From assembly GCA_947383005.1 (NCBI GenBank), contig CANDBT010000016.1, positions 30,869 through 94,868 on the forward strand: a DNA stretch of 64,000 bases, read 5' to 3'. This DNA is from an uncultured bacterium. Its GTDB lineage: Bacteria > Bacillota > Clostridia > Lachnospirales > Lachnospiraceae. Shown piece after piece: positions 1 through 64,000 of the stretch. The notes under the pieces were generated by a model, which saw only the letters and a program-made list of their open reading frames with translations, made no database searches and was not told the DNA's origin. The position numbers were made by a program, and so were the translations under genes. Numbering within the stretch: the first letter of the stretch is position 1; every line of letters starts with the position of its first letter.

Positions 1-752
1 CAGGACTGGGAAGTTCAATAGAAAATGGCGGAATTATTGGAAGGATAGCAAAGGGATTATACAAAATCGGAATTAAACATGCCTCATGTGTATTCTTCCA
101 AAATAGCAGCAATGCCAATTTATTTAAATCCAATAAAATTTATTCAGGCAGATCGCGAGTAATTCCAGGATCTGGTGTAAATCTTGACGATTTTTTTTAT
201 ATCAACTATCCATGTGAGGATAGCATGATAAGATTTCTCTTTGTAGGACGGATAATGAAAGAAAAGGGAATTGAAGAAACCATAAGTGCTATAGAAAATA
301 TTCATCGGGAAACACCCAATATTGTCTTGGATATTGTCGGGGATATGGATGACGATTATAAAGATTATTTGAGAGAAAAGCAAAAAAATGGTTTTATTCA
401 ATATCATGGAGAAAAAACAGATGTACACCCCTTTTATGAAAAAGCACATTGTGTAATCCTTGCATCTTACCATGAAGGCACTGCAAATGTTATGCTTGAA
501 GCTTCAGCATCGGGCAGGCCGGTTATTACCACTACTGTACCAGGGTGTAAAGAGACATTTGAAGAGGGAGTAACTGGTTTTGGATGTGAAGCAATGAATG
601 TGGATAGCCTGGTTGCTGCTATAAAAAAATTCATGGAGCTTTCTGATTGGCAGCGAGAAGAAATGGGAAGACGTGGCAGAGAAAAGATGATCAAAGAGTT
701 TGACAGAAATATAGTAGTTAATGCCTATATCTCTGAAATCAATTCTTTGTAG
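1..752 (+). CDS. Glycosyltransferase family 4, C-terminal part (5' end outside window)
   Basis: The reading frame is open from base 3 to the TAG at 750-752, so the gene starts upstream of the window. An internal ATG at 225 would give 175 residues, but the frame before it encodes recognisable GT4 sequence (GSGVNLDDF), so 225 is not the start. The remaining ~249 residues carry the C-terminal Rossmann half of a GT-B enzyme: FLFVGRIMKEKGI after the linker, and the nucleotide-sugar-binding E-x7-E region (HEGTANVMLEASASGRPVI). GT4 enzymes of this kind transfer a sugar from a UDP donor to a lipid-linked oligosaccharide at the cytoplasmic membrane face. It is followed after 12 nt by an acyltransferase, so it belongs to the polysaccharide operon. 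Donor and acceptor cannot be told. Confidence 0.85.
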   Translation, partial: GLGSSIENGGIIGRIAKGLYKIGIKHASCVFFQNSSNANLFKSNKIYSGRSRVIPGSGVNLDDFFYINYPCEDSMIRFLFVGRIMKEKGIEETISAIENIHRETPNIVLDIVGDMDDDYKDYLREKQKNGFIQYHGEKTDVHPFYEKAHCVILASYHEGTANVMLEASASGRPVITTTVPGCKETFEEGVTGFGCEAMNVDSLVAAIKKFMELSDWQREEMGRRGREKMIKEFDRNIVVNAYISEINSL

Positions 753-764
753 GAAGGTTTTACT

Positions 765-1766
765 ATGGCACAGAATAAGGTAAGGGATAGCAAATACGAG
801 TTAATAAGGATTCTTGGAGCAATAACGATTACTCTCAGCCATGTCCCGTGTTCTGAAAGCGCTCTTAAGATAAATAAACTCATACATAATTTTAATATTA
901 TTCTTGAGGGATTTGGAGTAAATATTTTCGTTATTTTAGGGGCATGGTTCTTATCCAGAGACAGATTTAAACCTGAAAGGATAATAAGGATTATAGGGCA
1001 GATGGTCTTTTATGGTATTTTATTGGATGTATTTTCGTTTTTATTAGGATCAAAATTTGAAATAAAAACTGCACTCAGCGGTTTTGTATATTGGTTCCCG
1101 TTTGGCTATGTGGCCATGCTGATTGCGACTCCGTTTATAGAAAGATTATCTTCAAAAACTAATCAGATAATAATACTAATTGGGGGAAGTATTGCCTCAA
1201 TAGTCACTACTATGGGATTTGTATGGCCTGATTTCGTATTGATCAAATTATTTTCTAAGGGACTGTTTATTGGGCCAGTTTGGTTTATCTTTATTATGAT
1301 ATGTATGATTGAACTTCATAATTTTATAGAAAAGCGAGAGATAAAGAATGTATCAATATATCTGATAATATTTTTTGCGCTTTTTATATCGATGTATGCA
1401 ATTTTTTCCATCTCCCATATTTATACTATTAGAGAGATGTATTCCCCCTTATGTTTCTTAAGCGCTTTATGTTTGTTTATATATATGGCATTTTTACCCA
1501 TCAAATATAATCAATTTATTAATTCTATTGCCGCTGCGGCTTTTGGAATTTATTTAATGCAAACACATAGAGTTTTCAGACAGTATGTATGGGGGATCAT
1601 TGATTTTAGCGCCTTGTCCGAAACAAGTATTTATTATCCTTTTATATGCATTATCGAATTATTGGGGATTGGTTTAGTAGGTTTTACTATAGATAAGTAT
1701 TGGAATTATATTTGGATTAGAATATCTAATTCAAAAATTTATGTGAAATTAGTAAGTAAAATATAA
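765..1766 (+). CDS. Acyltransferase 3 family membrane protein (polysaccharide O-acyltransferase)
   Basis: A 333-residue integral membrane protein with about ten hydrophobic segments. It opens with the family signature: a charged start, then YELIRILGAITITLSHV, where the His is the likely catalytic residue, then FVILGAWFLSRD. Acyltransferase-3 proteins move an acetyl or similar acyl group across the membrane onto surface sugars. AGGAAGG at 751-757 sits a good distance before the ATG. It lies 12 nt after the GT4 gene and 9 nt before the nucleotide-sugar dehydrogenase, so it is probably co-transcribed with both. Base composition is clearly AT-rich, as in the genes at 4125-9028. The substrate is unknown; a role in decorating the capsule or O-antigen repeat is inferred from context. 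Confidence 0.85.
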   Translation: MAQNKVRDSKYELIRILGAITITLSHVPCSESALKINKLIHNFNIILEGFGVNIFVILGAWFLSRDRFKPERIIRIIGQMVFYGILLDVFSFLLGSKFEIKTALSGFVYWFPFGYVAMLIATPFIERLSSKTNQIIILIGGSIASIVTTMGFVWPDFVLIKLFSKGLFIGPVWFIFIMICMIELHNFIEKREIKNVSIYLIIFFALFISMYAIFSISHIYTIREMYSPLCFLSALCLFIYMAFLPIKYNQFINSIAAAAFGIYLMQTHRVFRQYVWGIIDFSALSETSIYYPFICIIELLGIGLVGFTIDKYWNYIWIRISNSKIYVKLVSKI

Positions 1767-1775
1767 GGAGAAAAA

Positions 1776-3086
1776 ATGAAGTTATATGATGCGCTTGTTG
1801 AGAAAACAGAAAAGCTTTCCATCATAGGCCTTGGCTATGTGGGAATGCCGATTGCCGTAGCATTTGCCAAGAAGCTCAAAGTTATCGGTTTCGATCTTAA
1901 TGTTAAAAAGATAGAGATGTATAGGAGCGGTATTGATCCGACTCATGAGGTTGGAAATGATGTTATTAGAAGAAGTACAGTGGAATTTACAACAGACGAA
2001 ATCCGTTTGCGAGAGGCAAAGTTTCACATCGTTGCTGTCCCTACTCCTGTGAATGATGATCATACTCCTGATCTGACCCCCGTTGAAACGGCATCCCAAA
2101 TTCTTGGTCGAAATCTGTCCAAAGGATCCGTAGTTGTGTTTGAGTCCACGGTTTACCCTGGCGTAACGGAGGATATCTGCGTGCCAATTCTTGAGCATGA
2201 ATCTGGATTGAAATGTGGTGTGGATTTTAAAATCGGATATAGCCCTGAGCGGATTAATCCTGGCGACAAGGTACACCGCCTGGCGACTGTTACAAAGATT
2301 GTTTCTGGTATGGATGAGGAGACCCTTGACTGTATAGCAAAGGTATATGAGTTAGTGGTTGAAGCCGGTGTGTACCGTGCAGAAAGTATTAAAGTTGCGG
2401 AAGCGGCAAAGGTTATTGAAAACAGTCAGCGGGATATTAATATTGCTTTTATGAATGAGCTTTCTATTATTTTTAATAAGCTGGGGATTGACACGAAATC
2501 TGTTTTGGAGGCAGCGGGAACGAAATGGAATTTTCTTAAATTTTATCCGGGACTTGTGGGCGGACACTGTATCGGCGTTGACCCCTACTATCTGACCTAC
2601 AAGGCGGAAATGCTCGGTTATCACAGCCAAATCATCTTATCGGGCCGGCGTATTAATGATGATATGGGCAAATATGTAGCAGAGAACTGCGTAAAAAATC
2701 TGATCGCATGTAACAAAGCGGTCAAAAGTGCGAAGGTCGCTATTCTGGGATTTACCTTTAAGGAAAACTGTCCGGACACGAGAAATACAAAGATTATCGA
2801 TATTGTACGCGAACTTGAGGAGTACGGTATTACTCCTATAATTGCTGATCCGGAAGCAGATGCAGATGAAGCAAAAAAACTTTATGATGTAGAGTTTGTG
2901 GATATGAACGCGATCAAAGAAATGGATGCAGTTATCCTTGCGGTTGCTCATGTGAAATTTAGGTATTTCGCAATCACGGACATGGATAAGTTATTTGGCG
3001 AAGGAAAGAAAGTTCTCCTTGATATTAAAGGGCTTTTCAATCGTAAAGAATACGAAGAAGCCGGATATAGCTATTGGAGATTATAA
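1776..3086 (+). CDS. tviB: Nucleotide-sugar C6 dehydrogenase, TviB/WbpO-like (UDP-GlcNAc/GalNAc to uronate)
   Basis: A 436-residue enzyme of the UDP-glucose/GDP-mannose dehydrogenase family. The N-terminal NAD Rossmann motif is IIGLGYVGMPIAVAFA (about residues 16-31). The central domain has the catalytic Cys in PGLVGGHCIGVDPYYL (about residues 257-272), and the C-terminal UDP-binding domain starts near GFTFKENCPDTRN. The family oxidises C6 of a UDP-sugar to the acid using two NAD+. The HexNAc substrate is inferred from similarity to TviB/WbpO-type enzymes and from the TviC-like epimerase that follows. AAGGAG at 1765-1770 supports the ATG. Base composition is less AT-rich than in the flanking acyltransferase and the 4125-9028 block, as if the cluster were assembled from different sources. 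Confidence 0.85.
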   Translation: MKLYDALVEKTEKLSIIGLGYVGMPIAVAFAKKLKVIGFDLNVKKIEMYRSGIDPTHEVGNDVIRRSTVEFTTDEIRLREAKFHIVAVPTPVNDDHTPDLTPVETASQILGRNLSKGSVVVFESTVYPGVTEDICVPILEHESGLKCGVDFKIGYSPERINPGDKVHRLATVTKIVSGMDEETLDCIAKVYELVVEAGVYRAESIKVAEAAKVIENSQRDINIAFMNELSIIFNKLGIDTKSVLEAAGTKWNFLKFYPGLVGGHCIGVDPYYLTYKAEMLGYHSQIILSGRRINDDMGKYVAENCVKNLIACNKAVKSAKVAILGFTFKENCPDTRNTKIIDIVRELEEYGITPIIADPEADADEAKKLYDVEFVDMNAIKEMDAVILAVAHVKFRYFAITDMDKLFGEGKKVLLDIKGLFNRKEYEEAGYSYWRL

Positions 3087-3111
3087 ACAGGATAATTGGA
3101 GGATACATAAA

Positions 3112-4086
3112 TTGGGCTATCAAGATGTGAAATTTCCTAAGGACAGTGTGTTCTTGGTTACTGGCGGAGCTGGGTTTATTGGTTCAAATCTTTGCGAAGC
3201 CATTCTAAAACTGGGCTATAAGGTACGATGTTTAGATGATCTTTCCACGGGAAAACAGGCCAATATTGATATGTTTATGGGAAATACAGACTATGAGTTT
3301 ATTAAGGGAGATATTAAAGATCTGGATACATGTATGGGAGCCTGCGATGGTGTAGATTACGTTTTGAACCAGGCTGCATGGGGATCTGTGCCAAGATCTG
3401 TCGAAATGCCATTATTCTATTGCGCGAATAATATTATGGGGACGCTGAACATGATGGAAGCGGCACGCCGGAACGGGGTAAAAAAGTTTGTGTATGCGTC
3501 TAGCAGCAGCGTTTATGGTGACGAACCCAATCTTCCCAAAAAGGAGGGGAGGGAAGGTAACTTGTTGAGTCCTTATGCAGTTTCAAAAATGTGCGATGAG
3601 GAGTGGGGCAGGCAATATACGATTCATTATGGCCTTGATACCTATGGCCTTCGTTATTTTAATGTTTTCGGCCGCCGTCAGGATCCTGAAGGTGCATATG
3701 CGGCAGTTATTCCAAAGTTTATTCGTCAGTTCCTTAGGAATGAGATTCCGACTATCAATGGCGATGGCCTCCAAAGCCGGGATTTTACCTATATTGAGAA
3801 TGTTATAGAAGCGAATTTTAAAGCTTGCCTGGCTGGAACAGAGGCAGCGGGGCAGGCATACAACATTGCCTATGGGGGGAGAGAATATCTTTTGGATATC
3901 TACTATGGACTTTCCCAAGCGCTTGGTGTAGATGTGGAGCCGAACTTTGGCCCGGATCGTGCCGGTGATATTAAGCACAGTAATGCTGATATCAGCAGAG
4001 CAAAAAGAATGCTTGGTTATGATCCTGACTGGAACTTTGATCGTGGGATAAGGGAAGCAATAGAGTGGTATAAGGAAAACCTGTAA
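3112..4086 (+). CDS. tviC: NAD-dependent epimerase (extended SDR), TviC/WbpP-like
   Basis: An extended short-chain dehydrogenase of about 324 residues. It has the glycine-rich FLVTGGAGFIGSN, the DLSTG and DIKD nucleotide-contact motifs, the catalytic YAVSK with the upstream ASSSSVYG serine, and RYFNVFGRRQDP. Relatives interconvert UDP-GlcNAc and UDP-GalNAc or the matching uronates. I place the start at the TTG at 3112. GGAGGA at 3098-3103 lies 8 nt before it, and the frame upstream to 2995 runs inside the dehydrogenase gene and is not family-like. With this start there is a 25-nt gap to the dehydrogenase rather than a 92-nt overlap. Together with the preceding gene it would supply a UDP-HexNAc uronic acid. 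Confidence 0.85.
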   Translation: MGYQDVKFPKDSVFLVTGGAGFIGSNLCEAILKLGYKVRCLDDLSTGKQANIDMFMGNTDYEFIKGDIKDLDTCMGACDGVDYVLNQAAWGSVPRSVEMPLFYCANNIMGTLNMMEAARRNGVKKFVYASSSSVYGDEPNLPKKEGREGNLLSPYAVSKMCDEEWGRQYTIHYGLDTYGLRYFNVFGRRQDPEGAYAAVIPKFIRQFLRNEIPTINGDGLQSRDFTYIENVIEANFKACLAGTEAAGQAYNIAYGGREYLLDIYYGLSQALGVDVEPNFGPDRAGDIKHSNADISRAKRMLGYDPDWNFDRGIREAIEWYKENL

Positions 4087-4124
4087 TAATTACCTCCTAA
4101 AAAACGGGCATACCGTGATGGTAA

Positions 4125-5309
4125 ATGAGAATGAGAACTGATACGTTATTTTTAAAAGTTGCCAAATCATCGGAGGAATGGCTTTCATACATTGATTCAT
4201 TTAGAGAGCCGTTAGGTGATTGGGAGAGATCATGGAATCAATTTAAATGTACAAGATCTTTTGAGGACTCTTTGCATAGGCTAAAAAGGAATGTACAATC
4301 GGCTGTTTTAATACCGATATCTTTTGTATCGACAATGGTATCTAAGTTATTTTTGAAAAAAGATGAAAGCGATAAAGTGGATTGTTTGATTTTGCCTGCA
4401 GGAGCCAAATATACGAATTATCCATCTCTGGATTCGATTTTGCCAAAAGATATTACGAATAGATATAAAAATATAAAAGTTTTTGAAAGGGAGAAAAGAA
4501 GATCATTAATCTTTACAGGAGTAATATCCTATGAAATAATTAAAATTTTGATAAAAATAATTATACGTTATCCTCTAAAATTTTTATTTATATATCGTAT
4601 ATTTATACAGCTTTGTACAGTAAACAGATATATAGAAATATTCCATCCAGAAGCGATTGTGACTGTAGGCGGAGAGAATGATTTTACTTCTTCTGTCCTT
4701 ACCGGTTTTTGTGAGAGTATGAATATTAAATACATATGTATTATGCATGGGGAATATTTTCTTTCACCATATCACGCATTTGTCAGATTCTCTGAATTTT
4801 ATGTGTGGGAAAAGATTTATATTGATCAATTTGTGAGAACCAGAAGCCCGCAGGATATGTTTAAATTATATACGCCGGATAGATATAATATGAAAATCGA
4901 AAGAGACCGCTTAACCTATTATGTGGGATATTATCTTCAGGAATTTAACGGGAAACAATTGGAAGCAATAAGAGATAATCTGTTGAAAATAGTTGATATG
5001 GGGTATAAATGCAAAGTCAGGCCACATAAACGTGCTACAGATATGAAGACATTTCTGTCTGTATTTAAAGGCTTGAGAGGGATAGATATTGAGAGTACAG
5101 ATATCCCTATTGAAAAATCATTGGGAAACTGTAAATATATCGTTTCCATATATTCAACGGTTATTTCTGAGGCGTATTATAATAATTTACCTGTACTAAT
5201 AGACGATTTAAGTGATCCTGAATTGTATGAGACGTTGAAAAATGTAATGTATGGTAATCTTTACAGAAATATTGGCAGATTAACGGATTTAGTAAATGGG
5301 CGGGATTAA
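4125..5309 (+). CDS. Putative GT-B-fold transferase in polysaccharide cluster (unrecognised family)
   Basis: A 394-residue protein I cannot place in a named family. There is a hydrophobic segment near residues 130-160. The second half resembles the C-terminal domain of capsule-type GT-B enzymes: KVRPHKRATD, then YIVSIYSTVISEAYYNNLPVLIDD, which matches the pattern of a basic HP-like loop followed by a Ser-rich nucleotide-phosphate loop. A sialyl- or nonulosonate-transferase role is possible because CMP-nonulosonate synthesis genes lie downstream, but that is only inference. The ATG at 4125 has a weak ribosome site, and an ATG at 4131 is also possible. The gene is strongly AT-rich, suggesting recent transfer of the 4125-9028 block. 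It ends 2 nt before the EpsG-like gene. Confidence 0.55.
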   Translation: MRMRTDTLFLKVAKSSEEWLSYIDSFREPLGDWERSWNQFKCTRSFEDSLHRLKRNVQSAVLIPISFVSTMVSKLFLKKDESDKVDCLILPAGAKYTNYPSLDSILPKDITNRYKNIKVFEREKRRSLIFTGVISYEIIKILIKIIIRYPLKFLFIYRIFIQLCTVNRYIEIFHPEAIVTVGGENDFTSSVLTGFCESMNIKYICIMHGEYFLSPYHAFVRFSEFYVWEKIYIDQFVRTRSPQDMFKLYTPDRYNMKIERDRLTYYVGYYLQEFNGKQLEAIRDNLLKIVDMGYKCKVRPHKRATDMKTFLSVFKGLRGIDIESTDIPIEKSLGNCKYIVSIYSTVISEAYYNNLPVLIDDLSDPELYETLKNVMYGNLYRNIGRLTDLVNGRD

Positions 5310-5311
5310 AC

Positions 5312-6457
5312 ATGGAATATTTGATTACATTTTTAACGGTGATAGCATTGACATGGATTACCGAGCATAGTACAGATAAAGGCCCGGATAAATGGATAAA
5401 AAAATTTATTATCCTGGTTATATTATGTATTCCCTCTTTATTATTTGCACTTAGGGATATTCGTGTGGGAACGGATACGGCGGCTTATATGAACAGGTTT
5501 GCAGCCGCCTGCGGCAAGACTTTCGATGATTATGTTTTTTCAGAAATCAATTATGCAATAAATGAGTCATTGGAAACTGGCTTTATGATATTTATATGGA
5601 TTGTCTCAAAATTTACCAATAGCTTTGCAGTTTTTGAGTTTGTATTATGTTTTCTTACGTTTTGCTTCTTTTTTGAGGGAGCAAAATATTTTTCAAAAAA
5701 AGAAGAATATTCACTGACCTTGATGGTTGCCATATATTTGTTTGTTTATTTTTGCCCTTTTATGAATTACCAGAGACAAGGGCTGGCGGTTTCGATTCTG
5801 TGGTATTCTCTTAGATATATAGACCAGCGTAAATTTAAGAGTTTTCTGGTTTGTTTATTTTTTGCGGCCAGCATACATATCAGCTCCTTATTGTTTGCCG
5901 CTTTTTATTTTGTCATTAGTTTTAGTGAAAAGCTAAAATCCTGGCAGATTATTGTGATAATATCCATGTCGTTCCTTTTGATTTGTGCTGGTCCTCAAAC
6001 AATATTCTTATTGTTATGTTTTCTCTCTAAAATAGGCATACGTGCATCAACAATTTTAAAATATTCAAGACGATTTTATGATGCAACAGGTTATAATATC
6101 CATATTTCGGAATTAATTATGGCATTGCCGCAATTTATATTGTTTACTGTTTTTTATAAAAAGATCTCTTTAAATGATAACCATACAAAAGGTTATTATT
6201 GTATTTGTGTTTTTCATGTCATTTTGACGGTCATTGGGAGCGTCGACGCAAATTTTAACCGAATATCTATTTTAACAGGAATATGTGAACTTATACTTTT
6301 TGCCGCATTGTATAAATCATTAAGAAGTAGAGCAATGAAATTTTTATTTTGTACAGGAATGTCTATTTATTTAGTTTTATACTGGATTGTATTTACGGTA
6401 AATAATTTTTATCATTTTGAAAATCCATTATATCCGTATTTGATTTCCGCAATATAG
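5312..6457 (+). CDS. EpsG-family polysaccharide polymerase (Wzy-like)
   Basis: A 381-residue membrane protein with about ten transmembrane segments and the EpsG family hallmark FALRDIRVGTDTAAYMNRF after the second segment (about residues 47-65). It also has a long periplasmic-type loop and the NYQRQGLAVSI region before the middle membrane spans. EpsG-like proteins polymerise lipid-linked repeat units at the outer face of the membrane, the Wzy step. The start follows the previous stop by 2 nt, so translation is probably coupled. With Wzx at 7565 it completes a Wzx/Wzy assembly pathway. AT-rich like its neighbours. Confidence 0.8.
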   Translation: MEYLITFLTVIALTWITEHSTDKGPDKWIKKFIILVILCIPSLLFALRDIRVGTDTAAYMNRFAAACGKTFDDYVFSEINYAINESLETGFMIFIWIVSKFTNSFAVFEFVLCFLTFCFFFEGAKYFSKKEEYSLTLMVAIYLFVYFCPFMNYQRQGLAVSILWYSLRYIDQRKFKSFLVCLFFAASIHISSLLFAAFYFVISFSEKLKSWQIIVIISMSFLLICAGPQTIFLLLCFLSKIGIRASTILKYSRRFYDATGYNIHISELIMALPQFILFTVFYKKISLNDNHTKGYYCICVFHVILTVIGSVDANFNRISILTGICELILFAALYKSLRSRAMKFLFCTGMSIYLVLYWIVFTVNNFYHFENPLYPYLISAI

Positions 6458-6513
6458 TATTAATTTATTTTAGAAAAAATTAAAAAATAGATGTTTGGGT
6501 GGAGGCAGTAAGA

Positions 6514-7536
6514 ATGAAGACTGTAGATAATGGAAATGTATTACGAAAAGTTATAATAGTAGGTAATGGCTATACGAATTCAGTTTCTGACGACATTTTC
6601 AGAGACGTAATTGAGAATAAGGTCACATGTGCCGAGTACTATTATTTGTGGAATATAGAAAACGTATTGATAAACTTCTTAAGAAGAGCATATTATAAAC
6701 GTAAATGGGGGCTTTATAAGAAGTTCCCATTTTTTGCCAGATATTTTAAAAAATATAATGCATTTGAAAAAATCAAGAATACGGAAAAGGATTCTATAGT
6801 CATTGTGAATTTAGCCAGCCAGTATAGCAACTTAACTACCAAAGATGAGTTGCTTGAGTTGAAAAAGTCAGGAGTCGTATTGGTCTTATTTTGTGTCGAC
6901 GCAATTGAATCCCCTCAGATGAATTATGGAGAAGTTGTATCATGGTTTCCCATATTTGATTTGGTAATCAGCGATACTCCGGAGGATGCTAAAAAATATA
7001 ATCTTTATTATCATATGGATCCATTTCCATACAATAATAAGGAATTGCCAGATTTGCAATGTGATAATGATCTCTATTTTCTGGGAAGAGGGAAAGACAG
7101 AATAAAATTTTGCAAGGATATAGCCTGTAGATTGGATCGTGATGAGATAAAATATGATTTCACTATTATTCAGCAAGAAAAGGTTGAAAGTAGGGAAGGA
7201 ATTAAATATCGGGCAGATAAAGTCCCTTATAGGGAAATAATCAATGGAATCAGCCGATCGAATTGTATATTAGAAATATTATCATATAACAATTCGGCAT
7301 CTTTGAGATACTTTGAGGCAATAGTTTTTAATAAGAAATTATTAACAAATAATCAGGAAGCCGCTTCCCTTCCATTTTTTAATCCGGACTATATGAAAAT
7401 TATTAATAGCCCGGATGATATAGATGTTGAATGGCTAAAAAGAAAAGAAAATATTAATTATCATTATAAAGGAGAATTTTCTCCTTCAAATTTTATTGAG
7501 GATGTCAGACGGGAAATTAGTCATAGAGGACTTTAG
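6514..7536 (+). CDS. Putative glycosyltransferase-like protein of polysaccharide cluster
   Basis: About 340 residues, predicted cytoplasmic. The ATG at 6514 is preferred over a GTG at 6499 because the Shine-Dalgarno stretch GGTGGAGG at about 6499-6506 overlaps the latter and lies 7-8 nt before the former. Visible features are KVIIVGNGYTNSVSDDIF at the N-terminus, an internal VLVLFCVDAIESPQM strand-turn, and a C-terminal segment (CILEILSYNNSASLRYFEAI, VFNKKLLTNN) that resembles the donor-binding half of GT-B proteins that choose which copy of a sugar to modify. I do not recognise a precise family. It lies between Wzy and Wzx, which supports a role in repeat-unit assembly. Confidence 0.5.
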   Translation: MKTVDNGNVLRKVIIVGNGYTNSVSDDIFRDVIENKVTCAEYYYLWNIENVLINFLRRAYYKRKWGLYKKFPFFARYFKKYNAFEKIKNTEKDSIVIVNLASQYSNLTTKDELLELKKSGVVLVLFCVDAIESPQMNYGEVVSWFPIFDLVISDTPEDAKKYNLYYHMDPFPYNNKELPDLQCDNDLYFLGRGKDRIKFCKDIACRLDRDEIKYDFTIIQQEKVESREGIKYRADKVPYREIINGISRSNCILEILSYNNSASLRYFEAIVFNKKLLTNNQEAASLPFFNPDYMKIINSPDDIDVEWLKRKENINYHYKGEFSPSNFIEDVRREISHRGL

Positions 7537-7564
7537 AGGGTAGAATGGAGCAGGTTGCATATAT

Positions 7565-9028
7565 ATGAGTAGTCAAAAAAAAATCGGAATAAATGTTGTT
7601 CTAAATATGTTAAGAAAAAGCTTGTCCGTTTTATTTCCGATAATAACTCTTCCTTATACTATCCGGGCGCTTGGGGTAGAAAATATAGGTAAAATTAATT
7701 ATAGCCATTCTATTATTTCCTATTTTGCATTAGTGGCAATGTTAGGAATATCAAAATATGCAATTAGAGAAGGTGCGAAAAAGAAAGAAAGTAAACAAGA
7801 ATTTGCTAAATTCGTAAATGAAGTATTTTCAATTAATTTAGTATTTACGACAATTGCTTACTTAGCTCTATTTATTTGTATCATTTTTATTCCGCAGTTT
7901 AAGAAGTGTTCTTATTTGCTTCTGCTCCAAAGCGTTTCTATTTTATTAACGACTCTAAGCATAGATTGGGTAAATACAGTTAATGAAGATTTCTTAATCA
8001 TTACAGTTAGAAGTATATTTTCCCATATCCTCTTTTTGGCCCTTCTGTTTTTGTTTGTACATAAACCCGAGGATTACTATTTGTATGCGTTATTAACGGT
8101 AGTATCTGATGGCGTAGTATGTTTAACAAATTTAATATATTGCCGGCGATATATTCAGCTTAGACCTGTATTTCATATGAATTTTAATATACATATTAAG
8201 CCGATTCTGATATTTTTTGCAAATGAGATTGCAATTTCAATCTATGTCAATATTGATACTACAATGCTTGGCTGGATTAAGGGGGCTTATGATGTAGGCG
8301 TTTATTCATTAGCGGTTAAGATATATGTTGCCGTTAAAAGTCTGATAACGGCTATGTATAATGTCTCCATACCCAGGCTTTCTTATTATTGGGGTAATAA
8401 ACAGTATGACAAATTTAAGGAATTGCTGACAGATATGTTTGGATTTATTTCAGTCCTGCTCATTCCGGCAACAGTTGGATTGTTCATGATTTCGGATGCT
8501 GCCCTTGTTCTGCTGGGCGGAACAGAATATATGCAGGCTGCCAAAGCTTTACAAATACTATCATTTGCCTTATTGTTTGCAATTTATGGCGGGCTGGTAT
8601 GCGACTGCCTTAATATTTCGATAGGAAGAGAAAGGGATAATATGTTTGCCGCTATTCTGAGCGCGCTAATTAACTTTATTATAAATCTTTTCCTTATCCC
8701 TTTGTTTTCTTATAACGGAGCAGCTTTAACCACATTAATTGCGGAAGCATTCGTTATGTTGTTTTGTTATGTTCGTATTCCTGACAAAAATAATTATTTG
8801 GAAAAGAAGAAGGTTATCAGAACTATGTGCAATGCTCTTTTGGGCTCTATGTTGGTTGTGGGGGTTTCTTTAATAATTAAATTGATAGTTTCAGATATTT
8901 TAGTAAGGCTGATGGTAACGATTATTGCGGCTTCAATAATGTATTGCGTATTTATGATCATAATTGGGGATCGGTATTTCAAGGTAATCACGAATTTACT
9001 TATGAGAAAAATGAGAAGGATATTTTAA
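7565..9028 (+). CDS. wzx: Oligosaccharide flippase Wzx (polysaccharide transport family)
   Basis: A 487-residue protein with 12-14 hydrophobic helices. It opens with the family pattern LRKSLSVLFPIITLPYTIRALGVENIGKINY, seen here in two parts across residues 16-46. The PST/MVF fold moves undecaprenyl-linked repeat units from the inner to the outer membrane leaflet. It follows the putative transferase by 28 nt. The downstream gap of 52 nt to the aminotransferase contains no visible terminator. It is the last of the strongly AT-rich genes; composition shifts back at 9081, marking the start of the nonulosonate-type module. Confidence 0.88.
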   Translation: MSSQKKIGINVVLNMLRKSLSVLFPIITLPYTIRALGVENIGKINYSHSIISYFALVAMLGISKYAIREGAKKKESKQEFAKFVNEVFSINLVFTTIAYLALFICIIFIPQFKKCSYLLLLQSVSILLTTLSIDWVNTVNEDFLIITVRSIFSHILFLALLFLFVHKPEDYYLYALLTVVSDGVVCLTNLIYCRRYIQLRPVFHMNFNIHIKPILIFFANEIAISIYVNIDTTMLGWIKGAYDVGVYSLAVKIYVAVKSLITAMYNVSIPRLSYYWGNKQYDKFKELLTDMFGFISVLLIPATVGLFMISDAALVLLGGTEYMQAAKALQILSFALLFAIYGGLVCDCLNISIGRERDNMFAAILSALINFIINLFLIPLFSYNGAALTTLIAEAFVMLFCYVRIPDKNNYLEKKKVIRTMCNALLGSMLVVGVSLIIKLIVSDILVRLMVTIIAASIMYCVFMIIIGDRYFKVITNLLMRKMRRIF

Positions 9029-9080
9029 TTAAAAGAAACATTTATCGAAGAGCACATTCAATACATTAGGAGGAAATATT

Positions 9081-10208
9081 ATGTCTATTCAGGTTTTGAA
9101 ACCGAAATTCCATGTGGATGAATGTCTTGACGCTGTCCGGGAGTGTCTGGAAAAAGGATGGACGGGCATGGGATTTAAGACTGTTGAGTTTGAGGAAGCA
9201 TGGAAGAACTATACAGGACACAAGTATGCTTATTATCTCAACTCCAATACTGTAGGACTTCATCTTGCTGTAAAAATTTTGAAGATGGAAAAGGGATGGT
9301 CAGAGGGTGATGAAATTATTTCTTCTCCCATTACTTTTATTTCTACAAATCTTGCAATTGAGTATGAGAATCTGCGTCCGGTTTTTGCTGATGTGGATGA
9401 GTATCTTTGTATTGATCCGATTGATGTTGAGAGGAAAATTACTGATAGAACCAGAGCAGTTTTATTCGTGGGCTATGGTGGGCGTGTTGGACAATTGGAT
9501 GAGGTTATTAAAATCTGCAAGAAATATAATCTGAGGCTTATTCTTGATGCGGCTCATATGTCAGGGACGAAAGTCAATGGCGTTTGTCCGGGTACCTGGG
9601 ATGGTATAGATGTTGCGGTATATTCTTTCCAAGCCGTAAAAAATTTGCCTACCGGTGATAGTGGCTGTATTTGCTGGGCGAATCAAAAGTCTGCTGAGCT
9701 GACTCGTATGCTTGCGTGGTGCGGTATCAATAAGGATACATATGCTCGTTCCAACAAGGGCGCCTACGCATGGAAATACGATGTGGACTATATTGGCTAT
9801 AAATATAACGGAAATGCTATCATGGCGGCGATCGCTTTAGTTCAACTTAAATATTTGGATGAAGAGAATATCCGTCGCCGTGAAATTGTTGAAATGTATA
9901 ATGAAGGATTCAAAGATAATCCAAAAATCCGGATTATTCCGGCGCCTTATGCTGATGAGTGTTCCTACCATCTTTATGAGCTTGCAGTTCCGGATCGCGA
10001 GAACTTGCTGGACAAACTGTCCGAGGCTGGCATTAACTGTGGCGTTCATTACCGTGATAATACAGAATACCGTGTATTTTCCTATGGTGATGGACAGGCT
10101 CCGAGAGCCCGCGAAATCAGCCATCATCTTATTACCATGCCTTTACATATGTGGCTGACTAATGAGGATGTTGGATTAATTATTGAACAGGTCAACAAGT
10201 ATGTGTGA
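9081..10208 (+). CDS. DegT/DnrJ/EryC1/StrS-family PLP sugar aminotransferase
   Basis: A 375-residue fold-type I PLP enzyme. Family landmarks: a Gly-rich start (WTGMGFKTVEFEEAWKNYTG), cofactor-stacking region (LNSNTVGLHLAVKIL), LILDAAHMSG (Asp contacting the pyridine ring) and the Schiff-base Lys near residue 187 in YSFQAVKNLPTGDSG. It transfers an amino group from glutamate to a keto-sugar. AGGAGG at 9069-9074 precedes the ATG. Next come an N-acetyltransferase and NeuB/NeuA-like enzymes, an order seen in pseudaminate and legionaminate pathways, but no 4,6-dehydratase partner is present in the window. An 8-amino-ulosonate role is another option. The exact sugar is not determined. Confidence 0.82.
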   Translation: MSIQVLKPKFHVDECLDAVRECLEKGWTGMGFKTVEFEEAWKNYTGHKYAYYLNSNTVGLHLAVKILKMEKGWSEGDEIISSPITFISTNLAIEYENLRPVFADVDEYLCIDPIDVERKITDRTRAVLFVGYGGRVGQLDEVIKICKKYNLRLILDAAHMSGTKVNGVCPGTWDGIDVAVYSFQAVKNLPTGDSGCICWANQKSAELTRMLAWCGINKDTYARSNKGAYAWKYDVDYIGYKYNGNAIMAAIALVQLKYLDEENIRRREIVEMYNEGFKDNPKIRIIPAPYADECSYHLYELAVPDRENLLDKLSEAGINCGVHYRDNTEYRVFSYGDGQAPRAREISHHLITMPLHMWLTNEDVGLIIEQVNKYV

Positions 10209-10245
10209 TAAAACATAGCATATGGTTTATTAACGGAGGAATACG

Positions 10246-10782
10246 ATGAGAATCTATTTAAGACCAATTACATTAGAAGATGGGGGCAATATTGTCAAAT
10301 GGCGTAATTCGCTGTCAGTAGCAAGTCATTGTTTTGATAAGACACCAATTACCCTTGAGTCTAATGAGCGATTTTACAAGTCATATATAGAAACAGGAAA
10401 GTACAAGCAGTTCATTGTTGAAAGAATCGATGAAGATTTTGGGGTTTCTTCCTATCCAATCGCAACAGTTTATCTGAAAGATATGGATCCGATCAACCGC
10501 AGATGTGAACTGTGTATCTTTACAAGCGATGACCAGGAGTGGAACACGGAAAGTCAAAGTATTGCCATTAGTCTTCTTTTGAATAAGGCATTTACTGAGT
10601 ATGGCATGCACAAAATTTATACATATGTTTTCGCTTCCAATCAGGATGAAATTGCTCTTATGAAAAGGTCTGGCCTAAATGAAGAGGCGGTGTTAAAGCA
10701 AGAAGCATTGGATCTGGGCAATCATTATGTGGACGTATTGCGCATGAGCATTATTGATGACAAAAAGCACTTAACTGAATAA
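10246..10782 (+). CDS. GNAT-family N-acetyltransferase (PseH/RimJ-like)
   Basis: A 178-residue GNAT protein: MRIYLRPITLEDGGNIVKWRNS at the start is the RimJ/PseH-type opening, and the acetyl-CoA-binding half ends with KIYTYVFASNQDEIALMKRSG, where the Asn-x7-8-Ser/Gly helix is typical. It probably acetylates the amino group put on by the adjacent aminotransferase, as PseH does in pseudaminate synthesis; this is inferred from order, not from a specific residue. GGAGGA at 10235-10240 precedes the ATG. The gap to the NeuB-like gene is 14 nt and holds AAGGAG, so the three genes are likely one operon. Confidence 0.75.
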   Translation: MRIYLRPITLEDGGNIVKWRNSLSVASHCFDKTPITLESNERFYKSYIETGKYKQFIVERIDEDFGVSSYPIATVYLKDMDPINRRCELCIFTSDDQEWNTESQSIAISLLLNKAFTEYGMHKIYTYVFASNQDEIALMKRSGLNEEAVLKQEALDLGNHYVDVLRMSIIDDKKHLTE

Positions 10783-10796
10783 GGAGAATATCACTA

Positions 10797-11666
10797 ATGT
10801 ATAAAAAACCGTTTATCATTGCCGAGGCTGGATGCAATGCCATGGGGCAAATGGAGATTGCAAAAGATTTGATTGAAACTGCTGCACATTTCTGTAAGGC
10901 TGATGCAATCAAGTTTCAAAAGCGCTGCCCCAAAGAACTTCTTACCCCTGAACAATATAATGCCCCGCATCCTAATCCTGTTAATTCTTACGGCGATACT
11001 TATGGGGCACATCGTGAGTTTTTGGAGTTTGATGTTTATCAGCATGCTCAATTGAAAAAATGGTGTGAAGAAGCCGGTATTATTTATTCTACATCTGTTT
11101 GGGATCTGACAAGTGCCAAAGAGATTGCTTCTCTTCATCCGCGGTTTATAAAGATTCCATCAGCGTGCAATACACATTTTGAAATGCTCCAGTGGCTGTG
11201 TGACAATTATGATGGAGAAATTCAGCTTTCTTTTGGTATGACAACAAAGAGCGAAGAGGAGCAGGTAGTACAACTGTTTGAGAAGAATGGAAGGGCTAAA
11301 GATTTGATCCTATATAATTGTACTTCTGGTTATCCTGTACCATTTAAGGATGCTTGTCTTCTGGAAATTACCCGTATGAAGGAACAATATAAGAACCGCG
11401 TCAAAGCTATCGGCTTTTCTGGCCATCATCTTGGCATTGCGATTGATGTTGCGGCTTATACACTTGGAGCTGAGTATATCGAACGCCATTATACGTTAGA
11501 TCGGACATGGAAGGGAACCGACCACGCGGCTTCTTTGGAACCAGATGGTATCAGAAAGCTTGTGCGTAATTTGAATGCGGTACATCAGGCATTGACATAC
11601 AAGACGGAGGATATTTTGCCAATTGAGCGGGTTCAACGTGATAAATTGAAGTACCGGAAACATTAA
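10797..11666 (+). CDS. NeuB-family ulosonate synthase lacking the SAF/antifreeze-like domain
   Basis: A 289-residue TIM-barrel enzyme of the NeuB family, which condenses phosphoenolpyruvate with a C6 sugar to form a nonulosonic acid. Visible motifs: FIIAEAGCNAMG, AIKFQKRCPKELLT, IKIPSACNTHFEML, SFGMTT, LILYNCTSGYP, IGFSGHHLGI (usually GYSDHT) and IERHYTLDRTWKGTDHAASLEPDG. Classical NeuB is about 340-350 residues and ends in a SAF (antifreeze-like) domain that caps the partner active site; this protein stops before it. That shorter form, with a phosphatase fused to the next enzyme, suggests a KDN- or phosphosugar-type route, though this is inference. AAGGAG at 10781-10786 supports the start. 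Confidence 0.8.
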   Translation: MYKKPFIIAEAGCNAMGQMEIAKDLIETAAHFCKADAIKFQKRCPKELLTPEQYNAPHPNPVNSYGDTYGAHREFLEFDVYQHAQLKKWCEEAGIIYSTSVWDLTSAKEIASLHPRFIKIPSACNTHFEMLQWLCDNYDGEIQLSFGMTTKSEEEQVVQLFEKNGRAKDLILYNCTSGYPVPFKDACLLEITRMKEQYKNRVKAIGFSGHHLGIAIDVAAYTLGAEYIERHYTLDRTWKGTDHAASLEPDGIRKLVRNLNAVHQALTYKTEDILPIERVQRDKLKYRKH

Positions 11667-11767
11667 TCTGCCAAATGTATTCCCGGAAGGATTGAAGTAC
11701 TTAGAGATATTAAAAAAAGCAAACAATATGCACGATGTCTTATTTGTGTTTGGAAAGGAAGATAAGT
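11667..11767 (+). other. Gap with protein-like frame, possible gene remnant
   Basis: In one frame the gap reads as a plausible peptide (NLPNVFPEGLKYLEILKK, then MHDVLFVFGKEDKYE) that runs past the NeuA start codon and soon stops. It has no start signal of its own and AAAGGAA at 11754-11760 serves the next gene. It may be the tail of a deleted gene. This is a weak reading. Confidence 0.25.
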
Positions 11768-12931
11768 ATGAATGTTGCGTTTATTCCCGTTAGAGGTGGG
11801 AGTAAATCCATACCTCTGAAAAATATCAAAATGATTAACGGAAAGCCGCTGGTTTACTGGACTGTAAAAGCCGCGTGCAGATGCAGGTACATAGATAAGG
11901 TGTATATAGCTACCGATAGTAATGAGATTAGGAAGGTTGCCGAAGGGTTTAAGACAGGTACAGAGGCAGAACAGTTTACTAAGGCTATGGTTATTGATCG
12001 TTCTGCAGAATCAGCATCGGACAATGCCTCTACGGAATTTGCGATGTTGGAATTTGCAAACAAATATAAGTTTGATAATATAGCGCTTATCCAAGCAACA
12101 TCACCATTACTGCAAGCTTCTGACCTTAATCGTGGATTTGAAGCATTTGGCAGGGAGGGAGTGGACAGCGTTCTTTCGGTTGTCAGACAAAAACGCTTCC
12201 GGTGGGAGAATGATGAAAACGGCTTTGCTCATCCAGCAAATTATGATGTCTTTCATCGCTTGCGCCGTCAGGAATTCGAGGGTTATTTGGTAGAGAATGG
12301 AGCTTTCTATATCACCTCAAAAGCAGATCTTATTAGGTGCCAAAATCGCGTTTCTGGAAATATAATAGCTGTAGAGATGAATGAAGATACATTTTTTGAA
12401 ATTGATGAACCAAATGATTGGGTGATTGTTGAAAGTCTTATGAAGAAAAATAATCATATTGCGGATTCAAATATTGCTGATATTAAGTTATTTCTTACGG
12501 ATTGTGATGGCTGCCTTACTGATGGAGGCATGTATTATTCAGAATATGGCGATGAAATGAAAAAATTCAATACGCGGGACGGCATGGGATTCGCATTATT
12601 AAAAGAAAAAGGAATTTTAACAGGAATCATCACAAGTGAAAACAATAATTTAAACCAACGGCGTGCAGATAAGTTAAGGCTGGATATTTTGGAAGCGGGA
12701 TGCAAAGATAAGTTGGCAGCAATCAGGTGTATCTGTGCGGACAGAGGGATTTCTCTTGAAAATGTATGCTATATCGGCGATGATATCAATGATATTGAAG
12801 CGCTCAAGGCTGTCGGTTTTGGGTGCTGCCCATCAGATGCAATGCCGGAGATAAAGAATGTGGTTAATTATATAACAAAAGCAAAAGGGGGTGAAGGAGT
12901 TATCCGAGAGGTGGTTGATAGGTTGATATAA
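11768..12931 (+). CDS. Fused CMP-ulosonate synthetase (NeuA) and KdsC-like HAD phosphatase
   Basis: A 387-residue two-domain protein. Residues 1-~230 are a cytidylyltransferase: AFIPVRGGSKSIPLKNIKM, KVYIATDSNEI, ALIQATSPLLQASDL and FFEIDEPNDW. This domain activates a nonulosonic acid with CTP. Residues ~238-387 are a KdsC-type HAD domain with DCDGCLTDGGMYYSEYGDE (nucleophile Asp near 244), TRDGMGFALLKEKGI and CYIGDDINDIEALK. It presumably removes a phosphate from the ulosonate phosphate before activation. The ATG at 11768 is chosen because GGAAAGGAA lies just before it; the frame extends to 11735 without family sequence. One polypeptide carrying both steps is less common than separate NeuA and phosphatase genes. 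It closes the polysaccharide operon. Confidence 0.85.
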   Translation: MNVAFIPVRGGSKSIPLKNIKMINGKPLVYWTVKAACRCRYIDKVYIATDSNEIRKVAEGFKTGTEAEQFTKAMVIDRSAESASDNASTEFAMLEFANKYKFDNIALIQATSPLLQASDLNRGFEAFGREGVDSVLSVVRQKRFRWENDENGFAHPANYDVFHRLRRQEFEGYLVENGAFYITSKADLIRCQNRVSGNIIAVEMNEDTFFEIDEPNDWVIVESLMKKNNHIADSNIADIKLFLTDCDGCLTDGGMYYSEYGDEMKKFNTRDGMGFALLKEKGILTGIITSENNNLNQRRADKLRLDILEAGCKDKLAAIRCICADRGISLENVCYIGDDINDIEALKAVGFGCCPSDAMPEIKNVVNYITKAKGGEGVIREVVDRLI

Positions 12932-13007
12932 GCAAATATGCTTCTCATATTTCCAAAGAATCACACAATCATTTGGCAAATCATATATTTCTTTTTTGCG
13001 TTTTTCT

Positions 13008-13180
13008 CATGGATCAGGTAGCCTTGGATCCGTCCCCCAGAAACTCAAACGGATGGCATCCTCTACGGCTCCTTCCATGTTTGCCATGGTTTTTGTTGGC
13101 AGTTTCAGGCCATATCTTGCAAATTCCCTTTTCTATGTGCTAACGGCTATCTACTGTTTGTCATCTAACTGAATTGTCAT
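13008..13180 (-). pseudogene. Short unidentified coding remnant
   Basis: On the minus strand a frame with two in-frame stops reads FARYGLKLPTKTMANMEG followed by AVEDAIRLSFWGTDPRLPD. The codon pattern looks protein-like but I do not recognise the family. It has no intact start or Shine-Dalgarno sequence. The rest of 12932-13217 shows no other structure. Confidence 0.25.
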
Positions 13181-13219
13181 CTATTTTCCCCTATTCGATT
13201 GCTTTTTTGTAAAAAAGTA

Positions 13220-13248
13220 TTGAAATACAGACTAAGTTATGGTATTAT
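13220..13248 (+). promoter_or_regulatory. Sigma-70-type promoter of the metal-resistance unit
   Basis: TTGAAA (13220-13225) and TATTAT (13243-13248) are separated by 17 bp, upstream of the ArsR-family gene. An operator-like palindrome directly follows the -10 box. Confidence 0.65.
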
Positions 13249-13276
13249 AAACATATGAATAAATGCTCATATGTTT
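13249..13276 (+). promoter_or_regulatory. ArsR/SmtB-type operator
   Basis: AAACATATGA and TCATATGTTT form a perfect 10-bp inverted repeat around an 8-nt spacer. Its position over the expected transcription start, and the ATATGA/TCATAT half-sites, fit operators of the CadC/CzrA/SmtB group. The regulator encoded at 13386 would repress here and be released by metal, giving autoregulation. Confidence 0.65.
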
Positions 13277-13385
13277 ATATGAATAGTTATTGAAAACTTG
13301 CGGACCGCGTGGGCGAGCAGGGAGTTTTCTTCTGACCGGCTGCCGGATTTCGCAAGTGCATGTACGTACGAAATGGAGGGAATTT

Positions 13386-13772
13386 ATGACTGAAGCCGAG
13401 AGGATAAAGATTGAACAAGAAGTGACGGAAGGCACCTGTGAATTTATCCATGTCCATGACGAGATTGTGGGGAAAGTGGAGAAAGCGATGCCCAATGAGC
13501 AGCAGCTTTTGGATTTGTCCGAGTTTTTTAAAATATTTGGCGATTCAACCAGGATCAAGATATTGTATGTGCTGAGCCAGTCCGAAATGTGTGTATGTGA
13601 TATTGCCAAATTGCTGCAGATGGGCCAGTCGGCGATATCCCATCAGCTTCGGCTGTTGAAACAGATGCGCCTGGTATCTTTCAGGCGGGAGGGCAAAACA
13701 GTATTTTATCAATTGGCTGACTCCCACATTCAAATGATACTGGCTCAAGGAATGGAACATATCAGCGAGTAA
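13386..13772 (+). CDS. ArsR/SmtB-family metal-responsive repressor (CadC/CzrA-like)
   Basis: A 128-residue winged-helix regulator. The start is the ATG at 13386 with GGAGGG at 13375-13380; the frame extends upstream to 13290 but that stretch is a GC-rich leader. FKIFGDSTRIKILYVL and CVCDIAKLLQMGQSAISHQLRLLKQ give the DNA-binding helices, with the ELCVCD-like Cys pair (CVC) at the usual metal-sensing helix. HIQMILAQGMEH near the C-terminus has the His residues of the alpha-5 zinc site. Family members repress a P-type ATPase operon until Zn, Cd or Pb binds. The adjoining chaperone and CadA-like pump are the evident targets. Confidence 0.85.
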   Translation: MTEAERIKIEQEVTEGTCEFIHVHDEIVGKVEKAMPNEQQLLDLSEFFKIFGDSTRIKILYVLSQSEMCVCDIAKLLQMGQSAISHQLRLLKQMRLVSFRREGKTVFYQLADSHIQMILAQGMEHISE

Positions 13773-13792
13773 CCCGTGTGGGACAACGGCAG

Positions 13793-13872
13793 CAGTTCAG
13801 ATAGGCATGCGCGTTCACCGCACTGACCGTATAACATCGTGCCCTTAGGGCAAAACGTAGCGGGCGCAGGCA
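13793..13872. repeat. Diverged copy of the hairpin-rich GTAA-end repeat family
   Basis: CAGTTCAGATAGG, then GCGTTCACCGC and CTGACCGTA, matches the left part of the complete elements at 39668 and 16532. A ~20-nt insert containing GCCCTTAGGGC interrupts the match, which then resumes in AAAACGTAGCGGGCGCAGGC. The outer GTAA end and target duplication are not visible, so this is a degraded copy between the regulator and chaperone genes. Confidence 0.6.
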
Positions 13873-13962
13873 GATAAAAGGATGGCCGTCGGGAACGCTG
13901 CCAAAACAGAGCAATAAAAAAGAAAAAAGGAAAAATAAAAAAGAGAAAAAGGGGAATAAACC

Positions 13963-14187
13963 ATGAAAAAGATTATCAAATTAGAAGGATTATGTTGTGC
14001 CAACTGTGCGGCGAAAATTGAAGAAGGCGTAAAAAAAATCCCGGGAGTGAAAGAAGCTTCCCTGAGCTTTATGACACAGAGGCTGACGATTCAGGCAGAA
14101 GATGGCAAGGAAGAAGCTGTCGTGGAGGCGGCCAGGAAAGTAGCGGATAAAATCGAACCGGAAGCGGTTTTTAAGGTATTGCGCTGA
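13963..14187 (+). CDS. Heavy-metal-associated (HMA) domain protein, CopZ-like metallochaperone
   Basis: A 74-residue single HMA domain. The metal site is in LEGLCCANCAAKIEEGVKK: CxxC at about residues 12-15, preceded by one further Cys. The rest follows the ferredoxin-like fold pattern (KEASLSFMTQRLTIQ). It would carry a soft metal to the P-type ATPase encoded 39 nt downstream, whose own N-terminus lacks an HMA domain, so this protein may supply that domain in trans. A-rich sequence with AAAAAGGGG lies before the ATG. Metal preference cannot be fixed from sequence; the CadC-like regulator favours Zn/Cd/Pb. Confidence 0.85.
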   Translation: MKKIIKLEGLCCANCAAKIEEGVKKIPGVKEASLSFMTQRLTIQAEDGKEEAVVEAARKVADKIEPEAVFKVLR

Positions 14188-14226
14188 CAGGGAAGGCTGT
14201 CCGGTTTGTGAAGGAGAGATGCTGAG

Positions 14227-16092
14227 ATGACAAAAAAACAAAAAAAAATGACTGCCCGTCTGGCTGTAAGTGCGGTTTTCTTCGTGGCGGCTATGGTTTC
14301 GGAGGAGAAAATTACTTATGCCTGGCTTCTTTTTGCCGTTGCTTATTTGTCTGCCGGGTATGATATTCCGCTGAAGGCATGCAGAAATATTATCAGGGGG
14401 CAGGTGTTTGACGAAAATTTTTTGATGACCGTAGCTACTTTCGGCGCCATTGCTATCGGCTCCCTGGAAGAAGCGGTAGCCGTCATGTTGTTTTATCAGG
14501 TAGGAGAGCTGTTTAATGATTACGCGGTGAATAAATCCCGAAAATCCATTAAAGAGCTTTTGGATATCAATCCGGAGTATGCAAATGTGATCCGCGAGGA
14601 CAAAGAAGAACAGGTGGATCCGTATGAAGTGGAGATGGGGGATACCATTATTATCCGTCCGGGAGAGCGGGTTCCCCTGGACGGAGTGATCATTGAGGGA
14701 GCTTCCAGCCTGGATACAAAAGCATTGACCGGAGAACCGATGCCGATGGAAGTTGAAGCTGGTCAAAATGTTGTCAGCGGTTCCATTAACCTTAACGGGG
14801 TGCTGAAAGTACAAACCACCAAACTGTTCGACGATTCTACGGTAGCCAAAATTCTGGAGCTGGTAGAAAATGCCAGCTCCCGCAAGGCGAAAGCAGAAAT
14901 GTTTATTACAAAATTTGCCCGCGTGTATACGCCGATTGTCGTAGGATTGGCGCTTATGCTGGCCATTGTGCCGCCCCTTGTCCTGGGAGGCGGTTGGGGA
15001 ACGTGGGTTTACCGGGCATGCAGCTTTCTGGTGGTATCCTGTCCGTGTGCATTGGTAATTTCTGTGCCGCTGAGTTTCTTCGGAGGTTTAGGCGCGGCGT
15101 CAAGAAGAGGGATATTACTGAAAGGCAGCAATTATCTGGAAGCCATGGCTTCCCTGGATACGGTGGTATTTGATAAAACCGGAACATTGACTACCGGAGA
15201 ATTTCAGGTTAGCCAGGTAGAAGCCTGCAGAGGAACGAAAGAAGCGCTCTTGGAATTGGCGGTATTGGGCGAATATAATTCCAACCATCCGATTGCCCAG
15301 TCGGTGAAAGCGGCTTATCAAAAACCGGTGGATACAGGACGGATAGGGCAGGTAAAAGAGATTTCCGGTTACGGGATACAGGCTCAGGTAGAGGTTGACG
15401 GAAAATGGCATGAACTCTATATTGGCAGTCAAAAATTGATGGACCGCCAGCAGATTGCCATACAAGATCCGGTTTCGGTAATGGGTACGACTTTATATTT
15501 AGCGGATGAGACTGGCTATCTGGGCGCGATTGTTATTTCGGATACGGTGCGCACGGATGTGCCGGAGGCGCTGGCAGGCTTAAGAAAAAAAGGCGTCAGA
15601 GACTTGGTTATGCTGACCGGAGATAAGGAAGAAGTAGGTAAGGCTGTAGCCCAAAAACTGGGGATAAATCTGGTTTATGGCAATCTGCTCCCTGCCGATA
15701 AGGTGCTTAAGGTGGAAGAGCTGCTCAAAAGAAGGGCGTCGGGAAAAACATTGGCTTTTGTCGGCGACGGAATTAACGACGCGCCGGTTTTAGCACGGGC
15801 GGATGTCGGCATTGCCATGGGCGGAATTGGTTCGGATGCGGCGGTGGAAGCGGCAGATGTAGTGATTATGGATGATGCGCCCTCGAAAATTGTAGATACC
15901 ATACAGATTGCCCGCAAAACGATGGCAATTGTCAAGCAAAATATACTTTTTGCCATCGGAGTTAAAGTGCTGGTGCTGGTGCTGGTTGCCGCCGGTTATG
16001 CCACAATGTGGGCGGCGGTGTTCGGTGATGTGGGTGTGTCGGTGATTGCTATTTTGAATGCGATTCGGGCATTGTCTTATCGGAGGAAATAG
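14227..16092 (+). CDS. cadA: Heavy-metal translocating P1B-type ATPase (CadA/ZntA-like)
   Basis: A 621-residue membrane pump. Landmarks in order: two early membrane helices, TGEPMPME of the actuator loop, the CPC metal-transport motif in SCPCALVISVPLSFFGG (about residue 270), the phosphorylated Asp in DKTGTLTTGEF (about 315), the HP motif in SNHPIAQSV and the hinge GDGINDAPVLARADVGIAMG (about 512). CPC with the P1B-2 context indicates export of Zn2+, Cd2+ or Pb2+, driven by ATP. It has no N-terminal metal-binding domain; the preceding small HMA protein probably compensates. Regulated by the upstream ArsR-type repressor. cadA is the closest name; zntA would be equally defensible. Confidence 0.88.
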   Translation: MTKKQKKMTARLAVSAVFFVAAMVSEEKITYAWLLFAVAYLSAGYDIPLKACRNIIRGQVFDENFLMTVATFGAIAIGSLEEAVAVMLFYQVGELFNDYAVNKSRKSIKELLDINPEYANVIREDKEEQVDPYEVEMGDTIIIRPGERVPLDGVIIEGASSLDTKALTGEPMPMEVEAGQNVVSGSINLNGVLKVQTTKLFDDSTVAKILELVENASSRKAKAEMFITKFARVYTPIVVGLALMLAIVPPLVLGGGWGTWVYRACSFLVVSCPCALVISVPLSFFGGLGAASRRGILLKGSNYLEAMASLDTVVFDKTGTLTTGEFQVSQVEACRGTKEALLELAVLGEYNSNHPIAQSVKAAYQKPVDTGRIGQVKEISGYGIQAQVEVDGKWHELYIGSQKLMDRQQIAIQDPVSVMGTTLYLADETGYLGAIVISDTVRTDVPEALAGLRKKGVRDLVMLTGDKEEVGKAVAQKLGINLVYGNLLPADKVLKVEELLKRRASGKTLAFVGDGINDAPVLARADVGIAMGGIGSDAAVEAADVVIMDDAPSKIVDTIQIARKTMAIVKQNILFAIGVKVLVLVLVAAGYATMWAAVFGDVGVSVIAILNAIRALSYRRK

Positions 16093-16127
16093 AAAAGACG
16101 ATAAAAGCCGGATTTTGGAGACGATTG

Positions 16128-16529
16128 ATGAAATGGTTAAAAAGATTAGGGATTGTGATTGTATTTCTGCCGATTGTGCTGATAGTAATTTGGATAGCAT
16201 ATGAAATCTTTGGCATGTTTATGAACCATATGGCAACCCGGAAACAAACCAATACACTGCGGATGAACTTGGAAAGTGAAATTTCTGATATTGAGATCAT
16301 CGATGTTTATTCGGAAACGGGGAATACATCAGGAACGGGAAATCATGTTGATTGCCTGTCCTCTATCATATTTTCAACAGAAATGCAGGAAACGGAAATC
16401 GAAGGCCGCATGTCGAAATACTATGTGTTTGATGGATGGAGCTGTTATATAGATAAAACAGACGAAGGATGTTACACCATTTATATCAATACGCCGGCCC
16501 CCTTTGCCGATAATATAGAAGGGCATTAA
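16128..16529 (+). CDS. Small membrane-anchored protein of unknown function
   Basis: A 133-residue protein with one N-terminal membrane segment (LGIVIVFLPIVLIVIWIAYE, about residues 6-25) and an extracytoplasmic remainder rich in Thr, Glu and Asp. I prefer the ATG at 16128, 7 nt after TTGGAG, over the TTG at 16125. No domain is recognised. It starts 35 nt after the CadA gene and may be the last gene of that operon. A mobile repeat has inserted immediately behind its stop codon; the stop lies inside the target duplication, so the protein end is unchanged. Confidence 0.55.
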   Translation: MKWLKRLGIVIVFLPIVLIVIWIAYEIFGMFMNHMATRKQTNTLRMNLESEISDIEIIDVYSETGNTSGTGNHVDCLSSIIFSTEMQETEIEGRMSKYYVFDGWSCYIDKTDEGCYTIYINTPAPFADNIEGH

Positions 16530-16531
16530 TT

Positions 16532-16657
16532 GTAACAGATAACCCTTGAACTGTTACGGCATACGGCCGTTTGAAATCGCTTCGCGATGGGCCGTATGCC
16601 CGCAGCCACCATGTTTTCGTACGGTCAGCGCGGTAAACGCGCAGACCTATCTGTTAC
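16532..16657. mobile_element. Complete 126-bp MITE-like element with 8-bp target duplication
   Basis: Ends GTAACAGATA and TATCTGTTAC are perfect inverted repeats. The 8-bp duplication CATTAATT is at 16524-16531 and 16658-16665. Reverse-complemented, it aligns along its whole length with the element inside cas1 (39668-39801): shared GGTCTGCGCG, CGCTGACCGTACGAAAAC and a GGCC-type stem around ATCGC-GCGAT. It encodes nothing. GTAA ends with 8-bp duplications resemble IS66-type insertions, which could supply the transposase in trans. Confidence 0.85.
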
Positions 16658-16667
16658 CATTAATTTC

Positions 16668-18296
16668 TTATAACGCTTTTTTGTTGATTGCATCGAGAAT
16701 TTCAACCCATTTATAGTATTCAATACCGCGGCTGTCTTTTTCCAGCCAAAAATCCGGCCGCGGTGTCACAAAAATAGTTCTGACTCTATAATTTTTTGCT
16801 TCATGGGAATCCAAACCGAGAAAGCGCAGAACATCTTCCCTGTTTTCATAAAGTATTTCCGCTCGGTGCAAGGGGGAGATAACGTTTTTGTCCCTTTCCT
16901 GTTCTTTCGCTTTTGCGTATATTTCTTTTACTTTTTCTAGTGGTTTATAGTATTTGATTTCGATATTGAAAATTTCTTTTTTCTCTTTATCTGCTGCCAG
17001 AACATCAATATCTCCCAGAGAATTTTTCTCGTCTTTTAAGATGTTTTTCTGTTGTTTGTTGCCTGTTGTTTTAATAATACTCTTAATTTCTGCTATAGGT
17101 TCGCCGTCACATTGGGGAACGGTATAATGGTTTATACAGAATGCGTCCAGCAAGACATATGCCAAAAAACTTGACATTTTTTCTACATGCTTGTCTAATT
17201 GTTTTTCTAATTCTTTTCTTGGAAGTTCTTCCAGATGTCCGGCAAAATATTCAAAAAAGTGCTTTTTTAAGACCATTTTTTCAAAACAATTAAAAGTATA
17301 CATAAATCCCATAGGACAGATAAAAATGGAGTCGTTGATTTTCAGTATGCTTTTTAATTCTGATAACCGGATTTTGTTTAACTTTTTAGTATTATTTATT
17401 GTTTGGAAATTCAGGGAAAAATAATCAATGATTTTTTCGGCCTCGGTGCCGATACCATATTCCTGTTCGATTTTGGCTACGGCATCACTTCTTTTCATAA
17501 AGAAGTAGACGGGGTTATGCTGATGTTCAAACAAAAAGTTTGAAAACCACCTTAATTCTTCAAAGGAAAATCCTAAATATTTTTTGATGATGTTTCCTTG
17601 TTGATACCGGATATCCTCTATAGAAAGTTTTTCTCTTTCTATTCGATTTCTGATCGCTTCAGTTTTGATTTCGCTGTCTTCCGGGATCTCATATAATCCC
17701 ATAAAGAGATAACTGTCCATAAAGAGGGAATAATCAGGATTGGTAAAAAAACCTTCTCTAAAAATCAGCATCAGATCAGTTTCCAGCAGTGCATGGCAGT
17801 TCTCTTTCTGTATCAGATAGTGTTCGATATTATCGATGAAAACACAATAATAGTAAGCCAGACGAAAGGCAATCATCATGGGTTTGCATTCATCCAGAAT
17901 ACTGTTTTTTCCGGTTGTGTCAATGCTGTTTTCTATCAGCAGCAAACATAAAAGTTCTTCCATGCGCATACTGTATTCAAAATCATTTTTTTCCTGAGTT
18001 GTGTCGCTGACCATTACTTTAAAAAAGGCATTTAGGCAAAAGAGCCCTGTATTGATTTCTTCTTTTTTGTACATGGCCAGGAATTTGATGATTTGTTTTT
18101 TTAATTCTGTTTTTATGGTTTGAATTTTTTCTTCCAGGGAACAAGGTTTATTGTCTGCTGATTCTACGATTCTGTTGATTATATTTTGGCAGTATGTGTG
18201 AACAGAATGTTTTTTGCTTATCCGTATGTCCTTATCCGCATTGATATAGATAATTTGAAAAAGACTGATTATTTTATCAATATATTCCGTATCCAA
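16668..18296 (-). CDS. Large uncharacterised protein with C-terminal PD-(D/E)XK nuclease-like motif
   Basis: A 542-residue, mostly helical protein with no membrane segment. The start is a TTG at 18296, with AAGGAG (CTCCTT at 18305-18310 on the plus strand) 8 nt before it. About residues 428-447 read SLGDIDVLAADKEKKEIFNI then EIKYY, which has the Asp...Glu-x-Lys spacing of a PD-(D/E)XK active site. The segment after it (VRTIFVTPRPDFWL) looks like the next core strand. Such domains cut or bind nucleic acid, but the family is not recognised and the long N-terminal part is unlike anything I can name. It follows citC by 77 nt on the same strand but seems functionally unrelated. A defence or DNA-repair role is speculation. 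Confidence 0.55.
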   Translation of the reverse strand: MDTEYIDKIISLFQIIYINADKDIRISKKHSVHTYCQNIINRIVESADNKPCSLEEKIQTIKTELKKQIIKFLAMYKKEEINTGLFCLNAFFKVMVSDTTQEKNDFEYSMRMEELLCLLLIENSIDTTGKNSILDECKPMMIAFRLAYYYCVFIDNIEHYLIQKENCHALLETDLMLIFREGFFTNPDYSLFMDSYLFMGLYEIPEDSEIKTEAIRNRIEREKLSIEDIRYQQGNIIKKYLGFSFEELRWFSNFLFEHQHNPVYFFMKRSDAVAKIEQEYGIGTEAEKIIDYFSLNFQTINNTKKLNKIRLSELKSILKINDSIFICPMGFMYTFNCFEKMVLKKHFFEYFAGHLEELPRKELEKQLDKHVEKMSSFLAYVLLDAFCINHYTVPQCDGEPIAEIKSIIKTTGNKQQKNILKDEKNSLGDIDVLAADKEKKEIFNIEIKYYKPLEKVKEIYAKAKEQERDKNVISPLHRAEILYENREDVLRFLGLDSHEAKNYRVRTIFVTPRPDFWLEKDSRGIEYYKWVEILDAINKKAL

Positions 18297-18373
18297 TTGG
18301 TTTTCTCCTTATATAAGGCGGGATCGCTGAGATAAATCCGTATTGCGGGCTTTTGTGTTTGATCGGTTTTATT

Positions 18374-19417
18374 TTAATAATGCACGACATCGCCTGCCTG
18401 GCAAATCTTGGCAATAACAACGGCAGCTTCTTCGCTTTTGAAATAGTCAAGCGTAGTGGATGGCACAAGCTTTTCCAATGCAGGGAAATCTCTTTTTTGG
18501 AGAAGCTGGCGTACGGTGGAAGCGCTGATTGGCTTGTCCATTGCTTGTTTGCGGGGGACAATGATGCAGTCAATCCCGGATAGAGGAAGACGGGAAGACA
18601 ACATTTGATTGTAGATGCCCGTTACCTGGCTGGCAGGTTCTTCGCCTACATATCGGCGTGTGACAGCCAATGCTTCTGCAATCTTGGTAAATATGATCAG
18701 ATCCAATTTGGCATGTCCTTTGATTACTGACTCATCATCCTTTAAAAAATAACTGGGAAAGGTAGCATTACTGATGATATACGGCCCGCTGTCATGGCAG
18801 ATTACATTGGGCAGGTGGGCGGTGCCGGCAAGAACGAGTTTTTTCCGGACGGAAAAAGGTACCAGGCTGGCATCTTCACTGACAATAAACAAATGAAGGG
18901 TATCACATTCGGAGGCAGCTTTTTCTGCCAGATATTGATGTCCCAAGGTGAAGGGATTGGCATTCATAACCAATGCGGCAGATAATCCGTTGGTTTTTGT
19001 TTTGGCAAGGCTGGCGAGGTATTCCTGGAAACCGTTTTTGCGGTTTTCCATAAAAACAAGAGTGCCGTCAACCCGCGCTATTTCGTAAAACCCCAAGTCC
19101 TGGAAGAATTTTGCCGAATTTATTTTTGTGTAGAGGAAAAGATGGATATTCCCTCTCTGATATTGGACATCTATCAAATGGGTAATAACCTGGTTTAAAA
19201 GCCCTTCTCCCTGATGTGCGCTGCTGACGGCGAAGCAGCGCAGAGTATTGGCAAAACAGCTTCCGGTAGCGATGATTTGATAATTTTCATCGTACATGGC
19301 ACAGATATAATCCAGATGGGCGTCTCTTTGGATGCCTTCTTGTTTTAAGAGGGCGTCAACTTGGGAGAGGCTGCGTTTGTCTGAAGGGCGGATCGGTGAA
19401 ATCGTATATTCCGGCAT
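18374..19417 (-). CDS. citC: [Citrate (pro-3S)-lyase] ligase
   Basis: A 347-residue protein with the two CitC domains. The N-terminal GNAT-like part has VSSAHQGEGLLNQVITHLID and FFQDLGFYEIARVDG. The C-terminal nucleotidyltransferase part has NANPFTLGHQYLAEKAA with the HxGH-type motif, and ISASTVRQLL near the end. CitC acetylates the prosthetic group of the citrate lyase acyl-carrier protein, using ATP and acetate, to activate the enzyme. It lies 40 nt downstream of citXG in the same direction. The lyase subunit genes citD, citE and citF are not in the window, so they must be elsewhere, or these are leftovers. Confidence 0.9.
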   Translation of the reverse strand: MPEYTISPIRPSDKRSLSQVDALLKQEGIQRDAHLDYICAMYDENYQIIATGSCFANTLRCFAVSSAHQGEGLLNQVITHLIDVQYQRGNIHLFLYTKINSAKFFQDLGFYEIARVDGTLVFMENRKNGFQEYLASLAKTKTNGLSAALVMNANPFTLGHQYLAEKAASECDTLHLFIVSEDASLVPFSVRKKLVLAGTAHLPNVICHDSGPYIISNATFPSYFLKDDESVIKGHAKLDLIIFTKIAEALAVTRRYVGEEPASQVTGIYNQMLSSRLPLSGIDCIIVPRKQAMDKPISASTVRQLLQKRDFPALEKLVPSTTLDYFKSEEAAVVIAKICQAGDVVHY

Positions 19418-19457
19418 ATTACCTTTCCTTTCTTTTCAGTCTTCGTTTTCAATCTTT

Positions 19458-20813
19458 TTAGTCTTCATTTTCTAAAAAATACAACAGGTAGCAGGCGGCC
19501 AGCAAGTCGGCGCTTCCGCCGGGAGAAAGATTTTTTTTGATAAATTCAGTATCCAGGTGCCGTAAAACCTGCCTGTCCGGGAAGGGGTGCCGGGCCAGCA
19601 GCATTTTTATTTTGGCGGCTGTTTCCTGCTGGGTGGCAAGGCTGCTCCGGGCGATGAGATTGGTGTCGGTTGCGGCGGCCATTAGCGCGAGGAGGGCGCC
19701 GCAGCCGGCGTCATTGATGTCAAGCCCCCGGGCAATTCCGGCTTTTAACGCGGGGAGCCCTGCGTCGCGGACTGCGGGAAGCCCTTCTTCCATTTGCCCG
19801 CGGATTCCAGAAATATGATAGCGGAGATATAATTTCTGGCCTGTGGTAACGGCGTTTTTTTCCGTAAGGCTGGCAAAATCGGCGGCAACCAGCCCTTTGG
19901 CCATGGCGGAGCATTCTTTTAAGATAATATCGGGATATTTCCATTGTTCCCTGCTCAGCCGGCCGATGGCGGCGCAGAGGACTCCCATGGAAAAGACAGC
20001 GCCTTTATGGGTATTGATTCCTTTCGTTGCCGAAAACATATCGGCTTCCGCTTTTCTGCCGGCGGAGCGGATTTGCAGGAAAGTCTGCCTGGCCGGTTGG
20101 CTGGCGGTCTGCCTTCCGATTTGCGTACATCGTTCAAAATAAGGCCATAGGGCGCTGGCGCTGTCCATAAAAGTAAAGATATCCATATCCTTATGGCTGC
20201 CGTTGTTTTCCCGGTCTACCAGTCCCGGTTTTGGCGTGGTACAGACTTCATACAGAAGGGCGCGGCATGCCAGACTGGCAATATGGGAGGCGTCTTCCTT
20301 TTCTATGGCTTGGTTTAATATTTCCGTGGTTTTTTCCTGGAGCTGTTCTACTGTGTGAGTCCTGCTGCGGGCACATTCCTTTGCCGGTTTACCGCATATC
20401 AGGCACGTGCGGGGCATAAGGCCGATTTCGGAACGGTCTGTTTTCTCTCCGGATGGTTTCAGGACGTCCATGTCGAACAGCCTGCCAAGCTCGGAACCAT
20501 CCTCAACGGAACAGGCAATTTCTTTGATAAGAAGCAGATCTCCGTCAATAAGATAGTAGGCTTCATTCCCCGTAGGCTCGTTGATTTCGGTAAAGCAGGC
20601 TGGCCGGATTTTTAAAGAATCCAACTGTTCTTTTAAATAGCGTTTTCCCAGGTTAAAACCATCCCGGATTAGCGGGCTGTTTTTTATCGGTCCGGCAATA
20701 TTCATCGTGAAGCATATCATGGGGATCTGATAGCGGGCAAGCAGTTCTTGCTGACGGAAAGCCCTCCGTTCCCGCGCATCGAGCATTTCCGGTAATGTTA
20801 CATGGTGTTCCAT
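19458..20813 (-). CDS. citXG: CitX-CitG fusion: apo-citrate lyase prosthetic-group transferase and triphosphoribosyl-dephospho-CoA synthase
   Basis: A 451-residue fusion. Residues 1-~165 are CitX-like (ARERRAFRQQELLARYQIP, then MNIAGPIKNSPLIRDGF), which attaches the prosthetic group to the carrier protein. From ~175 onward is CitG (CTTPKPGLVDRENNGSHKDM, then GINTHKGAVFSMG and DINDAGCGALLALM), which makes triphosphoribosyl-dephospho-CoA from ATP and dephospho-CoA. GAAAGGAAAT precedes the ATG on the minus strand. It is followed by citC. Both maturation genes are GC-richer than the surrounding AT-rich genes. Without citDEF nearby, regulation and current use are unclear. Confidence 0.88.
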   Translation of the reverse strand: MEHHVTLPEMLDARERRAFRQQELLARYQIPMICFTMNIAGPIKNSPLIRDGFNLGKRYLKEQLDSLKIRPACFTEINEPTGNEAYYLIDGDLLLIKEIACSVEDGSELGRLFDMDVLKPSGEKTDRSEIGLMPRTCLICGKPAKECARSRTHTVEQLQEKTTEILNQAIEKEDASHIASLACRALLYEVCTTPKPGLVDRENNGSHKDMDIFTFMDSASALWPYFERCTQIGRQTASQPARQTFLQIRSAGRKAEADMFSATKGINTHKGAVFSMGVLCAAIGRLSREQWKYPDIILKECSAMAKGLVAADFASLTEKNAVTTGQKLYLRYHISGIRGQMEEGLPAVRDAGLPALKAGIARGLDINDAGCGALLALMAAATDTNLIARSSLATQQETAAKIKMLLARHPFPDRQVLRHLDTEFIKKNLSPGGSADLLAACYLLYFLENED

Positions 20814-20944
20814 TTGATTTCCTTTCTGGGTGTCCAGGATTTCCGGTATTTTAAAGTGGGTAGTAACCTGTTATTATCATACAATAAATTTAAAAAGGTG
20901 AAAAGCTTTTTTGGTTGAAAACATTATTTGGATTGATTATAATA

Positions 20945-21095
20945 GTAACAGTTCAGACGGGTATCTTCTTGCCCGTCTACGCCGGGCAAGAAGCATCGGA
21001 TGTCCATCCGATGTGGAATTTGGCATGAATTTTGGCTTACAAGCAAGCTTGACACCGAAAATTCGTGCCAAATTCCCCGCCGTCTGAACTGTTAC
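20945..21095. mobile_element. Complete 151-bp MITE-like element, second subtype
   Basis: Ends GTAACAGTTCAGACGG and CCGTCTGAACTGTTAC form a 16-bp perfect inverted repeat. Flanking octamers TTATAATA (20937-20944) and CTATAATA (21096-21103) match at 7 of 8 positions, a target duplication that has drifted by one base. Inside are strong hairpins: CTTCTTGCCCG with CGGGCAAGAAG, CATCGGATG with CATCCGATG, and TTTGGCA with TGCCAAA. It shares the GTAACAGTTCAGA end with the cas1 element but has a different core. Together with flanking sequence it fills the 20814-21191 gap; nothing else is seen there. Confidence 0.82.
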
Positions 21096-21191
21096 CTATA
21101 ATAAAGATTATCCGGAAATAAGATGTTGGGGCTAAAAGATATTTTGATCCGGGTATCATAACAAAAAACATAGGACAAAGGGAGTTTGAGT

Positions 21192-24100
21192 ATGAAAGTA
21201 TGCAGGCATTGCCAAAACCAGTTGCCGGATGAGGCTGTTTTTTGCCGGTATTGCGGCCAAAAGTGCGAGGATTTGCCGGTTCAGGCGCAGGGGGCAAAAA
21301 GAGAGGATGCGTCGGTCCAGATCCAGGGGCCGGAAAGCGGGGATTCGCTGGTTCAGGCCCAGGAGCCGGAAAATAGGGATCCGCTGATTCAGGCGCAGGA
21401 ACTGAAAAATAAGAAAGGAAGGAAAAAACTTCTGATAGGCGGCGGTATTGCTGTCGGTATTGTCCTGATTCTTTCCCTTAGCATGGGATTAATTTTTATC
21501 CTGAAGAAATACGCGGGGGGAAAGAAGGAGTTTGATTTGGCAGAAGCGGAGCTTGTGGAGAATTATATCCATCCTTCCGGCAGCGGTTCGGTCAATCTTA
21601 CGGCTATGGATATCCAGCCATCCCCGCGGGATACTTCTGCCCGCTGGGACAGCCAGCTTTTTTACTGGCTGGAAGACGTGGGTGAAGGAGATGACAATCA
21701 TATTGCGGACTGCCTTTTGACGCGCATGGGATTAACCCGTGAGGATAACGGGAAAATGCTGGAATATGAAGTATACCGGGAGCCTTCTTCAGAAGAGATC
21801 GTTAAGATTGTTTCGATAGAAACTTTGGATGATGGGACTTTGGAGCTTACCGATTACTACTACCAGGACGGGCAGCCGAATTTTGTGTTCCGGCGCAATG
21901 ACAGTGTTTATACGCCGTCTTACGCTTCCATTGACAAGGTAGGGGAACGGTATTATTTCTCCGGCAGGCAGATGACCAAATGGCGTTGGATTTATGAGCC
22001 GTCAGTAGTCAAACAATGGATTTTGGAACTGGAGGATACCTGGTATACCCAGTGGGCTTATGGGGCGATTACCGACAGCGAGAGGGCTTTGTACGACGAA
22101 AAGGAACGGCAGATCCTCAATGAAGCCTGCAACACCTATCGGGCAATCCAGGAGAACCCCCAGGTGATGCTGATTGAAGGGCGGGTGACGGATGAAGGGG
22201 GAAATCCCTTGGAAGGGGTAGAAATAGGAATCGGAAAAATCGGGGATGGCGTCCTGGAGAATCCGGCGGTTAAACTGCTTACAGACAAAGATGGCTCCTA
22301 TGCCTGGGCGGCAGAGGAGCCGGGTGCGCGGTATTTTCTCGTTTTCCAAAAAGAGGGATGGATACAGACAGTGATGGAACCGTCCTTGGCTGAGGAAGCT
22401 TTTGTCCAGGCACCCCAGGAAGATGTGGTTTTAATGGCTGAGCGAAAAGAAAAAACTTATCCGGTAATCATTAAGGCTTGCCAGTTCGAACCGCAAATTG
22501 AGGGGGGAACAAGTGAGGGCTGGCTCCCTGCGCGGGGTGACGGCGGCCCAATGCCTTTGGCAGATGCGGATATTGCCGTTTATGGCGGCATCAACTATCA
22601 GTTTGGGGAGCCTGTAGCGGAAGGAAAAACCGACGGCGACGGCCGCCTCAAACTAGATTTGCGTCCCGGCGTATATACAGCGGAAATCAGGAAGGAAGGC
22701 TTTAGCAGTACCCAACAGATATTTTTTGCCGACGGTACGGACAGCGAACAGGCCATTTATGCTTTCGATCAAAACGCCGCTATCCAAAGGGATCCATTAT
22801 ATGGCCGTCCCCAATTGCCTTCGTGGTTTATCCTGCTGACATGGGAGTGTGGGGAAGACGAAGCCTTTGACCTGGACAGTTCTCTTTTTACCCCGGATAA
22901 AGCAGCTTTGGGCGACCGCAATTGTATCAATACCTTAAACCGCAGCGACGGGGCCGGAGCCAGTTACCTTTATGACGGCCAGGGGAGCAAAGTTTGCGAA
23001 TACATCATACTTTCCACGCCTCAAAAGGGCAGCTATAAATATTATGTGACCAATTACAGCGACATCCAGCAAGACAACCTTTTTTCTTCCCGTATGGCTT
23101 CTTCGCGTGCGAAAGTATCTTTGTACAAAGACGGCGTGTTGGTGAAAACTTTCGCTGTGCCGGACAAAAAAGGGACGGTATGGGAGGTATTTGAGCTGAG
23201 GGATCAGCAGGCTATCCCGATTCAGGAAGTGTATGGGAATGTTGAAGGGAAAAACTGGTGGACAGAAGATAAACAGATGGCTTATATCACTGAAGACCAG
23301 AGCAGGGCCAGTTGGATCCAGTCAGATGGGGAATGGCTGTATTTCGTGAATACTGCTGATGAGAATAAATTGTATTATTGCCGGAAGGATGGGAGTGAGC
23401 TGACAAAATTCTGCGATGACCGGGCTTTGAATACACGGATTGTGTTGGCGGATGACCAGATTTATTATACGGCATATGGCAGCCAGGATTTTGTAGCCAG
23501 GGTGAATACCGACGGTTCAAACCGCGAGATACTGGCCACCGTCCCCCAGATTTCGGAAGAAGCCTATGGTGATGGAGGGAGTATGGGCCTTCGGGTTGAG
23601 GGATATAAAGACGGGACGCTTTACTATTACTGGGCGCCGGAAGTTAAAGGCAGTATTGCTGCGCTGCCTGTTTCTGGGCAAGGCCAGGATTTTTCCGGAA
23701 GAAATCCCCAGCGCATCGTCTCAGCCGGCGGGTATCTGTATTATGTAGATTATGATTATTCCACGGATGGTTATTCTTTCTGGCGGCAGAAACCGGATGG
23801 CAGCGAAGCCGGGTGCCTGCAGGAGGATGCTGGATGGTGGACGGAAAGCAACAAATTCCGTATTTACAAAGGATGGATTTATTATATCGCTTATCGGCAA
23901 AGCGGTTTTGAACTCCACCGGATGAAACTGGATGGCACAGAGGATACTGTCCTGGCTACCGGCATCGGAGACGGAGGGCAAAATTTCATTGTGCAGGACG
24001 GCTATTGTTATTATACAGGGAATGACCAGCAGGTGTACCGAATGGGCATAACCGGAGGAGAGCCAGCCGTGGTCGGCCCGTCCTCTGGTTATCTGGAGAT

Positions 24101-24725
24101 CCTTGACGGGGAGGTTTATACCAAGGATTATTCCGACTGGCCGCTGATTACAGCCAGCGGCCTGGACGGAAGCAACCGCCGGGAAATTTTTAACTCTGCC
24201 TCCCTGCGCCGGGATGCGGCAATGCAGGCATACGCGTCGTTCTTGGAAACCTATGTGCCGACGGGACTCAATGACAACCGGGAACGCCTTCAGTATATGC
24301 AGTTTGCCTGCCAGGATATCGATGGGGATGGGGTTAATGAATTGTTTGTTCAATACATCAGTCCAGTGGGATCTCATTGCGAGACAGATTATTTCCGGTA
24401 TGAAAATTCAGTAAAAAAGATTTGGGATGGCATTGAAGCAGATACAGTAGCAGTTAATTTGCAGAGCAAAGAGTTGGGTATTTGTGATTATGGGAATAGA
24501 TATTGTGGTATTAGCCGTTATAATTTTGAGGGAAAAGATTTAGAATATATTGATTTTTATTTTGATGGTGGCGAATCTGAACGTTATAACGAAGAAGCAG
24601 CCTTTGAGCAGGCATACAATACTTACATTAAACCATATCCCCAACTGCATTTTGTCGATAATACCGCTGCCAACCGCCAGCAATACATTATCAGTGGCTC
24701 CGGGACAGGCTGGGATTATGAATAA
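21192..24725 (+). CDS. Large membrane-anchored zinc-ribbon protein with carboxypeptidase-regulatory-like and propeller (DUF5050-like) repeats
   Basis: About 1177 residues. The ATG at 21192 is preferred over the TTG at 21186 because GGGAG at 21180-21184 is 7 nt before it. Order: zinc ribbon (CRHC...CRYC, residues ~3-22); a low-complexity QAQEPEN-type linker with three imperfect repeats; one membrane helix (about 77-99); two Ig-like regulatory repeats (GRVTDEGGNPLEGVEIGIG and TDGDGRLKLDLRPGVYTAEI); then repeated strands of the type YYCRKDGSEL and VNTDGSNREIL, as in DUF5050 propellers. Near the end CQDIDGDGVNELFVQY is a Ca-loop-like motif. Architecture suggests a cytoplasmic zinc ribbon with an extracellular sensing or binding part. 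Function unknown; no operon partner is evident. Confidence 0.75.
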   Translation: MKVCRHCQNQLPDEAVFCRYCGQKCEDLPVQAQGAKREDASVQIQGPESGDSLVQAQEPENRDPLIQAQELKNKKGRKKLLIGGGIAVGIVLILSLSMGLIFILKKYAGGKKEFDLAEAELVENYIHPSGSGSVNLTAMDIQPSPRDTSARWDSQLFYWLEDVGEGDDNHIADCLLTRMGLTREDNGKMLEYEVYREPSSEEIVKIVSIETLDDGTLELTDYYYQDGQPNFVFRRNDSVYTPSYASIDKVGERYYFSGRQMTKWRWIYEPSVVKQWILELEDTWYTQWAYGAITDSERALYDEKERQILNEACNTYRAIQENPQVMLIEGRVTDEGGNPLEGVEIGIGKIGDGVLENPAVKLLTDKDGSYAWAAEEPGARYFLVFQKEGWIQTVMEPSLAEEAFVQAPQEDVVLMAERKEKTYPVIIKACQFEPQIEGGTSEGWLPARGDGGPMPLADADIAVYGGINYQFGEPVAEGKTDGDGRLKLDLRPGVYTAEIRKEGFSSTQQIFFADGTDSEQAIYAFDQNAAIQRDPLYGRPQLPSWFILLTWECGEDEAFDLDSSLFTPDKAALGDRNCINTLNRSDGAGASYLYDGQGSKVCEYIILSTPQKGSYKYYVTNYSDIQQDNLFSSRMASSRAKVSLYKDGVLVKTFAVPDKKGTVWEVFELRDQQAIPIQEVYGNVEGKNWWTEDKQMAYITEDQSRASWIQSDGEWLYFVNTADENKLYYCRKDGSELTKFCDDRALNTRIVLADDQIYYTAYGSQDFVARVNTDGSNREILATVPQISEEAYGDGGSMGLRVEGYKDGTLYYYWAPEVKGSIAALPVSGQGQDFSGRNPQRIVSAGGYLYYVDYDYSTDGYSFWRQKPDGSEAGCLQEDAGWWTESNKFRIYKGWIYYIAYRQSGFELHRMKLDGTEDTVLATGIGDGGQNFIVQDGYCYYTGNDQQVYRMGITGGEPAVVGPSSGYLEILDGEVYTKDYSDWPLITASGLDGSNRREIFNSASLRRDAAMQAYASFLETYVPTGLNDNRERLQYMQFACQDIDGDGVNELFVQYISPVGSHCETDYFRYENSVKKIWDGIEADTVAVNLQSKELGICDYGNRYCGISRYNFEGKDLEYIDFYFDGGESERYNEEAAFEQAYNTYIKPYPQLHFVDNTAANRQQYIISGSGTGWDYE

Positions 24726-24831
24726 ACCGTAACCGTCCAGACAACTGCAATAAGAATGCCTAATAAATCCATGTAGATGCAAACGAGATTACAGGAATAC
24801 ATCATATAAAAAACGGAGGGATTCAGCCACA

Positions 24832-25182
24832 ATGGGAATACCGTATTTTTACACGAAATACCAGGGAGCGCCAATCACGTCTTTCTGGGACAAACACTTA
24901 CATAAGCCAACCAGCAGCGCGCTTATCCATATGCCGCTTGGGACGGTTGTCAGTCTCGTCGGATGTGTTTTTTACAATGCATCTCATAGGGAATTCGGTT
25001 TTTTATATGTATTCGGTTCGGTTATTGTTTTTGCGGGGCTGTTTTGGGTTTTTACCGGCGGGCTGATTTTCAAATGGATGTGGGATTGTTTTCACTGGGG
25101 GGAAAAACTGGCTGCATATGAAAGAAAAAAACGCGGTGAAAAAGGCAGTTTGCCATCGAAAAGAGACATAGGAGAGGATTAA
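24832..25182 (+). CDS. Small membrane protein of unknown function
   Basis: A 116-residue protein with two membrane helices (PLGTVVSLVGCVFY, and FLYVFGSVIVFAGLFWVFTGG) and a charged C-terminal tail (ERKKRGEKGSLPSKRD). ACGGAGGG about 10 nt upstream supports the start. No domain is recognised. It lies 106 nt after the zinc-ribbon gene on the same strand and may be independent. Confidence 0.55.
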   Translation: MGIPYFYTKYQGAPITSFWDKHLHKPTSSALIHMPLGTVVSLVGCVFYNASHREFGFLYVFGSVIVFAGLFWVFTGGLIFKWMWDCFHWGEKLAAYERKKRGEKGSLPSKRDIGED

Positions 25183-25273
25183 AAAGCAGCCGGATCGGGC
25201 GGCCTTGAATGCTTTTGAGGGAGCAAACGATATAGAACAAAGTTTTCAGGGCACTTATAAACGCTTTAAATAA

Positions 25274-25313
25274 AACGTGTAAAGCCGTTGGCAATCAATA
25301 GGCTTTACACGTT
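25274..25313 (-). terminator. Intrinsic terminator of the ABC transporter operon
   Basis: AACGTGTAAAGCC and GGCTTTACACGTT pair perfectly over 13 bp with a 14-nt loop. On the minus strand the stem is followed by TTTTATTT. It lies 77 nt after the last permease gene. The plus-strand side has only a weak T-run, so minus-strand use is favoured, though it may act both ways. Confidence 0.75.
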
Positions 25314-25389
25314 AATTTGTGGGTAATTTATGAATTTTTTGTTATTATTAAAGGGTCAGATCCTCAATGCACCGTCTTTAGATTGCTCT

Positions 25390-26871
25390 TTACGCCGCCT
25401 TCGGTTTTTCTTCCCTGGGAGCAGCCGTTTCCGCTTTGGGTTTTTCCGGCTTTTTCCATGCATGCATAGCCAGAGCCAGGGCGATAACGCCGTAAGACAC
25501 AAATACGCGGAAATATTCGCCGATTACCGGATCGCCGAACAGTTCTTTGCCGGCTAACGGCGAAACGATAAACAAGGTATGGAACAGCACAATCCCCAGA
25601 AGCGCTTGTTTGTTGGTAGCCTTCTGTACGGATGCGCCGCCGACCAAAAGGGCAGCAATAGCGAATTGCCCGACCTGGGTATGGGCGCCATAGGTTGAGA
25701 TGGTCCCTACATTCTGCAGGAAAATCAATTGTCCCCAGCTTGCCAGTACCGTGGAGAAAATCATAGCGATAATACGTGTTTTATCAACATCAATACCGGC
25801 GGCGTTTGCGACTGTACGGCTTTGGCCTACCGTCCGCATATTTTGTCCCAGACGAGTTTTCATCAGGATATTATTAAAGATGCAGAGTGCGCCGATGCAG
25901 AGATAAGTCATCACAGGCAGGCGGACGACAATCAGTATATTATAGATTGCCGGTACGTAAGTCAGCCCGTAAATCATTGCCGCCAATGCAAGGTTGACGA
26001 GGGCCTTCATGGGAACAAAGGAATTTGGCCCGGAATCCTCGCCATCTTTTTGGGCACGCAGTTTCCATTTGATAAAACCGAAAGCCTGCCAGAGGGCAGT
26101 ACCCAGGCAGCCCAGTTCTACAGCCCACAATAGCAGCAGCCGGTCGGCGGATAAGAATTGTTCTACCGGTTTAATAAAGGTCAGTCCATAGATGGTCACC
26201 GCGGCTATAGCCTTGATTGCGGAAGATTTCCAGTCTACCGGCTGTTTTTTTGCCAATTTAAAAATGACTGAGCAGGCCAGGATAATCAGCGTCAAATAAA
26301 AGCCCAGTTCTACAATGGTCAGCATTGGCACTGTGTCTAACGCGTATTTTACCGTATCCTTTAAGTCTATGGTGTTTTTGACGCCTATGCCGGTGGGTAT
26401 CATCAAGGTTGAATTGTTCATTTTGATTACACCGCCGAAGATGAACAAAAATACTAACTGATAGATACCATCAGCGAAATATCCCAAAACCAGTCCGCCG
26501 ATCATTTCGTTACCCTTCATGTAGTTAAACAGTTTGCCGACCAAAAAACCAAAAAATACGGCGAAGGGAGTGGCCAGTGCGACGGTAAATAAAAATCCGG
26601 AGATACCGGTAAAGCCCCAGTAGGTAGTCAGAAAGATCGCCAACTGTGCCGCCATAGCGCCGATGACAATGCCAAAATTCAGTCCCATACCAGCGATAAC
26701 CGGGATAATCAGAGACAGTACGATGAAGGAGTTCCGGGCGATACGGGTGAATAATTCTGAAACGACAAAGGTCAGCGGTTGCTTGGAAAAATAGGTTGCC
26801 AGCACACAGAGAATGATGAACAGGAACACCACCATATTTTGAAACAGAAAATTGGATATTTTTTTATTCAC
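25390..26871 (-). CDS. ABC transporter permease, ribose/galactoside (BPD_transp_2) type
   Basis: A 493-residue permease with about twelve hydrophobic segments, longer than the usual ~330. It contains GLNFGIVIGAMAAQLAIFL near the start, the cytoplasmic coupling loop (VGQSRTVANAAGIDVDKTRI, about residues 350-369) and a Pro/Glu/Lys-rich tail. An extra soluble insert (about residues 215-290: KLAKKQPVDWKSS, RAQKDGEDSGPNS) accounts for the length. It overlaps the first permease by 8 nt, implying coupled translation and a heterodimeric channel. Substrate unknown; the partner binding protein is of the DUF3798 family. Confidence 0.82.
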   Translation of the reverse strand: MNKKISNFLFQNMVVFLFIILCVLATYFSKQPLTFVVSELFTRIARNSFIVLSLIIPVIAGMGLNFGIVIGAMAAQLAIFLTTYWGFTGISGFLFTVALATPFAVFFGFLVGKLFNYMKGNEMIGGLVLGYFADGIYQLVFLFIFGGVIKMNNSTLMIPTGIGVKNTIDLKDTVKYALDTVPMLTIVELGFYLTLIILACSVIFKLAKKQPVDWKSSAIKAIAAVTIYGLTFIKPVEQFLSADRLLLLWAVELGCLGTALWQAFGFIKWKLRAQKDGEDSGPNSFVPMKALVNLALAAMIYGLTYVPAIYNILIVVRLPVMTYLCIGALCIFNNILMKTRLGQNMRTVGQSRTVANAAGIDVDKTRIIAMIFSTVLASWGQLIFLQNVGTISTYGAHTQVGQFAIAALLVGGASVQKATNKQALLGIVLFHTLFIVSPLAGKELFGDPVIGEYFRVFVSYGVIALALAMHAWKKPEKPKAETAAPREEKPKAA

Positions 26872-27955
26872 GTCCGTTTCCTCCTTTCACCTGGCTCAGC
26901 GCGTAAATGATAATTCCGTTGGAGATAATCAGACGCGCGACCTCCGACAGGTTGCTCTCCGGGATAAACTGGTTAGCCACCGGAAGGCCCAGGGCCAGGA
27001 TTCCCTGGAATAAGAAAGTACCAATCAGCACATGGGGGATCCGTGCCCGTTTGGGGCTGGCCCCGCCGATTAATACGGCTGCCACAGAGGTGAAGCCCAT
27101 CATCATCGGGCCGTTGTATAACTGCATGAATCCAAAACCCTGGGCATAGACCAAAATACCGACGGCAGCCAGCACGGTGGAGAGGGTGGTCCCGATCAGG
27201 CGCATTTTATTCACATTGATTCCCGCCGCTTTGGCAAACATCGGGTTTGCCCCTGCCGCGCTCATGGCTATTCCCGTCTTGGAACGCATAAACAGCCATA
27301 CCAAAAAGCACATGAAGAAGAAGAAGAGCAAAAGACCCGTGGGAATAGTCAGGTTTCCGATATTGAAAGCCAACGTCTTGTTCATGACATTGCTGTAGGA
27401 GGAGGCTAGGGAAATGGTGTTTCTGAGGCCCTTTCCGGCATTTGGCCAGATGAGTTCGCCGTCGCTGAAGGGCAACAGCATCCACCACATATTCATAAAA
27501 GCAATGATGGAAAAGCCTACATAGGTGGTAACAGTCATCTCGGAGCCTTTTACCCGGTTGAGAAGTTGGCCATACAGATAGCCGATTACCGTGGCTAAGG
27601 CCACACCGATGAGGATAGCGACCAGTATGGCCACCCACATGGCAAATAAAGGATGGATAGCTACCAAAGCAGGTTTTTGTGCGATTTGAAGCTGAATGAC
27701 GATTAACCCGCCCAAAAGCCCGCCGACGATCCCCATAGAGATACCGAAATTCAATCCAATTCCACATTGTACGGCCGGTACCATGGCCAGGGCCAGGATG
27801 CCAAACATTCCCCACCGCCGGAGGCAGTCGCTTAAAAGCTGCATCAGATTCATGTGGAACCCGCCTGCCGCGGCTACCAGAAAAAGAAAGAATGATACAA
27901 TAATTACACGGGGCAGCCCGAATTTGGCTATCAAAGGTTTAAATGGATTACGCAT
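26864..27955 (-). CDS. ABC transporter permease, ribose/galactoside (BPD_transp_2) type
   Basis: About 363 residues starting at the ATG at 27955, chosen because GGGAGG (27964-27970, complement) lies 8 nt upstream; the frame is open to 28015 but without family sequence. About ten membrane spans. GIGLNFGISMGIVGGLLGGL matches the second permease, and AAGANPMFAKAAGINVNKMR is the coupling loop that contacts the ATPase. The start overlaps the ATPase stop by 8 nt and the end overlaps the second permease by 8 nt, a tightly coupled operon. It forms the membrane channel with its neighbour. Confidence 0.82.
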   Translation of the reverse strand: MRNPFKPLIAKFGLPRVIIVSFFLFLVAAAGGFHMNLMQLLSDCLRRWGMFGILALAMVPAVQCGIGLNFGISMGIVGGLLGGLIVIQLQIAQKPALVAIHPLFAMWVAILVAILIGVALATVIGYLYGQLLNRVKGSEMTVTTYVGFSIIAFMNMWWMLLPFSDGELIWPNAGKGLRNTISLASSYSNVMNKTLAFNIGNLTIPTGLLLFFFFMCFLVWLFMRSKTGIAMSAAGANPMFAKAAGINVNKMRLIGTTLSTVLAAVGILVYAQGFGFMQLYNGPMMMGFTSVAAVLIGGASPKRARIPHVLIGTFLFQGILALGLPVANQFIPESNLSEVARLIISNGIIIYALSQVKGGNGRE

Positions 27956-29561
27956 TTTCTTGTCCTCCCTTCCAGGCGCCGGACATGGCAAGACCGAAGG
28001 CGGCGTCTGAATCATCCGGCTTCAAAATACATGCCAGCTTGCCGTCGGAAATAATCGCGATGCGGTCGGAAACGGAACGGAGTTCCATCAGCTCCGAGGA
28101 CACAATGACTACGGTCATTCCCTGCTCGCGGTTGAGCTTTGCCAGATATTCCAATACCAGTTTTTTGGCGCCGATATCAATACCTCGCGTCGGTTCCGAG
28201 ACGAAAAGGACATCCGGTTCCAAAGTCAGCGCCCGGGCCAGGCATACCTTCTGCTGGTTGCCGCCGGAGAGGGCGCCTGCCGGTTGGCGGATTCCCGTGC
28301 AGCGGATATCGAGGGTCTTTACCATTTCCTCCGCGTGTTTTTGGGCTGCCGCCGCATCATAGAGGTTTATCCAGGCAAATTTTTTCAAGAATTTACCGTT
28401 GGTCTGCATGGCGGAAAAAATGATATTTTGTTCTATGCTTTCGTCCAGCAAAAGGCCCACGCCGCGTCGGTCCTCGGATACGAAAGCCACTTTGTGATCG
28501 AGCGCATCCCCCAATTTATCTAAATTTAGTGTCTGGCCGTTGATTTTAACTTGGCCTTCGGCTTTATAAAGTCCCATGATTCCGTTGGGAATGCCTAATT
28601 TGCCCTGTCCGGCCAGGCCGCCGATTCCAAAAATTTCGCCTTTTCGGATATCCAGGTCAATTCCTGTGACCTTTTCCCCAGGCATATCGACTTTATAGTT
28701 TCTAAGGCTGATGGCAATATCATCATCTTTGATCGTGCGGGTATCGGGGATACCATCATCAACCAGTTTTTCCATTTTCCGGCCGATCATCAGCTCGGCG
28801 ATTTCTACCACGTTGGTATCCTTGATTTCCTTTCTGGCGACGAATTCCCCGTCCCGCAGGATGGTCATGGAATCCGCTACAGCCATTACCTCGTCCAGAC
28901 GATGGGTAATGAAGATAATCGCGATTCCCTGCGAAGAAATTACACGCATGGCTTCCAAAAGCCGTTCGGCTTCCGATTCGGTAAGTACCGCTGTCGGTTC
29001 GTCAAAGACCAGGATTCGAATACCGGTTTTATCCAGTTCTCTGGCAATTTCGATAAACTGCATATAACCTACTGGCAGCCCGGCTATCTTGACATACTCT
29101 TCAATCTGCAGTCCGATTGTCTTTAATGCTTTTCTTGCATCACGCCGCATTTGCTTGAAATCCAATGATTCCATCGAACGTCCAAACAGACGGCTGGCCA
29201 GATTGGGCGTACTGATTTCACGGCCGACTTTGATGTTTTCCGTCACGGTAAATCCCGGAATTAACATAAATTCCTGATGTACCATACCAATTCCCATTTC
29301 CATAGCTTTTAGCGGGGTGTCAATCTGTACAGGTTCCCCATTTACCTCTACTGTCCCCTCAAAGCCGCCAGTACTATGGATAACTGGCATTCCGAAAAGA
29401 ATATTCATCAGCGTAGATTTGCCTGCGCCGTTTTCGCCCATCAGCGCATGGATCTCGCCGGGGCGGATGTGGAGCTTTACTCCTTTCAACACCCGGTTGC
29501 CATAATACTCTTTGGCAATGTTGTCCATTTTCAGGACATAGGTTTCCTTTGTCTTATCCAA
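27948..29561 (-). CDS. ABC transporter ATP-binding protein with two nucleotide-binding domains (RbsA/MglA type)
   Basis: A 537-residue tandem ATPase. Domain 1 has Walker A GENGAGKST and Walker B ILVFDEPTAVLTESEA; its signature loop is atypical (AGLPVGYMQFIEIAREL instead of LSxGQ). Domain 2 has GGLAGQGKLGIPNGI (degenerate Walker A, usual for the family), a canonical LSGGNQQK signature and VLFVSEPTRGIDIGAK. Such proteins power uptake through BPD_transp_2 permeases for ribose, galactose, nucleosides or similar ligands. It is the second gene of the operon, 240 nt after the binding-protein gene; that gap contains a strong hairpin likely to lower its expression relative to the binding protein. Confidence 0.88.
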   Translation of the reverse strand: MDKTKETYVLKMDNIAKEYYGNRVLKGVKLHIRPGEIHALMGENGAGKSTLMNILFGMPVIHSTGGFEGTVEVNGEPVQIDTPLKAMEMGIGMVHQEFMLIPGFTVTENIKVGREISTPNLASRLFGRSMESLDFKQMRRDARKALKTIGLQIEEYVKIAGLPVGYMQFIEIARELDKTGIRILVFDEPTAVLTESEAERLLEAMRVISSQGIAIIFITHRLDEVMAVADSMTILRDGEFVARKEIKDTNVVEIAELMIGRKMEKLVDDGIPDTRTIKDDDIAISLRNYKVDMPGEKVTGIDLDIRKGEIFGIGGLAGQGKLGIPNGIMGLYKAEGQVKINGQTLNLDKLGDALDHKVAFVSEDRRGVGLLLDESIEQNIIFSAMQTNGKFLKKFAWINLYDAAAAQKHAEEMVKTLDIRCTGIRQPAGALSGGNQQKVCLARALTLEPDVLFVSEPTRGIDIGAKKLVLEYLAKLNREQGMTVVIVSSELMELRSVSDRIAIISDGKLACILKPDDSDAAFGLAMSGAWKGGQENA

Positions 29562-29707
29562 GTCACCAACCTCTTTCTACACATATTTTTCGCAACTCAG
29601 CCATGTCCCATACCTTGTCGGAACATAAATCCACGCAAAAGCTGTTGAGACTTTTGAGTGAAAATTTAAAATTCTTGCTTATGGATCAGATGATGAACAT
29701 GCAGAAA

Positions 29708-29748
29708 GTTCTGCCAACTGATGTCCCAAAGACCCCTGTTGGCAGAAC
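29708..29748 (-). promoter_or_regulatory. Intercistronic hairpin between binding protein and ATPase genes
   Basis: GTTCTGCCAAC and GTTGGCAGAAC pair over 11 bp with a 19-nt loop. No T-run follows on the minus strand, so it is better read as an RNA-processing or stability element than a full terminator. Similar hairpins often keep the binding protein transcript in excess. Confidence 0.55.
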
Positions 29749-29801
29749 TCCAGATACCATCACATTATTTCGTTTTCAGATGTTTGTTTGTGAATTTCGG
29801 A

Positions 29802-31043
29802 TTACTCAAAAGTAACGAAGTCAGACATTACCAGGAAATGATTTTCTTTGGCATTGCCGTCATCATCTACATAGTAGTCAAGTGTCATCTTCGCGCCAGG
29901 AGTAAATTCTTCCGCACAAGCCTGGACGGTGTCGCGCAGAACCTGTTCGTCAAGGACAACGCCGTCGGTCTCGCCCTCCAGGACTTTCTTGGCATATTCA
30001 ACGCCGGCGCTGATAAACAGCATGTTGCAGGGTACGCCCCAGGTAGATACACGGCCGCCCATGCCGGCTTCGGTGACTTTGGCCTGCAGTTGTTCCATCA
30101 TGTAATCCACATCCGCCTCATGGCCAGCCATGTCGATATTCAAGGCAGCCGGGAATGCGTGGAACGGAGACGGGCAGCACTGTAAGGTATAGATAGCGCC
30201 GTTTTCAAATACGGAACGGATCAGCGGCTCCTGCATACCACAGTTGGTGGTGAAAAATACGGTATCTTTGCCATATTTTTCAATCTGGCGCGGCACATCC
30301 TCTAAGATAAACTGCTGTGCGCCGGTGATACCGGAATCGCCGGTCGGGTCGGGAGCGGTAACGTCTACCAATTCAATACCTTCCTCGGCACAGTATTTCT
30401 TCAGATTCTCGTGACGGGCTACAATCAGGGCATAACTCATATGGCGCGGGAAGGAATAGTGGATCATGGTCTTAGCGCCCTGCTTTTTCGCCTGGGGCGG
30501 GATCACGATGCCGCATCCTGGCTCGTCTACCTGCAGCACGATATCTGCTTTCGGGTTGATAACGCCTGGGTCTTCGCCGGGAGTACCTACGATAAAGATC
30601 ATGTCCGGGCGGGTTTCCCGTACTTTGTCGATAGCGGCTGCCGTGCCCGGAATAGCCTGGCACCAGATGATGGCTTTCACATCGGGGTCAGAGGCCATAG
30701 CGACGGTATTGGAAATAACCGTCTCCGTCTCGGTAGTAAAATTGTCCGGATACGTAGAAGTCACGATCATGTCGCCGTATTTTTCTTTCATCTTGTTGGC
30801 CTGCGTAATTTCCTCGTCACCCTGGGAAGCCGTACCGGTGATAATACCGATCTTGAAATTCCCTGCTGCTGCGGCAGGAGCTTCGGTTTCGGCAGAATCG
30901 CTCTCTGGGGTATCGGTATCCGCCGCCGCGGTGGTGGTAGATTCCGGTGCTGCGGTAGTTGCCGCCGGTTCAGCCCCACGGCAACCAGCCAGGGAAAACA
31001 TCATTGCTGTTGCCAGCGTCAAGCTAAGTAATCTTTTTTTCAT
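29802..31043 (-). CDS. DUF3798-family substrate-binding lipoprotein of ABC importer
   Basis: A 413-residue lipoprotein: signal peptide ending in the lipobox FSLAGC (Cys at about 21), then a ~45-residue Thr/Ala/Glu linker, then a periplasmic-binding-protein fold (FKIGIITGTASQGDEEITQA). I recognise the DUF3798 family from segments such as KAIIWCQAIPGTAAAIDKV, IHYSFPRHMSYALI and FTTNCGMQEPLIRSVFENGA. Members accompany ribose-type ABC importers; the ligand has not been established to my knowledge. AGGAGG on the minus strand precedes the ATG, and a good promoter lies at 31103-31132. First gene of the importer operon. Confidence 0.85.
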   Translation of the reverse strand: MKKRLLSLTLATAMMFSLAGCRGAEPAATTAAPESTTTAAADTDTPESDSAETEAPAAAAGNFKIGIITGTASQGDEEITQANKMKEKYGDMIVTSTYPDNFTTETETVISNTVAMASDPDVKAIIWCQAIPGTAAAIDKVRETRPDMIFIVGTPGEDPGVINPKADIVLQVDEPGCGIVIPPQAKKQGAKTMIHYSFPRHMSYALIVARHENLKKYCAEEGIELVDVTAPDPTGDSGITGAQQFILEDVPRQIEKYGKDTVFFTTNCGMQEPLIRSVFENGAIYTLQCCPSPFHAFPAALNIDMAGHEADVDYMMEQLQAKVTEAGMGGRVSTWGVPCNMLFISAGVEYAKKVLEGETDGVVLDEQVLRDTVQACAEEFTPGAKMTLDYYVDDDGNAKENHFLVMSDFVTFE

Positions 31044-31102
31044 TACTTGTCTCCTCCTTTTTTAAATGCTTTATCAGTGTTTTAGCAAGATAAAGTGTTT
31101 CG

Positions 31103-31132
31103 ATTATACCACAAGTTTCTATGATTTGTCCA
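31103..31132 (-). promoter_or_regulatory. Promoter of the DUF3798 ABC importer operon
   Basis: On the minus strand TGGACA (31127-31132) and TATAAT (31103-31108) are 18 bp apart. TG precedes the -10 box by one base, giving an extended -10. It lies about 60 nt before the lipoprotein start. Confidence 0.75.
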
Positions 31133-31197
31133 GCAACATTTTCATGATTAGATGGTGAAAAGTGACAATCTTGAAAAGAATTTGAAAAAAAATCTTA

Positions 31198-31749
31198 CTA
31201 AAGTGATGAAAATATTGTCCGGGCTAATGGGGCAAACAGACCAATCAAGGGATAGGTTATGCCTATGGCGCGCAAAAGCACGCTCCAGCGTTTGTCGTGT
31301 TTCTGCATAACCGGCACATAAAAGACAGTCGGATTTGCCGGCGAATAATACAGTTCCACCCTTTCTCCCTCTTTCACATAAGAGCGGCTAAACCCACTTG
31401 GGGATTTGACGTGATAAATGATTCCATCCACCTGGAATTCGTATTCGGGAAAGTAAGTTCGTTTATTCCCTTCTCCTATATGCAGGGTACGTCTGACAGA
31501 AACGACGGTAGCAATGGTCAAAACGGTCGCATCCCTCCGCTCTTGAAGCAGCCGATGTTGCATAGTCATGCCGATAGCAAAAAATATCAGGGGGAACAAG
31601 GTAAATCCCACATCGGCTATACGCTCTTCTCCGCCTCTGCCAGGCTGGCAGATGATGATTCCTGCAAATATCAAACACGACAAAGGCCAGCAAACAGCCA
31701 TAAACAGCCATCGTTTTAATGCGCGGTCATGATCAATATCATTTTTCAT
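31198..31749 (-). CDS. DUF3592-family membrane protein
   Basis: A 183-residue protein with two N-terminal membrane helices (LFMAVCWPLSCLIFAGIIIC and VGFTLFPLIFFAIGMTM) and one near the C-terminus. Between them is the DUF3592 core: ATVVSVRRTLHIGEG, YFPEYEFQVDGIIYHVKS and GERVELYYSPANPTVFYV. The family is of unknown function. It is 29 nt downstream of the next gene upstream (minus strand), with which it may be co-transcribed. Confidence 0.7.
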   Translation of the reverse strand: MKNDIDHDRALKRWLFMAVCWPLSCLIFAGIIICQPGRGGEERIADVGFTLFPLIFFAIGMTMQHRLLQERRDATVLTIATVVSVRRTLHIGEGNKRTYFPEYEFQVDGIIYHVKSPSGFSRSYVKEGERVELYYSPANPTVFYVPVMQKHDKRWSVLLRAIGITYPLIGLFAPLARTIFSSL

Positions 31750-31778
31750 ATCAGAGCCCCCCTGTGTTGTATGTATTA

Positions 31779-32336
31779 TTATGAGCTGATTGCGCTCAGC
31801 CGTGCGAAGATAGCTTCACGGTATTCGGCATGGTGCGGCATACCGCCTCCCAGCCCGCCGCGTTTTGGCAGCATGAGCTTTAGGGAACTGCCGTTTTTCA
31901 TGGTAATGACACAGTTCACAGAGCCCATCCATCCTTTTTTGATTTCGCATTTTTGAATCTGCGCTAAAGGGAAGCGAGTACCGATATCGCTTATGGGAAT
32001 GCAGGTGTGGATTTCTTCAATATCTGTTCCGTCTAATTCCGGAGATTCATTGAATTCGTAGAGATGTTTGTATACTTCGCATTCCGCGAGAATTAAGTAG
32101 TGTTGGGTGATGCTGATGTATACATCATATCTTGCGAATTTGCTCTTATTGATTTCCAGGGCAGCGCCGCTTGGGTTAGGGATAAGATTGTCTCCCTTGA
32201 GGGTACAGTTTCCGAAAACCTGCCGGATATGTGTTTCAATTCCGACGCCATGTATACCTGCTGTCAGCGATTCGCCGTCGGGAAGATATTTTTCCAAAGC
32301 CTGCGTCATAGTTTTTTCGTTAAAAATGCCGGACAT
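31779..32336 (-). CDS. Hypothetical soluble protein, possibly PH-like
   Basis: 185 residues from the ATG at 32336, which has AAGGAGG eight nt upstream; the frame extends seven codons further without a ribosome site. The sequence alternates short strands (DVYISITQHYLILAE, IQKCEIKKGWMGSVNCVITM, SLKLMLPKRGG) in a way that fits a PH-like beta-sandwich with a final helix (AEYREAIFARLSAI). No family is recognised with confidence. Followed by the DUF3592 gene. Confidence 0.55.
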   Translation of the reverse strand: MSGIFNEKTMTQALEKYLPDGESLTAGIHGVGIETHIRQVFGNCTLKGDNLIPNPSGAALEINKSKFARYDVYISITQHYLILAECEVYKHLYEFNESPELDGTDIEEIHTCIPISDIGTRFPLAQIQKCEIKKGWMGSVNCVITMKNGSSLKLMLPKRGGLGGGMPHHAEYREAIFARLSAISS

Positions 32337-32437
32337 AATGAAATCCTCCTTAGTCAATTTCCGATAAGTTAATAAGTTGTATTATACAATAATTGCTATT
32401 CAAAGTGAATAAAAATTTGCTGGTACCTGCGAACGCA

Positions 32438-32492
32438 CGATGCTTCTTGTCCGGCGTAGACGGGCAAGAAGATGCCCCGTCTGAACTGTTGC
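32438..32492. repeat. Truncated half-copy of the 151-bp MITE-like element
   Basis: CGATGCTTCTTG, CCGGCGTAGACGGGCAAGAA and CCCGTCTGAACTGTTGC match the reverse complement of the left third of the element at 20945 with few changes. The other end is missing. The remaining part of the 32337-32830 gap holds the promoter and tandem repeat listed separately. Confidence 0.7.
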
Positions 32493-32539
32493 GAAAATTG
32501 GAAAAATTTAGAAAAAATACATCAAAATACAGGCAAATA

Positions 32540-32548
32540 TGATATAAT
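32540..32548 (+). promoter_or_regulatory. Extended -10 promoter candidate for the cas operon
   Basis: TGATATAAT is an ideal extended -10 element. No good -35 lies 17 bp upstream, but the preceding ~40 bp are A/T-rich (UP-like). It is about 280 nt before cas6 and directly upstream of the 112-bp tandem repeat, which would become part of the transcript leader. Confidence 0.45.
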
Positions 32549-32565
32549 ATCTGAAACATTGTACC

Positions 32566-32789
32566 ATGTGCTCCGCACATGTTCCCTCCGGGGGATGCGC
32601 ACGGTTCGGTTTGGAATATTGTCCCGCTTTGCGAGACACCGAACCGGCGCAGGTATAATCTCTGTCGAGATTATATCATGTGCTCCGCACATGTTCCCTC
32701 CGGGGGATGCGCACGGTTCGGTTTGGTTTTTGTCCCGCTTCGCGAGACACCGAACCGGCGCAGGTATAATCTCTGTTGAGCTTATACCA
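32566..32789. repeat. Two tandem 112-bp palindromic repeat units upstream of cas6
   Basis: Units at 32566-32677 and 32678-32789 are nearly identical. Each begins ATGTGCTCCGCACATG (itself a palindrome), continues GGGGGATGCGCACGGTTCGG and ends with ACCGAACCGGCGCAGGTATA. Within each unit CGGTTCGGT pairs with ACCGAACCG, and the end forms a second hairpin (GGTATAATCTC with GAGATTATATC in the first unit). TATAAT-like boxes in each unit could also act as promoters. Confidence 0.8.
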
Positions 32790-32830
32790 TATTTCTACTA
32801 AAATCACCCAGGAAAAAGAGAGGATGCCGT

Positions 32831-33574
32831 ATGCTTGCGGAATTGAGGATGGAATTGGAGGCGGACAGCCCGGCATTGGGCTGTTATCAGTCTTCCAATA
32901 TGCAGGGGGTATTGATGGAGACCATAGACAGCGCTTATGCGGAAGACTTGCACAGACAGGGGCTTAACCCATATAGCCAATATATGATAGGTGGGCGGAC
33001 GAAAGAATGGGTAGTGAAAACTCTTACCAAGGAAGCATACCAATACATGATAAAGCCGCTGATGGAAGAGGATTTTTCCGGATTTACCATTGCAAAAAAG
33101 AATATCCAGGTAAAGATAAGCAAAAAGGAATTGAAAATTGTCAGAAAGCAGGAACTGATGGATGAATTTTACCGGGGAGGCAGTTGCCGGTATATCGATT
33201 TGGAGTTTTTGACGCCGACGGCGTTTAAAAGCAGAGGAAGGTATGTCATCATGCCGGATGTGAGATATATTTTCCAGAGCCTGATGAATAAATACAGCGC
33301 GTCATCCGATGAGTTGGAAATGTATGATGAAGAAACCTTAGAGCAGTTGGCGGGAAACAGCAGTATTGTCCGTTACCGGCTGCAAAGCGTTTTTTTCCCG
33401 TTGGAGGGAGTTAAGATTCCTTCTTTCAAAGGAGAGCTGACGATGAGAGTAGGCGGAAGCGAGACGATGGCCAGGTATGCCCGGCTGTTGGCAGGTTTTG
33501 GGGAATATTCGGGAATCGGGATAAAAACGGCGATGGGAATGGGAGGAATAAGGAGGAAAAATCATGACGGATAA
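32831..33574 (+). CDS. cas6: CRISPR pre-crRNA endoribonuclease Cas6
   Basis: A 247-residue RAMP-fold protein with the C-terminal glycine-rich loop of Cas6 (AGFGEYSGIGIKTAMGMGGI, the last ~25 residues) and YIDLEFLTPTAFKSRG in the second ferredoxin-like domain. His residues are sparse, so the catalytic residue is not obvious. It cuts the repeat RNA to leave an 8-nt 5' tag, here probably ACGGAAAC. It is the first gene of the operon and overlaps csm1 by 11 nt. The 112-bp tandem repeat lies directly upstream. Confidence 0.85.
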   Translation: MLAELRMELEADSPALGCYQSSNMQGVLMETIDSAYAEDLHRQGLNPYSQYMIGGRTKEWVVKTLTKEAYQYMIKPLMEEDFSGFTIAKKNIQVKISKKELKIVRKQELMDEFYRGGSCRYIDLEFLTPTAFKSRGRYVIMPDVRYIFQSLMNKYSASSDELEMYDEETLEQLAGNSSIVRYRLQSVFFPLEGVKIPSFKGELTMRVGGSETMARYARLLAGFGEYSGIGIKTAMGMGGIRRKNHDG

Positions 33575-35912
33575 GGAAGTAAGCCTTGTCTTGGGAGGGT
33601 TGCTCCATGATATCGGCAAAGTGATTTACAGGCAGGGGAGCGAGAGGAAAAAGCATAGCCAGATCGGCTATGAATTTCTTAAGGAACAGGTGGGTTTGAC
33701 TAATCAGGATGTATTGGATGCCGTATTATATCATCATGCTGACGGGATAAAACATGCTTCGATTGCCAGGGATTCATTGGCTTATATTGTCTATATAGCG
33801 GATAATATTGCTTCTGCCGCGGACAGGCGGAAAAATGACTCTGAGGATGCCGATTTTGAAATTTCCATGCCTTTACAAAGCGTATTTAACATTCTGAACG
33901 GAAATCATCAACATTTATTTTATGAGCCAAAGACATTGGATGAAAGGGATGCCGTCAATTATCCGATTGCGGAAAAGAAGCGTTTTGACGAACATTTTTA
34001 TGTCCGGATAAAAGAGAATCTTTTTGGCAATCTTAAGGGGATTGAATGGTCGCAGGAATATATCCATTCCTTGCTGGAGACGTTGGAGGCAAATTTATCT
34101 TATGTGCCTTCTTCGACAGCCAAAGATGAACGGGTGGATATTTCCCTGTATGACCATATGAAACTGACGGCGGCGGTTGCCGCGTGCCTTTATGGCTATT
34201 TGGAGGAAAAAGGGGTTAAGGATTACCGTGATAAACTGTTTCTTCGCGCGAAAGAATTTTATCAGGAAGAAGCTTTTCTTTTGTGTTCTATGGATATCTC
34301 CGGGATACAGGATTTTATTTATACGATCGCGAGCAAAAATGCGCTGAAAACCTTGCGGGCGCGCTCCTTTTATCTGGAAATTATGATGGAGCATATCATT
34401 GACTGTTTTCTGGAGGATCAGCATTTGACGAGGGCGAACCTGCTGTATTGCGGCGGAGGGCATTGCTATATCTTGATGGCCAACACATCGGCGGCGTTAA
34501 AAAAAGCGGAGCAATATATGGATAAGCTTAACCATTGGCTTATGGAGCAGTTTTCCATTTCTTTATACGTGGCTTTCGGATATGCGGCCTGCAGTTGCAA
34601 TACACTGAAAAATTTTCCGGAAGGCAGTTATTCCCAACTGTTTAAGAATGTCGGCGCGGCTATTTCCCGAAGGAAAAGCCACAGATATCCGGCGTCGGAT
34701 ATCCGCAGATTGAATATGCGGGAATATGGCAGCTATACGAGGGAATGCAAAGTGTGCAGACGTATCGGCAAGACAGACGATGAGGGCGCGTGCAGCGTCT
34801 GCCGGGCGATAGAAAATTTTTCGAACAATATTCTTTACAGCAGTTTTTTTACGGTTACTTTGGAAAAAAGCAGATATGCGCTTCCTTTGCCGGGAGATTA
34901 TTACCTTGTAGCGGATGACCAGGAAAGCCTGGTGAAAAAGATGCAGCAGGATGATGATTTTGTGCGGACATACAGTAAAAATAAGATGTATACAGGAAAG
35001 CATATGGCGACAAAGCTGTGGGTCGGGGATTATACCACCAAAAAGACATTTGAGGAATACGCCGCCCAGGCTCAGGGAATTGAGCGGATAGGGGTTATCC
35101 GGGCGGATGTGGATAATCTGGGACAAGCTTTTGTATCCGGGTTTGAAAATCCGGATAACCACAACCGATATGTCACTTTATCAAGAACGGCAACGCTTTC
35201 CCGGCAATTGTCACTGTTTTTTAAATATCATATCAACAAAATGCTGGCGGAAGGTTCCTTTTTCCTGGAACCGAGAGAGCAGAAATCAAGAAATGCGACG
35301 ATCGTCTATTCGGGAGGCGACGATCTGTTTATTGTCGGGGCGTGGGATGATGTGATCGGGTTGGCCATTGATATACGGAGGAATTTTGAGAAATATACCC
35401 AGGGGACGTTGACTCTTTCGGCGGGTATCGGCATATATGAACCATCCTATCCCATCAGCGCCATTGCCAGGGAAACGGCTGGTTTGGAAGATGAATCGAA
35501 GAAATATCCGGGAAAAAACGCGGTGACTTTGCTGCCGGAAGATAGCGAACCGATGGCAGGAAGCTATAGCTGGGGAGCGTTTGAGCAAAAGGTTTTGCAG
35601 GAAAAATACCAGGCAATCAAAGAATTTTTTTCCGTATCCGAGGAGCGGGGAATGAGTTTTCTTTACCGTTTGCTGGAATTATTGAGAAATAAAAAAGAGA
35701 AAATTAATTTTGCCCGTTATGTCTATATTTTATCCCGTTTGGAGCCGGAAAAGGACGCGGATAAAAGCCAGAAAGACGCTTATCAGAAATTTGCGCAAAA
35801 AATGTATCAATGGATGAAAGACGAAGAAGAAAACAGGCAGTTGCGGACGGCAATCAGCCTGTATGTGTACGAAAAAAGGGCGAAGGAGATAGGGGAAGAT
35901 GAAATTGAATGA
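33564..35912 (+). CDS. csm1: Cas10/Csm1, type III-A effector large subunit with HD and cyclase domains
   Basis: A 782-residue Cas10. The HD nuclease domain has LLHDIGKVIYR (His15-Asp16). Then come a first Palm domain, a zinc finger (CKVC...CSVC, about residues 394-413) and the cyclic-oligoadenylate synthase Palm with YSGGDDLFIV (GGDD at about 583-586). A helical D4 domain ends the protein. All three functional motifs are intact, so target-RNA-stimulated DNase and cOA synthesis are both predicted. The cOA product would act on Csm6 encoded at 40441. AGGAGG inside the end of cas6 serves as ribosome site, and the gene overlaps csm2 by 14 nt. Confidence 0.93.
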   Translation: MTDKEVSLVLGGLLHDIGKVIYRQGSERKKHSQIGYEFLKEQVGLTNQDVLDAVLYHHADGIKHASIARDSLAYIVYIADNIASAADRRKNDSEDADFEISMPLQSVFNILNGNHQHLFYEPKTLDERDAVNYPIAEKKRFDEHFYVRIKENLFGNLKGIEWSQEYIHSLLETLEANLSYVPSSTAKDERVDISLYDHMKLTAAVAACLYGYLEEKGVKDYRDKLFLRAKEFYQEEAFLLCSMDISGIQDFIYTIASKNALKTLRARSFYLEIMMEHIIDCFLEDQHLTRANLLYCGGGHCYILMANTSAALKKAEQYMDKLNHWLMEQFSISLYVAFGYAACSCNTLKNFPEGSYSQLFKNVGAAISRRKSHRYPASDIRRLNMREYGSYTRECKVCRRIGKTDDEGACSVCRAIENFSNNILYSSFFTVTLEKSRYALPLPGDYYLVADDQESLVKKMQQDDDFVRTYSKNKMYTGKHMATKLWVGDYTTKKTFEEYAAQAQGIERIGVIRADVDNLGQAFVSGFENPDNHNRYVTLSRTATLSRQLSLFFKYHINKMLAEGSFFLEPREQKSRNATIVYSGGDDLFIVGAWDDVIGLAIDIRRNFEKYTQGTLTLSAGIGIYEPSYPISAIARETAGLEDESKKYPGKNAVTLLPEDSEPMAGSYSWGAFEQKVLQEKYQAIKEFFSVSEERGMSFLYRLLELLRNKKEKINFARYVYILSRLEPEKDADKSQKDAYQKFAQKMYQWMKDEEENRQLRTAISLYVYEKRAKEIGEDEIE

Positions 35913-36291
35913 GCAGAATTATGTCGATACGGCGGAACAAGTAATATTGAAACTGAAAGAGAAGAAGGGGCGGGACAATAAGCCTGTCCCCCTGGTCACC
36001 ACATCAAAACTGCGCAATCTGCTGGCGATGGCGGCGGATATTTATAATCAGATATTAAACCAGCATGAAGACCGCCTGAACGAAGACATTTGCGGCAGGA
36101 TCGAGTATTTGCGGGTGCGGTTCCTATATGAGGCAGGCCGGGAGCCGGCGGTCAGGGATTTGGTTGAAGAAGCGGGAATTATCGACTTATTAAAGCAGAT
36201 TAAGGGAAGCAAGAAACAGTATATGTTATTCAGCCGTTACATGGAAGCTTTGGTTTCTTTCCGGAAATATTACGACAGGAACGACAGTTAG
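35899..36291 (+). CDS. csm2: Csm2, small subunit of the Csm complex
   Basis: A 130-residue all-helical protein. ISRDIC-like segments are not conserved, but position, size and the pattern VTTSKLRNLLAMAADIYNQ followed by RIEYLRVRFLYEAGREPAV match Csm2. Several copies line the crRNA-target duplex as the belly filament of the complex. It overlaps the end of csm1 and precedes csm3 by 13 nt. Confidence 0.88.
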   Translation: MKLNEQNYVDTAEQVILKLKEKKGRDNKPVPLVTTSKLRNLLAMAADIYNQILNQHEDRLNEDICGRIEYLRVRFLYEAGREPAVRDLVEEAGIIDLLKQIKGSKKQYMLFSRYMEALVSFRKYYDRNDS

Positions 36292-36304
36292 GAGGGAGAA
36301 AGGT

Positions 36305-36973
36305 ATGTACGCGAAAATTCAGATTACAGGGAAGATAGAACTGAAAACAGGTATGCATATTGGCGGGTCATCGGCTTTTGCCGCTATCGGGGCGGTAGAC
36401 TCCCCGGTGATCAAAGATATCCGGACGAATCTTCCCATGATCCCAGGAAGTTCCTTAAAGGGAAAAATAAGGACGCTCTTGGCCAGGGAATACAACCAGG
36501 AGCTGGCGCCCAGGCCGGATGATGACCATGAGCGTCTGACACGGCTGTTTGGCTCCGCCAAAGAGAAAAAAGGCAGGCAGAGCCGGATCTTAATTTCGGA
36601 TATGTTTATGGCTAATGAAAAAGAACTTCGTGATCAGGGACTGCAAAGCATGACGGAAATCAAGTTTGAAAATACCATCAACCGGGCGACGGCAGTTGCC
36701 AATCCGAGACAGATTGAACGGGCGATCCGGGGAACGGTTTTCGAATTGGATATGATTTACGAGGTAAAAAAAGAAGAGGAGATATTGGAGGATATGGAAA
36801 TCCTGGCAGAAGGGATGAAGCTTCTCCAATATGATTACCTTGGGGGGAGCGGTTCCCGCGGATATGGGAAAGTAGTTTTTAAAGATATACAGGTAGAGAG
36901 CGTGGTGGGGGAGGTAGACAGCCAGATTATGGATGCCTGTGGTGAATTGATGAAAAAAGTGGAAAGAGCCTGA
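36305..36973 (+). CDS. csm3: Csm3, RAMP backbone subunit and target-RNA nuclease
   Basis: A 222-residue RAMP protein. It opens IQITGKIELKTGMHIGGSS, continues AIGAVDSPVIKDI, where the Asp corresponds to the residue that cleaves target RNA at 6-nt intervals, then MIPGSSLKGKIRTLLARE, and ends with the glycine-rich YLGGSGSRGYGKVVF. The catalytic Asp and the Gly-rich loop are both present, so the subunit looks functional. GGAGGGAG precedes the ATG. It lies between csm2 and csm4 in the canonical order. Confidence 0.93.
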   Translation: MYAKIQITGKIELKTGMHIGGSSAFAAIGAVDSPVIKDIRTNLPMIPGSSLKGKIRTLLAREYNQELAPRPDDDHERLTRLFGSAKEKKGRQSRILISDMFMANEKELRDQGLQSMTEIKFENTINRATAVANPRQIERAIRGTVFELDMIYEVKKEEEILEDMEILAEGMKLLQYDYLGGSGSRGYGKVVFKDIQVESVVGEVDSQIMDACGELMKKVERA

Positions 36974-36983
36974 GAGGAGAGCC

Positions 36984-37916
36984 ATGGATTACAAAATTTA
37001 CAAAATGGTGTTTCAAGGCGCCGTCCATTTGGGCAAGCAGTCATTAGAAGACGGAGAATTTACTTTTTGCGCAGATACTCTTTTTTCGGCTCTCTGCCAG
37101 GAGGCCCTGAAACTGGGCGAAGATAAACTGCAGGCTTTTTATACATATGCCAAAGAAGGGAAGCTGTTGCTGTCAGATGCTTTTCCCTATATAGGCGATA
37201 CCTATTATCTGCCGAAACCGATAAAACATTTGGATACAACAGACGGCAAGGGAGATTCCGCCGCAAAAAAAGCATGGAAAAAGCTGAGTTATATTCCGAT
37301 GGAAGCTTTGGATGAATATTTGCGGGGGGATTTTGACGTGCTGAACATGCAGGCTCCGGACATCGGCAAATTGGGGAGCTTCGAAATGAAAGTCTCGGCT
37401 TTTGTGCGGGGACAGGAGGAAACCCTTCCTTATCGTGTAGGGACTTATTATTATCATCCGGGGAACGGAATCTATCTGATTGCCCGTTATGACGAACCGC
37501 AAAAAATATTGTTGGAAGAGCTGCTGGAGAATCTTTCTTTCAGCGGAATCGGTGGGAAAAGAGCCGCAGGGATGGGGCGTTTTACGTTTTATTCCCGGAA
37601 TGTTTCTTCCCATTTGAAAAAGCGGCTGGAAGGAGAAGGGAGTACGTATATGTCTTTATCCGTGTCTTTGCCGGCGGATGAAGAATTGGAACAGGCGCTG
37701 CTGGGCGCGGAGTATTTGGTGTGCAAAAGGAGCGGGTTTGTGGCATCGGAAAACTATGCCCCGGAGCAGATGAGAAAAAAGGATTTATATGTATTAAAAG
37801 CAGGTTCCTGTTTTCGGAATAAGTATAAAGGCGACATTTATGATGTATCCGGACGGATGGGGAAACATCCGGTATACCGGTATGCAAAACCAATATTTAT
37901 AGAGGTGGGCACATGA
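36984..37916 (+). CDS. csm4: Csm4, crRNA 5'-tag binding RAMP subunit
   Basis: 310 residues with the Csm4 opening MDYKIYKMVFQGAVHLGKQS, DTLFSALCQEALKLG, and the glycine-rich loop FSGIGGKRAAGMGRF. Csm4 contacts Cas10 and holds the 5' tag of the crRNA. The stop overlaps the csm5 start as ATGA. Ribosome site GAGAGGAG lies 5-6 nt upstream of the ATG. Confidence 0.9.
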   Translation: MDYKIYKMVFQGAVHLGKQSLEDGEFTFCADTLFSALCQEALKLGEDKLQAFYTYAKEGKLLLSDAFPYIGDTYYLPKPIKHLDTTDGKGDSAAKKAWKKLSYIPMEALDEYLRGDFDVLNMQAPDIGKLGSFEMKVSAFVRGQEETLPYRVGTYYYHPGNGIYLIARYDEPQKILLEELLENLSFSGIGGKRAAGMGRFTFYSRNVSSHLKKRLEGEGSTYMSLSVSLPADEELEQALLGAEYLVCKRSGFVASENYAPEQMRKKDLYVLKAGSCFRNKYKGDIYDVSGRMGKHPVYRYAKPIFIEVGT

Positions 37917-39022
37917 ACAGAAGTTTGGTCAGCTATCGGGTGGAAATGAAAGCAGTCGGGCCGGTATTTATTGGAAGCGGAAAGGAAATCAGCAAAAAAG
38001 AATATGTGTTTTTAAACAATAAGAAAGCAGCGATTCTCGATATCCAAAAGCTTTACAGCGGGCTGAAAAAACGGGGGAAATCTGGGGCGTTTGAGGAGTA
38101 TCTGCTGTATAACAACAGGAATAACCTTGCGGATTGGCTGAGAAGGCAGAATATTATGCTGTCGGATATCCGGCCGTTTATCCGTTATAGCCTGGATTGT
38201 GAAAATATGGTAGTGGAGAGGAAAAATACCCTGCAGGTGCTGGCTTGTATGAAGGATGCTTACGGCAATCCTTATGTGCCGGGCAGTTCCCTGAAAGGGA
38301 TGTTCCGTACGATTTTTCTGGGGGCGGAGGTTATGGATGACCCGCGGAAATACCAGAGGATGAAGGAAAATCTAAAAAGGAACGCAGATGTGCGGGCATT
38401 CAGGAACGCTTATCTGAAAAGAGATATTTCCGGCATCGAAGGAGCGGCGTTCAGGACGTTGAACCGGATGGGAACAAAAGCGGGAGACGCGGTGAATGAT
38501 GTTTTGCAGGGAGTGATTTTCAGCGACAGTGAGCCGCTGTCGGTGGATGACCTGATTTTGTGCCAGAGGGTGGAGCTGCATACGGACAGAACGGAAAAGA
38601 GCCTTCCTATCCTGCGGGAATGTATAAAACCGGGGACAACGATTACGTACATGATTACGATTGACAAACACATTTGTAAGCTGACGGATAAGCAGATTAT
38701 CCAGGCGGTAAATGATTTTGGGAATAATTATTACCGGAGTTTCGGTAGCTCATTTAAATATATGGACAGGCTGCAGGATAATGAAGTATTGTTGGGTGGC
38801 GGATGCGGATTTGTGTCAAAGACGGTGATTTATCCGCTGTTTGGAAAAGCAGAGGGGGTAGAAGTGACGCAAAAGATACTGGAAATGACAACACCCAGAA
38901 TACATAAACATAACAAAGACAAGGCGTACGGAGCTTCCCCGCATATTATGAAATGTACCTGGTATCAGGGGAAAACCGTGCAGATGGGGGTATGCCGGCT
39001 GGAAAAAATAGAGGTGGTGTAA
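37913..39022 (+). CDS. csm5: Csm5, 3'-end capping RAMP subunit
   Basis: A 369-residue RAMP. YRVEMKAVGPVFIGSGKEIS at the N-terminus, YVPGSSLKGMFRTIFLGAEV and a C-terminal LLGGGCGFVSKTVIYPLFG are typical Csm5 features. It caps the head of the complex and helps mature the crRNA 3' end. It is the last gene of the interference operon; the next intact cas gene, csm6, is 1.4 kb further on beyond the array and the cas1/cas2 remnants. Confidence 0.9.
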   Translation: MNRSLVSYRVEMKAVGPVFIGSGKEISKKEYVFLNNKKAAILDIQKLYSGLKKRGKSGAFEEYLLYNNRNNLADWLRRQNIMLSDIRPFIRYSLDCENMVVERKNTLQVLACMKDAYGNPYVPGSSLKGMFRTIFLGAEVMDDPRKYQRMKENLKRNADVRAFRNAYLKRDISGIEGAAFRTLNRMGTKAGDAVNDVLQGVIFSDSEPLSVDDLILCQRVELHTDRTEKSLPILRECIKPGTTITYMITIDKHICKLTDKQIIQAVNDFGNNYYRSFGSSFKYMDRLQDNEVLLGGGCGFVSKTVIYPLFGKAEGVEVTQKILEMTTPRIHKHNKDKAYGASPHIMKCTWYQGKTVQMGVCRLEKIEVV

Positions 39023-39242
39023 ATGCGGGGAATGAAGATGAGGATGGAGGAAAGGGGGAAGAAGCAGAGAGAAAGGAGCAGGGAGAAAGAAGAAGAGAGA
39101 AAGCGATTTTGCCGCGTGCCGCACAGGAAGCGGGATTGCGGGGGATTTTGGAGTTGAATAAGCGTCGGATGATGGAGAAAACCGTTTTCCCCCGCAAATG
39201 CTGCCGGGAATAGGCGTGTATGGCGGGGGATGAGGGAGAGGA
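39023..39242 (+). promoter_or_regulatory. Presumed CRISPR leader, purine-rich
   Basis: The 220 bp between csm5 and the first repeat are strikingly A/G-rich (long runs of GAGGAAAG type) up to about 39110. A short 44-codon basic ORF from 39024 has no recognisable similarity and I do not call it. The side is assigned as leader because the first repeat is intact and repeats degrade away from it. No clear promoter is visible. Confidence 0.45.
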
Positions 39243-39610
39243 TTAGAAATTAGAGAACCCCGTGAGGGGACGGAAACGCTTTGCTCAACGCTGTACATTG
39301 CAATCTTACCATTAGAAATTAGAGAATCCCGTGAGGGGGCGGAAATTATTTGTTATAGCATATTCAGTTTTGTTTGTCAGTTAGGTATTGGGAACCCCGC
39401 GAGGGGACGGAAACTCGGGTGTTTCTTCAGGTGTTTCATCGGGCTACTTTAGAAATTAGGAAACCCCGTAAGGGGACGGAAATGTCTCATCGGGTTCGGG
39501 TGTCTCATCGGGCTCTTTAAAAATCAAATTCCCCGCAAGGGGACGGAAGTTATAAATTGGCGATTGTTCCATCTATGTCGAAGGAAAACCTGATAACTCC
39601 GTAAGGGGAT
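39243..39610 (+). CRISPR. Short, decaying type III-A CRISPR array (five repeats plus a remnant)
   Basis: Repeat unit 35 bp: TTAGAAATTAGAGAACCCCG then TGAGGGGACGGAAAC. Positions: 39243-39277, 39312-39346, 39380-39414, 39449-39483, 39516-39550 and a poor sixth at about 39585-39610. Spacers are 33-35 bp. The repeat core CCCCG-nnAA/GAGG-GG hairpin is kept, but 5' halves and ends drift from the third repeat on (for example TTAGGTATTGGG, AAAAATCAAATTCC), a trailer-end pattern. The 3' eight bases ACGGAAAC suit a type III 5' tag, so crRNAs should read along the plus strand. Spacers 3 and 4 resemble each other. Confidence 0.9.
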
Positions 39611-39645
39611 TTTTCGCGCAATATACAGGTGTAAGGAGAAGAACA

Positions 39646-40209
39646 ATGAGTTTACTGTATGTGAATGCTAACAGTTCAGATAGGTCTGCGCGTTCACCGC
39701 GCTGACCGTACGAAAACCTAGTGGTCGCGGGCATCCGGCCCATCGCGGAGCGATTTTTATGGCCGGATGCGTAACAGTTCAGGGGTTGTCTGAACTGTTA
39801 CTGTGAATGAAAATGGTGCGGTGATTGGTGTAGAAGCTAATCGGTGTTTTGTAAAGTACTCGGATGGCATGAAAAGAATGGTGCCGATAGAAACTTTAGA
39901 AAGCATTACCATTATGGAACATGCACAGATAACGACTCAATGTGTGCAGGAGTGCCTTAAGCGAGGGATTCCTATCACATATTTTTCAAAAGGAGGGAGT
40001 TATTTTGGAAGATTGCAGTCTACGGGACATATAAACGCGGAAAGACAGAGGAAACAGGCGGCTTTATATGATTCGGATTTTGCTGTGGAACTTTCAAGGC
40101 AGATTGTCAGCGGCAAGTTGAAAAATCAGATAGTTGTTCTCAGAAGATACGAAAAGAGTAAAGGGATAGATGTTGGTGAGCAATTAAAAATGATGAGGAT
40201 ATGTCGGGA
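39646..40209 (+). pseudogene. cas1: cas1 remnant, interrupted by a MITE and truncated by a deletion
   Basis: MSLLYVN is encoded at 39646-39666. A 134-bp element then interrupts it, and the sequence resumes at 39803 as NENGAVIGVEANRCFVKYSD and ITYFSKGGSYFGRL...GKLKNQIVVLRRYEKSKG, typical N-terminal Cas1. With the insertion, translation from the native ATG stops after 19 codons. A GTG at 39803 could restart, but the gene ends around residue 130: the catalytic Glu-His-Asp region is absent, and Cas2-like sequence follows directly. Both lesions make integrase activity impossible. GTAAGGAGAAG lies before the original ATG. Confidence 0.88.
39668..39801. mobile_element. 134-bp MITE-like element inserted in cas1
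   Basis: Terminal repeats TAACAGTTCAGA and TCTGAACTGTTA, with outer C/C (the right end reads GTAACAGTTCAGAC on the other strand). The target duplication TGTGAATG occurs at 39660-39667 and 39802-39809. Removing the element and one duplication restores an uninterrupted Cas1 N-terminus, which proves the insertion boundaries. Internal hairpins: GGTCTGCGCG with CGCTGACC, and GCATCCGGCC with GGCCGGATGC. No coding capacity. Full-length relative of the element at 16532 (opposite orientation). Confidence 0.92.
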
Positions 40210-40425
40210 AAAGTTGTCTTCTTGTCATACGGTTTCCGCATTCAGAAATCCGCTTTTGAGGCGGTGATTTCCAAGAAAAAATATAAGGAGCTTTTGGAGC
40301 GTCTCCCGTCATATACATCGGCGGAAGACAGCATACGGGTATATAAAATTATTGGAAAAGGTCAGGTCGTTTCCTTTGGAAAGCCGATGGAAAACGACGG
40401 GGAAGACGATATCATTGTCATATAA
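40201..40425 (+). pseudogene. cas2: cas2 remnant, N-terminus deleted
   Basis: The frame reads GKVVFLSYGFRIQKSAFEAV then LERLPSYTSAEDSIRVYKII and GKGQVVSFGK, the C-terminal two-thirds of Cas2 (R-I-Q-K-S-x-F-E is a family hallmark). The first ~30 residues, including the conserved N-terminal Asp, are missing because a deletion of roughly 0.8-0.9 kb joined it to the cas1 fragment near 40190-40210. The nominal ATG at 40201 is a chance start at the junction. Confidence 0.85.
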
Positions 40426-40440
40426 GGGAGGAGGACACAA

Positions 40441-41760
40441 ATGGGAAAAAAGATTCTATTCAGCCCGGTAGGCGGCACAGATCCGATAAGATATTTGAGG
40501 GATGGTTCCCTGCTTCATATTTGCCGCCACTATCGCCCGGATATCGTGTATTTGTATTTGTCTCATGAAATGATGCAGATTCACAGGCAGGATAACCGCT
40601 ACGTGGCAACAATCGAGCTGCTGGGAAAGCATTTGCATCATAATTTTGAAGTACATGTTATTGAACGGGATGCACTTATCGATGTGCAGCAATATGATAT
40701 TTTCTATCAGGATTTCCGACAGGAAATCAGGAAAATTGAAGAAAGCATGGGGGAGGAGGATGAACTGCTGCTCAATATGGCTTCCGGAACCCCAGCGATG
40801 AAAAGCGCGTTGATGGTCATGGCAACTCTGGCAGAGTACCGCTTTTTGCCGATACAGGTTTCCACTCCGCAAAAACGCATGAATTCCGAATATGAGGAGA
40901 GAAAAAATTATGAGATTGATGTGAATTGGGAGTTGGATGAGGATAACCAGGAGGAGGCGCCAAACCGGTGTACGGAGGTAAAATGCCTGCATTTAATGAC
41001 CTTGCTCAAAATCGAGATAATCAAAAAGCATCTGGCAGCTTATGACTACCGGGCGGCATTGGCAGTTGCCGAAGAAATCCGCAGGGATATCCCTGCGGAT
41101 GCGTACAGGATGCTGCAGATTGCCGATGCGAGGGTAAAATTAAGCCGGAATAAGATCCATGCATGGATGCGCGAGAAAGAGTATGACATCTATCCGATAC
41201 AGGAAAGCGGAAAACAGAAGATATTTGAATATGCCCTTGTTTTGCAGATCAAGCTCAAGCGCGAGGAATATGCGGATTTCATCCGCGGCATTACGCCGAT
41301 TGTGGTGGATTTGCTGGAAAATATATTGAAGAATCAATGTAATATTGTTTTGGCGGATTACTGCAAATCCGACAAAGATAAAATACTTAAGTGGGATGAA
41401 AAAAAGCTGCAGAGATCCGGTTTGAAGAAGCTGTTGGATGAAGAATATCAGGGTGGATTTCGCTGTGGCTCGGTTTATTCCGGGCATCTTGCCTGTTTGA
41501 TCCGCCGGAAATGCAGCGACAGGGTTTTAAGGCAGAAGGTGGAGGATATCGTGTATGCGGAAAGCAGGGCGCGGAATATGGCGGCTCACGAGATTGTGTC
41601 GGTGACGGATGAATGGTTTCGGGAAAAGACGGGCAAAAGCGCAAAGGAGATCTTTTCCCTTATTCAATATTTGACCAGGAAGGCGGGGATTAACGTAAAG
41701 GATGAGGATTGGGAGTCCTACGACCGGATGAATGAGCAGATAATTTTTTATTGCCAGTAA
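40441..41760 (+). CDS. csm6: Csm6, CARF-HEPN ribonuclease activated by cyclic oligoadenylate
   Basis: A 439-residue protein. The N-terminal CARF domain has ILFSPVGGTDPIRYLRDGSL and LLLNMASGTPAMKSALMVMA, which bind cyclic oligoadenylate. The C-terminal HEPN domain carries the RX4H ribonuclease motif RNMAAH at about residues 378-383. The intact gene predicts that Cas10 signalling can trigger non-specific RNA decay. GGGAGGAGG precedes the ATG, 15 nt after the cas2 remnant. It is probably still transcribed with the csm operon or from within the array region. A terminator follows at 41801. Confidence 0.9.
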   Translation: MGKKILFSPVGGTDPIRYLRDGSLLHICRHYRPDIVYLYLSHEMMQIHRQDNRYVATIELLGKHLHHNFEVHVIERDALIDVQQYDIFYQDFRQEIRKIEESMGEEDELLLNMASGTPAMKSALMVMATLAEYRFLPIQVSTPQKRMNSEYEERKNYEIDVNWELDEDNQEEAPNRCTEVKCLHLMTLLKIEIIKKHLAAYDYRAALAVAEEIRRDIPADAYRMLQIADARVKLSRNKIHAWMREKEYDIYPIQESGKQKIFEYALVLQIKLKREEYADFIRGITPIVVDLLENILKNQCNIVLADYCKSDKDKILKWDEKKLQRSGLKKLLDEEYQGGFRCGSVYSGHLACLIRRKCSDRVLRQKVEDIVYAESRARNMAAHEIVSVTDEWFREKTGKSAKEIFSLIQYLTRKAGINVKDEDWESYDRMNEQIIFYCQ

Positions 41761-41800
41761 AAATTTCCCCCAAAATTGGTTTTTTGTGGTATGATGAGTA

Positions 41801-41841
41801 CAGGACAAAGCAGTCAATCCGATTCCTTTGTCCTGTTTTAT
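41801..41841 (+). terminator. Intrinsic terminator after csm6
   Basis: CAGGACAAAG and CTTTGTCCTG form a perfect 10-bp stem (41801-41810 with 41826-41835) followed by TTTTAT. It is 40 nt after the csm6 stop. A TGGTATGAT extended -10-like box just before it (41787-41795) leaves open that it is a leader attenuator of the next gene. Confidence 0.65.
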
Positions 41842-41957
41842 ATGCGCAGCCCCATGCGGAGAAAGTATGCCGCAGAAGCGGCACAAGGGGCGCGCGGCGG
41901 GCAGGGAGAAATCATTCCCATTATTAAGTTAGATTGCGTTTACAGGAGGTGCAGGAG

Positions 41958-42671
41958 ATGGATAAACCACTGATTGGCGTATTGCCCCTGGTTGATATTG
42001 GGAGGGATAGTTATTGGATGCTGCCAGGGTATATGAAAGGGATTGAGCAGGCAGGGGGTATTCCGGTTATGCTGCCCCTGACAGGGGAGAAAAGCGATAT
42101 TGCCCAGATTGCCAAAATGGCGGATGGATTTTTGTTTACCGGAGGACAGGATGTATCGCCGGAAATTTATGGGATGGGACGGATTGAGAAGTGTGAGGAG
42201 TGCAGCCAGGAACGGGATCAGATGGAAACGGAGCTGTTTTTGCAGGTATATGAACAAGGCAAGCCGGTTTTGGGCATTTGCCGGGGGATCCAATTGATTA
42301 ATGTGGCGCTTGGCGGTACATTGTATCAGGATTTAGCGACCGAACATCCGTCCCCGGTTTCGCACCGCCAGTCACCCCCTTATGACATGCCTGCCCATAT
42401 GGCGGATATTGTGGAGGGAAGCCCGCTGCATGTATTGCTGGGAATGAAGGAGATTCCCGTTAATAGCTGTCACCATCAGGCGATTCGTGTATTGTCTGAG
42501 CGGTTGAGCCCGATGGCATATTCGCCGGATGGGCTGACAGAAGCTGTCTACGCGCCGGGGAAACCTTTTGTGTGGGCCGTTCAATGGCATCCCGAGTTTA
42601 ATTATCAAAAGGAGGAGAGCAGCCGGAGGATTTTTAATGCCTTTATTGAAAACGCGAGGGAATTTTTATAG
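41958..42671 (+). CDS. Peptidase C26-type gamma-glutamyl hydrolase (PuuD-like class I glutamine amidotransferase fold)
   Basis: 237 residues starting at the ATG at 41958 (AGGAGGT 7 nt upstream; the frame is open to 41934). Catalytic landmarks: FLFTGGQDVSPEIYG (oxyanion region), the nucleophile in VLGICRGIQLINVALGG (Cys about residue 114) and the His in VWAVQWHPEF near the C-terminus, with Glu two residues later. Family members hydrolyse gamma-glutamyl bonds, for example gamma-glutamyl-GABA in putrescine catabolism. No other putrescine genes are nearby, so the substrate is not fixed. Confidence 0.82.
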   Translation: MDKPLIGVLPLVDIGRDSYWMLPGYMKGIEQAGGIPVMLPLTGEKSDIAQIAKMADGFLFTGGQDVSPEIYGMGRIEKCEECSQERDQMETELFLQVYEQGKPVLGICRGIQLINVALGGTLYQDLATEHPSPVSHRQSPPYDMPAHMADIVEGSPLHVLLGMKEIPVNSCHHQAIRVLSERLSPMAYSPDGLTEAVYAPGKPFVWAVQWHPEFNYQKEESSRRIFNAFIENAREFL

Positions 42672-42683
42672 ACGGATGGTACT

Positions 42684-42745
42684 ATTCAGTAGGTCTGCGC
42701 AGAGCCTGCCCCAGCGAAGCGAGGGTATTTACTGCACTGACCGTA
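42684..42745. repeat. Diverged copy of the GTAA-end repeat family
   Basis: ATTCAGTAGGTCTGCGC and ACTGCACTGACCGTA match the two arms of the GGTCTGCGCG/CGCTGACCGTA hairpin of the complete elements. A ~30-bp GC-rich insert (CCCAGCGAAGCGAGGG) separates them. Ends and duplication are not recognisable. Confidence 0.5.
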
Positions 42746-43036
42746 AGATAAACTTGGCCAAAGGGCAAAAATTCCCTCGCTGATTATATCCACGGGCATA
42801 CGGATTTGCCAAATGATGGGGATTTTGCAGAAATAGGGGAACCATATTGGTTTGCGGGTATAACTATGGGCGGATTGGGCGGATAAGATTATGGCGGCAT
42901 AGAATATGCTTCATTGCCGCAGGCAATTGTAAATGGGCATATGCGGTTGATGGACTTGGCGCCAAAGGCAGATTGCCGGAGCACAGGGACGGCCGCCGAC
43001 AGTACAGCAACATACGAAAATGCGGGAGGCAGTCGA
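42746..43036 (+). other. Intergenic stretch with possible coding remnant
   Basis: One frame reads DYIHGHTDLPNDGDFAEIG and EPYWFAGITMGGLGG before a stop, then DYGGIEYASLPQAIVNGH. This looks protein-like but matches no family I know and lacks start signals. No terminator or promoter is clear. GGGAGG at 43024-43029 is the ribosome site of the nuclease gene. Confidence 0.25.
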
Positions 43037-43996
43037 ATGTTTAGACAAAAGAAAGTAACACAGAAAAGGACGGGACAGAAAAAAATTATTCTGGGAATAT
43101 GGCTTCTCTTTTTACTGACAATCAGCGCTTGCGCGGAAATTCCGCTTACCCCGCTGGCGCCGTCAGCTTCTTCGGCGGCTCCAACCGGCGGACAGGCCGG
43201 GCAGGGAGAGAATGACCCGGAAAGTTATCAGCCGGGGGCTTATGATGGCGAAGCCAGTTTTGTGGTCAATAATAACGTACCTTATTTTACCGAAAAGGAG
43301 ATTACGACAGAAATTTTTGAAACGTACAGCGATCTGGACAGTTTAGGACGCTGTGGAACGGCGTTTGCCAATGTATGCCGGGAGATTATGCCGACGGAGG
43401 AGCGGGGAAATATCAGCAATATCAGACCGAGCGGCTGGCATACGGCAAAATATGATATGCTGGCCAACCGGTATTTGTATAATCGATGCCATCTTATCGG
43501 TTATCAGCTTGCCGGTGAAAATGCCAATAAGAAAAATTTGATTACCGGGACCCGGTATCTCAATGTAGAAGGAATGCTTCCCTGGGAGAATATGGTGGCT
43601 GATTATGTGAGAGAAACGGGAAATCATGTGCTGTATCGTGTTACTCCTTATTTCGAAGAAGAAAATCTGGTAGCTTATGGCGTACAGATGGAGGCTTATT
43701 CCGTGGAAGATCAGGGGGCGGGGGTTTGTTTTAATGTGTATTGTTATAATGTACAGCCGGGAATTGTGATTGATTACAGAACGGGGGAGAGCAAGCTCGA
43801 TGAAGCCTGGCTGGCGGGGGAAGCCCAGCCGGGAGAAGAAATCGAGTATGTGCTGAATGTCAGTACGATGCGTTTCCATCTTCCGTCCTGTACCAGTGTC
43901 TCAAGTATGGAGGAAAAAAATAAGGAAATATTTTCCGGCAGCCGTGAAGCGTTGATTGCAGATGGATATATACCATGCAGCCGCTGCAATCCATAG
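43037..43996 (+). CDS. Secreted DNA/RNA non-specific endonuclease lipoprotein
   Basis: 319 residues from the ATG at 43037 (GGGAGG 7 nt upstream; the longer frame to 42914 lacks a signal peptide). The signal peptide ends at a lipobox-like LTISAC. The nuclease core has RYLYNRCHLIGYQLAGENAN, where the His corresponds to the DRGH-type catalytic His, then NLITGTRYLNVEGM. The C-terminal RFHLPSCTSV...GYIPCSRCNP is an Ada-like Cys motif common in surface nucleases and likely binds metal. The enzyme degrades extracellular nucleic acid, for nutrient scavenging or DNA uptake. Confidence 0.83.
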   Translation: MFRQKKVTQKRTGQKKIILGIWLLFLLTISACAEIPLTPLAPSASSAAPTGGQAGQGENDPESYQPGAYDGEASFVVNNNVPYFTEKEITTEIFETYSDLDSLGRCGTAFANVCREIMPTEERGNISNIRPSGWHTAKYDMLANRYLYNRCHLIGYQLAGENANKKNLITGTRYLNVEGMLPWENMVADYVRETGNHVLYRVTPYFEEENLVAYGVQMEAYSVEDQGAGVCFNVYCYNVQPGIVIDYRTGESKLDEAWLAGEAQPGEEIEYVLNVSTMRFHLPSCTSVSSMEEKNKEIFSGSREALIADGYIPCSRCNP

Positions 43997-44024
43997 GGAA
44001 TAATGGGAGAAAGGTTTGGGGGGT

Positions 44025-45386
44025 ATGGAACGTCAGGTAGAAAAAAGAGAGAATGGGATTACGGAAGGAATAATCTGGCAGCAGCTTTTACTGTTCTTTT
44101 TTCCGATTTTGTTTGGAACCTTTTTTCAGCAGTTGTATAATGCGGCAGATGCTATGATTGTGGGCCGATTTGTGGGCAAAGAAGCTTTGTCGGCGGTAGC
44201 CGGTTCTACGGGTATGCTTACGCAAATGGTAGTGGGCTTTTTTGTCGGATTATCTTCCGGCGCAGCGGTGCTGGTTTCTCAATATTACGGAGCCAGACGG
44301 GGAGAATTGGTGGGATATGCGGTCCATACCTTTATGGCGTTTAGTATTGTGGCAGGAGTGGTTATGATGGTTCTGGGCATTATGATGACTCCCTGGATGT
44401 TAAAGGCCATGGGGACACCGAAAGAGGTTACGGATATGTCCATCCTGTATCTGAGGGTTTATTTCGGAGGAATTATCGGGAATTTGATATATAATTCTGG
44501 AGCGGCAATTTTGCGGGCGGTGGGAGATTCCAAGCGTCCGCTGTATTTTCTGATTAGCAGTTGCCTGATCAATATTTTGCTGGATGTGATTTTTGTGGTG
44601 GTGTGTGGCCTGGGCGTATTGGGAGCGGCGCTGGCTACGGTGATATGCCAGGCATTAAGCGCAGGAATGGTTATTGTGGCGCTGATGAGGACAAAAGATA
44701 TGCATCATCTGGAATGGAGCCGGATGAGAATGGACAGGAGAATGCTGCAGAGGATGATTCGTATTGGTTTTCCCTCCGGGCTCCAATCGGTAATGTATGG
44801 TGTCTCCAATGTAATCATCCAGTCAGCCATCAATTCTCTGGGAACGGATTCGGTGGCTGCCTGGGCGGCTTACAGTAAGTTAGACAGTGTGTTTTGGATG
44901 GTCGTCAGTGCTTTTGGCATAGCAGCCACCACTTTTGTCGGACAGAATTTCGGAGCTGGGAGGATAGACCGGGTCAGAAGCGGAGTCCGAAACTGTATGG
45001 TGATGACCCTGGTTTCCTCAGCAGTTATGTCCGTGTTGATTTTTAACTGGGGCATTTATGGGTTTCAGCTTTTTACCTCGGACCCGGAAGTGGAGATAAT
45101 CGGTGTGGCGATGATGCGCTATTTGGCGCCGTTTTATGTCACTTATGTGTCGATTGAGATTTTATCCGGCGCATTACGGGGAGTCGGAGATTGTTGGGTG
45201 CCTATGCTTTTGTGCTGCGGAGGGGTATGCGTCCTCCGGGTAATGTGGGTTCTGATAGCCGTTCCGCTGCAAAGAGACATCTATACGATTATGTTTAGTT
45301 ATCCTCTGACCTGGGTGGTGACGACGGTTCTTTTCTTTGTCTATTATTGTTTTTTCAGTCGGCTGAAAATGAAGCGAAAGATTTAA
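44025..45386 (+). CDS. MATE-family multidrug/Na+ efflux transporter
   Basis: About 453 residues with twelve membrane helices and two-fold pseudo-symmetry. Family motifs: FFPILFGTFFQQLYNAADAM in helix 1, VVGFFVGLSSGAAVLVSQYYG, and the second-half counterpart AFGIAATTFVGQNFGAGR. The ATG at 44025 is preferred over a TTG at 44016, which lies too close to AGAAAGG. It exports cationic drugs or metabolites in exchange for Na+ or H+. Its last 32 bp overlap, convergently, the end of the PepSY lipoprotein gene on the other strand. Confidence 0.88.
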   Translation: MERQVEKRENGITEGIIWQQLLLFFFPILFGTFFQQLYNAADAMIVGRFVGKEALSAVAGSTGMLTQMVVGFFVGLSSGAAVLVSQYYGARRGELVGYAVHTFMAFSIVAGVVMMVLGIMMTPWMLKAMGTPKEVTDMSILYLRVYFGGIIGNLIYNSGAAILRAVGDSKRPLYFLISSCLINILLDVIFVVVCGLGVLGAALATVICQALSAGMVIVALMRTKDMHHLEWSRMRMDRRMLQRMIRIGFPSGLQSVMYGVSNVIIQSAINSLGTDSVAAWAAYSKLDSVFWMVVSAFGIAATTFVGQNFGAGRIDRVRSGVRNCMVMTLVSSAVMSVLIFNWGIYGFQLFTSDPEVEIIGVAMMRYLAPFYVTYVSIEILSGALRGVGDCWVPMLLCCGGVCVLRVMWVLIAVPLQRDIYTIMFSYPLTWVVTTVLFFVYYCFFSRLKMKRKI

Positions 45387-46269
45387 CTTCCCATTCAATC
45401 AGGCCGCCGCTGCAGGCATCCAGTTTGAATTCGTATTCCATGCCATCATGAATTAATTTTCCTTCGTATTCGCTTCTTCCATCGTCTCTTTCCATCCGGA
45501 TAACCAGGTTCCCGGCATCTGCACCGGGAACCCGGTTTAACACAATCTGCCGTGCCTGTTCTTCGGAGATGGTTTTTGCATTTGCTTCGTGAGGCTGCTG
45601 GAACAGGGCCTCTGCATCAAAACTGAAACTGAGGATAGAGCCCAGAGGGTCCAATTCGTAATCATATTCGACGCCATCGGATGTAATCAGTTCTACCTCA
45701 AAAACCTTTTGCCCATGTTCGATATCCGTTTTTACTTCCTGGAAACGAATATCCTGTTCGGTAAGTCCTGCATGGCCTAAGGCAACATCAAGAGCAGCAT
45801 TTGAATCAATTTCCCCATTTCTGTTTGATGTTTGGGAAGGATCAGTGCCTGAAGGAGAAGGTGCAGTAGGGAAAGAGGCGCCGGGGATGGCGGAAGTTTC
45901 CGCAGCAGAGACTGCTGCAGCGGCAGTTCCTTCAGCGGAAGCTGTTGTGGCAGCGGTTCCCTCAGCGTAGTCTGTTGTGGCAGCGCTTCCCTCAGCGTAG
46001 TCTGTTGCGGCAGCAGTTCCCTCAGCAGGGACTGTTGCATTAGCGTTTCCCGCAGCAGAGACTCCCGCCGCCGCAGTAGCCGGCGCCGAAACGGACCCAG
46101 CCTCCCCGGAAACGGCGGTTTCAAGAGAAGCAGGGGCAAAAGAAGCGGTCGGCGGCGTTTGTTTGGCGCAGCCGGAAATTAATAAGGCAGAGATAAAGGC
46201 AGCAGGGATAAGTGTTCCTGTCCGGTAAGCAATATGGCCAGGAGCCGGATGATGGTTTTTCCTTTTCAT
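45355..46269 (-). CDS. PepSY-domain lipoprotein with Ala/Thr/Glu repeat linker
   Basis: A 304-residue lipoprotein: lipobox LLISGC, then a ~100-residue low-complexity linker with tandem octa- to decapeptides of the form AEGTAATTDY and AEGSAATTDY, then two PepSY domains (DVALGHAGLTEQDIRFQEV with KVFEVELITSDGVEYDYELD, and ARQIVLNRVPGA with SEYEGKLIHDGMEYEFKLD). PepSY domains are thought to inhibit or chaperone proteases or to bind cell-envelope ligands. The repeat-encoding DNA (about 45890-46060) could expand or contract. It is convergent with the MATE gene and overlaps its end. Confidence 0.75.
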   Translation of the reverse strand: MKRKNHHPAPGHIAYRTGTLIPAAFISALLISGCAKQTPPTASFAPASLETAVSGEAGSVSAPATAAAGVSAAGNANATVPAEGTAAATDYAEGSAATTDYAEGTAATTASAEGTAAAAVSAAETSAIPGASFPTAPSPSGTDPSQTSNRNGEIDSNAALDVALGHAGLTEQDIRFQEVKTDIEHGQKVFEVELITSDGVEYDYELDPLGSILSFSFDAEALFQQPHEANAKTISEEQARQIVLNRVPGADAGNLVIRMERDDGRSEYEGKLIHDGMEYEFKLDACSGGLIEWEVKSFASFSAD

Positions 46270-46424
46270 TGCATTTGATAATCCTTTCTTTAAACTTTTC
46301 TCAGATGAGCATCCCAGTTTTTGTTTGATGCAGACGGGAAAGAAGATAGCTCTCTGAGCAACACATTTATTATAGAAAGAAGTTTTGCAGATGTCAATTG
46401 CCCATCACCGTCAGGCGATTTCTA

Positions 46425-46595
46425 ATATCATAGGAAGTTGCGTCCTATGATATAAAACGCTCCGCGAGGATCGCACTGTGGCGGAGAGGAATTATGTTGC
46501 TAAAGCAACCCGCCGCAGGCGGAGAATCCTGCAAAGTAGGATTCTTATTTATGGGCATATGCGGTTACGTTCACAGGGTACCTGTGAACAGTAAC
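46425..46595. repeat. Cluster of hairpins in intergenic region
   Basis: Three separate inverted repeats: ATATCATAGGA with TCCTATGATAT (46425-46453, 11 bp perfect); GAATCCT with AGGATTC (46524-46544); and GTTACGTTCACAGG with CCTGTGAACAGTAAC (46564-46595). The last is bounded by GTTAC/GTAAC and resembles the ends of the GTAA-end elements without their core. The rest of 46270-46695 shows no gene; a Shine-Dalgarno for manC is at 46684. Confidence 0.6.
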
Positions 46596-46695
46596 GTTAA
46601 GATTGCTTGTAAGCATAAATTTATCCTGTCCTCTTGAAAGAAAAGATTAATTGCAGTATCATAACATCATTATTTACAATTATGGAGTTTTGCCA

Positions 46696-47976
46696 ATGAA
46701 TATTATTTTGTTGTCGGGCGGCGGCGGACAACGTTTATGGCCGTTATCCGGCCCGATCAGTTCGAAGCAGTTCATCCGGTTATTTTCTGATCCTGAAGGA
46801 AACAAAGAATCCATACTGCAAAGGTTATATCGTCAGATTACGGTTTTGCTGCCTGATGCGAATGTCGTTATTGCTACAGGCAGGCAGCAGGAAGGATTAA
46901 TCCGGGAACAATTGGGAGAAGTTCCCGTCTGCATTGAACCGGAAAGAAGGGATACTTTCCCTGCCATTGCTTTGGCTACGGCTTATCTGCGTGACCGGAT
47001 GGGAGTTTCTGCCGACGATTGTGTAACTGTGTGTCCGGCTGATGCTTTTGTTGACGATTCTTATTTTTTTAGTATGCAAAAGCTTCACCATCTGGCTGAA
47101 GCAGGGACAGCTAAAATTATGCTGATGGGTGTTGCCCCATCGGCTCCAAGCGATAAATACGGCTATATTATTCCAGTAAACAGCCAGGAAGTAAGTCCGG
47201 TTAAGGAATTTAAAGAAAAGCCAAATACAGAGAAAGCCGCTGAATATATGAAACAAAATGGGTTGTGGAATGCGGGAGTATTCTCTTATAAGGTTGGTTA
47301 TTTGATGGAACTGGCGTTTCAGGCTTTGAATATTTCCGGCTATCAGGAATTATACAGCCGGTATTCATCTCTTGAAAAAATCAGTTTTGATTATGCGGTA
47401 GTGGAGAAAGAAAACGATATTGGTGTGCTTAGACATTATGGGGAATGGAGGGATGTAGGGACATGGAATGTGATGGCGGAAACGATGGCTAAGCCGGTAA
47501 ACGGAGATGCTATTCTGGATGATACTTGTGTCCATACTCAGGTTGTCAATGAACTGGAATTGCCGATTTTATGTATGGGCTGCCAAAATATGGTGATTGC
47601 CGCCGGGAAGAATGGCATACTGATTGCCGATAAGGAACGAAGCGGCCAGATTAAGCCTTATGTTGACAGGCTGGAAGCTGCTTTTGTTTCCGGGAAAAAG
47701 CCATGGGGCACATATACGGTAATTGATACGCAACCCGGCGCCCTTACGGCTAAAATTCATATCTATGCCGGGCAAAAAAGGACAGGACAAATTTTGAATG
47801 CGCGTAAAAGAATATGGACGGTTGTTGCTGGTAAGGGCTGGTTAGTGACGGAGGGGACAAAACGAAAACTGGCGGCGGGAGATTCTTTGACGATTGCTGC
47901 AGAAGGTGAATATGAGCTGATTGCGGATACCTCTCTGGATCTGATTGAAATTGAATTGCAGACAGAAAAAGTATAA
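46696..47976 (+). CDS. manC: Mannose-1-phosphate guanylyltransferase, with remnant isomerase-type cupin
   Basis: 426 residues from the ATG at 46696 (GGAG 8 nt upstream). LLSGGGGQRLWPLSGPISSK is the nucleotide-binding start, followed by FKEKPN, LWNAGVFSYKV and YAVVEKENDIGVL, the typical ManC catalytic domain making GDP-mannose from GTP and mannose-1-phosphate. The C-terminal part (about 330-426) has KPWGTYTVIDTQPGALTAKI and resembles the cupin domain of bifunctional enzymes, but lacks the usual metal His ligands (for example QxHxxR is AGQKRTGQ), so isomerase activity is doubtful. It could feed the polysaccharide cluster. Confidence 0.82.
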   Translation: MNIILLSGGGGQRLWPLSGPISSKQFIRLFSDPEGNKESILQRLYRQITVLLPDANVVIATGRQQEGLIREQLGEVPVCIEPERRDTFPAIALATAYLRDRMGVSADDCVTVCPADAFVDDSYFFSMQKLHHLAEAGTAKIMLMGVAPSAPSDKYGYIIPVNSQEVSPVKEFKEKPNTEKAAEYMKQNGLWNAGVFSYKVGYLMELAFQALNISGYQELYSRYSSLEKISFDYAVVEKENDIGVLRHYGEWRDVGTWNVMAETMAKPVNGDAILDDTCVHTQVVNELELPILCMGCQNMVIAAGKNGILIADKERSGQIKPYVDRLEAAFVSGKKPWGTYTVIDTQPGALTAKIHIYAGQKRTGQILNARKRIWTVVAGKGWLVTEGTKRKLAAGDSLTIAAEGEYELIADTSLDLIEIELQTEKV

Positions 47977-47999
47977 TGGTTATTGGTATAGGGGGGAAC

Positions 48000-48650
48000 A
48001 TGGCAAATCAGGAATATTTTAATCGTGCATTGCTGGACTTTGCCTTTGAAGTGGCATGCAAAGATGCGATACGTCATTTGGCTGATGCGGGATATACCAT
48101 AGAGCAAATTATGCGGCAGCTAACGTTTCCTGCATCTTATGAGCAAGTGCAGAAAACGGTTTGGGAACATTTCCTGGACAAAAGGGTTATTCTTTTAGAA
48201 GAGCCAGGAAAGGGAGCCTTTCGGGAAAAACCGATATTTGTCCGGGAATACGATGCCTATGGCAGGGCCAGTTTCCGTAAAATCGCATCAACAGAAACTG
48301 GCCCCCGAACAATTTTATGGAAGGAAGAGTATTATTCCCGGCACGAGCAGGGGGATTTTGGGATTTTTCTTGAAGCGGCAGCAGACAGAAACGGTGGGGA
48401 AAAGGCTTATGTTTCCTGCGATTTTGGAGTGTGGAAAGAGAAAGACGAGGATTGGCTTAAAAGGCGTCTGGAAGTTTTGGAAAAGCCTCATCAAGAGTAT
48501 ATTTTAGGGCTTCCCTGGGAAAATAAAGTGGTTTATCATCAGCTTGACAAGCGCATGAGAAAGATTGTCGTGAGACTTTATGAAAAAGAACATTACCCGG
48601 GGATCTGTTTCTTTTTGCACACAGAAGAAAAGCTGATTTATGGGGGATAA
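48000..48650 (+). CDS. Hypothetical soluble protein
   Basis: 216 residues from the ATG at 48000, with GGGGGGAA just upstream; a GTG at 47976 overlapping the manC stop is less likely. N-terminal helices (FNRALLDFAFEVACKDAIRH, AGYTIEQIMRQLTF) look like a small helical or DNA-binding-type module, followed by mixed strands. No family is recognised. It starts 24 nt after manC and may be co-transcribed. Confidence 0.55.
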   Translation: MANQEYFNRALLDFAFEVACKDAIRHLADAGYTIEQIMRQLTFPASYEQVQKTVWEHFLDKRVILLEEPGKGAFREKPIFVREYDAYGRASFRKIASTETGPRTILWKEEYYSRHEQGDFGIFLEAAADRNGGEKAYVSCDFGVWKEKDEDWLKRRLEVLEKPHQEYILGLPWENKVVYHQLDKRMRKIVVRLYEKEHYPGICFFLHTEEKLIYGG

Positions 48651-48886
48651 TCTTTTTAGATGATTCCTGTGCCGTGTTGAGCGGCCGTTCCGGGCCGTAT
48701 TTCGCCGATATTTGTCGGATGAAATAACGAGCGCCGAATTTTAAGACGTTTTAGGGCACTAAACGTCCAGTGGAATTTGTTCAGCGCCGACCGTAGCAAA
48801 GCGGAGACGCGAGAGCATGAAATGCAGAGCAATCCGTGGTATCAAAGGGGTCAAAATACCTTTTGACCTCAACATCTTACATAAAA

Positions 48887-49049
48887 ATGTACTCTCAAAG
48901 TCTCTTTGTGCCTGATTTTGTGAGATGATTTTTTGTCAGATGTGCATAAATTTATACGGCGTATGTGGAACGTACGTTGATTAAATTTATGTGCATATGA
49001 TGGAAAATCAGCCACAAAGGCAGGTGCAGGAGAGATTTCGAGAATACAT
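48887..49049. repeat. 163-bp long imperfect inverted repeat upstream of the acetyltransferase
   Basis: Ends ATGTACTCTC and GAGAATACAT. Inside, CTTTGTGCCTGATTTT (48904-48919) pairs with AAAATCAGCCACAAAG (49004-49019) with one mismatch, and ATGTGCATAAATTTA (48940-48954) pairs perfectly with TAAATTTATGTGCAT (48982-48996). It ends 22 nt before the maa-like ATG, so the hairpin would lie in that transcript leader. Nearby, GGTCAAAA-TACC-TTTTGACC (48849-48868) is another hairpin. 48651-48846 shows only a weak GTAA-family echo (TTCAGCGCCGACCGTA). Confidence 0.7.
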
Positions 49050-49071
49050 AAAATAAAAAGGGAGGGATGAC

Positions 49072-49713
49072 ATGACAAATAAGGAACGCAGGGATGCCCA
49101 GATGGCGTATATTTCTGACGACAGTGTTATGGAAGAACAAAAAGTTTGCAGAAGAAAATTACAGAAACTCAATTTTATGGATCGTTCCGATTTTGAAGGC
49201 ATTGGAAGAGTGGTAAAAGAACTGTTGGGGAAATCGGATAACGCGTTTATTAATCCACCGTTTTATTGTGATTATGGTACACATATTGAAGTTGGAAAGA
49301 ATTTTTTTGCCAATTATAATTGTATGATTTTAGATGTAGCTAAAGTGAAAATCGGTGATAACTGTCAGATGGCTCCGAACGTATCCATCTACACAGCAGG
49401 TCATCCCATTCATCCGGTCAGCCGTAATTCCGGATATGAATATGGGAAAGAAGTGACTATTGGTGATAATGTCTGGATTGGCGGGAATGTGGTGATTTGT
49501 CCAGGGGTATGTATAGGGAATAATGTGGTTATCGGCGCGGGAAGTGTGGTGACAAAGTCTATCCCTGATTGGTCTGTTGCTGTTGGCAATCCTTGCCAGG
49601 TGATTCGTAAAATTACCGATGAAGACAAAAGAAAACTATTTGGGAAGGAAGAAATTGATGAGGAAGCCTGGGCAGATATTATAGCGAGAATGGGAATTTT
49701 AACGGATAACTGA
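49072..49713 (+). CDS. maa: Maltose/galactoside O-acetyltransferase (left-handed beta-helix hexapeptide family)
   Basis: A 213-residue protein of the LacA/Maa/NodL group. The N-terminal helical cap (MVYISD-like MAYISDDSVMEEQKVCRRKL) is followed by hexapeptide repeats: FYCDYGTHIEVGKNFFANYN, GDNCQMAPNVSIYTAGHP (catalytic His in AGHP) and WIGGNVVICPGVCIGNNVVI. Such enzymes acetylate sugars from acetyl-CoA, often as detoxification. GGGAGGG lies a few nt before the ATG. Preceded by the 163-bp inverted repeat. Confidence 0.85.
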   Translation: MTNKERRDAQMAYISDDSVMEEQKVCRRKLQKLNFMDRSDFEGIGRVVKELLGKSDNAFINPPFYCDYGTHIEVGKNFFANYNCMILDVAKVKIGDNCQMAPNVSIYTAGHPIHPVSRNSGYEYGKEVTIGDNVWIGGNVVICPGVCIGNNVVIGAGSVVTKSIPDWSVAVGNPCQVIRKITDEDKRKLFGKEEIDEEAWADIIARMGILTDN

Positions 49714-49777
49714 TGATGAAGACGGAGACAGGAAAATTTCTGAGAGTATCTCATGATTTTAAGATGGAGGGTTGAAG

Positions 49778-51070
49778 ATGAAGCAGGATATGATTGTGAT
49801 TTTAGATTTGGGGAGTACAGAAAATACAACAATTGCCCGCAAAATTCGTGAAATGGGAGTATATAGTGAGATCCATGCACATGATATTACTCCTGAGCAG
49901 TTGGCAGAGCTGAAAAATGTAAAAGGAATTATCTTAAATGGCGGTGAAAATCGGATCGTGGACGGTGCTGCTGTAGACATTCTCCCGGCGTTATATGAAT
50001 GCGGATATCCTATGGCTGCGATTGATCATCCCACAGCAAAGTGCAAAAAGCAATGGAGTGTGCTGCCGGATGAAGCGGATTTGCGAGAGTTTGTTTTCGG
50101 AGTTTGCCAGGCACAGGCGAACTGGAATATGAAAAATTTTATTGAGGATCAGATTGAACTGATTCGCAGCCAGGTAGGAGAAAAGAAAGTGCTTCTGGCT
50201 CTTTCGGGTGGCGTGGATTCTTCCGTAGTCGCGGCAATGTTGATTAAAGCCATCGGGCAACAACTGGTCTGTGTACATGTAAATCACGGCTTGATGCGCA
50301 AGAATGAATCGGATAGCGTGATCGAGGTATTTAAAAATCAACTCCACGCTAATCTGATTTATGTTGACGCAACAGAGAGATTTCTTGACAAATTGGAAAA
50401 TATCGCTGATCCGGAACAAAAGCGTAAAATTATTGGCGGTGAGTTTATCCGGGTGTTTGAAGAAGAAGCCAGAAAGCTTGAGGGAATTGATTTCCTTGGA
50501 CAAGGTACAATTTATCCGGATATTATTGAGAGCGGAACAAAGACAGCGAAAATGGTTAAGTCGCATCATAATGTAGGCGGTTTGCCGGAGGATTTAAAAT
50601 TTGAACTGGTAGAACCCCTGAAGCAGTTGTTTAAAGATGAAGTCAGAGCATGCGGCATAGAGTTGGGGCTGCCGGAGAGCATGGTGTATCGTCAGCCATT
50701 TCCTGGCCCGGGATTGGGTGTGAGATGCCTGGGGGCTATTACAAAAGAGAGGCTGAATGCAGTTCGAGAGTCGGATGCAATTCTGAGAGAAGAGTTTGAG
50801 AAGGCTGGTTTGAATAAAAAGGTGTGGCAGTATTTTACTGTAGTGCCAGATTTTAAGTCCGTGGGTGTCAAGAATAATGCCAGATGTTTTGACTATATGG
50901 TGATTATTCGGGCCATTAACACTGTGGATGCTATGAGTGCGACTGTTGAACGGCTGGATTGGGATGTGTTGGCAAGGATTACGGAGAGAATTTTGGCAGA
51001 GGTGGAGCATGTGTGCAGGGTTTGTTATGATATGAGTCCGAAGCCGCCGGCTACGATTGAATTTGAGTGA
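49778..51070 (+). CDS. guaA: GMP synthase with degenerate, cysteine-free glutaminase domain
   Basis: 430 residues from the ATG at 49778 (GGAGGG 6 nt upstream), against about 510-525 for normal GuaA. The synthase half is complete: PP-loop LLALSGGVDSSVVAAML, VHVNHGLMRKNE, FLGQGTIYPDIIESG, SHHNVGGLPED, RQPFPGPGLGVR and the C-terminal dimer domain ending PPATIEFE. The N-terminal amidotransferase half starts normally (ILDLGSTENTTIARKIREMG, KGIILNGGENRIVD) but where GICYG should occur it reads MAAIDHPTA, and the next ~80 residues with the catalytic His and Glu are missing. It should use free ammonia, or glutaminase supplied in trans. A second guaA may exist elsewhere. Confidence 0.85.
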   Translation: MKQDMIVILDLGSTENTTIARKIREMGVYSEIHAHDITPEQLAELKNVKGIILNGGENRIVDGAAVDILPALYECGYPMAAIDHPTAKCKKQWSVLPDEADLREFVFGVCQAQANWNMKNFIEDQIELIRSQVGEKKVLLALSGGVDSSVVAAMLIKAIGQQLVCVHVNHGLMRKNESDSVIEVFKNQLHANLIYVDATERFLDKLENIADPEQKRKIIGGEFIRVFEEEARKLEGIDFLGQGTIYPDIIESGTKTAKMVKSHHNVGGLPEDLKFELVEPLKQLFKDEVRACGIELGLPESMVYRQPFPGPGLGVRCLGAITKERLNAVRESDAILREEFEKAGLNKKVWQYFTVVPDFKSVGVKNNARCFDYMVIIRAINTVDAMSATVERLDWDVLARITERILAEVEHVCRVCYDMSPKPPATIEFE

Positions 51071-51078
51071 GCGAAAAA

Positions 51079-51117
51079 CAGCGGGAAGCCAGTATTTATG
51101 CGGCTTCCCGTTTGCTG
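51079..51117 (+). terminator. Probable terminator after guaA
   Basis: CAGCGGGAAGCC pairs with GGCTTCCCGTTTGCTG, an almost perfect 12-bp stem (one TT bulge) with an 11-nt loop, 8 nt after the stop codon. The T-run is weak (GTTTGC), so termination may be partial or bidirectional. Confidence 0.55.
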
Positions 51118-51133
51118 TGCTTGCAGTTTTTGC

Positions 51134-51163
51134 TTGTCACAGCATGGTTAGAAATGGTACAAT
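51134..51163 (+). promoter_or_regulatory. Promoter of the type I restriction-modification operon
   Basis: TTGTCA (51134-51139), 18-bp spacer, TACAAT (51158-51163), with TGG giving an extended -10. A second -10-like TATAAT at 51184-51189 lacks a good -35. hsdR starts about 90 nt downstream. Confidence 0.55.
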
Positions 51164-51257
51164 TATCATACAGAAAAAATTTGTATAATGATATATAGAG
51201 AGCCAAGAAAACAATCCAAAGCCGGATAAAATAAATATACACGTAGGAGGCATGAGA

Positions 51258-54200
51258 ATGGGTAATTTTACTTTTTTGGAAAATAGATGGAGTGACTTAG
51301 CAAAGCTGGGTGACTTGTCTGAAAAATACGTTTATTCAGATCCGAATACATCCATTATCAAACAGGGAATGTTAGCAGAAGTCATGGTAAAGTATATGCT
51401 TGCTTATGACGGGATTAAAGAACCGGATTATGACAACACCCATGCCAATCGTATTCGTCTGTTAAAGAGAAATGACTTGTTGCCGCATGAGATTGATAAC
51501 ACCTTATATATTTTGCGGAAAGCCCGCAATGATGCAGCTCATGAAGGGGCAGATGAGGGGGAAAAGGCATTAAACAATCTTCCTCTTTTATATGAACTCT
51601 GCATATGGTATATGCAGACTTATGGGGATTACAGTTACAGTCCTGTGGAGTATGTTCAGCCGGTGGATATTGCGGTTAGTCTGGATGAATTGGAAAGGGA
51701 AAATCGGGAACTGGAGGAGCGTAACAAAGCATTGCTCATTGAATTGCAGAGAATTCAAAAAGATGGAAAATCGGACAGTGCAAGAAGGGCAATTGCTTAC
51801 AAAAAAGCGCTGAATGTAAAGCTTTCCGAGGCACAGACGAGAGAACTGATTGACGAGCAGCTTCGCAAAGTTGGATGGGATGCGGATACAGCAGAAATCC
51901 GTTATTCCAAAGGGATTCGTCCAGTCAAGGGTAAGAATCTTGCAATTGCAGAGTGGCCGACAGATTCCAGTACAGGCAATGGAGGGTATGCGGATTATGC
52001 ACTCTTTATTGGCGAAACAATGGTTGGGATTATTGAGGCGAAGAAAAAACATACGAATATTTCTTCTGTATTGGATGGGCAGTGCAAAGAGTATGCAAAA
52101 AGGATTAAAGCAGAGCATGAAAAATATGTACTAAAGCAGTATGGGGAATATAAAGTGCCATTCCTTTTTGCTACGAATGGAAGGGATTACATAAAACAGT
52201 ATGAAGAAATGTCGGGAATATGGTTTTTGGATACCAGACAGCAGTTTAATACCTCGAAGGCTTTGTCAGGCTGGCCAAGTCCGGAGGGTTTGGAACAGGA
52301 TTTGGAAAGGGATATTGCGGAGGCGGATAAAAGGCTTGCAGCTACGGGATATGAACTGTTAGAGGATTCCAATGGCTTGGGTCTGCGCTACTATCAGGTG
52401 GAAGCGGTTAAAGCAGCCGAGAAAGCCATTGCAGAGCACAAAAATACAGTATTGCTTGCTATGGCAACGGGAACCGGAAAGACAAGAACGGTTCTTGGCA
52501 TGATATACCGCTTTTTGTCTGCGAAGCGGTTTAAAAGAATCTTATATCTGGTTGACAGAACAGCACTTGGCGATCAAACTATGGACACCTTCAAGGAGGT
52601 AAAGCTGGAAGATTTAAAAACACTGAACCAATTATATGACATCAAAGACCTTGGTGAAAAGGAGTTTGAAAAGGATACTCGTGTCCATATTGCAACGGTT
52701 CAAAGTCTGGTAAAACGCATTCTTTACAATGAGTCGGATGTCAGCATAGGTGTGTCAGACTACGATTGCATTATTGTGGATGAGGCGCACCGGGGGTACA
52801 TCTTGGATAAGGAAATGGGCGAAGATGAGGTACTGTACCGGAATCAGGATGACTTCCGTAGCAAGTACCGGGCAGTCATTGATTATTTTGATGCGGTTAA
52901 GATTGCCCTTACTGCTACACCTGCCCTTCATACGACACAAATCTTCGGGAAACCGGTATATTCCTATGATTATCGGACTGCTGTGGTAGACGGTTATCTG
53001 GTAGACCATGACGCACCTCATATTATCAAGACAAAGTTGAGTGAGGAAGGGATTGTATTTGAGGCGGGAAGCATTGCCCCCATCTATGACCCTGTGACAA
53101 ATACGGTGACGAACAGCGATGAACTGGAAGATGATTTGAAGTTTGAGATAGAGGATTTTAACAGGAAGGTTGTTACAAAAGGTTTTAATGAAACCGTATT
53201 AGCTGAAATTGCGGGAGACATTGATCCAAATGAAAAAGGGAAAACCTTGATTTTTGCAGTGGATGATGCCCATGCTGATATGGTTACAAAAATTCTGAAA
53301 GATTATTATTCTGAGCAGGGAATCAGTGAAGAAGCCGTTATGAAGATTACCGGTTCGATTGAAAATGGCAATCCGGTGAAAATCAAAGAAGCCATCCGAC
53401 GGTTCAAGAATGAGACATTTCCCAATATTGTTGTGACTGTTGATTTATTGACTACAGGCATTGATGTTGAGGAAATCGTTAATCTGGTATTCCTGCGCAG
53501 AATCCGTTCCCGTATTCTTTTTGAGCAGATGCTTGGACGTGCCACCAGACTATGTCCGGACATTGGAAAAACACATTTTGAAATCTATGATGCCGTCGGG
53601 GTATATCAGGCGTTAGATCCAATATCTACGATGAAACCGGTTGTGGTCAATCCGAAGGAAACTTTTGAGGATTTAATAGATGGTATCGATAATCTGGAAA
53701 GTGACAGGGCAAGAGGGAATCAGATAGATCTCATTATTGCTAAAATTTTGCGGAACAAAAATAAAATGCCAGAGGAATACAGGGAGCAATTTAGGTTTCT
53801 GTCAGGCGGGGAATCACCGGAAAGCCTTGCAGATACACTTCGCAATATGCCGACGGATCAGGCAGTAGAAACTGTGAAAAAGTGTCGGGATGCATTTGCT
53901 TATGTGAGGGGGATTCCGCAGGAAAGACCCAAATTTATCAGTGATTCACCGGATGAGATAAGCAGCCATGAAAGAGGGTATGGTGATGCCACAAGACCCG
54001 AAGATTATCTGAGGGAGTTTCATGCTTTTATTGACAGCCATATCAATGAGATTGCAGCATTGAATATCGTAGCGACCAGACCGAAAGAATTAACCAAACA
54101 GTCATTAAGGGAACTGAAATTGATTCTTGACCGGAATCATTTCAGTGAAACCATGCTTCAGACAGCTTGGAAACAGATGACAAATGAGGATATTACTGCA

Positions 54201-54497
54201 GATATTATCAGCTTTATTCGCCAGAAAAGTCTTGGCGATGCCTTAATTGGCAAAGAGGAACGGATTCATTCTGCGATTGTTAAGACAAAGAAAGCACACC
54301 CGGAATTAAGTAAGGTACAGCTGAACTGGCTGGAACGGATAGAGGCATATCTGCTAAAAGAGGTGGTGTTAAATAAGGAATCCTTTGAAGCACCACAGTT
54401 TAAAATTAAAGGCGGATATGCAGCAGTTGATAAGGCATTTGGAAATAAGCTGGATGCGATTATTGATGAAATCAACAGCCATATGTATACCGCATAA
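51258..54497 (+). CDS. hsdR: Type I restriction enzyme, R (motor/nuclease) subunit
   Basis: About 1079 residues. The ATG at 51258 is preferred over 51252 because AGGAGG ends at 51250. Order: a DUF4145-like helical domain (LRKARNDAAHEG, about 80-92); a coiled coil; the PD-(D/E)XK nuclease with YADYALFIGETMVGIIEAKK (about 240-259); helicase Walker A AMATGTGKTRT (about 403); DEAH-type box IIVDEAHRG (about 506); TATPA; and motif VI MLGRATRLCPDIGK; then a C-terminal helical domain that binds the methylase. All catalytic motifs are intact. It cleaves unmodified DNA after ATP-driven translocation. First gene of the hsdRMS operon. Confidence 0.93.
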   Translation: MGNFTFLENRWSDLAKLGDLSEKYVYSDPNTSIIKQGMLAEVMVKYMLAYDGIKEPDYDNTHANRIRLLKRNDLLPHEIDNTLYILRKARNDAAHEGADEGEKALNNLPLLYELCIWYMQTYGDYSYSPVEYVQPVDIAVSLDELERENRELEERNKALLIELQRIQKDGKSDSARRAIAYKKALNVKLSEAQTRELIDEQLRKVGWDADTAEIRYSKGIRPVKGKNLAIAEWPTDSSTGNGGYADYALFIGETMVGIIEAKKKHTNISSVLDGQCKEYAKRIKAEHEKYVLKQYGEYKVPFLFATNGRDYIKQYEEMSGIWFLDTRQQFNTSKALSGWPSPEGLEQDLERDIAEADKRLAATGYELLEDSNGLGLRYYQVEAVKAAEKAIAEHKNTVLLAMATGTGKTRTVLGMIYRFLSAKRFKRILYLVDRTALGDQTMDTFKEVKLEDLKTLNQLYDIKDLGEKEFEKDTRVHIATVQSLVKRILYNESDVSIGVSDYDCIIVDEAHRGYILDKEMGEDEVLYRNQDDFRSKYRAVIDYFDAVKIALTATPALHTTQIFGKPVYSYDYRTAVVDGYLVDHDAPHIIKTKLSEEGIVFEAGSIAPIYDPVTNTVTNSDELEDDLKFEIEDFNRKVVTKGFNETVLAEIAGDIDPNEKGKTLIFAVDDAHADMVTKILKDYYSEQGISEEAVMKITGSIENGNPVKIKEAIRRFKNETFPNIVVTVDLLTTGIDVEEIVNLVFLRRIRSRILFEQMLGRATRLCPDIGKTHFEIYDAVGVYQALDPISTMKPVVVNPKETFEDLIDGIDNLESDRARGNQIDLIIAKILRNKNKMPEEYREQFRFLSGGESPESLADTLRNMPTDQAVETVKKCRDAFAYVRGIPQERPKFISDSPDEISSHERGYGDATRPEDYLREFHAFIDSHINEIAALNIVATRPKELTKQSLRELKLILDRNHFSETMLQTAWKQMTNEDITADIISFIRQKSLGDALIGKEERIHSAIVKTKKAHPELSKVQLNWLERIEAYLLKEVVLNKESFEAPQFKIKGGYAAVDKAFGNKLDAIIDEINSHMYTA

Positions 54498-54499
54498 AG

Positions 54500-54592
54500 G
54501 TGTGAGAAGATGTTATAAGATCGACAAAGCATTATGGATGCTTTGCCGAAGAACATCTAAGCCTCACACTGGAAAAATGCTAACGCATTTTT
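54500..54592 (+). promoter_or_regulatory. Structured spacer between hsdR and hsdM
   Basis: GTGTGAG...AGATGTT (54500-54515) pairs imperfectly with AACATCT...CTCACAC (54553-54569), around an inner AAAGCAT/ATGCTTT. A second hairpin, AAAAATGC with GCATTTTT (54573-54592), contains a T-run and could act as an attenuator. This spacer may set the ratio of nuclease to methylase subunits. Confidence 0.45.
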
Positions 54593-54634
54593 CGGTTAAT
54601 ACAAGAGCTGGTGAAAGCGGCATGGAGGATGACT

Positions 54635-56047
54635 ATGACAAATGCAGAAATTGTATCAAAATTATGGAATCTTTGTAATGTACTTCGTGATGATGGAATT
54701 ACCTATCATCAGTATGTGACGGAGCTGACCTATATTTTGTTTTTGAAAATGGCAAAGGAAACGGGGTCGGAAAAGAATATTCCGGAAGATTACCGCTGGG
54801 ATGCATTAAAAATTAAAGAGGGCATGGAGTTAAAGCGTTTTTATGAAGAACTGCTTCGGGAGCTTGGGGAAAACTGCAACGGACGTGTGCAGGAAATTTA
54901 TCAGGGGGCAAGAAGCAATATTGAGGAGCCGGCAAATTTAAAGAAAATCATTACGAACATTGATGAACTGGACTGGTATTCGGCAAAGGAAGAAGGGCTG
55001 GGGAATCTGTACGAGGGCTTGTTGGAGAAGAACGCAAACGAAAAGAAGTCCGGAGCGGGACAGTATTTTACGCCGAGGGTGCTCATAGATGTGATGACAG
55101 AACTGATTGCGCCACAGCCAGGGGAACGGTGTAACGACCCGGCATGTGGTACATTTGGCTTTATGATTGCGGCTGACCGCTATGTAAAGGAGCATACCAA
55201 TGATTGGATGGATTTGACAGAGGAAGAAGCGGAATTTGAACAGAAGGAAGCATTTACCGGAGCAGAGCTGGTGCATGAAACACACCGGCTGGCGTTGATG
55301 AATGCAATGCTTCACGATATAGAGGGAAAAATTTATCTGTGTGATACACTATCGAATCAAGGGAAGGTCATGCATGGATTTGACGTTGTGCTGACCAATC
55401 CGCCTTTTGGGACAAAAAAAGGGGGAGAGCGGGCAAATCGGGATGACTTTACCTATCAGACGAGCAATAAGCAGCTTAATTTTTTACAGCACATTTACCG
55501 TTCCTTAAAAACGGACGGGAAAGCAAGGGCAGCGGTTGTGTTGCCGGATAATGTTTTGTTTGCAGACGGTGAGGGGGAGCGGATTCGTGCCGACCTTATG
55601 GATAAATGTAATCTTCATACGGTGCTTCGCCTGCCAACAGGTATTTTCTATGCACAGGGAGTCAAGACAAACGTACTGTTTTTTAGAAGAGGAAGGACTG
55701 ACCACAATAATACAGAGGAAGTATGGTTTTATGACCTCAGAACCAATATGCCATCTTTTGGCAAGACAAATCCGCTGAAATACGAGCATTTCAAGGATTT
55801 TATAGCGGCATATACCGCAGAAGACCGTCATGCCATAGAAGATGAAAGATGGAATGTCTTTACCAGAGAGGAACTTGGCAATACCTTGGATAAAGGATTG
55901 ATTCGGGATGATTCTGTACTGGATTATGAGGATTTGCCGGATCCGATTGAAAGCGGGGAGGAATGTATTGCCCAGTTGGAGGAAGCAGTAGATTTGTTAA
56001 AGAGTGTGGTAAGGGAGCTGAAGTCTCTGGAAAGTACAGAGGTGTAG
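54635..56047 (+). CDS. hsdM: Type I restriction-modification methyltransferase subunit
   Basis: 470 residues from the ATG at 54635 (GGAGG 6 nt upstream; the frame opens at 54611 with an alternative ATG at 54629). The N-terminal helical domain (VSKLWNLCNVLRDDGITYHQ, YVTELTYILFLKMAKE) is followed by the adenine methylase core: GQYFTPRVLIDVM, motif I DPACGTFGFMIAA and motif IV VVLTNPPFGTKKGG (about residue 253). It methylates adenine at sites chosen by HsdS and protects host DNA. The gene ends 1 nt before the hsdS start. Confidence 0.93.
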   Translation: MTNAEIVSKLWNLCNVLRDDGITYHQYVTELTYILFLKMAKETGSEKNIPEDYRWDALKIKEGMELKRFYEELLRELGENCNGRVQEIYQGARSNIEEPANLKKIITNIDELDWYSAKEEGLGNLYEGLLEKNANEKKSGAGQYFTPRVLIDVMTELIAPQPGERCNDPACGTFGFMIAADRYVKEHTNDWMDLTEEEAEFEQKEAFTGAELVHETHRLALMNAMLHDIEGKIYLCDTLSNQGKVMHGFDVVLTNPPFGTKKGGERANRDDFTYQTSNKQLNFLQHIYRSLKTDGKARAAVVLPDNVLFADGEGERIRADLMDKCNLHTVLRLPTGIFYAQGVKTNVLFFRRGRTDHNNTEEVWFYDLRTNMPSFGKTNPLKYEHFKDFIAAYTAEDRHAIEDERWNVFTREELGNTLDKGLIRDDSVLDYEDLPDPIESGEECIAQLEEAVDLLKSVVRELKSLESTEV

Positions 56048-56048
56048 C

Positions 56049-57476
56049 ATGGCAAGAGGAAAGAAGAAAGAGGAATTGACCTTAGAGGAGAAGCTGGAGC
56101 GGGCATTAGTGCCGGTGGAGGAACAGCCGTATGAGGTGCCGGGGAATTGGTGCTGGATATACCAAAATGTGGTTTGTCAATTAGGTGATGGAGAAAAAAG
56201 AAATGATGAGGAGCATCCGTATTTGGAGGTTAAATATTTAAGAGGGCATAAGGAAGCTGATATAAAAAGGACAGGGAAATATATTGAAGAAGGCACAAAA
56301 ATTATTTTAGTTGATGGGGAAAATTCTGGTGAGGTATTTGAAGTATCTGAGGATGGCTATATGGGAAGTACATTCAAGGTACTTAATATTTCATGTGGAA
56401 TAGATGAGAAGTATTTATTGTATTTTATGGATTCCAAAGGAGATTTATTAAGAAATAGTAAAACTGGTTCTGCAATACCACATTTAAATAAAAAGTTATT
56501 TTTCAGTTTGGAATTTCCATTGCCACCGCTTGCTGAACAGCAACGAATTGTGGAGAAGATAGAGAGCTTGTTTGCTAAATTGGATGAAGCAAAAGAGAAG
56601 TTAGAAGATTCTTTAAGGATTTGTAATGAAAGACGAAATTCTATTTTGCAAAAAGCATATTCAGGAACATTGACAGAGAAATGGAGACGGGATCATTTAA
56701 ACATAAAAAATTGTGTGATAGAAAATATTGAAAAATATTCGTTGAATGTATCAAAGAAAAATAAAAAGTTCATAGAAGATGGTCAAAATAAACTTAAAGA
56801 AATAATGATGAGTTCTAATGTTTGCTGGTATAAGGGGAATGTAGGTGCAGTTTCGATTGTTACAAATGGCAGTACTCCATCAAGAAAATGTGATGATTAT
56901 TGGAATGGTGATATTCCATGGGTTAGTTCGGGAGAGGTAAGAAACAATATTATTGAATATACAGAGGAACGAATTACGCAGGAGGGATATGATAATTCAT
57001 CTGTGAAATTACTTCCAATAGGTACAGTATTAATTGCGATGATTGGGGAGGGAAAGACAAGAGGACAGAGTGCCATTCTGAATATTGAGGCAACTACTAA
57101 CCAAAATATTGCCGCAATTGTTGTAGAACATGGACAGATAAATTCTAAGTTCCTTTGGTACTGGCTACAAAAACAGTATAAGAGGAATAGAGAGAAGGGA
57201 GCTGGCTCAGGTCCTCAAGCGTTAAATTGCCAGCGGGTAAGAGAATTGGATTTTATTATCCCGCCATTGGAGGAACAAAATGAGATTGTTAAGATAATAG
57301 ATAATTTAATGAATAAGGAAAATTCTATTATTGATTCAATTGAAACTACTTTGGAGAATATTGAAGGTATAAGAAAATCAATTCTTGCTAACGCATTCCG
57401 GGGGGAATTAGGAACAAATGAACCAGATGAAAAGTCCGCAATCGAGTTACTTAAAACAATGCTTGTAGAAACATAG
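56049..57476 (+). CDS. hsdS: Type I restriction-modification specificity subunit
   Basis: A 475-residue HsdS with two target-recognition domains. TRD1 (about 20-155) is followed by the central conserved helix region PLAEQQRIVEKIESLFAKLD; TRD2 (about 255-390) by PPLEEQNEIVKIIDNLMNK and SILANAFRGELGTN. The TRDs are AT-rich relative to the conserved helices, a sign of TRD exchange. The two TRDs set a bipartite recognition sequence that cannot be read from sequence. The gene follows hsdM directly and precedes the coiled-coil accessory gene by 15 nt. Confidence 0.9.
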   Translation: MARGKKKEELTLEEKLERALVPVEEQPYEVPGNWCWIYQNVVCQLGDGEKRNDEEHPYLEVKYLRGHKEADIKRTGKYIEEGTKIILVDGENSGEVFEVSEDGYMGSTFKVLNISCGIDEKYLLYFMDSKGDLLRNSKTGSAIPHLNKKLFFSLEFPLPPLAEQQRIVEKIESLFAKLDEAKEKLEDSLRICNERRNSILQKAYSGTLTEKWRRDHLNIKNCVIENIEKYSLNVSKKNKKFIEDGQNKLKEIMMSSNVCWYKGNVGAVSIVTNGSTPSRKCDDYWNGDIPWVSSGEVRNNIIEYTEERITQEGYDNSSVKLLPIGTVLIAMIGEGKTRGQSAILNIEATTNQNIAAIVVEHGQINSKFLWYWLQKQYKRNREKGAGSGPQALNCQRVRELDFIIPPLEEQNEIVKIIDNLMNKENSIIDSIETTLENIEGIRKSILANAFRGELGTNEPDEKSAIELLKTMLVET

Positions 57477-57491
57477 GATGGAGGTGTATGT

Positions 57492-58286
57492 ATGCCAAAA
57501 AGTCCATTGGAAAAAGCCTTAGAAAAATATCAAAAAGAGGCAGCTAAGAACGTCAAGAAAAAAATCCAAGCAGATAAAAGATTAGCAGATAAACAGCGAA
57601 GAGAAGCTAATAGACAGGCTCAAATAGATGCAAGAAGAGAGAGGGCAGCTTCTATCGTAAATGGACAGCTAACTGTCGGCGGGCTGAAAATTATTGATTC
57701 TACAGCAGAAGAGTTAGTAGCTAATATTTGTGATGGTTATAAAAGGAATGATTTTAAACTGACAAATAATGATATTAGAATTCCTGAGTATTTGGAACGT
57801 GATTTGCAATTTGAATTTGAAAAGCTTAAACAGTATGGCTTGATTTCGCAGTATGCTTACTACATATCTGGCATCTGGGAAATAAGTATTTTGCCAAGTA
57901 TATTATCATATTTTCAAGATAAGGAGAACGCAATGAATCAAGAACAAAAAACAAGCAGTTATACAAATATTTTTAATGGAGATGTATCCGATATTCAGAT
58001 TCAATAAGGAACGAAAAATTCTATACAAATCAAGAATGTAAATAATGAATTTGATTATGATGCAGTAGGAAAAATTATTGAACAAATAATGAAATATGAT
58101 GAAATGTTGGATTCGGAATTTGGAGAGAGTGCAAGTGAATTGAGAGAAAAAATGGAAGAAATCTCAGTGTTAGTCCAAAGACAAGAGAATCCTAGCAAAA
58201 TACAAGTTTTGTTAGGAGATATAAAAAATCTTGCCATGGGTGTAGGGGGAAATCTTATTGCGTCTGGTATTTTGAGTCTATTATAA
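57492..58286 (+). pseudogene. RM-island accessory protein, coiled coil, interrupted by in-frame TAA
   Basis: The frame starting at 57492 runs 171 codons to TAA at 58005, then continues open in the same frame to 58286 (GTKNSIQIKNVNNEFDYDAV...). Reading the TAA as Gln (CAA, one change) gives a 264-residue protein: a basic coiled coil (residues 1-60), a central mixed domain (YLERDLQFEFEKLKQYGLIS), the polar stretch NIFNGDVSDIQIQ-Q-GTKNSIQ around the stop, and a C-terminal helical region with a hydrophobic tail (LAMGVGGNLIASGILSLL). The gene lies 15 nt after hsdS. I do not recognise the family. A truncated 171-residue product may still be made. Confidence 0.7.
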
Positions 58287-58310
58287 AAAATAATAAAACA
58301 GGAGATAAGT

Positions 58311-58929
58311 ATGGGCGGTATAGTTTTAGAATTACAAAAGGGAGCATTAGATGAGACTGTTTCTATAGAATCTTTGCTTAGAAAAGCTTATTTAGTGGCA
58401 AAAAAGCTGAAACTTAGAGATTTAGAGGAGTGGATAAATCAAGAACAAAATGGATATGAAAACCATCTGCCGGAGTATCGCAATGTTAGAGGGGAAATAA
58501 AAGCATGGAATCCATATAATGGTTGGATACCAATGATTTTATCAGCAGATATAGCAGACGAAGTTTCATGTATACCGTTGGGACTTCTATCTCTGCAATA
58601 TCGGATTCATATAATTCGAGTGACGGCTCAGTGTGTTTAACGGTAAATGCTACTTTGACAGAGTTTTTTAATAATTCAACAGATTTTATGCCGACAAAAT
58701 ATGCATTTTTGTTTCTAAAAGTGAAATGTATAGGATTATGAGTACGGTTAGAAATAAAATATTGGACTGGGCATTATTGCTTGAAGAGAATGAGATATTG
58801 GGAGAAAATATGACCTTTACTGAAAAAGAAAGAGAGATTGCATCAAGCACACAGGTTATAAATAATTATACAAATAATTTTTACGCTGATGTAAAGGGTA
58901 TTGGCATTCAACAAGGTAATGATGAGTAA
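58311..58929 (+). pseudogene. AbiTii-domain abortive-infection protein, two frameshifts
   Basis: The start GIVLELQKGALDETVSIESL, LRKAYLVAKKLKLRDLEEWI, YENHLPEYRNVRGEIKAWNP and YNGWIPMIL is AbiTii. The reading then moves frame near 58578 (continuing VGTSISAISDSYNSS...LTVNATLTEFFNNSTDF) and again near 58730 (MYRIMSTVRNKILDWALLLE and ILGENMTFTEKEREIA). Restoring one base at each point (a G in CCGG, an A in an A-run) gives one ~205-residue protein. It ends NNYTNNFYADVKGIGIQQG, similar to the motif around the stop of the preceding gene. AbiTii proteins occur in phage-defence loci; their mechanism is not established to my knowledge. Confidence 0.8.
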
Positions 58930-58942
58930 AAAGTATTTTTAG

Positions 58943-59732
58943 TTAAAAATTACGGGAAGCCAGGGCCTGGGGATAGACGGCGCTGATGGCTTCCTTAAAA
59001 CCGGCCAGCCCATCGACACAAAAGAACAGGACATCCTTTAATCCGCGGTTTTTCAGGTCATTTAGCATCCCAAGCCAGAACTTGCTGCTCTCGTGGGCGC
59101 CTACCATGATGCTTAGGATCTCCTTATATCCTTCCGTTGTAACACCCAGAACCACATAAGCAGCCCGGCTGAGAATCCTTCCATCTTCCCTTACTTTATC
59201 ATGAATGCAGTCCATAAATACAAAGGGGTAGACAGGAGCCAGGGGACGGGATTACTCTGTATGCTTCGCTATGCCACTCTTTAACCTGGGGCAGGATCTT
59301 ATCCGTAATTTTGCTGACCATCTCTGCCGATAATTCGATCCCATAGAGATCCTTTAGCTGGTCATGGATATCCCTGGTACTCATTCCACGGGCATACAGG
59401 GAGATAACCTGTTCCTCAATACCGGAAACATCCCGCTGGTATTTCGGAATGAGCTTTGGTTCAAACTCCCCGTTGCGGTCCCTGGGCACATCAACCTGGA
59501 ATTCTCCATACTGGCTTTTGAGGGTCTTGGGGGAATGGCCGTTTCGTTTATTGGTGGTGGCCAGATTTCCCTTCTGATTTTTTTTATATCCCAGGGAAGC
59601 ATCCAGTTCCGCCTCCATGAGTTCCTGCAGGATGTCTTTAAAACTTTTCCTGAGAAGGGAATAGACATCCGCAACGCTGGAAATGTTGTTTTCTGAAATA
59701 ATCTGTCGAATTTGCTCCTTAGCTACCGCCAT
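58943..59732 (-). pseudogene. IS256-family (mutator) transposase, frameshifted and C-truncated
   Basis: Start at 59732: SFKDILQELMEAELDASLGY, KNQKGNLATTNKRNGHSPKT and VDVPRDRNGEFEPKLIPKYQ are typical. The frame is lost near 59240 because about 19 extra bases separate EWHS from RPLAPVYPFVFMD; the second part (VFMDCIHDKVREDGRILSRA, LFFCVDGLAGFKEAISAVYP) has the first two catalytic Asp residues but ends before the catalytic Glu. An IS256-type terminal sequence (TAGTGTAAAATAGTTTGTGT on the minus strand) lies at about 59800-59826. The downstream end is missing, joined to the end of the AbiTii gene. Confidence 0.85.
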
Positions 59733-59835
59733 AAAAATACTCCTTTTCGATAAGAATTGTCATATCTGAATTCTTACCAAAAAGGAGCCATTTTTTTCCA
59801 AAGACACAAACTATTTTACACTACCTATGGATATG

Positions 59836-60924
59836 TTATTTCAAAATTTTTTTCAATTTTTTATTCAATTCTTTTGGCTGGTAGTATTTTTTATCTAACC
59901 CAAGTCCTGTAACCGCATTCAAAGCAGTACAGACCTTGGAACTGGTATAAGTTGACATATAACACATATCTTCAATATTTGCAATCTCCATACTGTTCAA
60001 GGTTTCGATAATGTTATTCACTGTCAAATGTGTACCATATATGTCAAGTTTCTTCTCTAATAATCGATAGATAAGGAGCGCTGTATAACAGATCATAAAA
60101 TGTGCAATAATACGCTCACGTTTTTGATGGAAAACTGGACGTGCAGAGAAATTTGTTTTCATTACCCTAAAACAATCTTCGATTTTGTAACGGTTCGCGC
60201 TGATTTCTAAAATATCTTTTGCCGGATCATCAAGGTTTGTAGCGACAGCATAAAAGCCGTCATATTTTTCTTCCTCTTTGATCACATCCAGATCAAGTTC
60301 ATAGTTATCGGTAACAGATTCCCCTGTTTTTGTGGAAGAAGTGCGTTTGATGAAACGTGTCACGTCATGTGGTCCTTTTTTGTAAGTATTTGGATCCGGG
60401 TTTTTCAAAAGCTTTTTTGCCCGCTCTATCTGGCGGTCGCGGATGTGCCGCTGGTATTCCATCATTTTTCTTGAAAAGGAAACGATAATCTTTTGAGGAA
60501 TAATCGCTTTTGATTTTACTTTTCGGACAGTGCCATTTTTACATACCTTTTCTTCGTATAATCCCAGATCAAAAGCTTTATCAGCTGGAATGACCTTATA
60601 AATCCGGTCATTGTATAATTCTTTATTTTCAAGGCCGTATTTATCGAAAGCCTTCATATCCTGAATCGTTGCTGGTTCATCCGTTGAAAGTAACCGGTAA
60701 TCCGTATCGTTAAATACTGCCTGCTGTAAAGTGCCAGAAAGCTTCTTTATGGATTGGGTGACAATAAAAGCTCTGCCACCCATGGAATTAAAGTTCCTAA
60801 TATTTAAAGAACCAAGGCCGGCATCTGCACAATAAATGAATTTTTTCCCTTTAAACATTTTTGTGAGTTGTTTTTCCAGAGAAATAGCGGTTGTCTGCTC
60901 ATTATCAGAACCAGAGGTAATGCA
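59836..60924 (-). pseudogene. IS1634-family transposase, N-terminal part missing
   Basis: An ATG at 60858 gives 340 residues, but the frame upstream to about 60924 still encodes family sequence (SGSDNEQTTAISLEKQLTKM), then a stop. Visible: FIYCADAGLGSLNIRNFNSM, FYAVATNLDDPAKDILEISA and NRYKIEDCFRVMKTNFSARP with the catalytic Glu, then HFMICYTALLIYRLLEKKLD. Full-length members are about 550 residues, so roughly 180 N-terminal residues including the first catalytic Asp are lost. It abuts the IS256 fragment, so one element probably landed beside or in the other. Confidence 0.82.
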
Positions 60925-60962
60925 TTAGGAAGAAAAAGTAACGCCCTTAGTGGAAAAAATAC

Positions 60963-61084
60963 TTGCAAATCATGTATAGATGTGGTATGGTATGAATAGA
61001 ATAAAACTGTAACGAGTTACAGTTTTGGTCTGGGCGAAAGCTCTTTGGACCACCGTAGGCGGGAAGAATTTCCCGCCATTTTTA
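60963..61084 (+). promoter_or_regulatory. Promoter, structured leader RNA and terminator before the DUF3800 gene
   Basis: TTGCAA (60963-60968), 17-bp spacer, TATGGT (60986-60991), with TGG extension. The leader has three hairpins: AAAACTGTAA/TTACAGTTTT (61003-61026, perfect); TGGTC/GACCA enclosing GGGC-GAAA-GCTC (61026-61052, a GNRA loop); and GGCGGGAA/TTCCCGCC (61058-61077) followed by ATTTTTATT, an intrinsic terminator. The DUF3800 ATG is about 25 nt beyond. Either attenuation or a separate ~85-nt RNA is suggested. Confidence 0.6.
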
Positions 61085-61105
61085 TTATTTATAAAGGATA
61101 ATATG

Positions 61106-61780
61106 ATGAAAGAACTGAGTGTATTTATTGATGAATCAGGAGATTTTGGAGAAATAAAAAAGAGACCGGCATATTATTTGGTAACGTTTGTTTTTCATAA
61201 TCAGGACGATTGCATAGAAGAACAGGTTTCAAAGTTGGAAGAAAGTGTCCATAGTTCAGGATTTGATGTAGAATATATACATACAGGTCCGGTCATTCGA
61301 CGAGAGGAAGTATTTGCAAGATATTCTATAGATGAGCGAAGGAAGTTGCTGTATAAAATGCTTAACTTTGTGAATCAATGTCCGATTTCCTATTTGACAG
61401 TTATTGTGGATAGAAGAGAGGCAACAGATAAGGTTGCCTTGTCTGGTAAATTGGCAAAGGCAATTAATAGAACGTTAAGCGAACATATTGAGTTTTTTTC
61501 GGGTTTTGACAGGATTATTGTTTATTATGATAATGGGCAGGTTGAACTTAGCACAGTTCTAAATGCGGTATTTTCAATACAATTCTCGAATGTAGAATTT
61601 AGAAAAGCTGAACCGCAGAAATATCGGCTATTACAGGCTGCAGATTTTATTTGTTCTATGGAATTGTTGAGGATTAAGCGAGATGAAAAACGATTGAGTA
61701 AATCGGAAGAACATTTTTTCTATAAGCCGCAAGAGTTAAAGAAAACCTTTTTGAAAAGTGTTGATAAAAAGAAATTATAG
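61106..61780 (+). CDS. DUF3800-domain protein
   Basis: 224 residues from the ATG at 61106 (AAGGA 7 nt upstream; an ATG directly before it at 61103 is also possible). The family core is LSVFIDESGDFGEIKKRPAY at the start, a central RIIVYYDNGQVELSTVLNAV and the C-terminal QAADFICSMELLRIK, with conserved Asp residues arranged like an RNase H-like fold. DUF3800 proteins recur in phage-defence and mobile regions; biochemical activity is not established to my knowledge. It lies between broken transposases and a reverse transcriptase gene that points toward it, behind a leader with an intrinsic terminator. Confidence 0.8.
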   Translation: MKELSVFIDESGDFGEIKKRPAYYLVTFVFHNQDDCIEEQVSKLEESVHSSGFDVEYIHTGPVIRREEVFARYSIDERRKLLYKMLNFVNQCPISYLTVIVDRREATDKVALSGKLAKAINRTLSEHIEFFSGFDRIIVYYDNGQVELSTVLNAVFSIQFSNVEFRKAEPQKYRLLQAADFICSMELLRIKRDEKRLSKSEEHFFYKPQELKKTFLKSVDKKKL

Positions 61781-61928
61781 ACAAGTGTGATTGCAAAATG
61801 CTTGCAAAAAGTTCCCAAAAGAGAAATAATGTGTGGAATACTTAGAATAATTATACAAGATAAGGTTGTTGCAAGATGAAATAGACGCAATATATAGTTG
61901 TCAAAATCGAGTTCGAATAGTAAACAGA

Positions 61929-61967
61929 AAGCCGGGAAGCCGTATAAACAGCGGCCTTTCCGGCTTT
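61929..61967. terminator. Bidirectional terminator between DUF3800 and reverse transcriptase genes
   Basis: AAGCCGGGAAGCCG pairs with CGGCCTTTCCGGCTTTT, a ~14-bp stem with a short mismatch and a 9-nt loop, T-run on the plus side and A-run (T-run on minus) on the other. The two genes converge here. The remaining 61781-62000 shows no gene; GATACCTTGTTGATACC near 61980 is a short direct repeat. Confidence 0.6.
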
Positions 61968-62000
61968 TGATGTGGAGCGTGATACCTTGTTGATACCTGC

Positions 62001-63553
62001 TTACTGAATGAAAAGATTTTCTTCTTCCTCAAATCTCAAATCAAGATATTCATGAATAGCAAGCTCTACGTCATCTATACTTTGGATAAGTGCATTGGTG
62101 CTGGACAGGTTTTCTTTATAAAAATTCATATATGTTTCTCTACGTTTAGTAACTGATGGTTTTTCATTTGGCATTGGGCAGCATTTTTTTGGAATTAGGT
62201 ATGTTAATATACTATTTTCTAAATCTGCAAATAAATCAAATGTGTATAAAATTAGATGATAATTTTGGAACCAGAGTTCTTCATCTGTCATGGCCTTTAA
62301 GCAATTAATATCCTGTTCAGAGAACAAATGAGCATTCAGATAGTACGAAATCAGAACTTGATTTTTTGAACATATTACATTATCAATGTTTTCTGATAGT
62401 ATATCTGTATAATTTAGTTCATTTATTGCATAGAAATAATATAATTGTTCCTCAAAGAATGGAGTCTTTAGAGATTCGTTATATCGTATCTTAAAGAATT
62501 TATGAACTTTCTGTTTGTCAAAATTACTCATATATTTAAATTTATCAATGCAGTTTAAAAGTGCTTCGGGAGATGTTCTAAAAATAAAACACAACTGATG
62601 ATAGTCATATTTTTTGACAATAAATGTTTCCAAATTTAGCTTTTGGAAATACTTAGTTTTAAAGAAGTTATTAATAAAAACTTTTTTTTGTTTCTTATCA
62701 TGCAATTGGGATACGCGGTAAACAATTTGATTAATAAAGACCAATTTGTTTTGAGAACTTTCATTGCTGTAATGTGTATTACAGTGTGCAATTAATTTTT
62801 TCCAATATCTTGCAATGACATTATAAGAATTAAATTTTTCATAATCCCATATTTCGTATTTCTCCTCATTTCCCTGCAAATCAAATTTATCTAAAACAGA
62901 ATAAAATATTTGCAGTACTTTGCTATTATCTGATTTATTACAAAAAAAATAAAAATCATCAGAAAAATACGTGAAATCACAATTTATATTTTGTATAGAT
63001 AATTCATTTTCAAGAGCATGGCTTATTTTTGTTAAATGCTGTTCTGCAAAGTATAGAGATAGGTAGTTGCCCATAATTAAGCCATTTGTTGCTCCCAAAT
63101 TTAAATTTGTAATATATCGATCACTTAAGCCATTAAAATCCAAATAATGCGTGTACAATCGTCCATAAAATTCTTTTATGTCTAATTTGATAAGATTATC
63201 ATAGACACATAATTCCTCAAAATCATTTTCTAATTGGATGTCATATTCTCCAATTGCAAAATCCCCGTATCTAATTTTGCAGATAAACGTTTATGTTCCG
63301 TATCAAGTTGTTGAGGATCATTAAAATATGGGAAATTTTTGAAATGCTCATATGCACAAACAAGGGAAAGAATATTGGGCATTTTCAAAGTCCGAAAACT
63401 ATTCTCAGTTTTTCGTATAGTAAATTTAAATGGTTTTGTCCAACAAGTATCATCAATATCAATAGAAGAAGGATTTGTTGGAAAACTTAGATGATCTATA
63501 TTTATAAAATGTCGAATGGGATTTTTAAAGTTGTAAATATTATTATAATCCAT
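62001..63553 (-). pseudogene. Abi/UG-type reverse transcriptase, one frameshift
   Basis: Starts at the ATG at 63553, which overlaps the upstream gene by 11 nt. The first ~93 codons (KPFKFTIRKTENSFRTLKMP, LSLVCAYEHFKNFPYF) are the RT fingers start. The frame breaks in the run GCAAAATTAG near 63282; adding one A continues as IRYGDFAIGEYDIQLEND, LIKLDIKEFYGRLYTHYLDF (catalytic Asp of motif A), GATNGLIMGNYLSLYFAEQH and TYFSDDFYFF (the xDD box, usually YVDD, near 62960). About 300 further residues are helical with no known domain. The restored length is about 517 residues. Similar RTs without introns or retrons serve in abortive infection (AbiA/AbiK/DRT groups); the exact class is uncertain. Confidence 0.75.
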
Positions 63554-64000
63554 TATGCGTTCTCCAATCATAACTATTATTTTTCTTATCATTTCCTTTT
63601 TCATCAACACTACTACTCGTAGCAGGCCAGTTGATTTTCCATTCAAAATACTCGTCCTCTGAAATCTCCCCATTTTTTAACTGCTCTTTCCGCCGACACC
63701 ATTCACGCATGAAATCATTAACTAACCCATACTCTAGCCACATACCCACTGGGGCATGAGTAGGCCAGTCGTCATTGTCATAGTAACGTACCGATTTATC
63801 ATCAGAAGCGTTGCATTTGCCGGGATTACGGACAAGCTGAAATAAGTGGATCGTACTGCGGTCATCTTCGTCAAGCCAAAGGAGTGTGAGCATAATATCT
63901 TCGGCGCAACCGGGGGTAACACCGATAAAATGGATATAATTGACATTCAGTATCTTTGCCATTTCCATTAAAGTGTTGTTTTTGGGAACACGATAGCCGG
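63543..64000 (-). CDS. Possible XRE-type regulator, C-terminal part (5' end outside window)
   Basis: The frame is open from the window edge (minus strand) to the stop at 63543, about 151 residues; the ATG at 63968 is internal. The first visible residues GYRVPKNNTLMEMAKILNVN resemble the end of an XRE helix-turn-helix (IAxxLxV). The rest (LWLDEDDRSTIHLFQL, WLEYGLVNDFMREWCRRKEQ, ISEDEYFEWKINWP) is the type of C-terminal extension I associate with Clostridial phage/defence regulators, though I cannot name a family. It overlaps the reverse transcriptase start by 11 nt, so the two are translationally coupled. Confidence 0.5.
   Translation of the reverse strand, partial: GYRVPKNNTLMEMAKILNVNYIHFIGVTPGCAEDIMLTLLWLDEDDRSTIHLFQLVRNPGKCNASDDKSVRYYDNDDWPTHAPVGMWLEYGLVNDFMREWCRRKEQLKNGEISEDEYFEWKINWPATSSSVDEKGNDKKNNSYDWRTHNGL

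What the first reader, a model, noticed from the sequence alone, without database searches (positions are those of the whole stretch)
39646..40425. CRISPR adaptation module killed twice: MITE insertion plus a cas1-cas2 deletion fusion
Seen directly: a 134-bp element with an 8-bp duplication splits cas1 after seven codons, so translation ends after 19. Separately, the gene is joined near residue 130 to the C-terminal part of cas2, removing the Cas1 active site and the Cas2 N-terminus. cas6, csm1-5 and csm6 are all intact with their catalytic motifs. This is a memory-frozen type III-A system: it could still defend and signal but cannot add spacers unless another Cas1-Cas2 acts in trans. Maintenance of the effector genes suggests selection on a fixed memory or another role.
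Basis: partly seen in the sequence, partly recalled or inferred. Interest (0 to 1): 0.75.

Follow-up and report, generated by a model that had tools for sequence, protein, structure and literature searches.

The report
CRISPR immune memory that stopped updating
A gut bacterium's type III-A CRISPR defence has lost the two genes that record new infections but kept the genes that read old records; related bacteria show the same loss repeatedly, and their leftover records look like a fixed guide set.

Summary
A 134-bp MITE (39668-39801, 8-bp duplication) splits cas1 after seven codons; an out-of-frame deletion of roughly 0.7 kb joins Cas1 near residue 149 (not 130) to the last ~65 residues of Cas2, removing Cas1's catalytic half and the Cas2 N-terminus. 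cas6, csm1-5 and csm6 are intact. A same-genus relative has intact cas1-cas2 here. The cell also carries two I-C systems with full Cas1 and near-identical repeats, but the III-A array has no two identical repeats, so nothing seems to have extended it for long.

It is not a one-off. Of 50 related loci that could be judged, 16 lack full-length Cas1. All 11 arrays with strongly diverged repeats fall among those 16, none among 34 with intact Cas1; a tree needs at least 8 changes. In those arrays the repeats' 5' part diverges while the hairpin's 3' arm and crRNA handle are kept. Two sister loci with resembling spacers have csm dN/dS 0.06-0.16. Best reading: adaptation is lost repeatedly and the array persists as a fixed guide set. 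Loss of cas1-cas2 in type III is known; this repeat signature was not found in ten paper searches. That the guides work in this cell is inferred.

The parts
32831..33574 (+). cas6, intact
   Evidence: PF10040, TIGR01877
33564..35912 (+). csm1/cas10, intact, HD and GGDD present
   Evidence: TIGR02578; motifs
35899..36291 (+). csm2, intact
   Evidence: PF03750
36305..36973 (+). csm3, intact
   Evidence: TIGR02582; alignment A1
36984..37916 (+). csm4, intact
   Evidence: TIGR01903
37913..39022 (+). csm5, intact
   Evidence: TIGR01899
39242..39616 (+). CRISPR array, six repeats (starts 39242, 39311, 39379, 39448, 39515, 39581; last one degenerate), five spacers of 30-33 nt
39646..39667 (+). cas1, first seven codons before the element
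39668..39801 (.). MITE with 12-bp inverted ends; duplications at 39660-39667 and 39802-39809
39803..40234 (+). cas1 remnant (N-terminal domain only)
   Evidence: PF01867 positions 4-152 of 283; alignment
40228..40425 (+). cas2 remnant (C-terminal ~65 residues, other frame)
   Evidence: PF09827 positions 23-66 of 74; alignment
40441..41760 (+). csm6 (CARF-HEPN), intact
   Evidence: TIGR02672; PF09659, PF22208

Best explanation
[quoted passage not shown] The array has received no new spacer since. The effector genes and the working core of the repeats were kept, so the locus would still make crRNAs from a fixed set of about five spacers, bind matching transcripts, and signal to Csm6 by cyclic oligoadenylates (mechanism from established knowledge of III-A): fixed defence in place of adaptive memory. 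Shown: the lesions, intact effector genes, an array without identical repeats, no trace of extension by the I-C modules, and the same association on several lineages. Inferred: that crRNAs are made and used in this cell, and that selection rather than recency preserves the effectors.
For: Lesions. Full-length Cas1 at the same operon position in relatives, including one of the same genus. No two repeats identical, first two differ at 3 of 36; 16 of 16 other III-A arrays have at least half exact copies. Survey: strongly diverged 5' parts of repeats in 11 of 16 loci without full-length Cas1, 0 of 34 with it, Fisher p 1.2e-7. First two repeats differ by at most 1 in 31 of 31 arrays of intact loci, by 2 or more in 12 of 18 others. 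Independent pairs on the tree: 7.6 to 8.6 on average the same way, 0 the other way, median p 0.004-0.008. In the 11 diverged arrays the 5' 13 nt differ by 0.35 on average, the 3' stem arm plus handle by 0.10, p 0.0005; window 0.24 and 0.10. Window effectors: 10 of 488 conserved sites changed, the lowest rate of the 14 genomes listed. L143/L149: dN/dS 0.06-0.16 in seven genes, with two resembling spacers in the same order.
Against: The Cas1 and Cas2 remnants show no clear decay (3 of 40 conserved sites changed, 8th of 14 genomes; no stop), so the loss may be recent and the effectors intact for that reason. The repeat clock assumes that the first two repeats were once identical and that no deletion brought an old repeat to the leader. 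Repeats are often degenerate at the far end of normal arrays, so the window array could be such a tail. No spacer target found. Five of 16 broken loci have homogeneous arrays (L118, L132, L144, L163, L166), as has the cas1-less locus of G038 (24 repeats). The class 'diverged' was set after seeing the data, and L142 and L151 in it are mixed; without them the pairs test still gives p 0.008. No expression data.
Confidence: 0.7

Rival explanations
1. General decay: adaptation went first and the rest is simply not yet broken; nothing selects the effectors.
For: The Cas1-Cas2 remnants are not visibly more decayed than intact homologues. No spacer target is known.
Against: With the repeat clock (3 changes in 72 sites, 0.042) about 13 stops would be expected in the seven effector genes if neutral, P of none 2e-6; but at 0.005 it is 0.21. 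Sister frozen loci have csm dN/dS 0.06-0.16. Stem arm and handle of diverged repeats are conserved.
Confidence: 0.18
2. Adaptation in trans: the two I-C Cas1-Cas2 modules still feed the III-A array.
For: Two I-C systems with full Cas1 and nearly identical repeats lie in the genome. Supply in trans between types is demonstrated for VI-B by II-C (PMC8092290, passages).
Against: A new spacer would copy the first repeat; the first two differ at 3 of 36 positions. The exact III-A repeat core occurs only at this array. The I-C repeats are unlike it.
Confidence: 0.04
3. The fixed guides serve the host in another way than defence (regulation of host genes, or guarding the locus as in CreTA).
For: Antisense Shine-Dalgarno-plus-ATG spacers: 8 of 62 in diverged arrays, 28 of 583 in intact loci, p 0.016. 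Repeat degeneration resembles CreTA (PMC9458426).
Against: No convincing match of the window's array in its own genome, nor of the L143 and L149 arrays in theirs. Intact loci show the antisense excess too (28 antisense, 2 sense), as expected if type III spacers must match mRNA. None of the four window spacers scanned fits the motif.
Confidence: 0.06
4. Assembly artefact.
For: Draft genome in 136 contigs; repeats can mislead assemblers.
Against: The element differs by 11% or more from every other copy listed in the genome and has a clean target duplication; the deletion is separate from it.
Confidence: 0.02

Closest known systems
Type III-A system of the Mycobacterium tuberculosis complex
   Same: III-A effectors reported as functional, little or no spacer acquisition, frequent cas1 mutations, IS-mediated rearrangement, spacers without known phage match (PMC13334790, passages).
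   Different: There cas1 and cas2 are generally present; here they are physically destroyed and the repeats have diverged individually (near-identity of the M. tuberculosis repeats is recalled, not checked).
Type III loci without cas1-cas2 in general
   Same: 191 of 389 type III loci lack cas1 and cas2 in one survey; 27 with CRISPR have none in the genome (PMC5294841, passages).
   Different: The passages seen do not link the loss to repeat divergence. Here remnants remain visible and the array signature was measured.
CreTA and other degenerated ectopic repeats
   Same: Repeats freed from adaptation degenerate, lose nucleotides needed for integration and resist recombination (PMC9458426, abstract and passages).
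   Different: CreTA is one or two ectopic repeats with a toxin; here it is the main array of a type III-A locus.
   Same: Operon order cas6-csm1-5-array-cas1-cas2-csm6.
   Different: Full-length cas1 and cas2; 19 repeats, 14 exact.

Membership tests
Type III-A (Csm) CRISPR-Cas | Csm1/Cas10 with Csm2-Csm5 in one operon | tested here: met
   TIGR02578, TIGR01870, TIGR02582, TIGR01903, TIGR01899 over their cut-offs
Type III-A (Csm) CRISPR-Cas | Cas10 HD and GGDD; Csm6 CARF-HEPN | tested here: met
Type III-A (Csm) CRISPR-Cas | Array with hairpin repeats and a GAAAC-like handle | tested here: met
   (16 of 16 stem pairs in the four repeats counted); the sixth repeat has lost the handle
CRISPR adaptation module | Full-length Cas1 with its catalytic residues (labels recalled) and full-length Cas2 | tested here: not met
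MITE | Short element, inverted ends, target duplication, many copies | tested here: met
MITE | Parent transposon with the same ends | not tested
   Not searched
Frozen type III-A loci (grouping proposed here) | No full-length cas1 at the locus, full effectors, repeats diverged in the 5' part with stem arm and handle kept | tested here: met
Frozen type III-A loci (grouping proposed here) | crRNAs made and used | not testable with these tools
   Needs RNA and interference data
CreTA | Toxin RNA or gene repressed by the degenerate-repeat RNA | not tested
   No toxin was sought

The most novel reading that the evidence does not exclude
Type III-A systems repeatedly turn from adaptive into fixed, germline-like immunity. 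Once cas1-cas2 is lost, the part of the repeat that only integration needs is released from constraint, the Cas6 hairpin arm and crRNA handle stay under selection, the repeats diverge until spacers can hardly be lost by recombination, and the fixed guide set with Csm-Csm6 is kept across species splits. The window is one of several independent cases (at least 8 changes on the tree).
Probability: 0.45. Interest if true: 0.78.

Novelty: new variant of a known kind. Interest (0 to 1): 0.52.

Why it matters
Whether a type III system can live on without learning has been open: loci without cas1-cas2 are common, but trans supply, decay and fixed function are hard to tell apart. The divergence of an array's own repeats is a readable mark of how long it has gone without new spacers. 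Here it separates loci that look trans-supplied or recently broken from loci that look frozen, and shows which parts of a repeat stay constrained once integration no longer matters. If the guides of frozen loci still work, CRISPR can revert to innate, inherited immunity, and the retained spacers point to threats worth remembering over species-level time.

Tried and rejected
Spacer targets: blastn of the array against phages and plasmids gave only short, weak matches; exact 24-mer and 22-mer of spacers 1 and 2 in IMG/VR, 0 hits; a wobble pattern of spacer 4 gave 6 contigs, each matching only 22 of 31 letters. The own genome: the array itself and two weak matches.

Host-regulation idea: L143 and L149 spacers read antisense to Shine-Dalgarno plus ATG. 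Enrichment is weak, and searches of those two genomes gave AT-rich matches near chance. Not adopted.

Genome-wide scan with the Cas1 remnant: 51 pattern stretches, no relative by tblastn. Promoter and terminator scan: nothing usable. Literature: ten searches turned up no paper that links cas1 loss to repeat divergence in type III; only listings and the cited passages were seen.

Rows dropped: of 81 loci (80 best of 212 relatives found, plus the window) 31 were left out because the contig ended too soon to judge. L147 and L169, 'partial' because of a short Cas2 match, were counted as Cas1-full. L131, with two repeats, was counted as not diverged. L132 and L144 have Cas1 in two overlapping frames and were counted as broken; a run without them and without L142 and L151 gives the same result. 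In one search L096 and L098 are not arrays of this family and were not counted; the script failed on the window array, which was measured. G344 and G158 were dropped. The repeat finder scores the repeat core, which favours conserved cores; 80 repeats were found and 4 empty slots seen in the 11 arrays. With a different measure (adjacent repeats, whole 21-nt core) L141 shows no lower divergence in the core than in the 5' part.

Full report
What is there. The window lies in a 4.99-Mb draft genome of 136 contigs. The locus reads cas6, csm1-5, a CRISPR array, broken cas1-cas2, csm6, all on the plus strand. The seven effector genes match curated families over nearly full length, have no stops, and hold the HD and GGDD of Csm1 and an R-x6-H of Csm6. 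The element at 39668-39801 has 12-bp inverted ends, an 8-bp duplication and seven other long copies in the genome at 80-89% identity. The cas1-cas2 junction lies near 40234: Cas1 stops before the GYEG stretch that all 13 aligned relatives have in some form (GYEG, GFEG or GCEG), and Cas2 resumes at YGFRIQKSAFEA. The two remnants are in different frames.

Intact relatives. In the 99 relatives searched, csm6 of this kind occurs in 7, own included, and in only one other same-genus genome. Orthologues in the genus are about 50-70% identical, so no close relative dates the loss.

Is the cell blind? No. Contigs C12 and C82 carry I-C systems with cas3, cas5c, cas8c, cas7c and cas1c, with neighbouring cas2-like and cas4-like frames. 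Their arrays hold 28 of 29, 17 of 17 and 11 of 13 exact repeats. The III-A repeat core was found only at this locus.

The array as a clock. The window's five inner repeats differ from each other at 3-14 of 36 positions. New spacers copy the first repeat, so repeats 1 and 2 would be identical after a recent acquisition; they differ at 3 positions. In 16 of 16 other III-A arrays (two of them possibly halves of one array in G030) at least half of the repeats are exact. One of these, in G038, has no cas1 between csm5 and csm6 and yet 17 of 24 exact repeats, which fits supply in trans or recent loss.

Survey. A Csm3 profile found 212 relatives in genome contigs, of which the best 80 were kept; with the window, 50 of 81 could be judged. 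By a Cas1-Cas2 profile search, 34 have full-length Cas1 and 16 do not: some have none (L116, L118, L127, L136, L141, L143, L149, L151, L175), some a remnant (L111, L142, L163, L166, window), two have Cas1 in two frames (L132, L144). L163 shows an independent deletion of the same kind: Cas1 98-173 and Cas2 13-105 in one frame. Arrays of loci not intact are shorter (median 7 against 14 repeats) and more diverged in the 5' part (0.19 against 0.02, p 1.5e-5; classes). Strong divergence (above 0.125) occurs in 11 of 16 and 0 of 34. On a quick tree of Csm2-5, Cas1 state changes at least 13 times and divergence 9 times (8 in the strict set); it goes with Cas1 loss in every independent pair in which it differs. 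The tree cannot tell gain from loss, and its support is SH-aLRT only.

What is kept in diverged repeats. Averaged over ten arrays, pairwise difference is 0.48 in the 5' 15 nt, 0.13 in the 5' stem arm, 0.25 in the loop, 0.01 in the 3' stem arm and 0.15 in the handle (ungapped). With gaps allowed and eleven arrays: 0.35 for the 5' 13 nt against 0.10 for 3' arm plus handle, p 0.0005. The finder favours conserved cores, but only 4 empty slots stand against 80 found repeats. Stem pairs are mostly kept, but shuffling arms between repeats does as well, so there is no evidence of compensatory change.

Are effectors selected? In the window 10 of 488 sites conserved elsewhere are changed, the lowest rate of 14 genomes listed; the Cas1-Cas2 remnants show 3 of 40. 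If 0.042 changes per site have passed since the last acquisition, 13 stops would be expected without selection and 0 are seen; with 0.005 the absence is unremarkable. L143 and L149 are sister loci without local cas1 and with diverged arrays. Two of three L143 spacers resemble L149 spacers in the same order (shuffle p 0.0065 and 0.0045, not corrected for 21 comparisons). Their seven genes have dN/dS 0.06-0.16 at dS 0.6-0.95. If they froze before splitting, the effectors have been selected since. L143's genome has a full Cas1 elsewhere, L149's none found.

Genomes without any Cas1. Of 15 genomes with broken or doubtful loci, 3 gave no Cas1 match at all (L141, L149, L151), and those of L163 and L142 only the local pieces; their completeness is not given.

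Verdict. The finding is real. The locus is an instance of a known kind (type III without adaptation) with unusually legible lesions. The newer point is the recurring repeat signature, which makes 'frozen' testable. Known parallels: the M. tuberculosis complex (PMC13334790), cas1-less type III loci (PMC5294841), supply in trans (PMC8092290), degenerated CreTA repeats (PMC9458426), all seen as passages only, plus the abstract of the last.

Noticed in passing
G000:C12 (L035:3739-13895) and G000:C82 (L036): Two separate I-C CRISPR-Cas systems with long, nearly identical arrays in the same genome.
   Followed up: partly
window 16536-16653, 13793-13831: Further full or partial copies of the same MITE family in the window (converted from contig coordinates).
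   Followed up: no
window 20946-21094: A pair of inverted TAACAGTTCAGA ends 149 bp apart, not listed among the matches to the MITE interior; perhaps another element with the same ends.
   Followed up: no
L163, csm5 end +1783 to +2461: Independent cas1-cas2 deletion in Pseudobutyrivibrio sp. UBA3626: Cas1 98-173 and Cas2 13-105 lie in one frame, a possible real fusion.
   Followed up: partly
L039 (G033), 12342-13349: cas1 with one in-frame stop at codon 126, cas2 and csm6 open, no csm1-5 found within 12 kb upstream.
   Followed up: no
L037 (G050), near 19266-19646: A cas6 fragment with two stops directly upstream of csm6 at a contig end.
   Followed up: no
window spacers 39415-39447 and 39484-39514: Spacers 3 and 4 share GGTGTYTCATCGGGCT-like repeats, as if taken from one repetitive gene.
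   Followed up: partly
arrays of 34 intact loci: Spacers antisense to Shine-Dalgarno plus ATG outnumber sense ones 28 to 2 of 583, fitting a preference of type III for mRNA matches.
   Followed up: partly
window 42914-43996: DNA/RNA non-specific endonuclease (PF13930) with a weak Ada-type metal-binding tail near the CRISPR locus.
   Followed up: no
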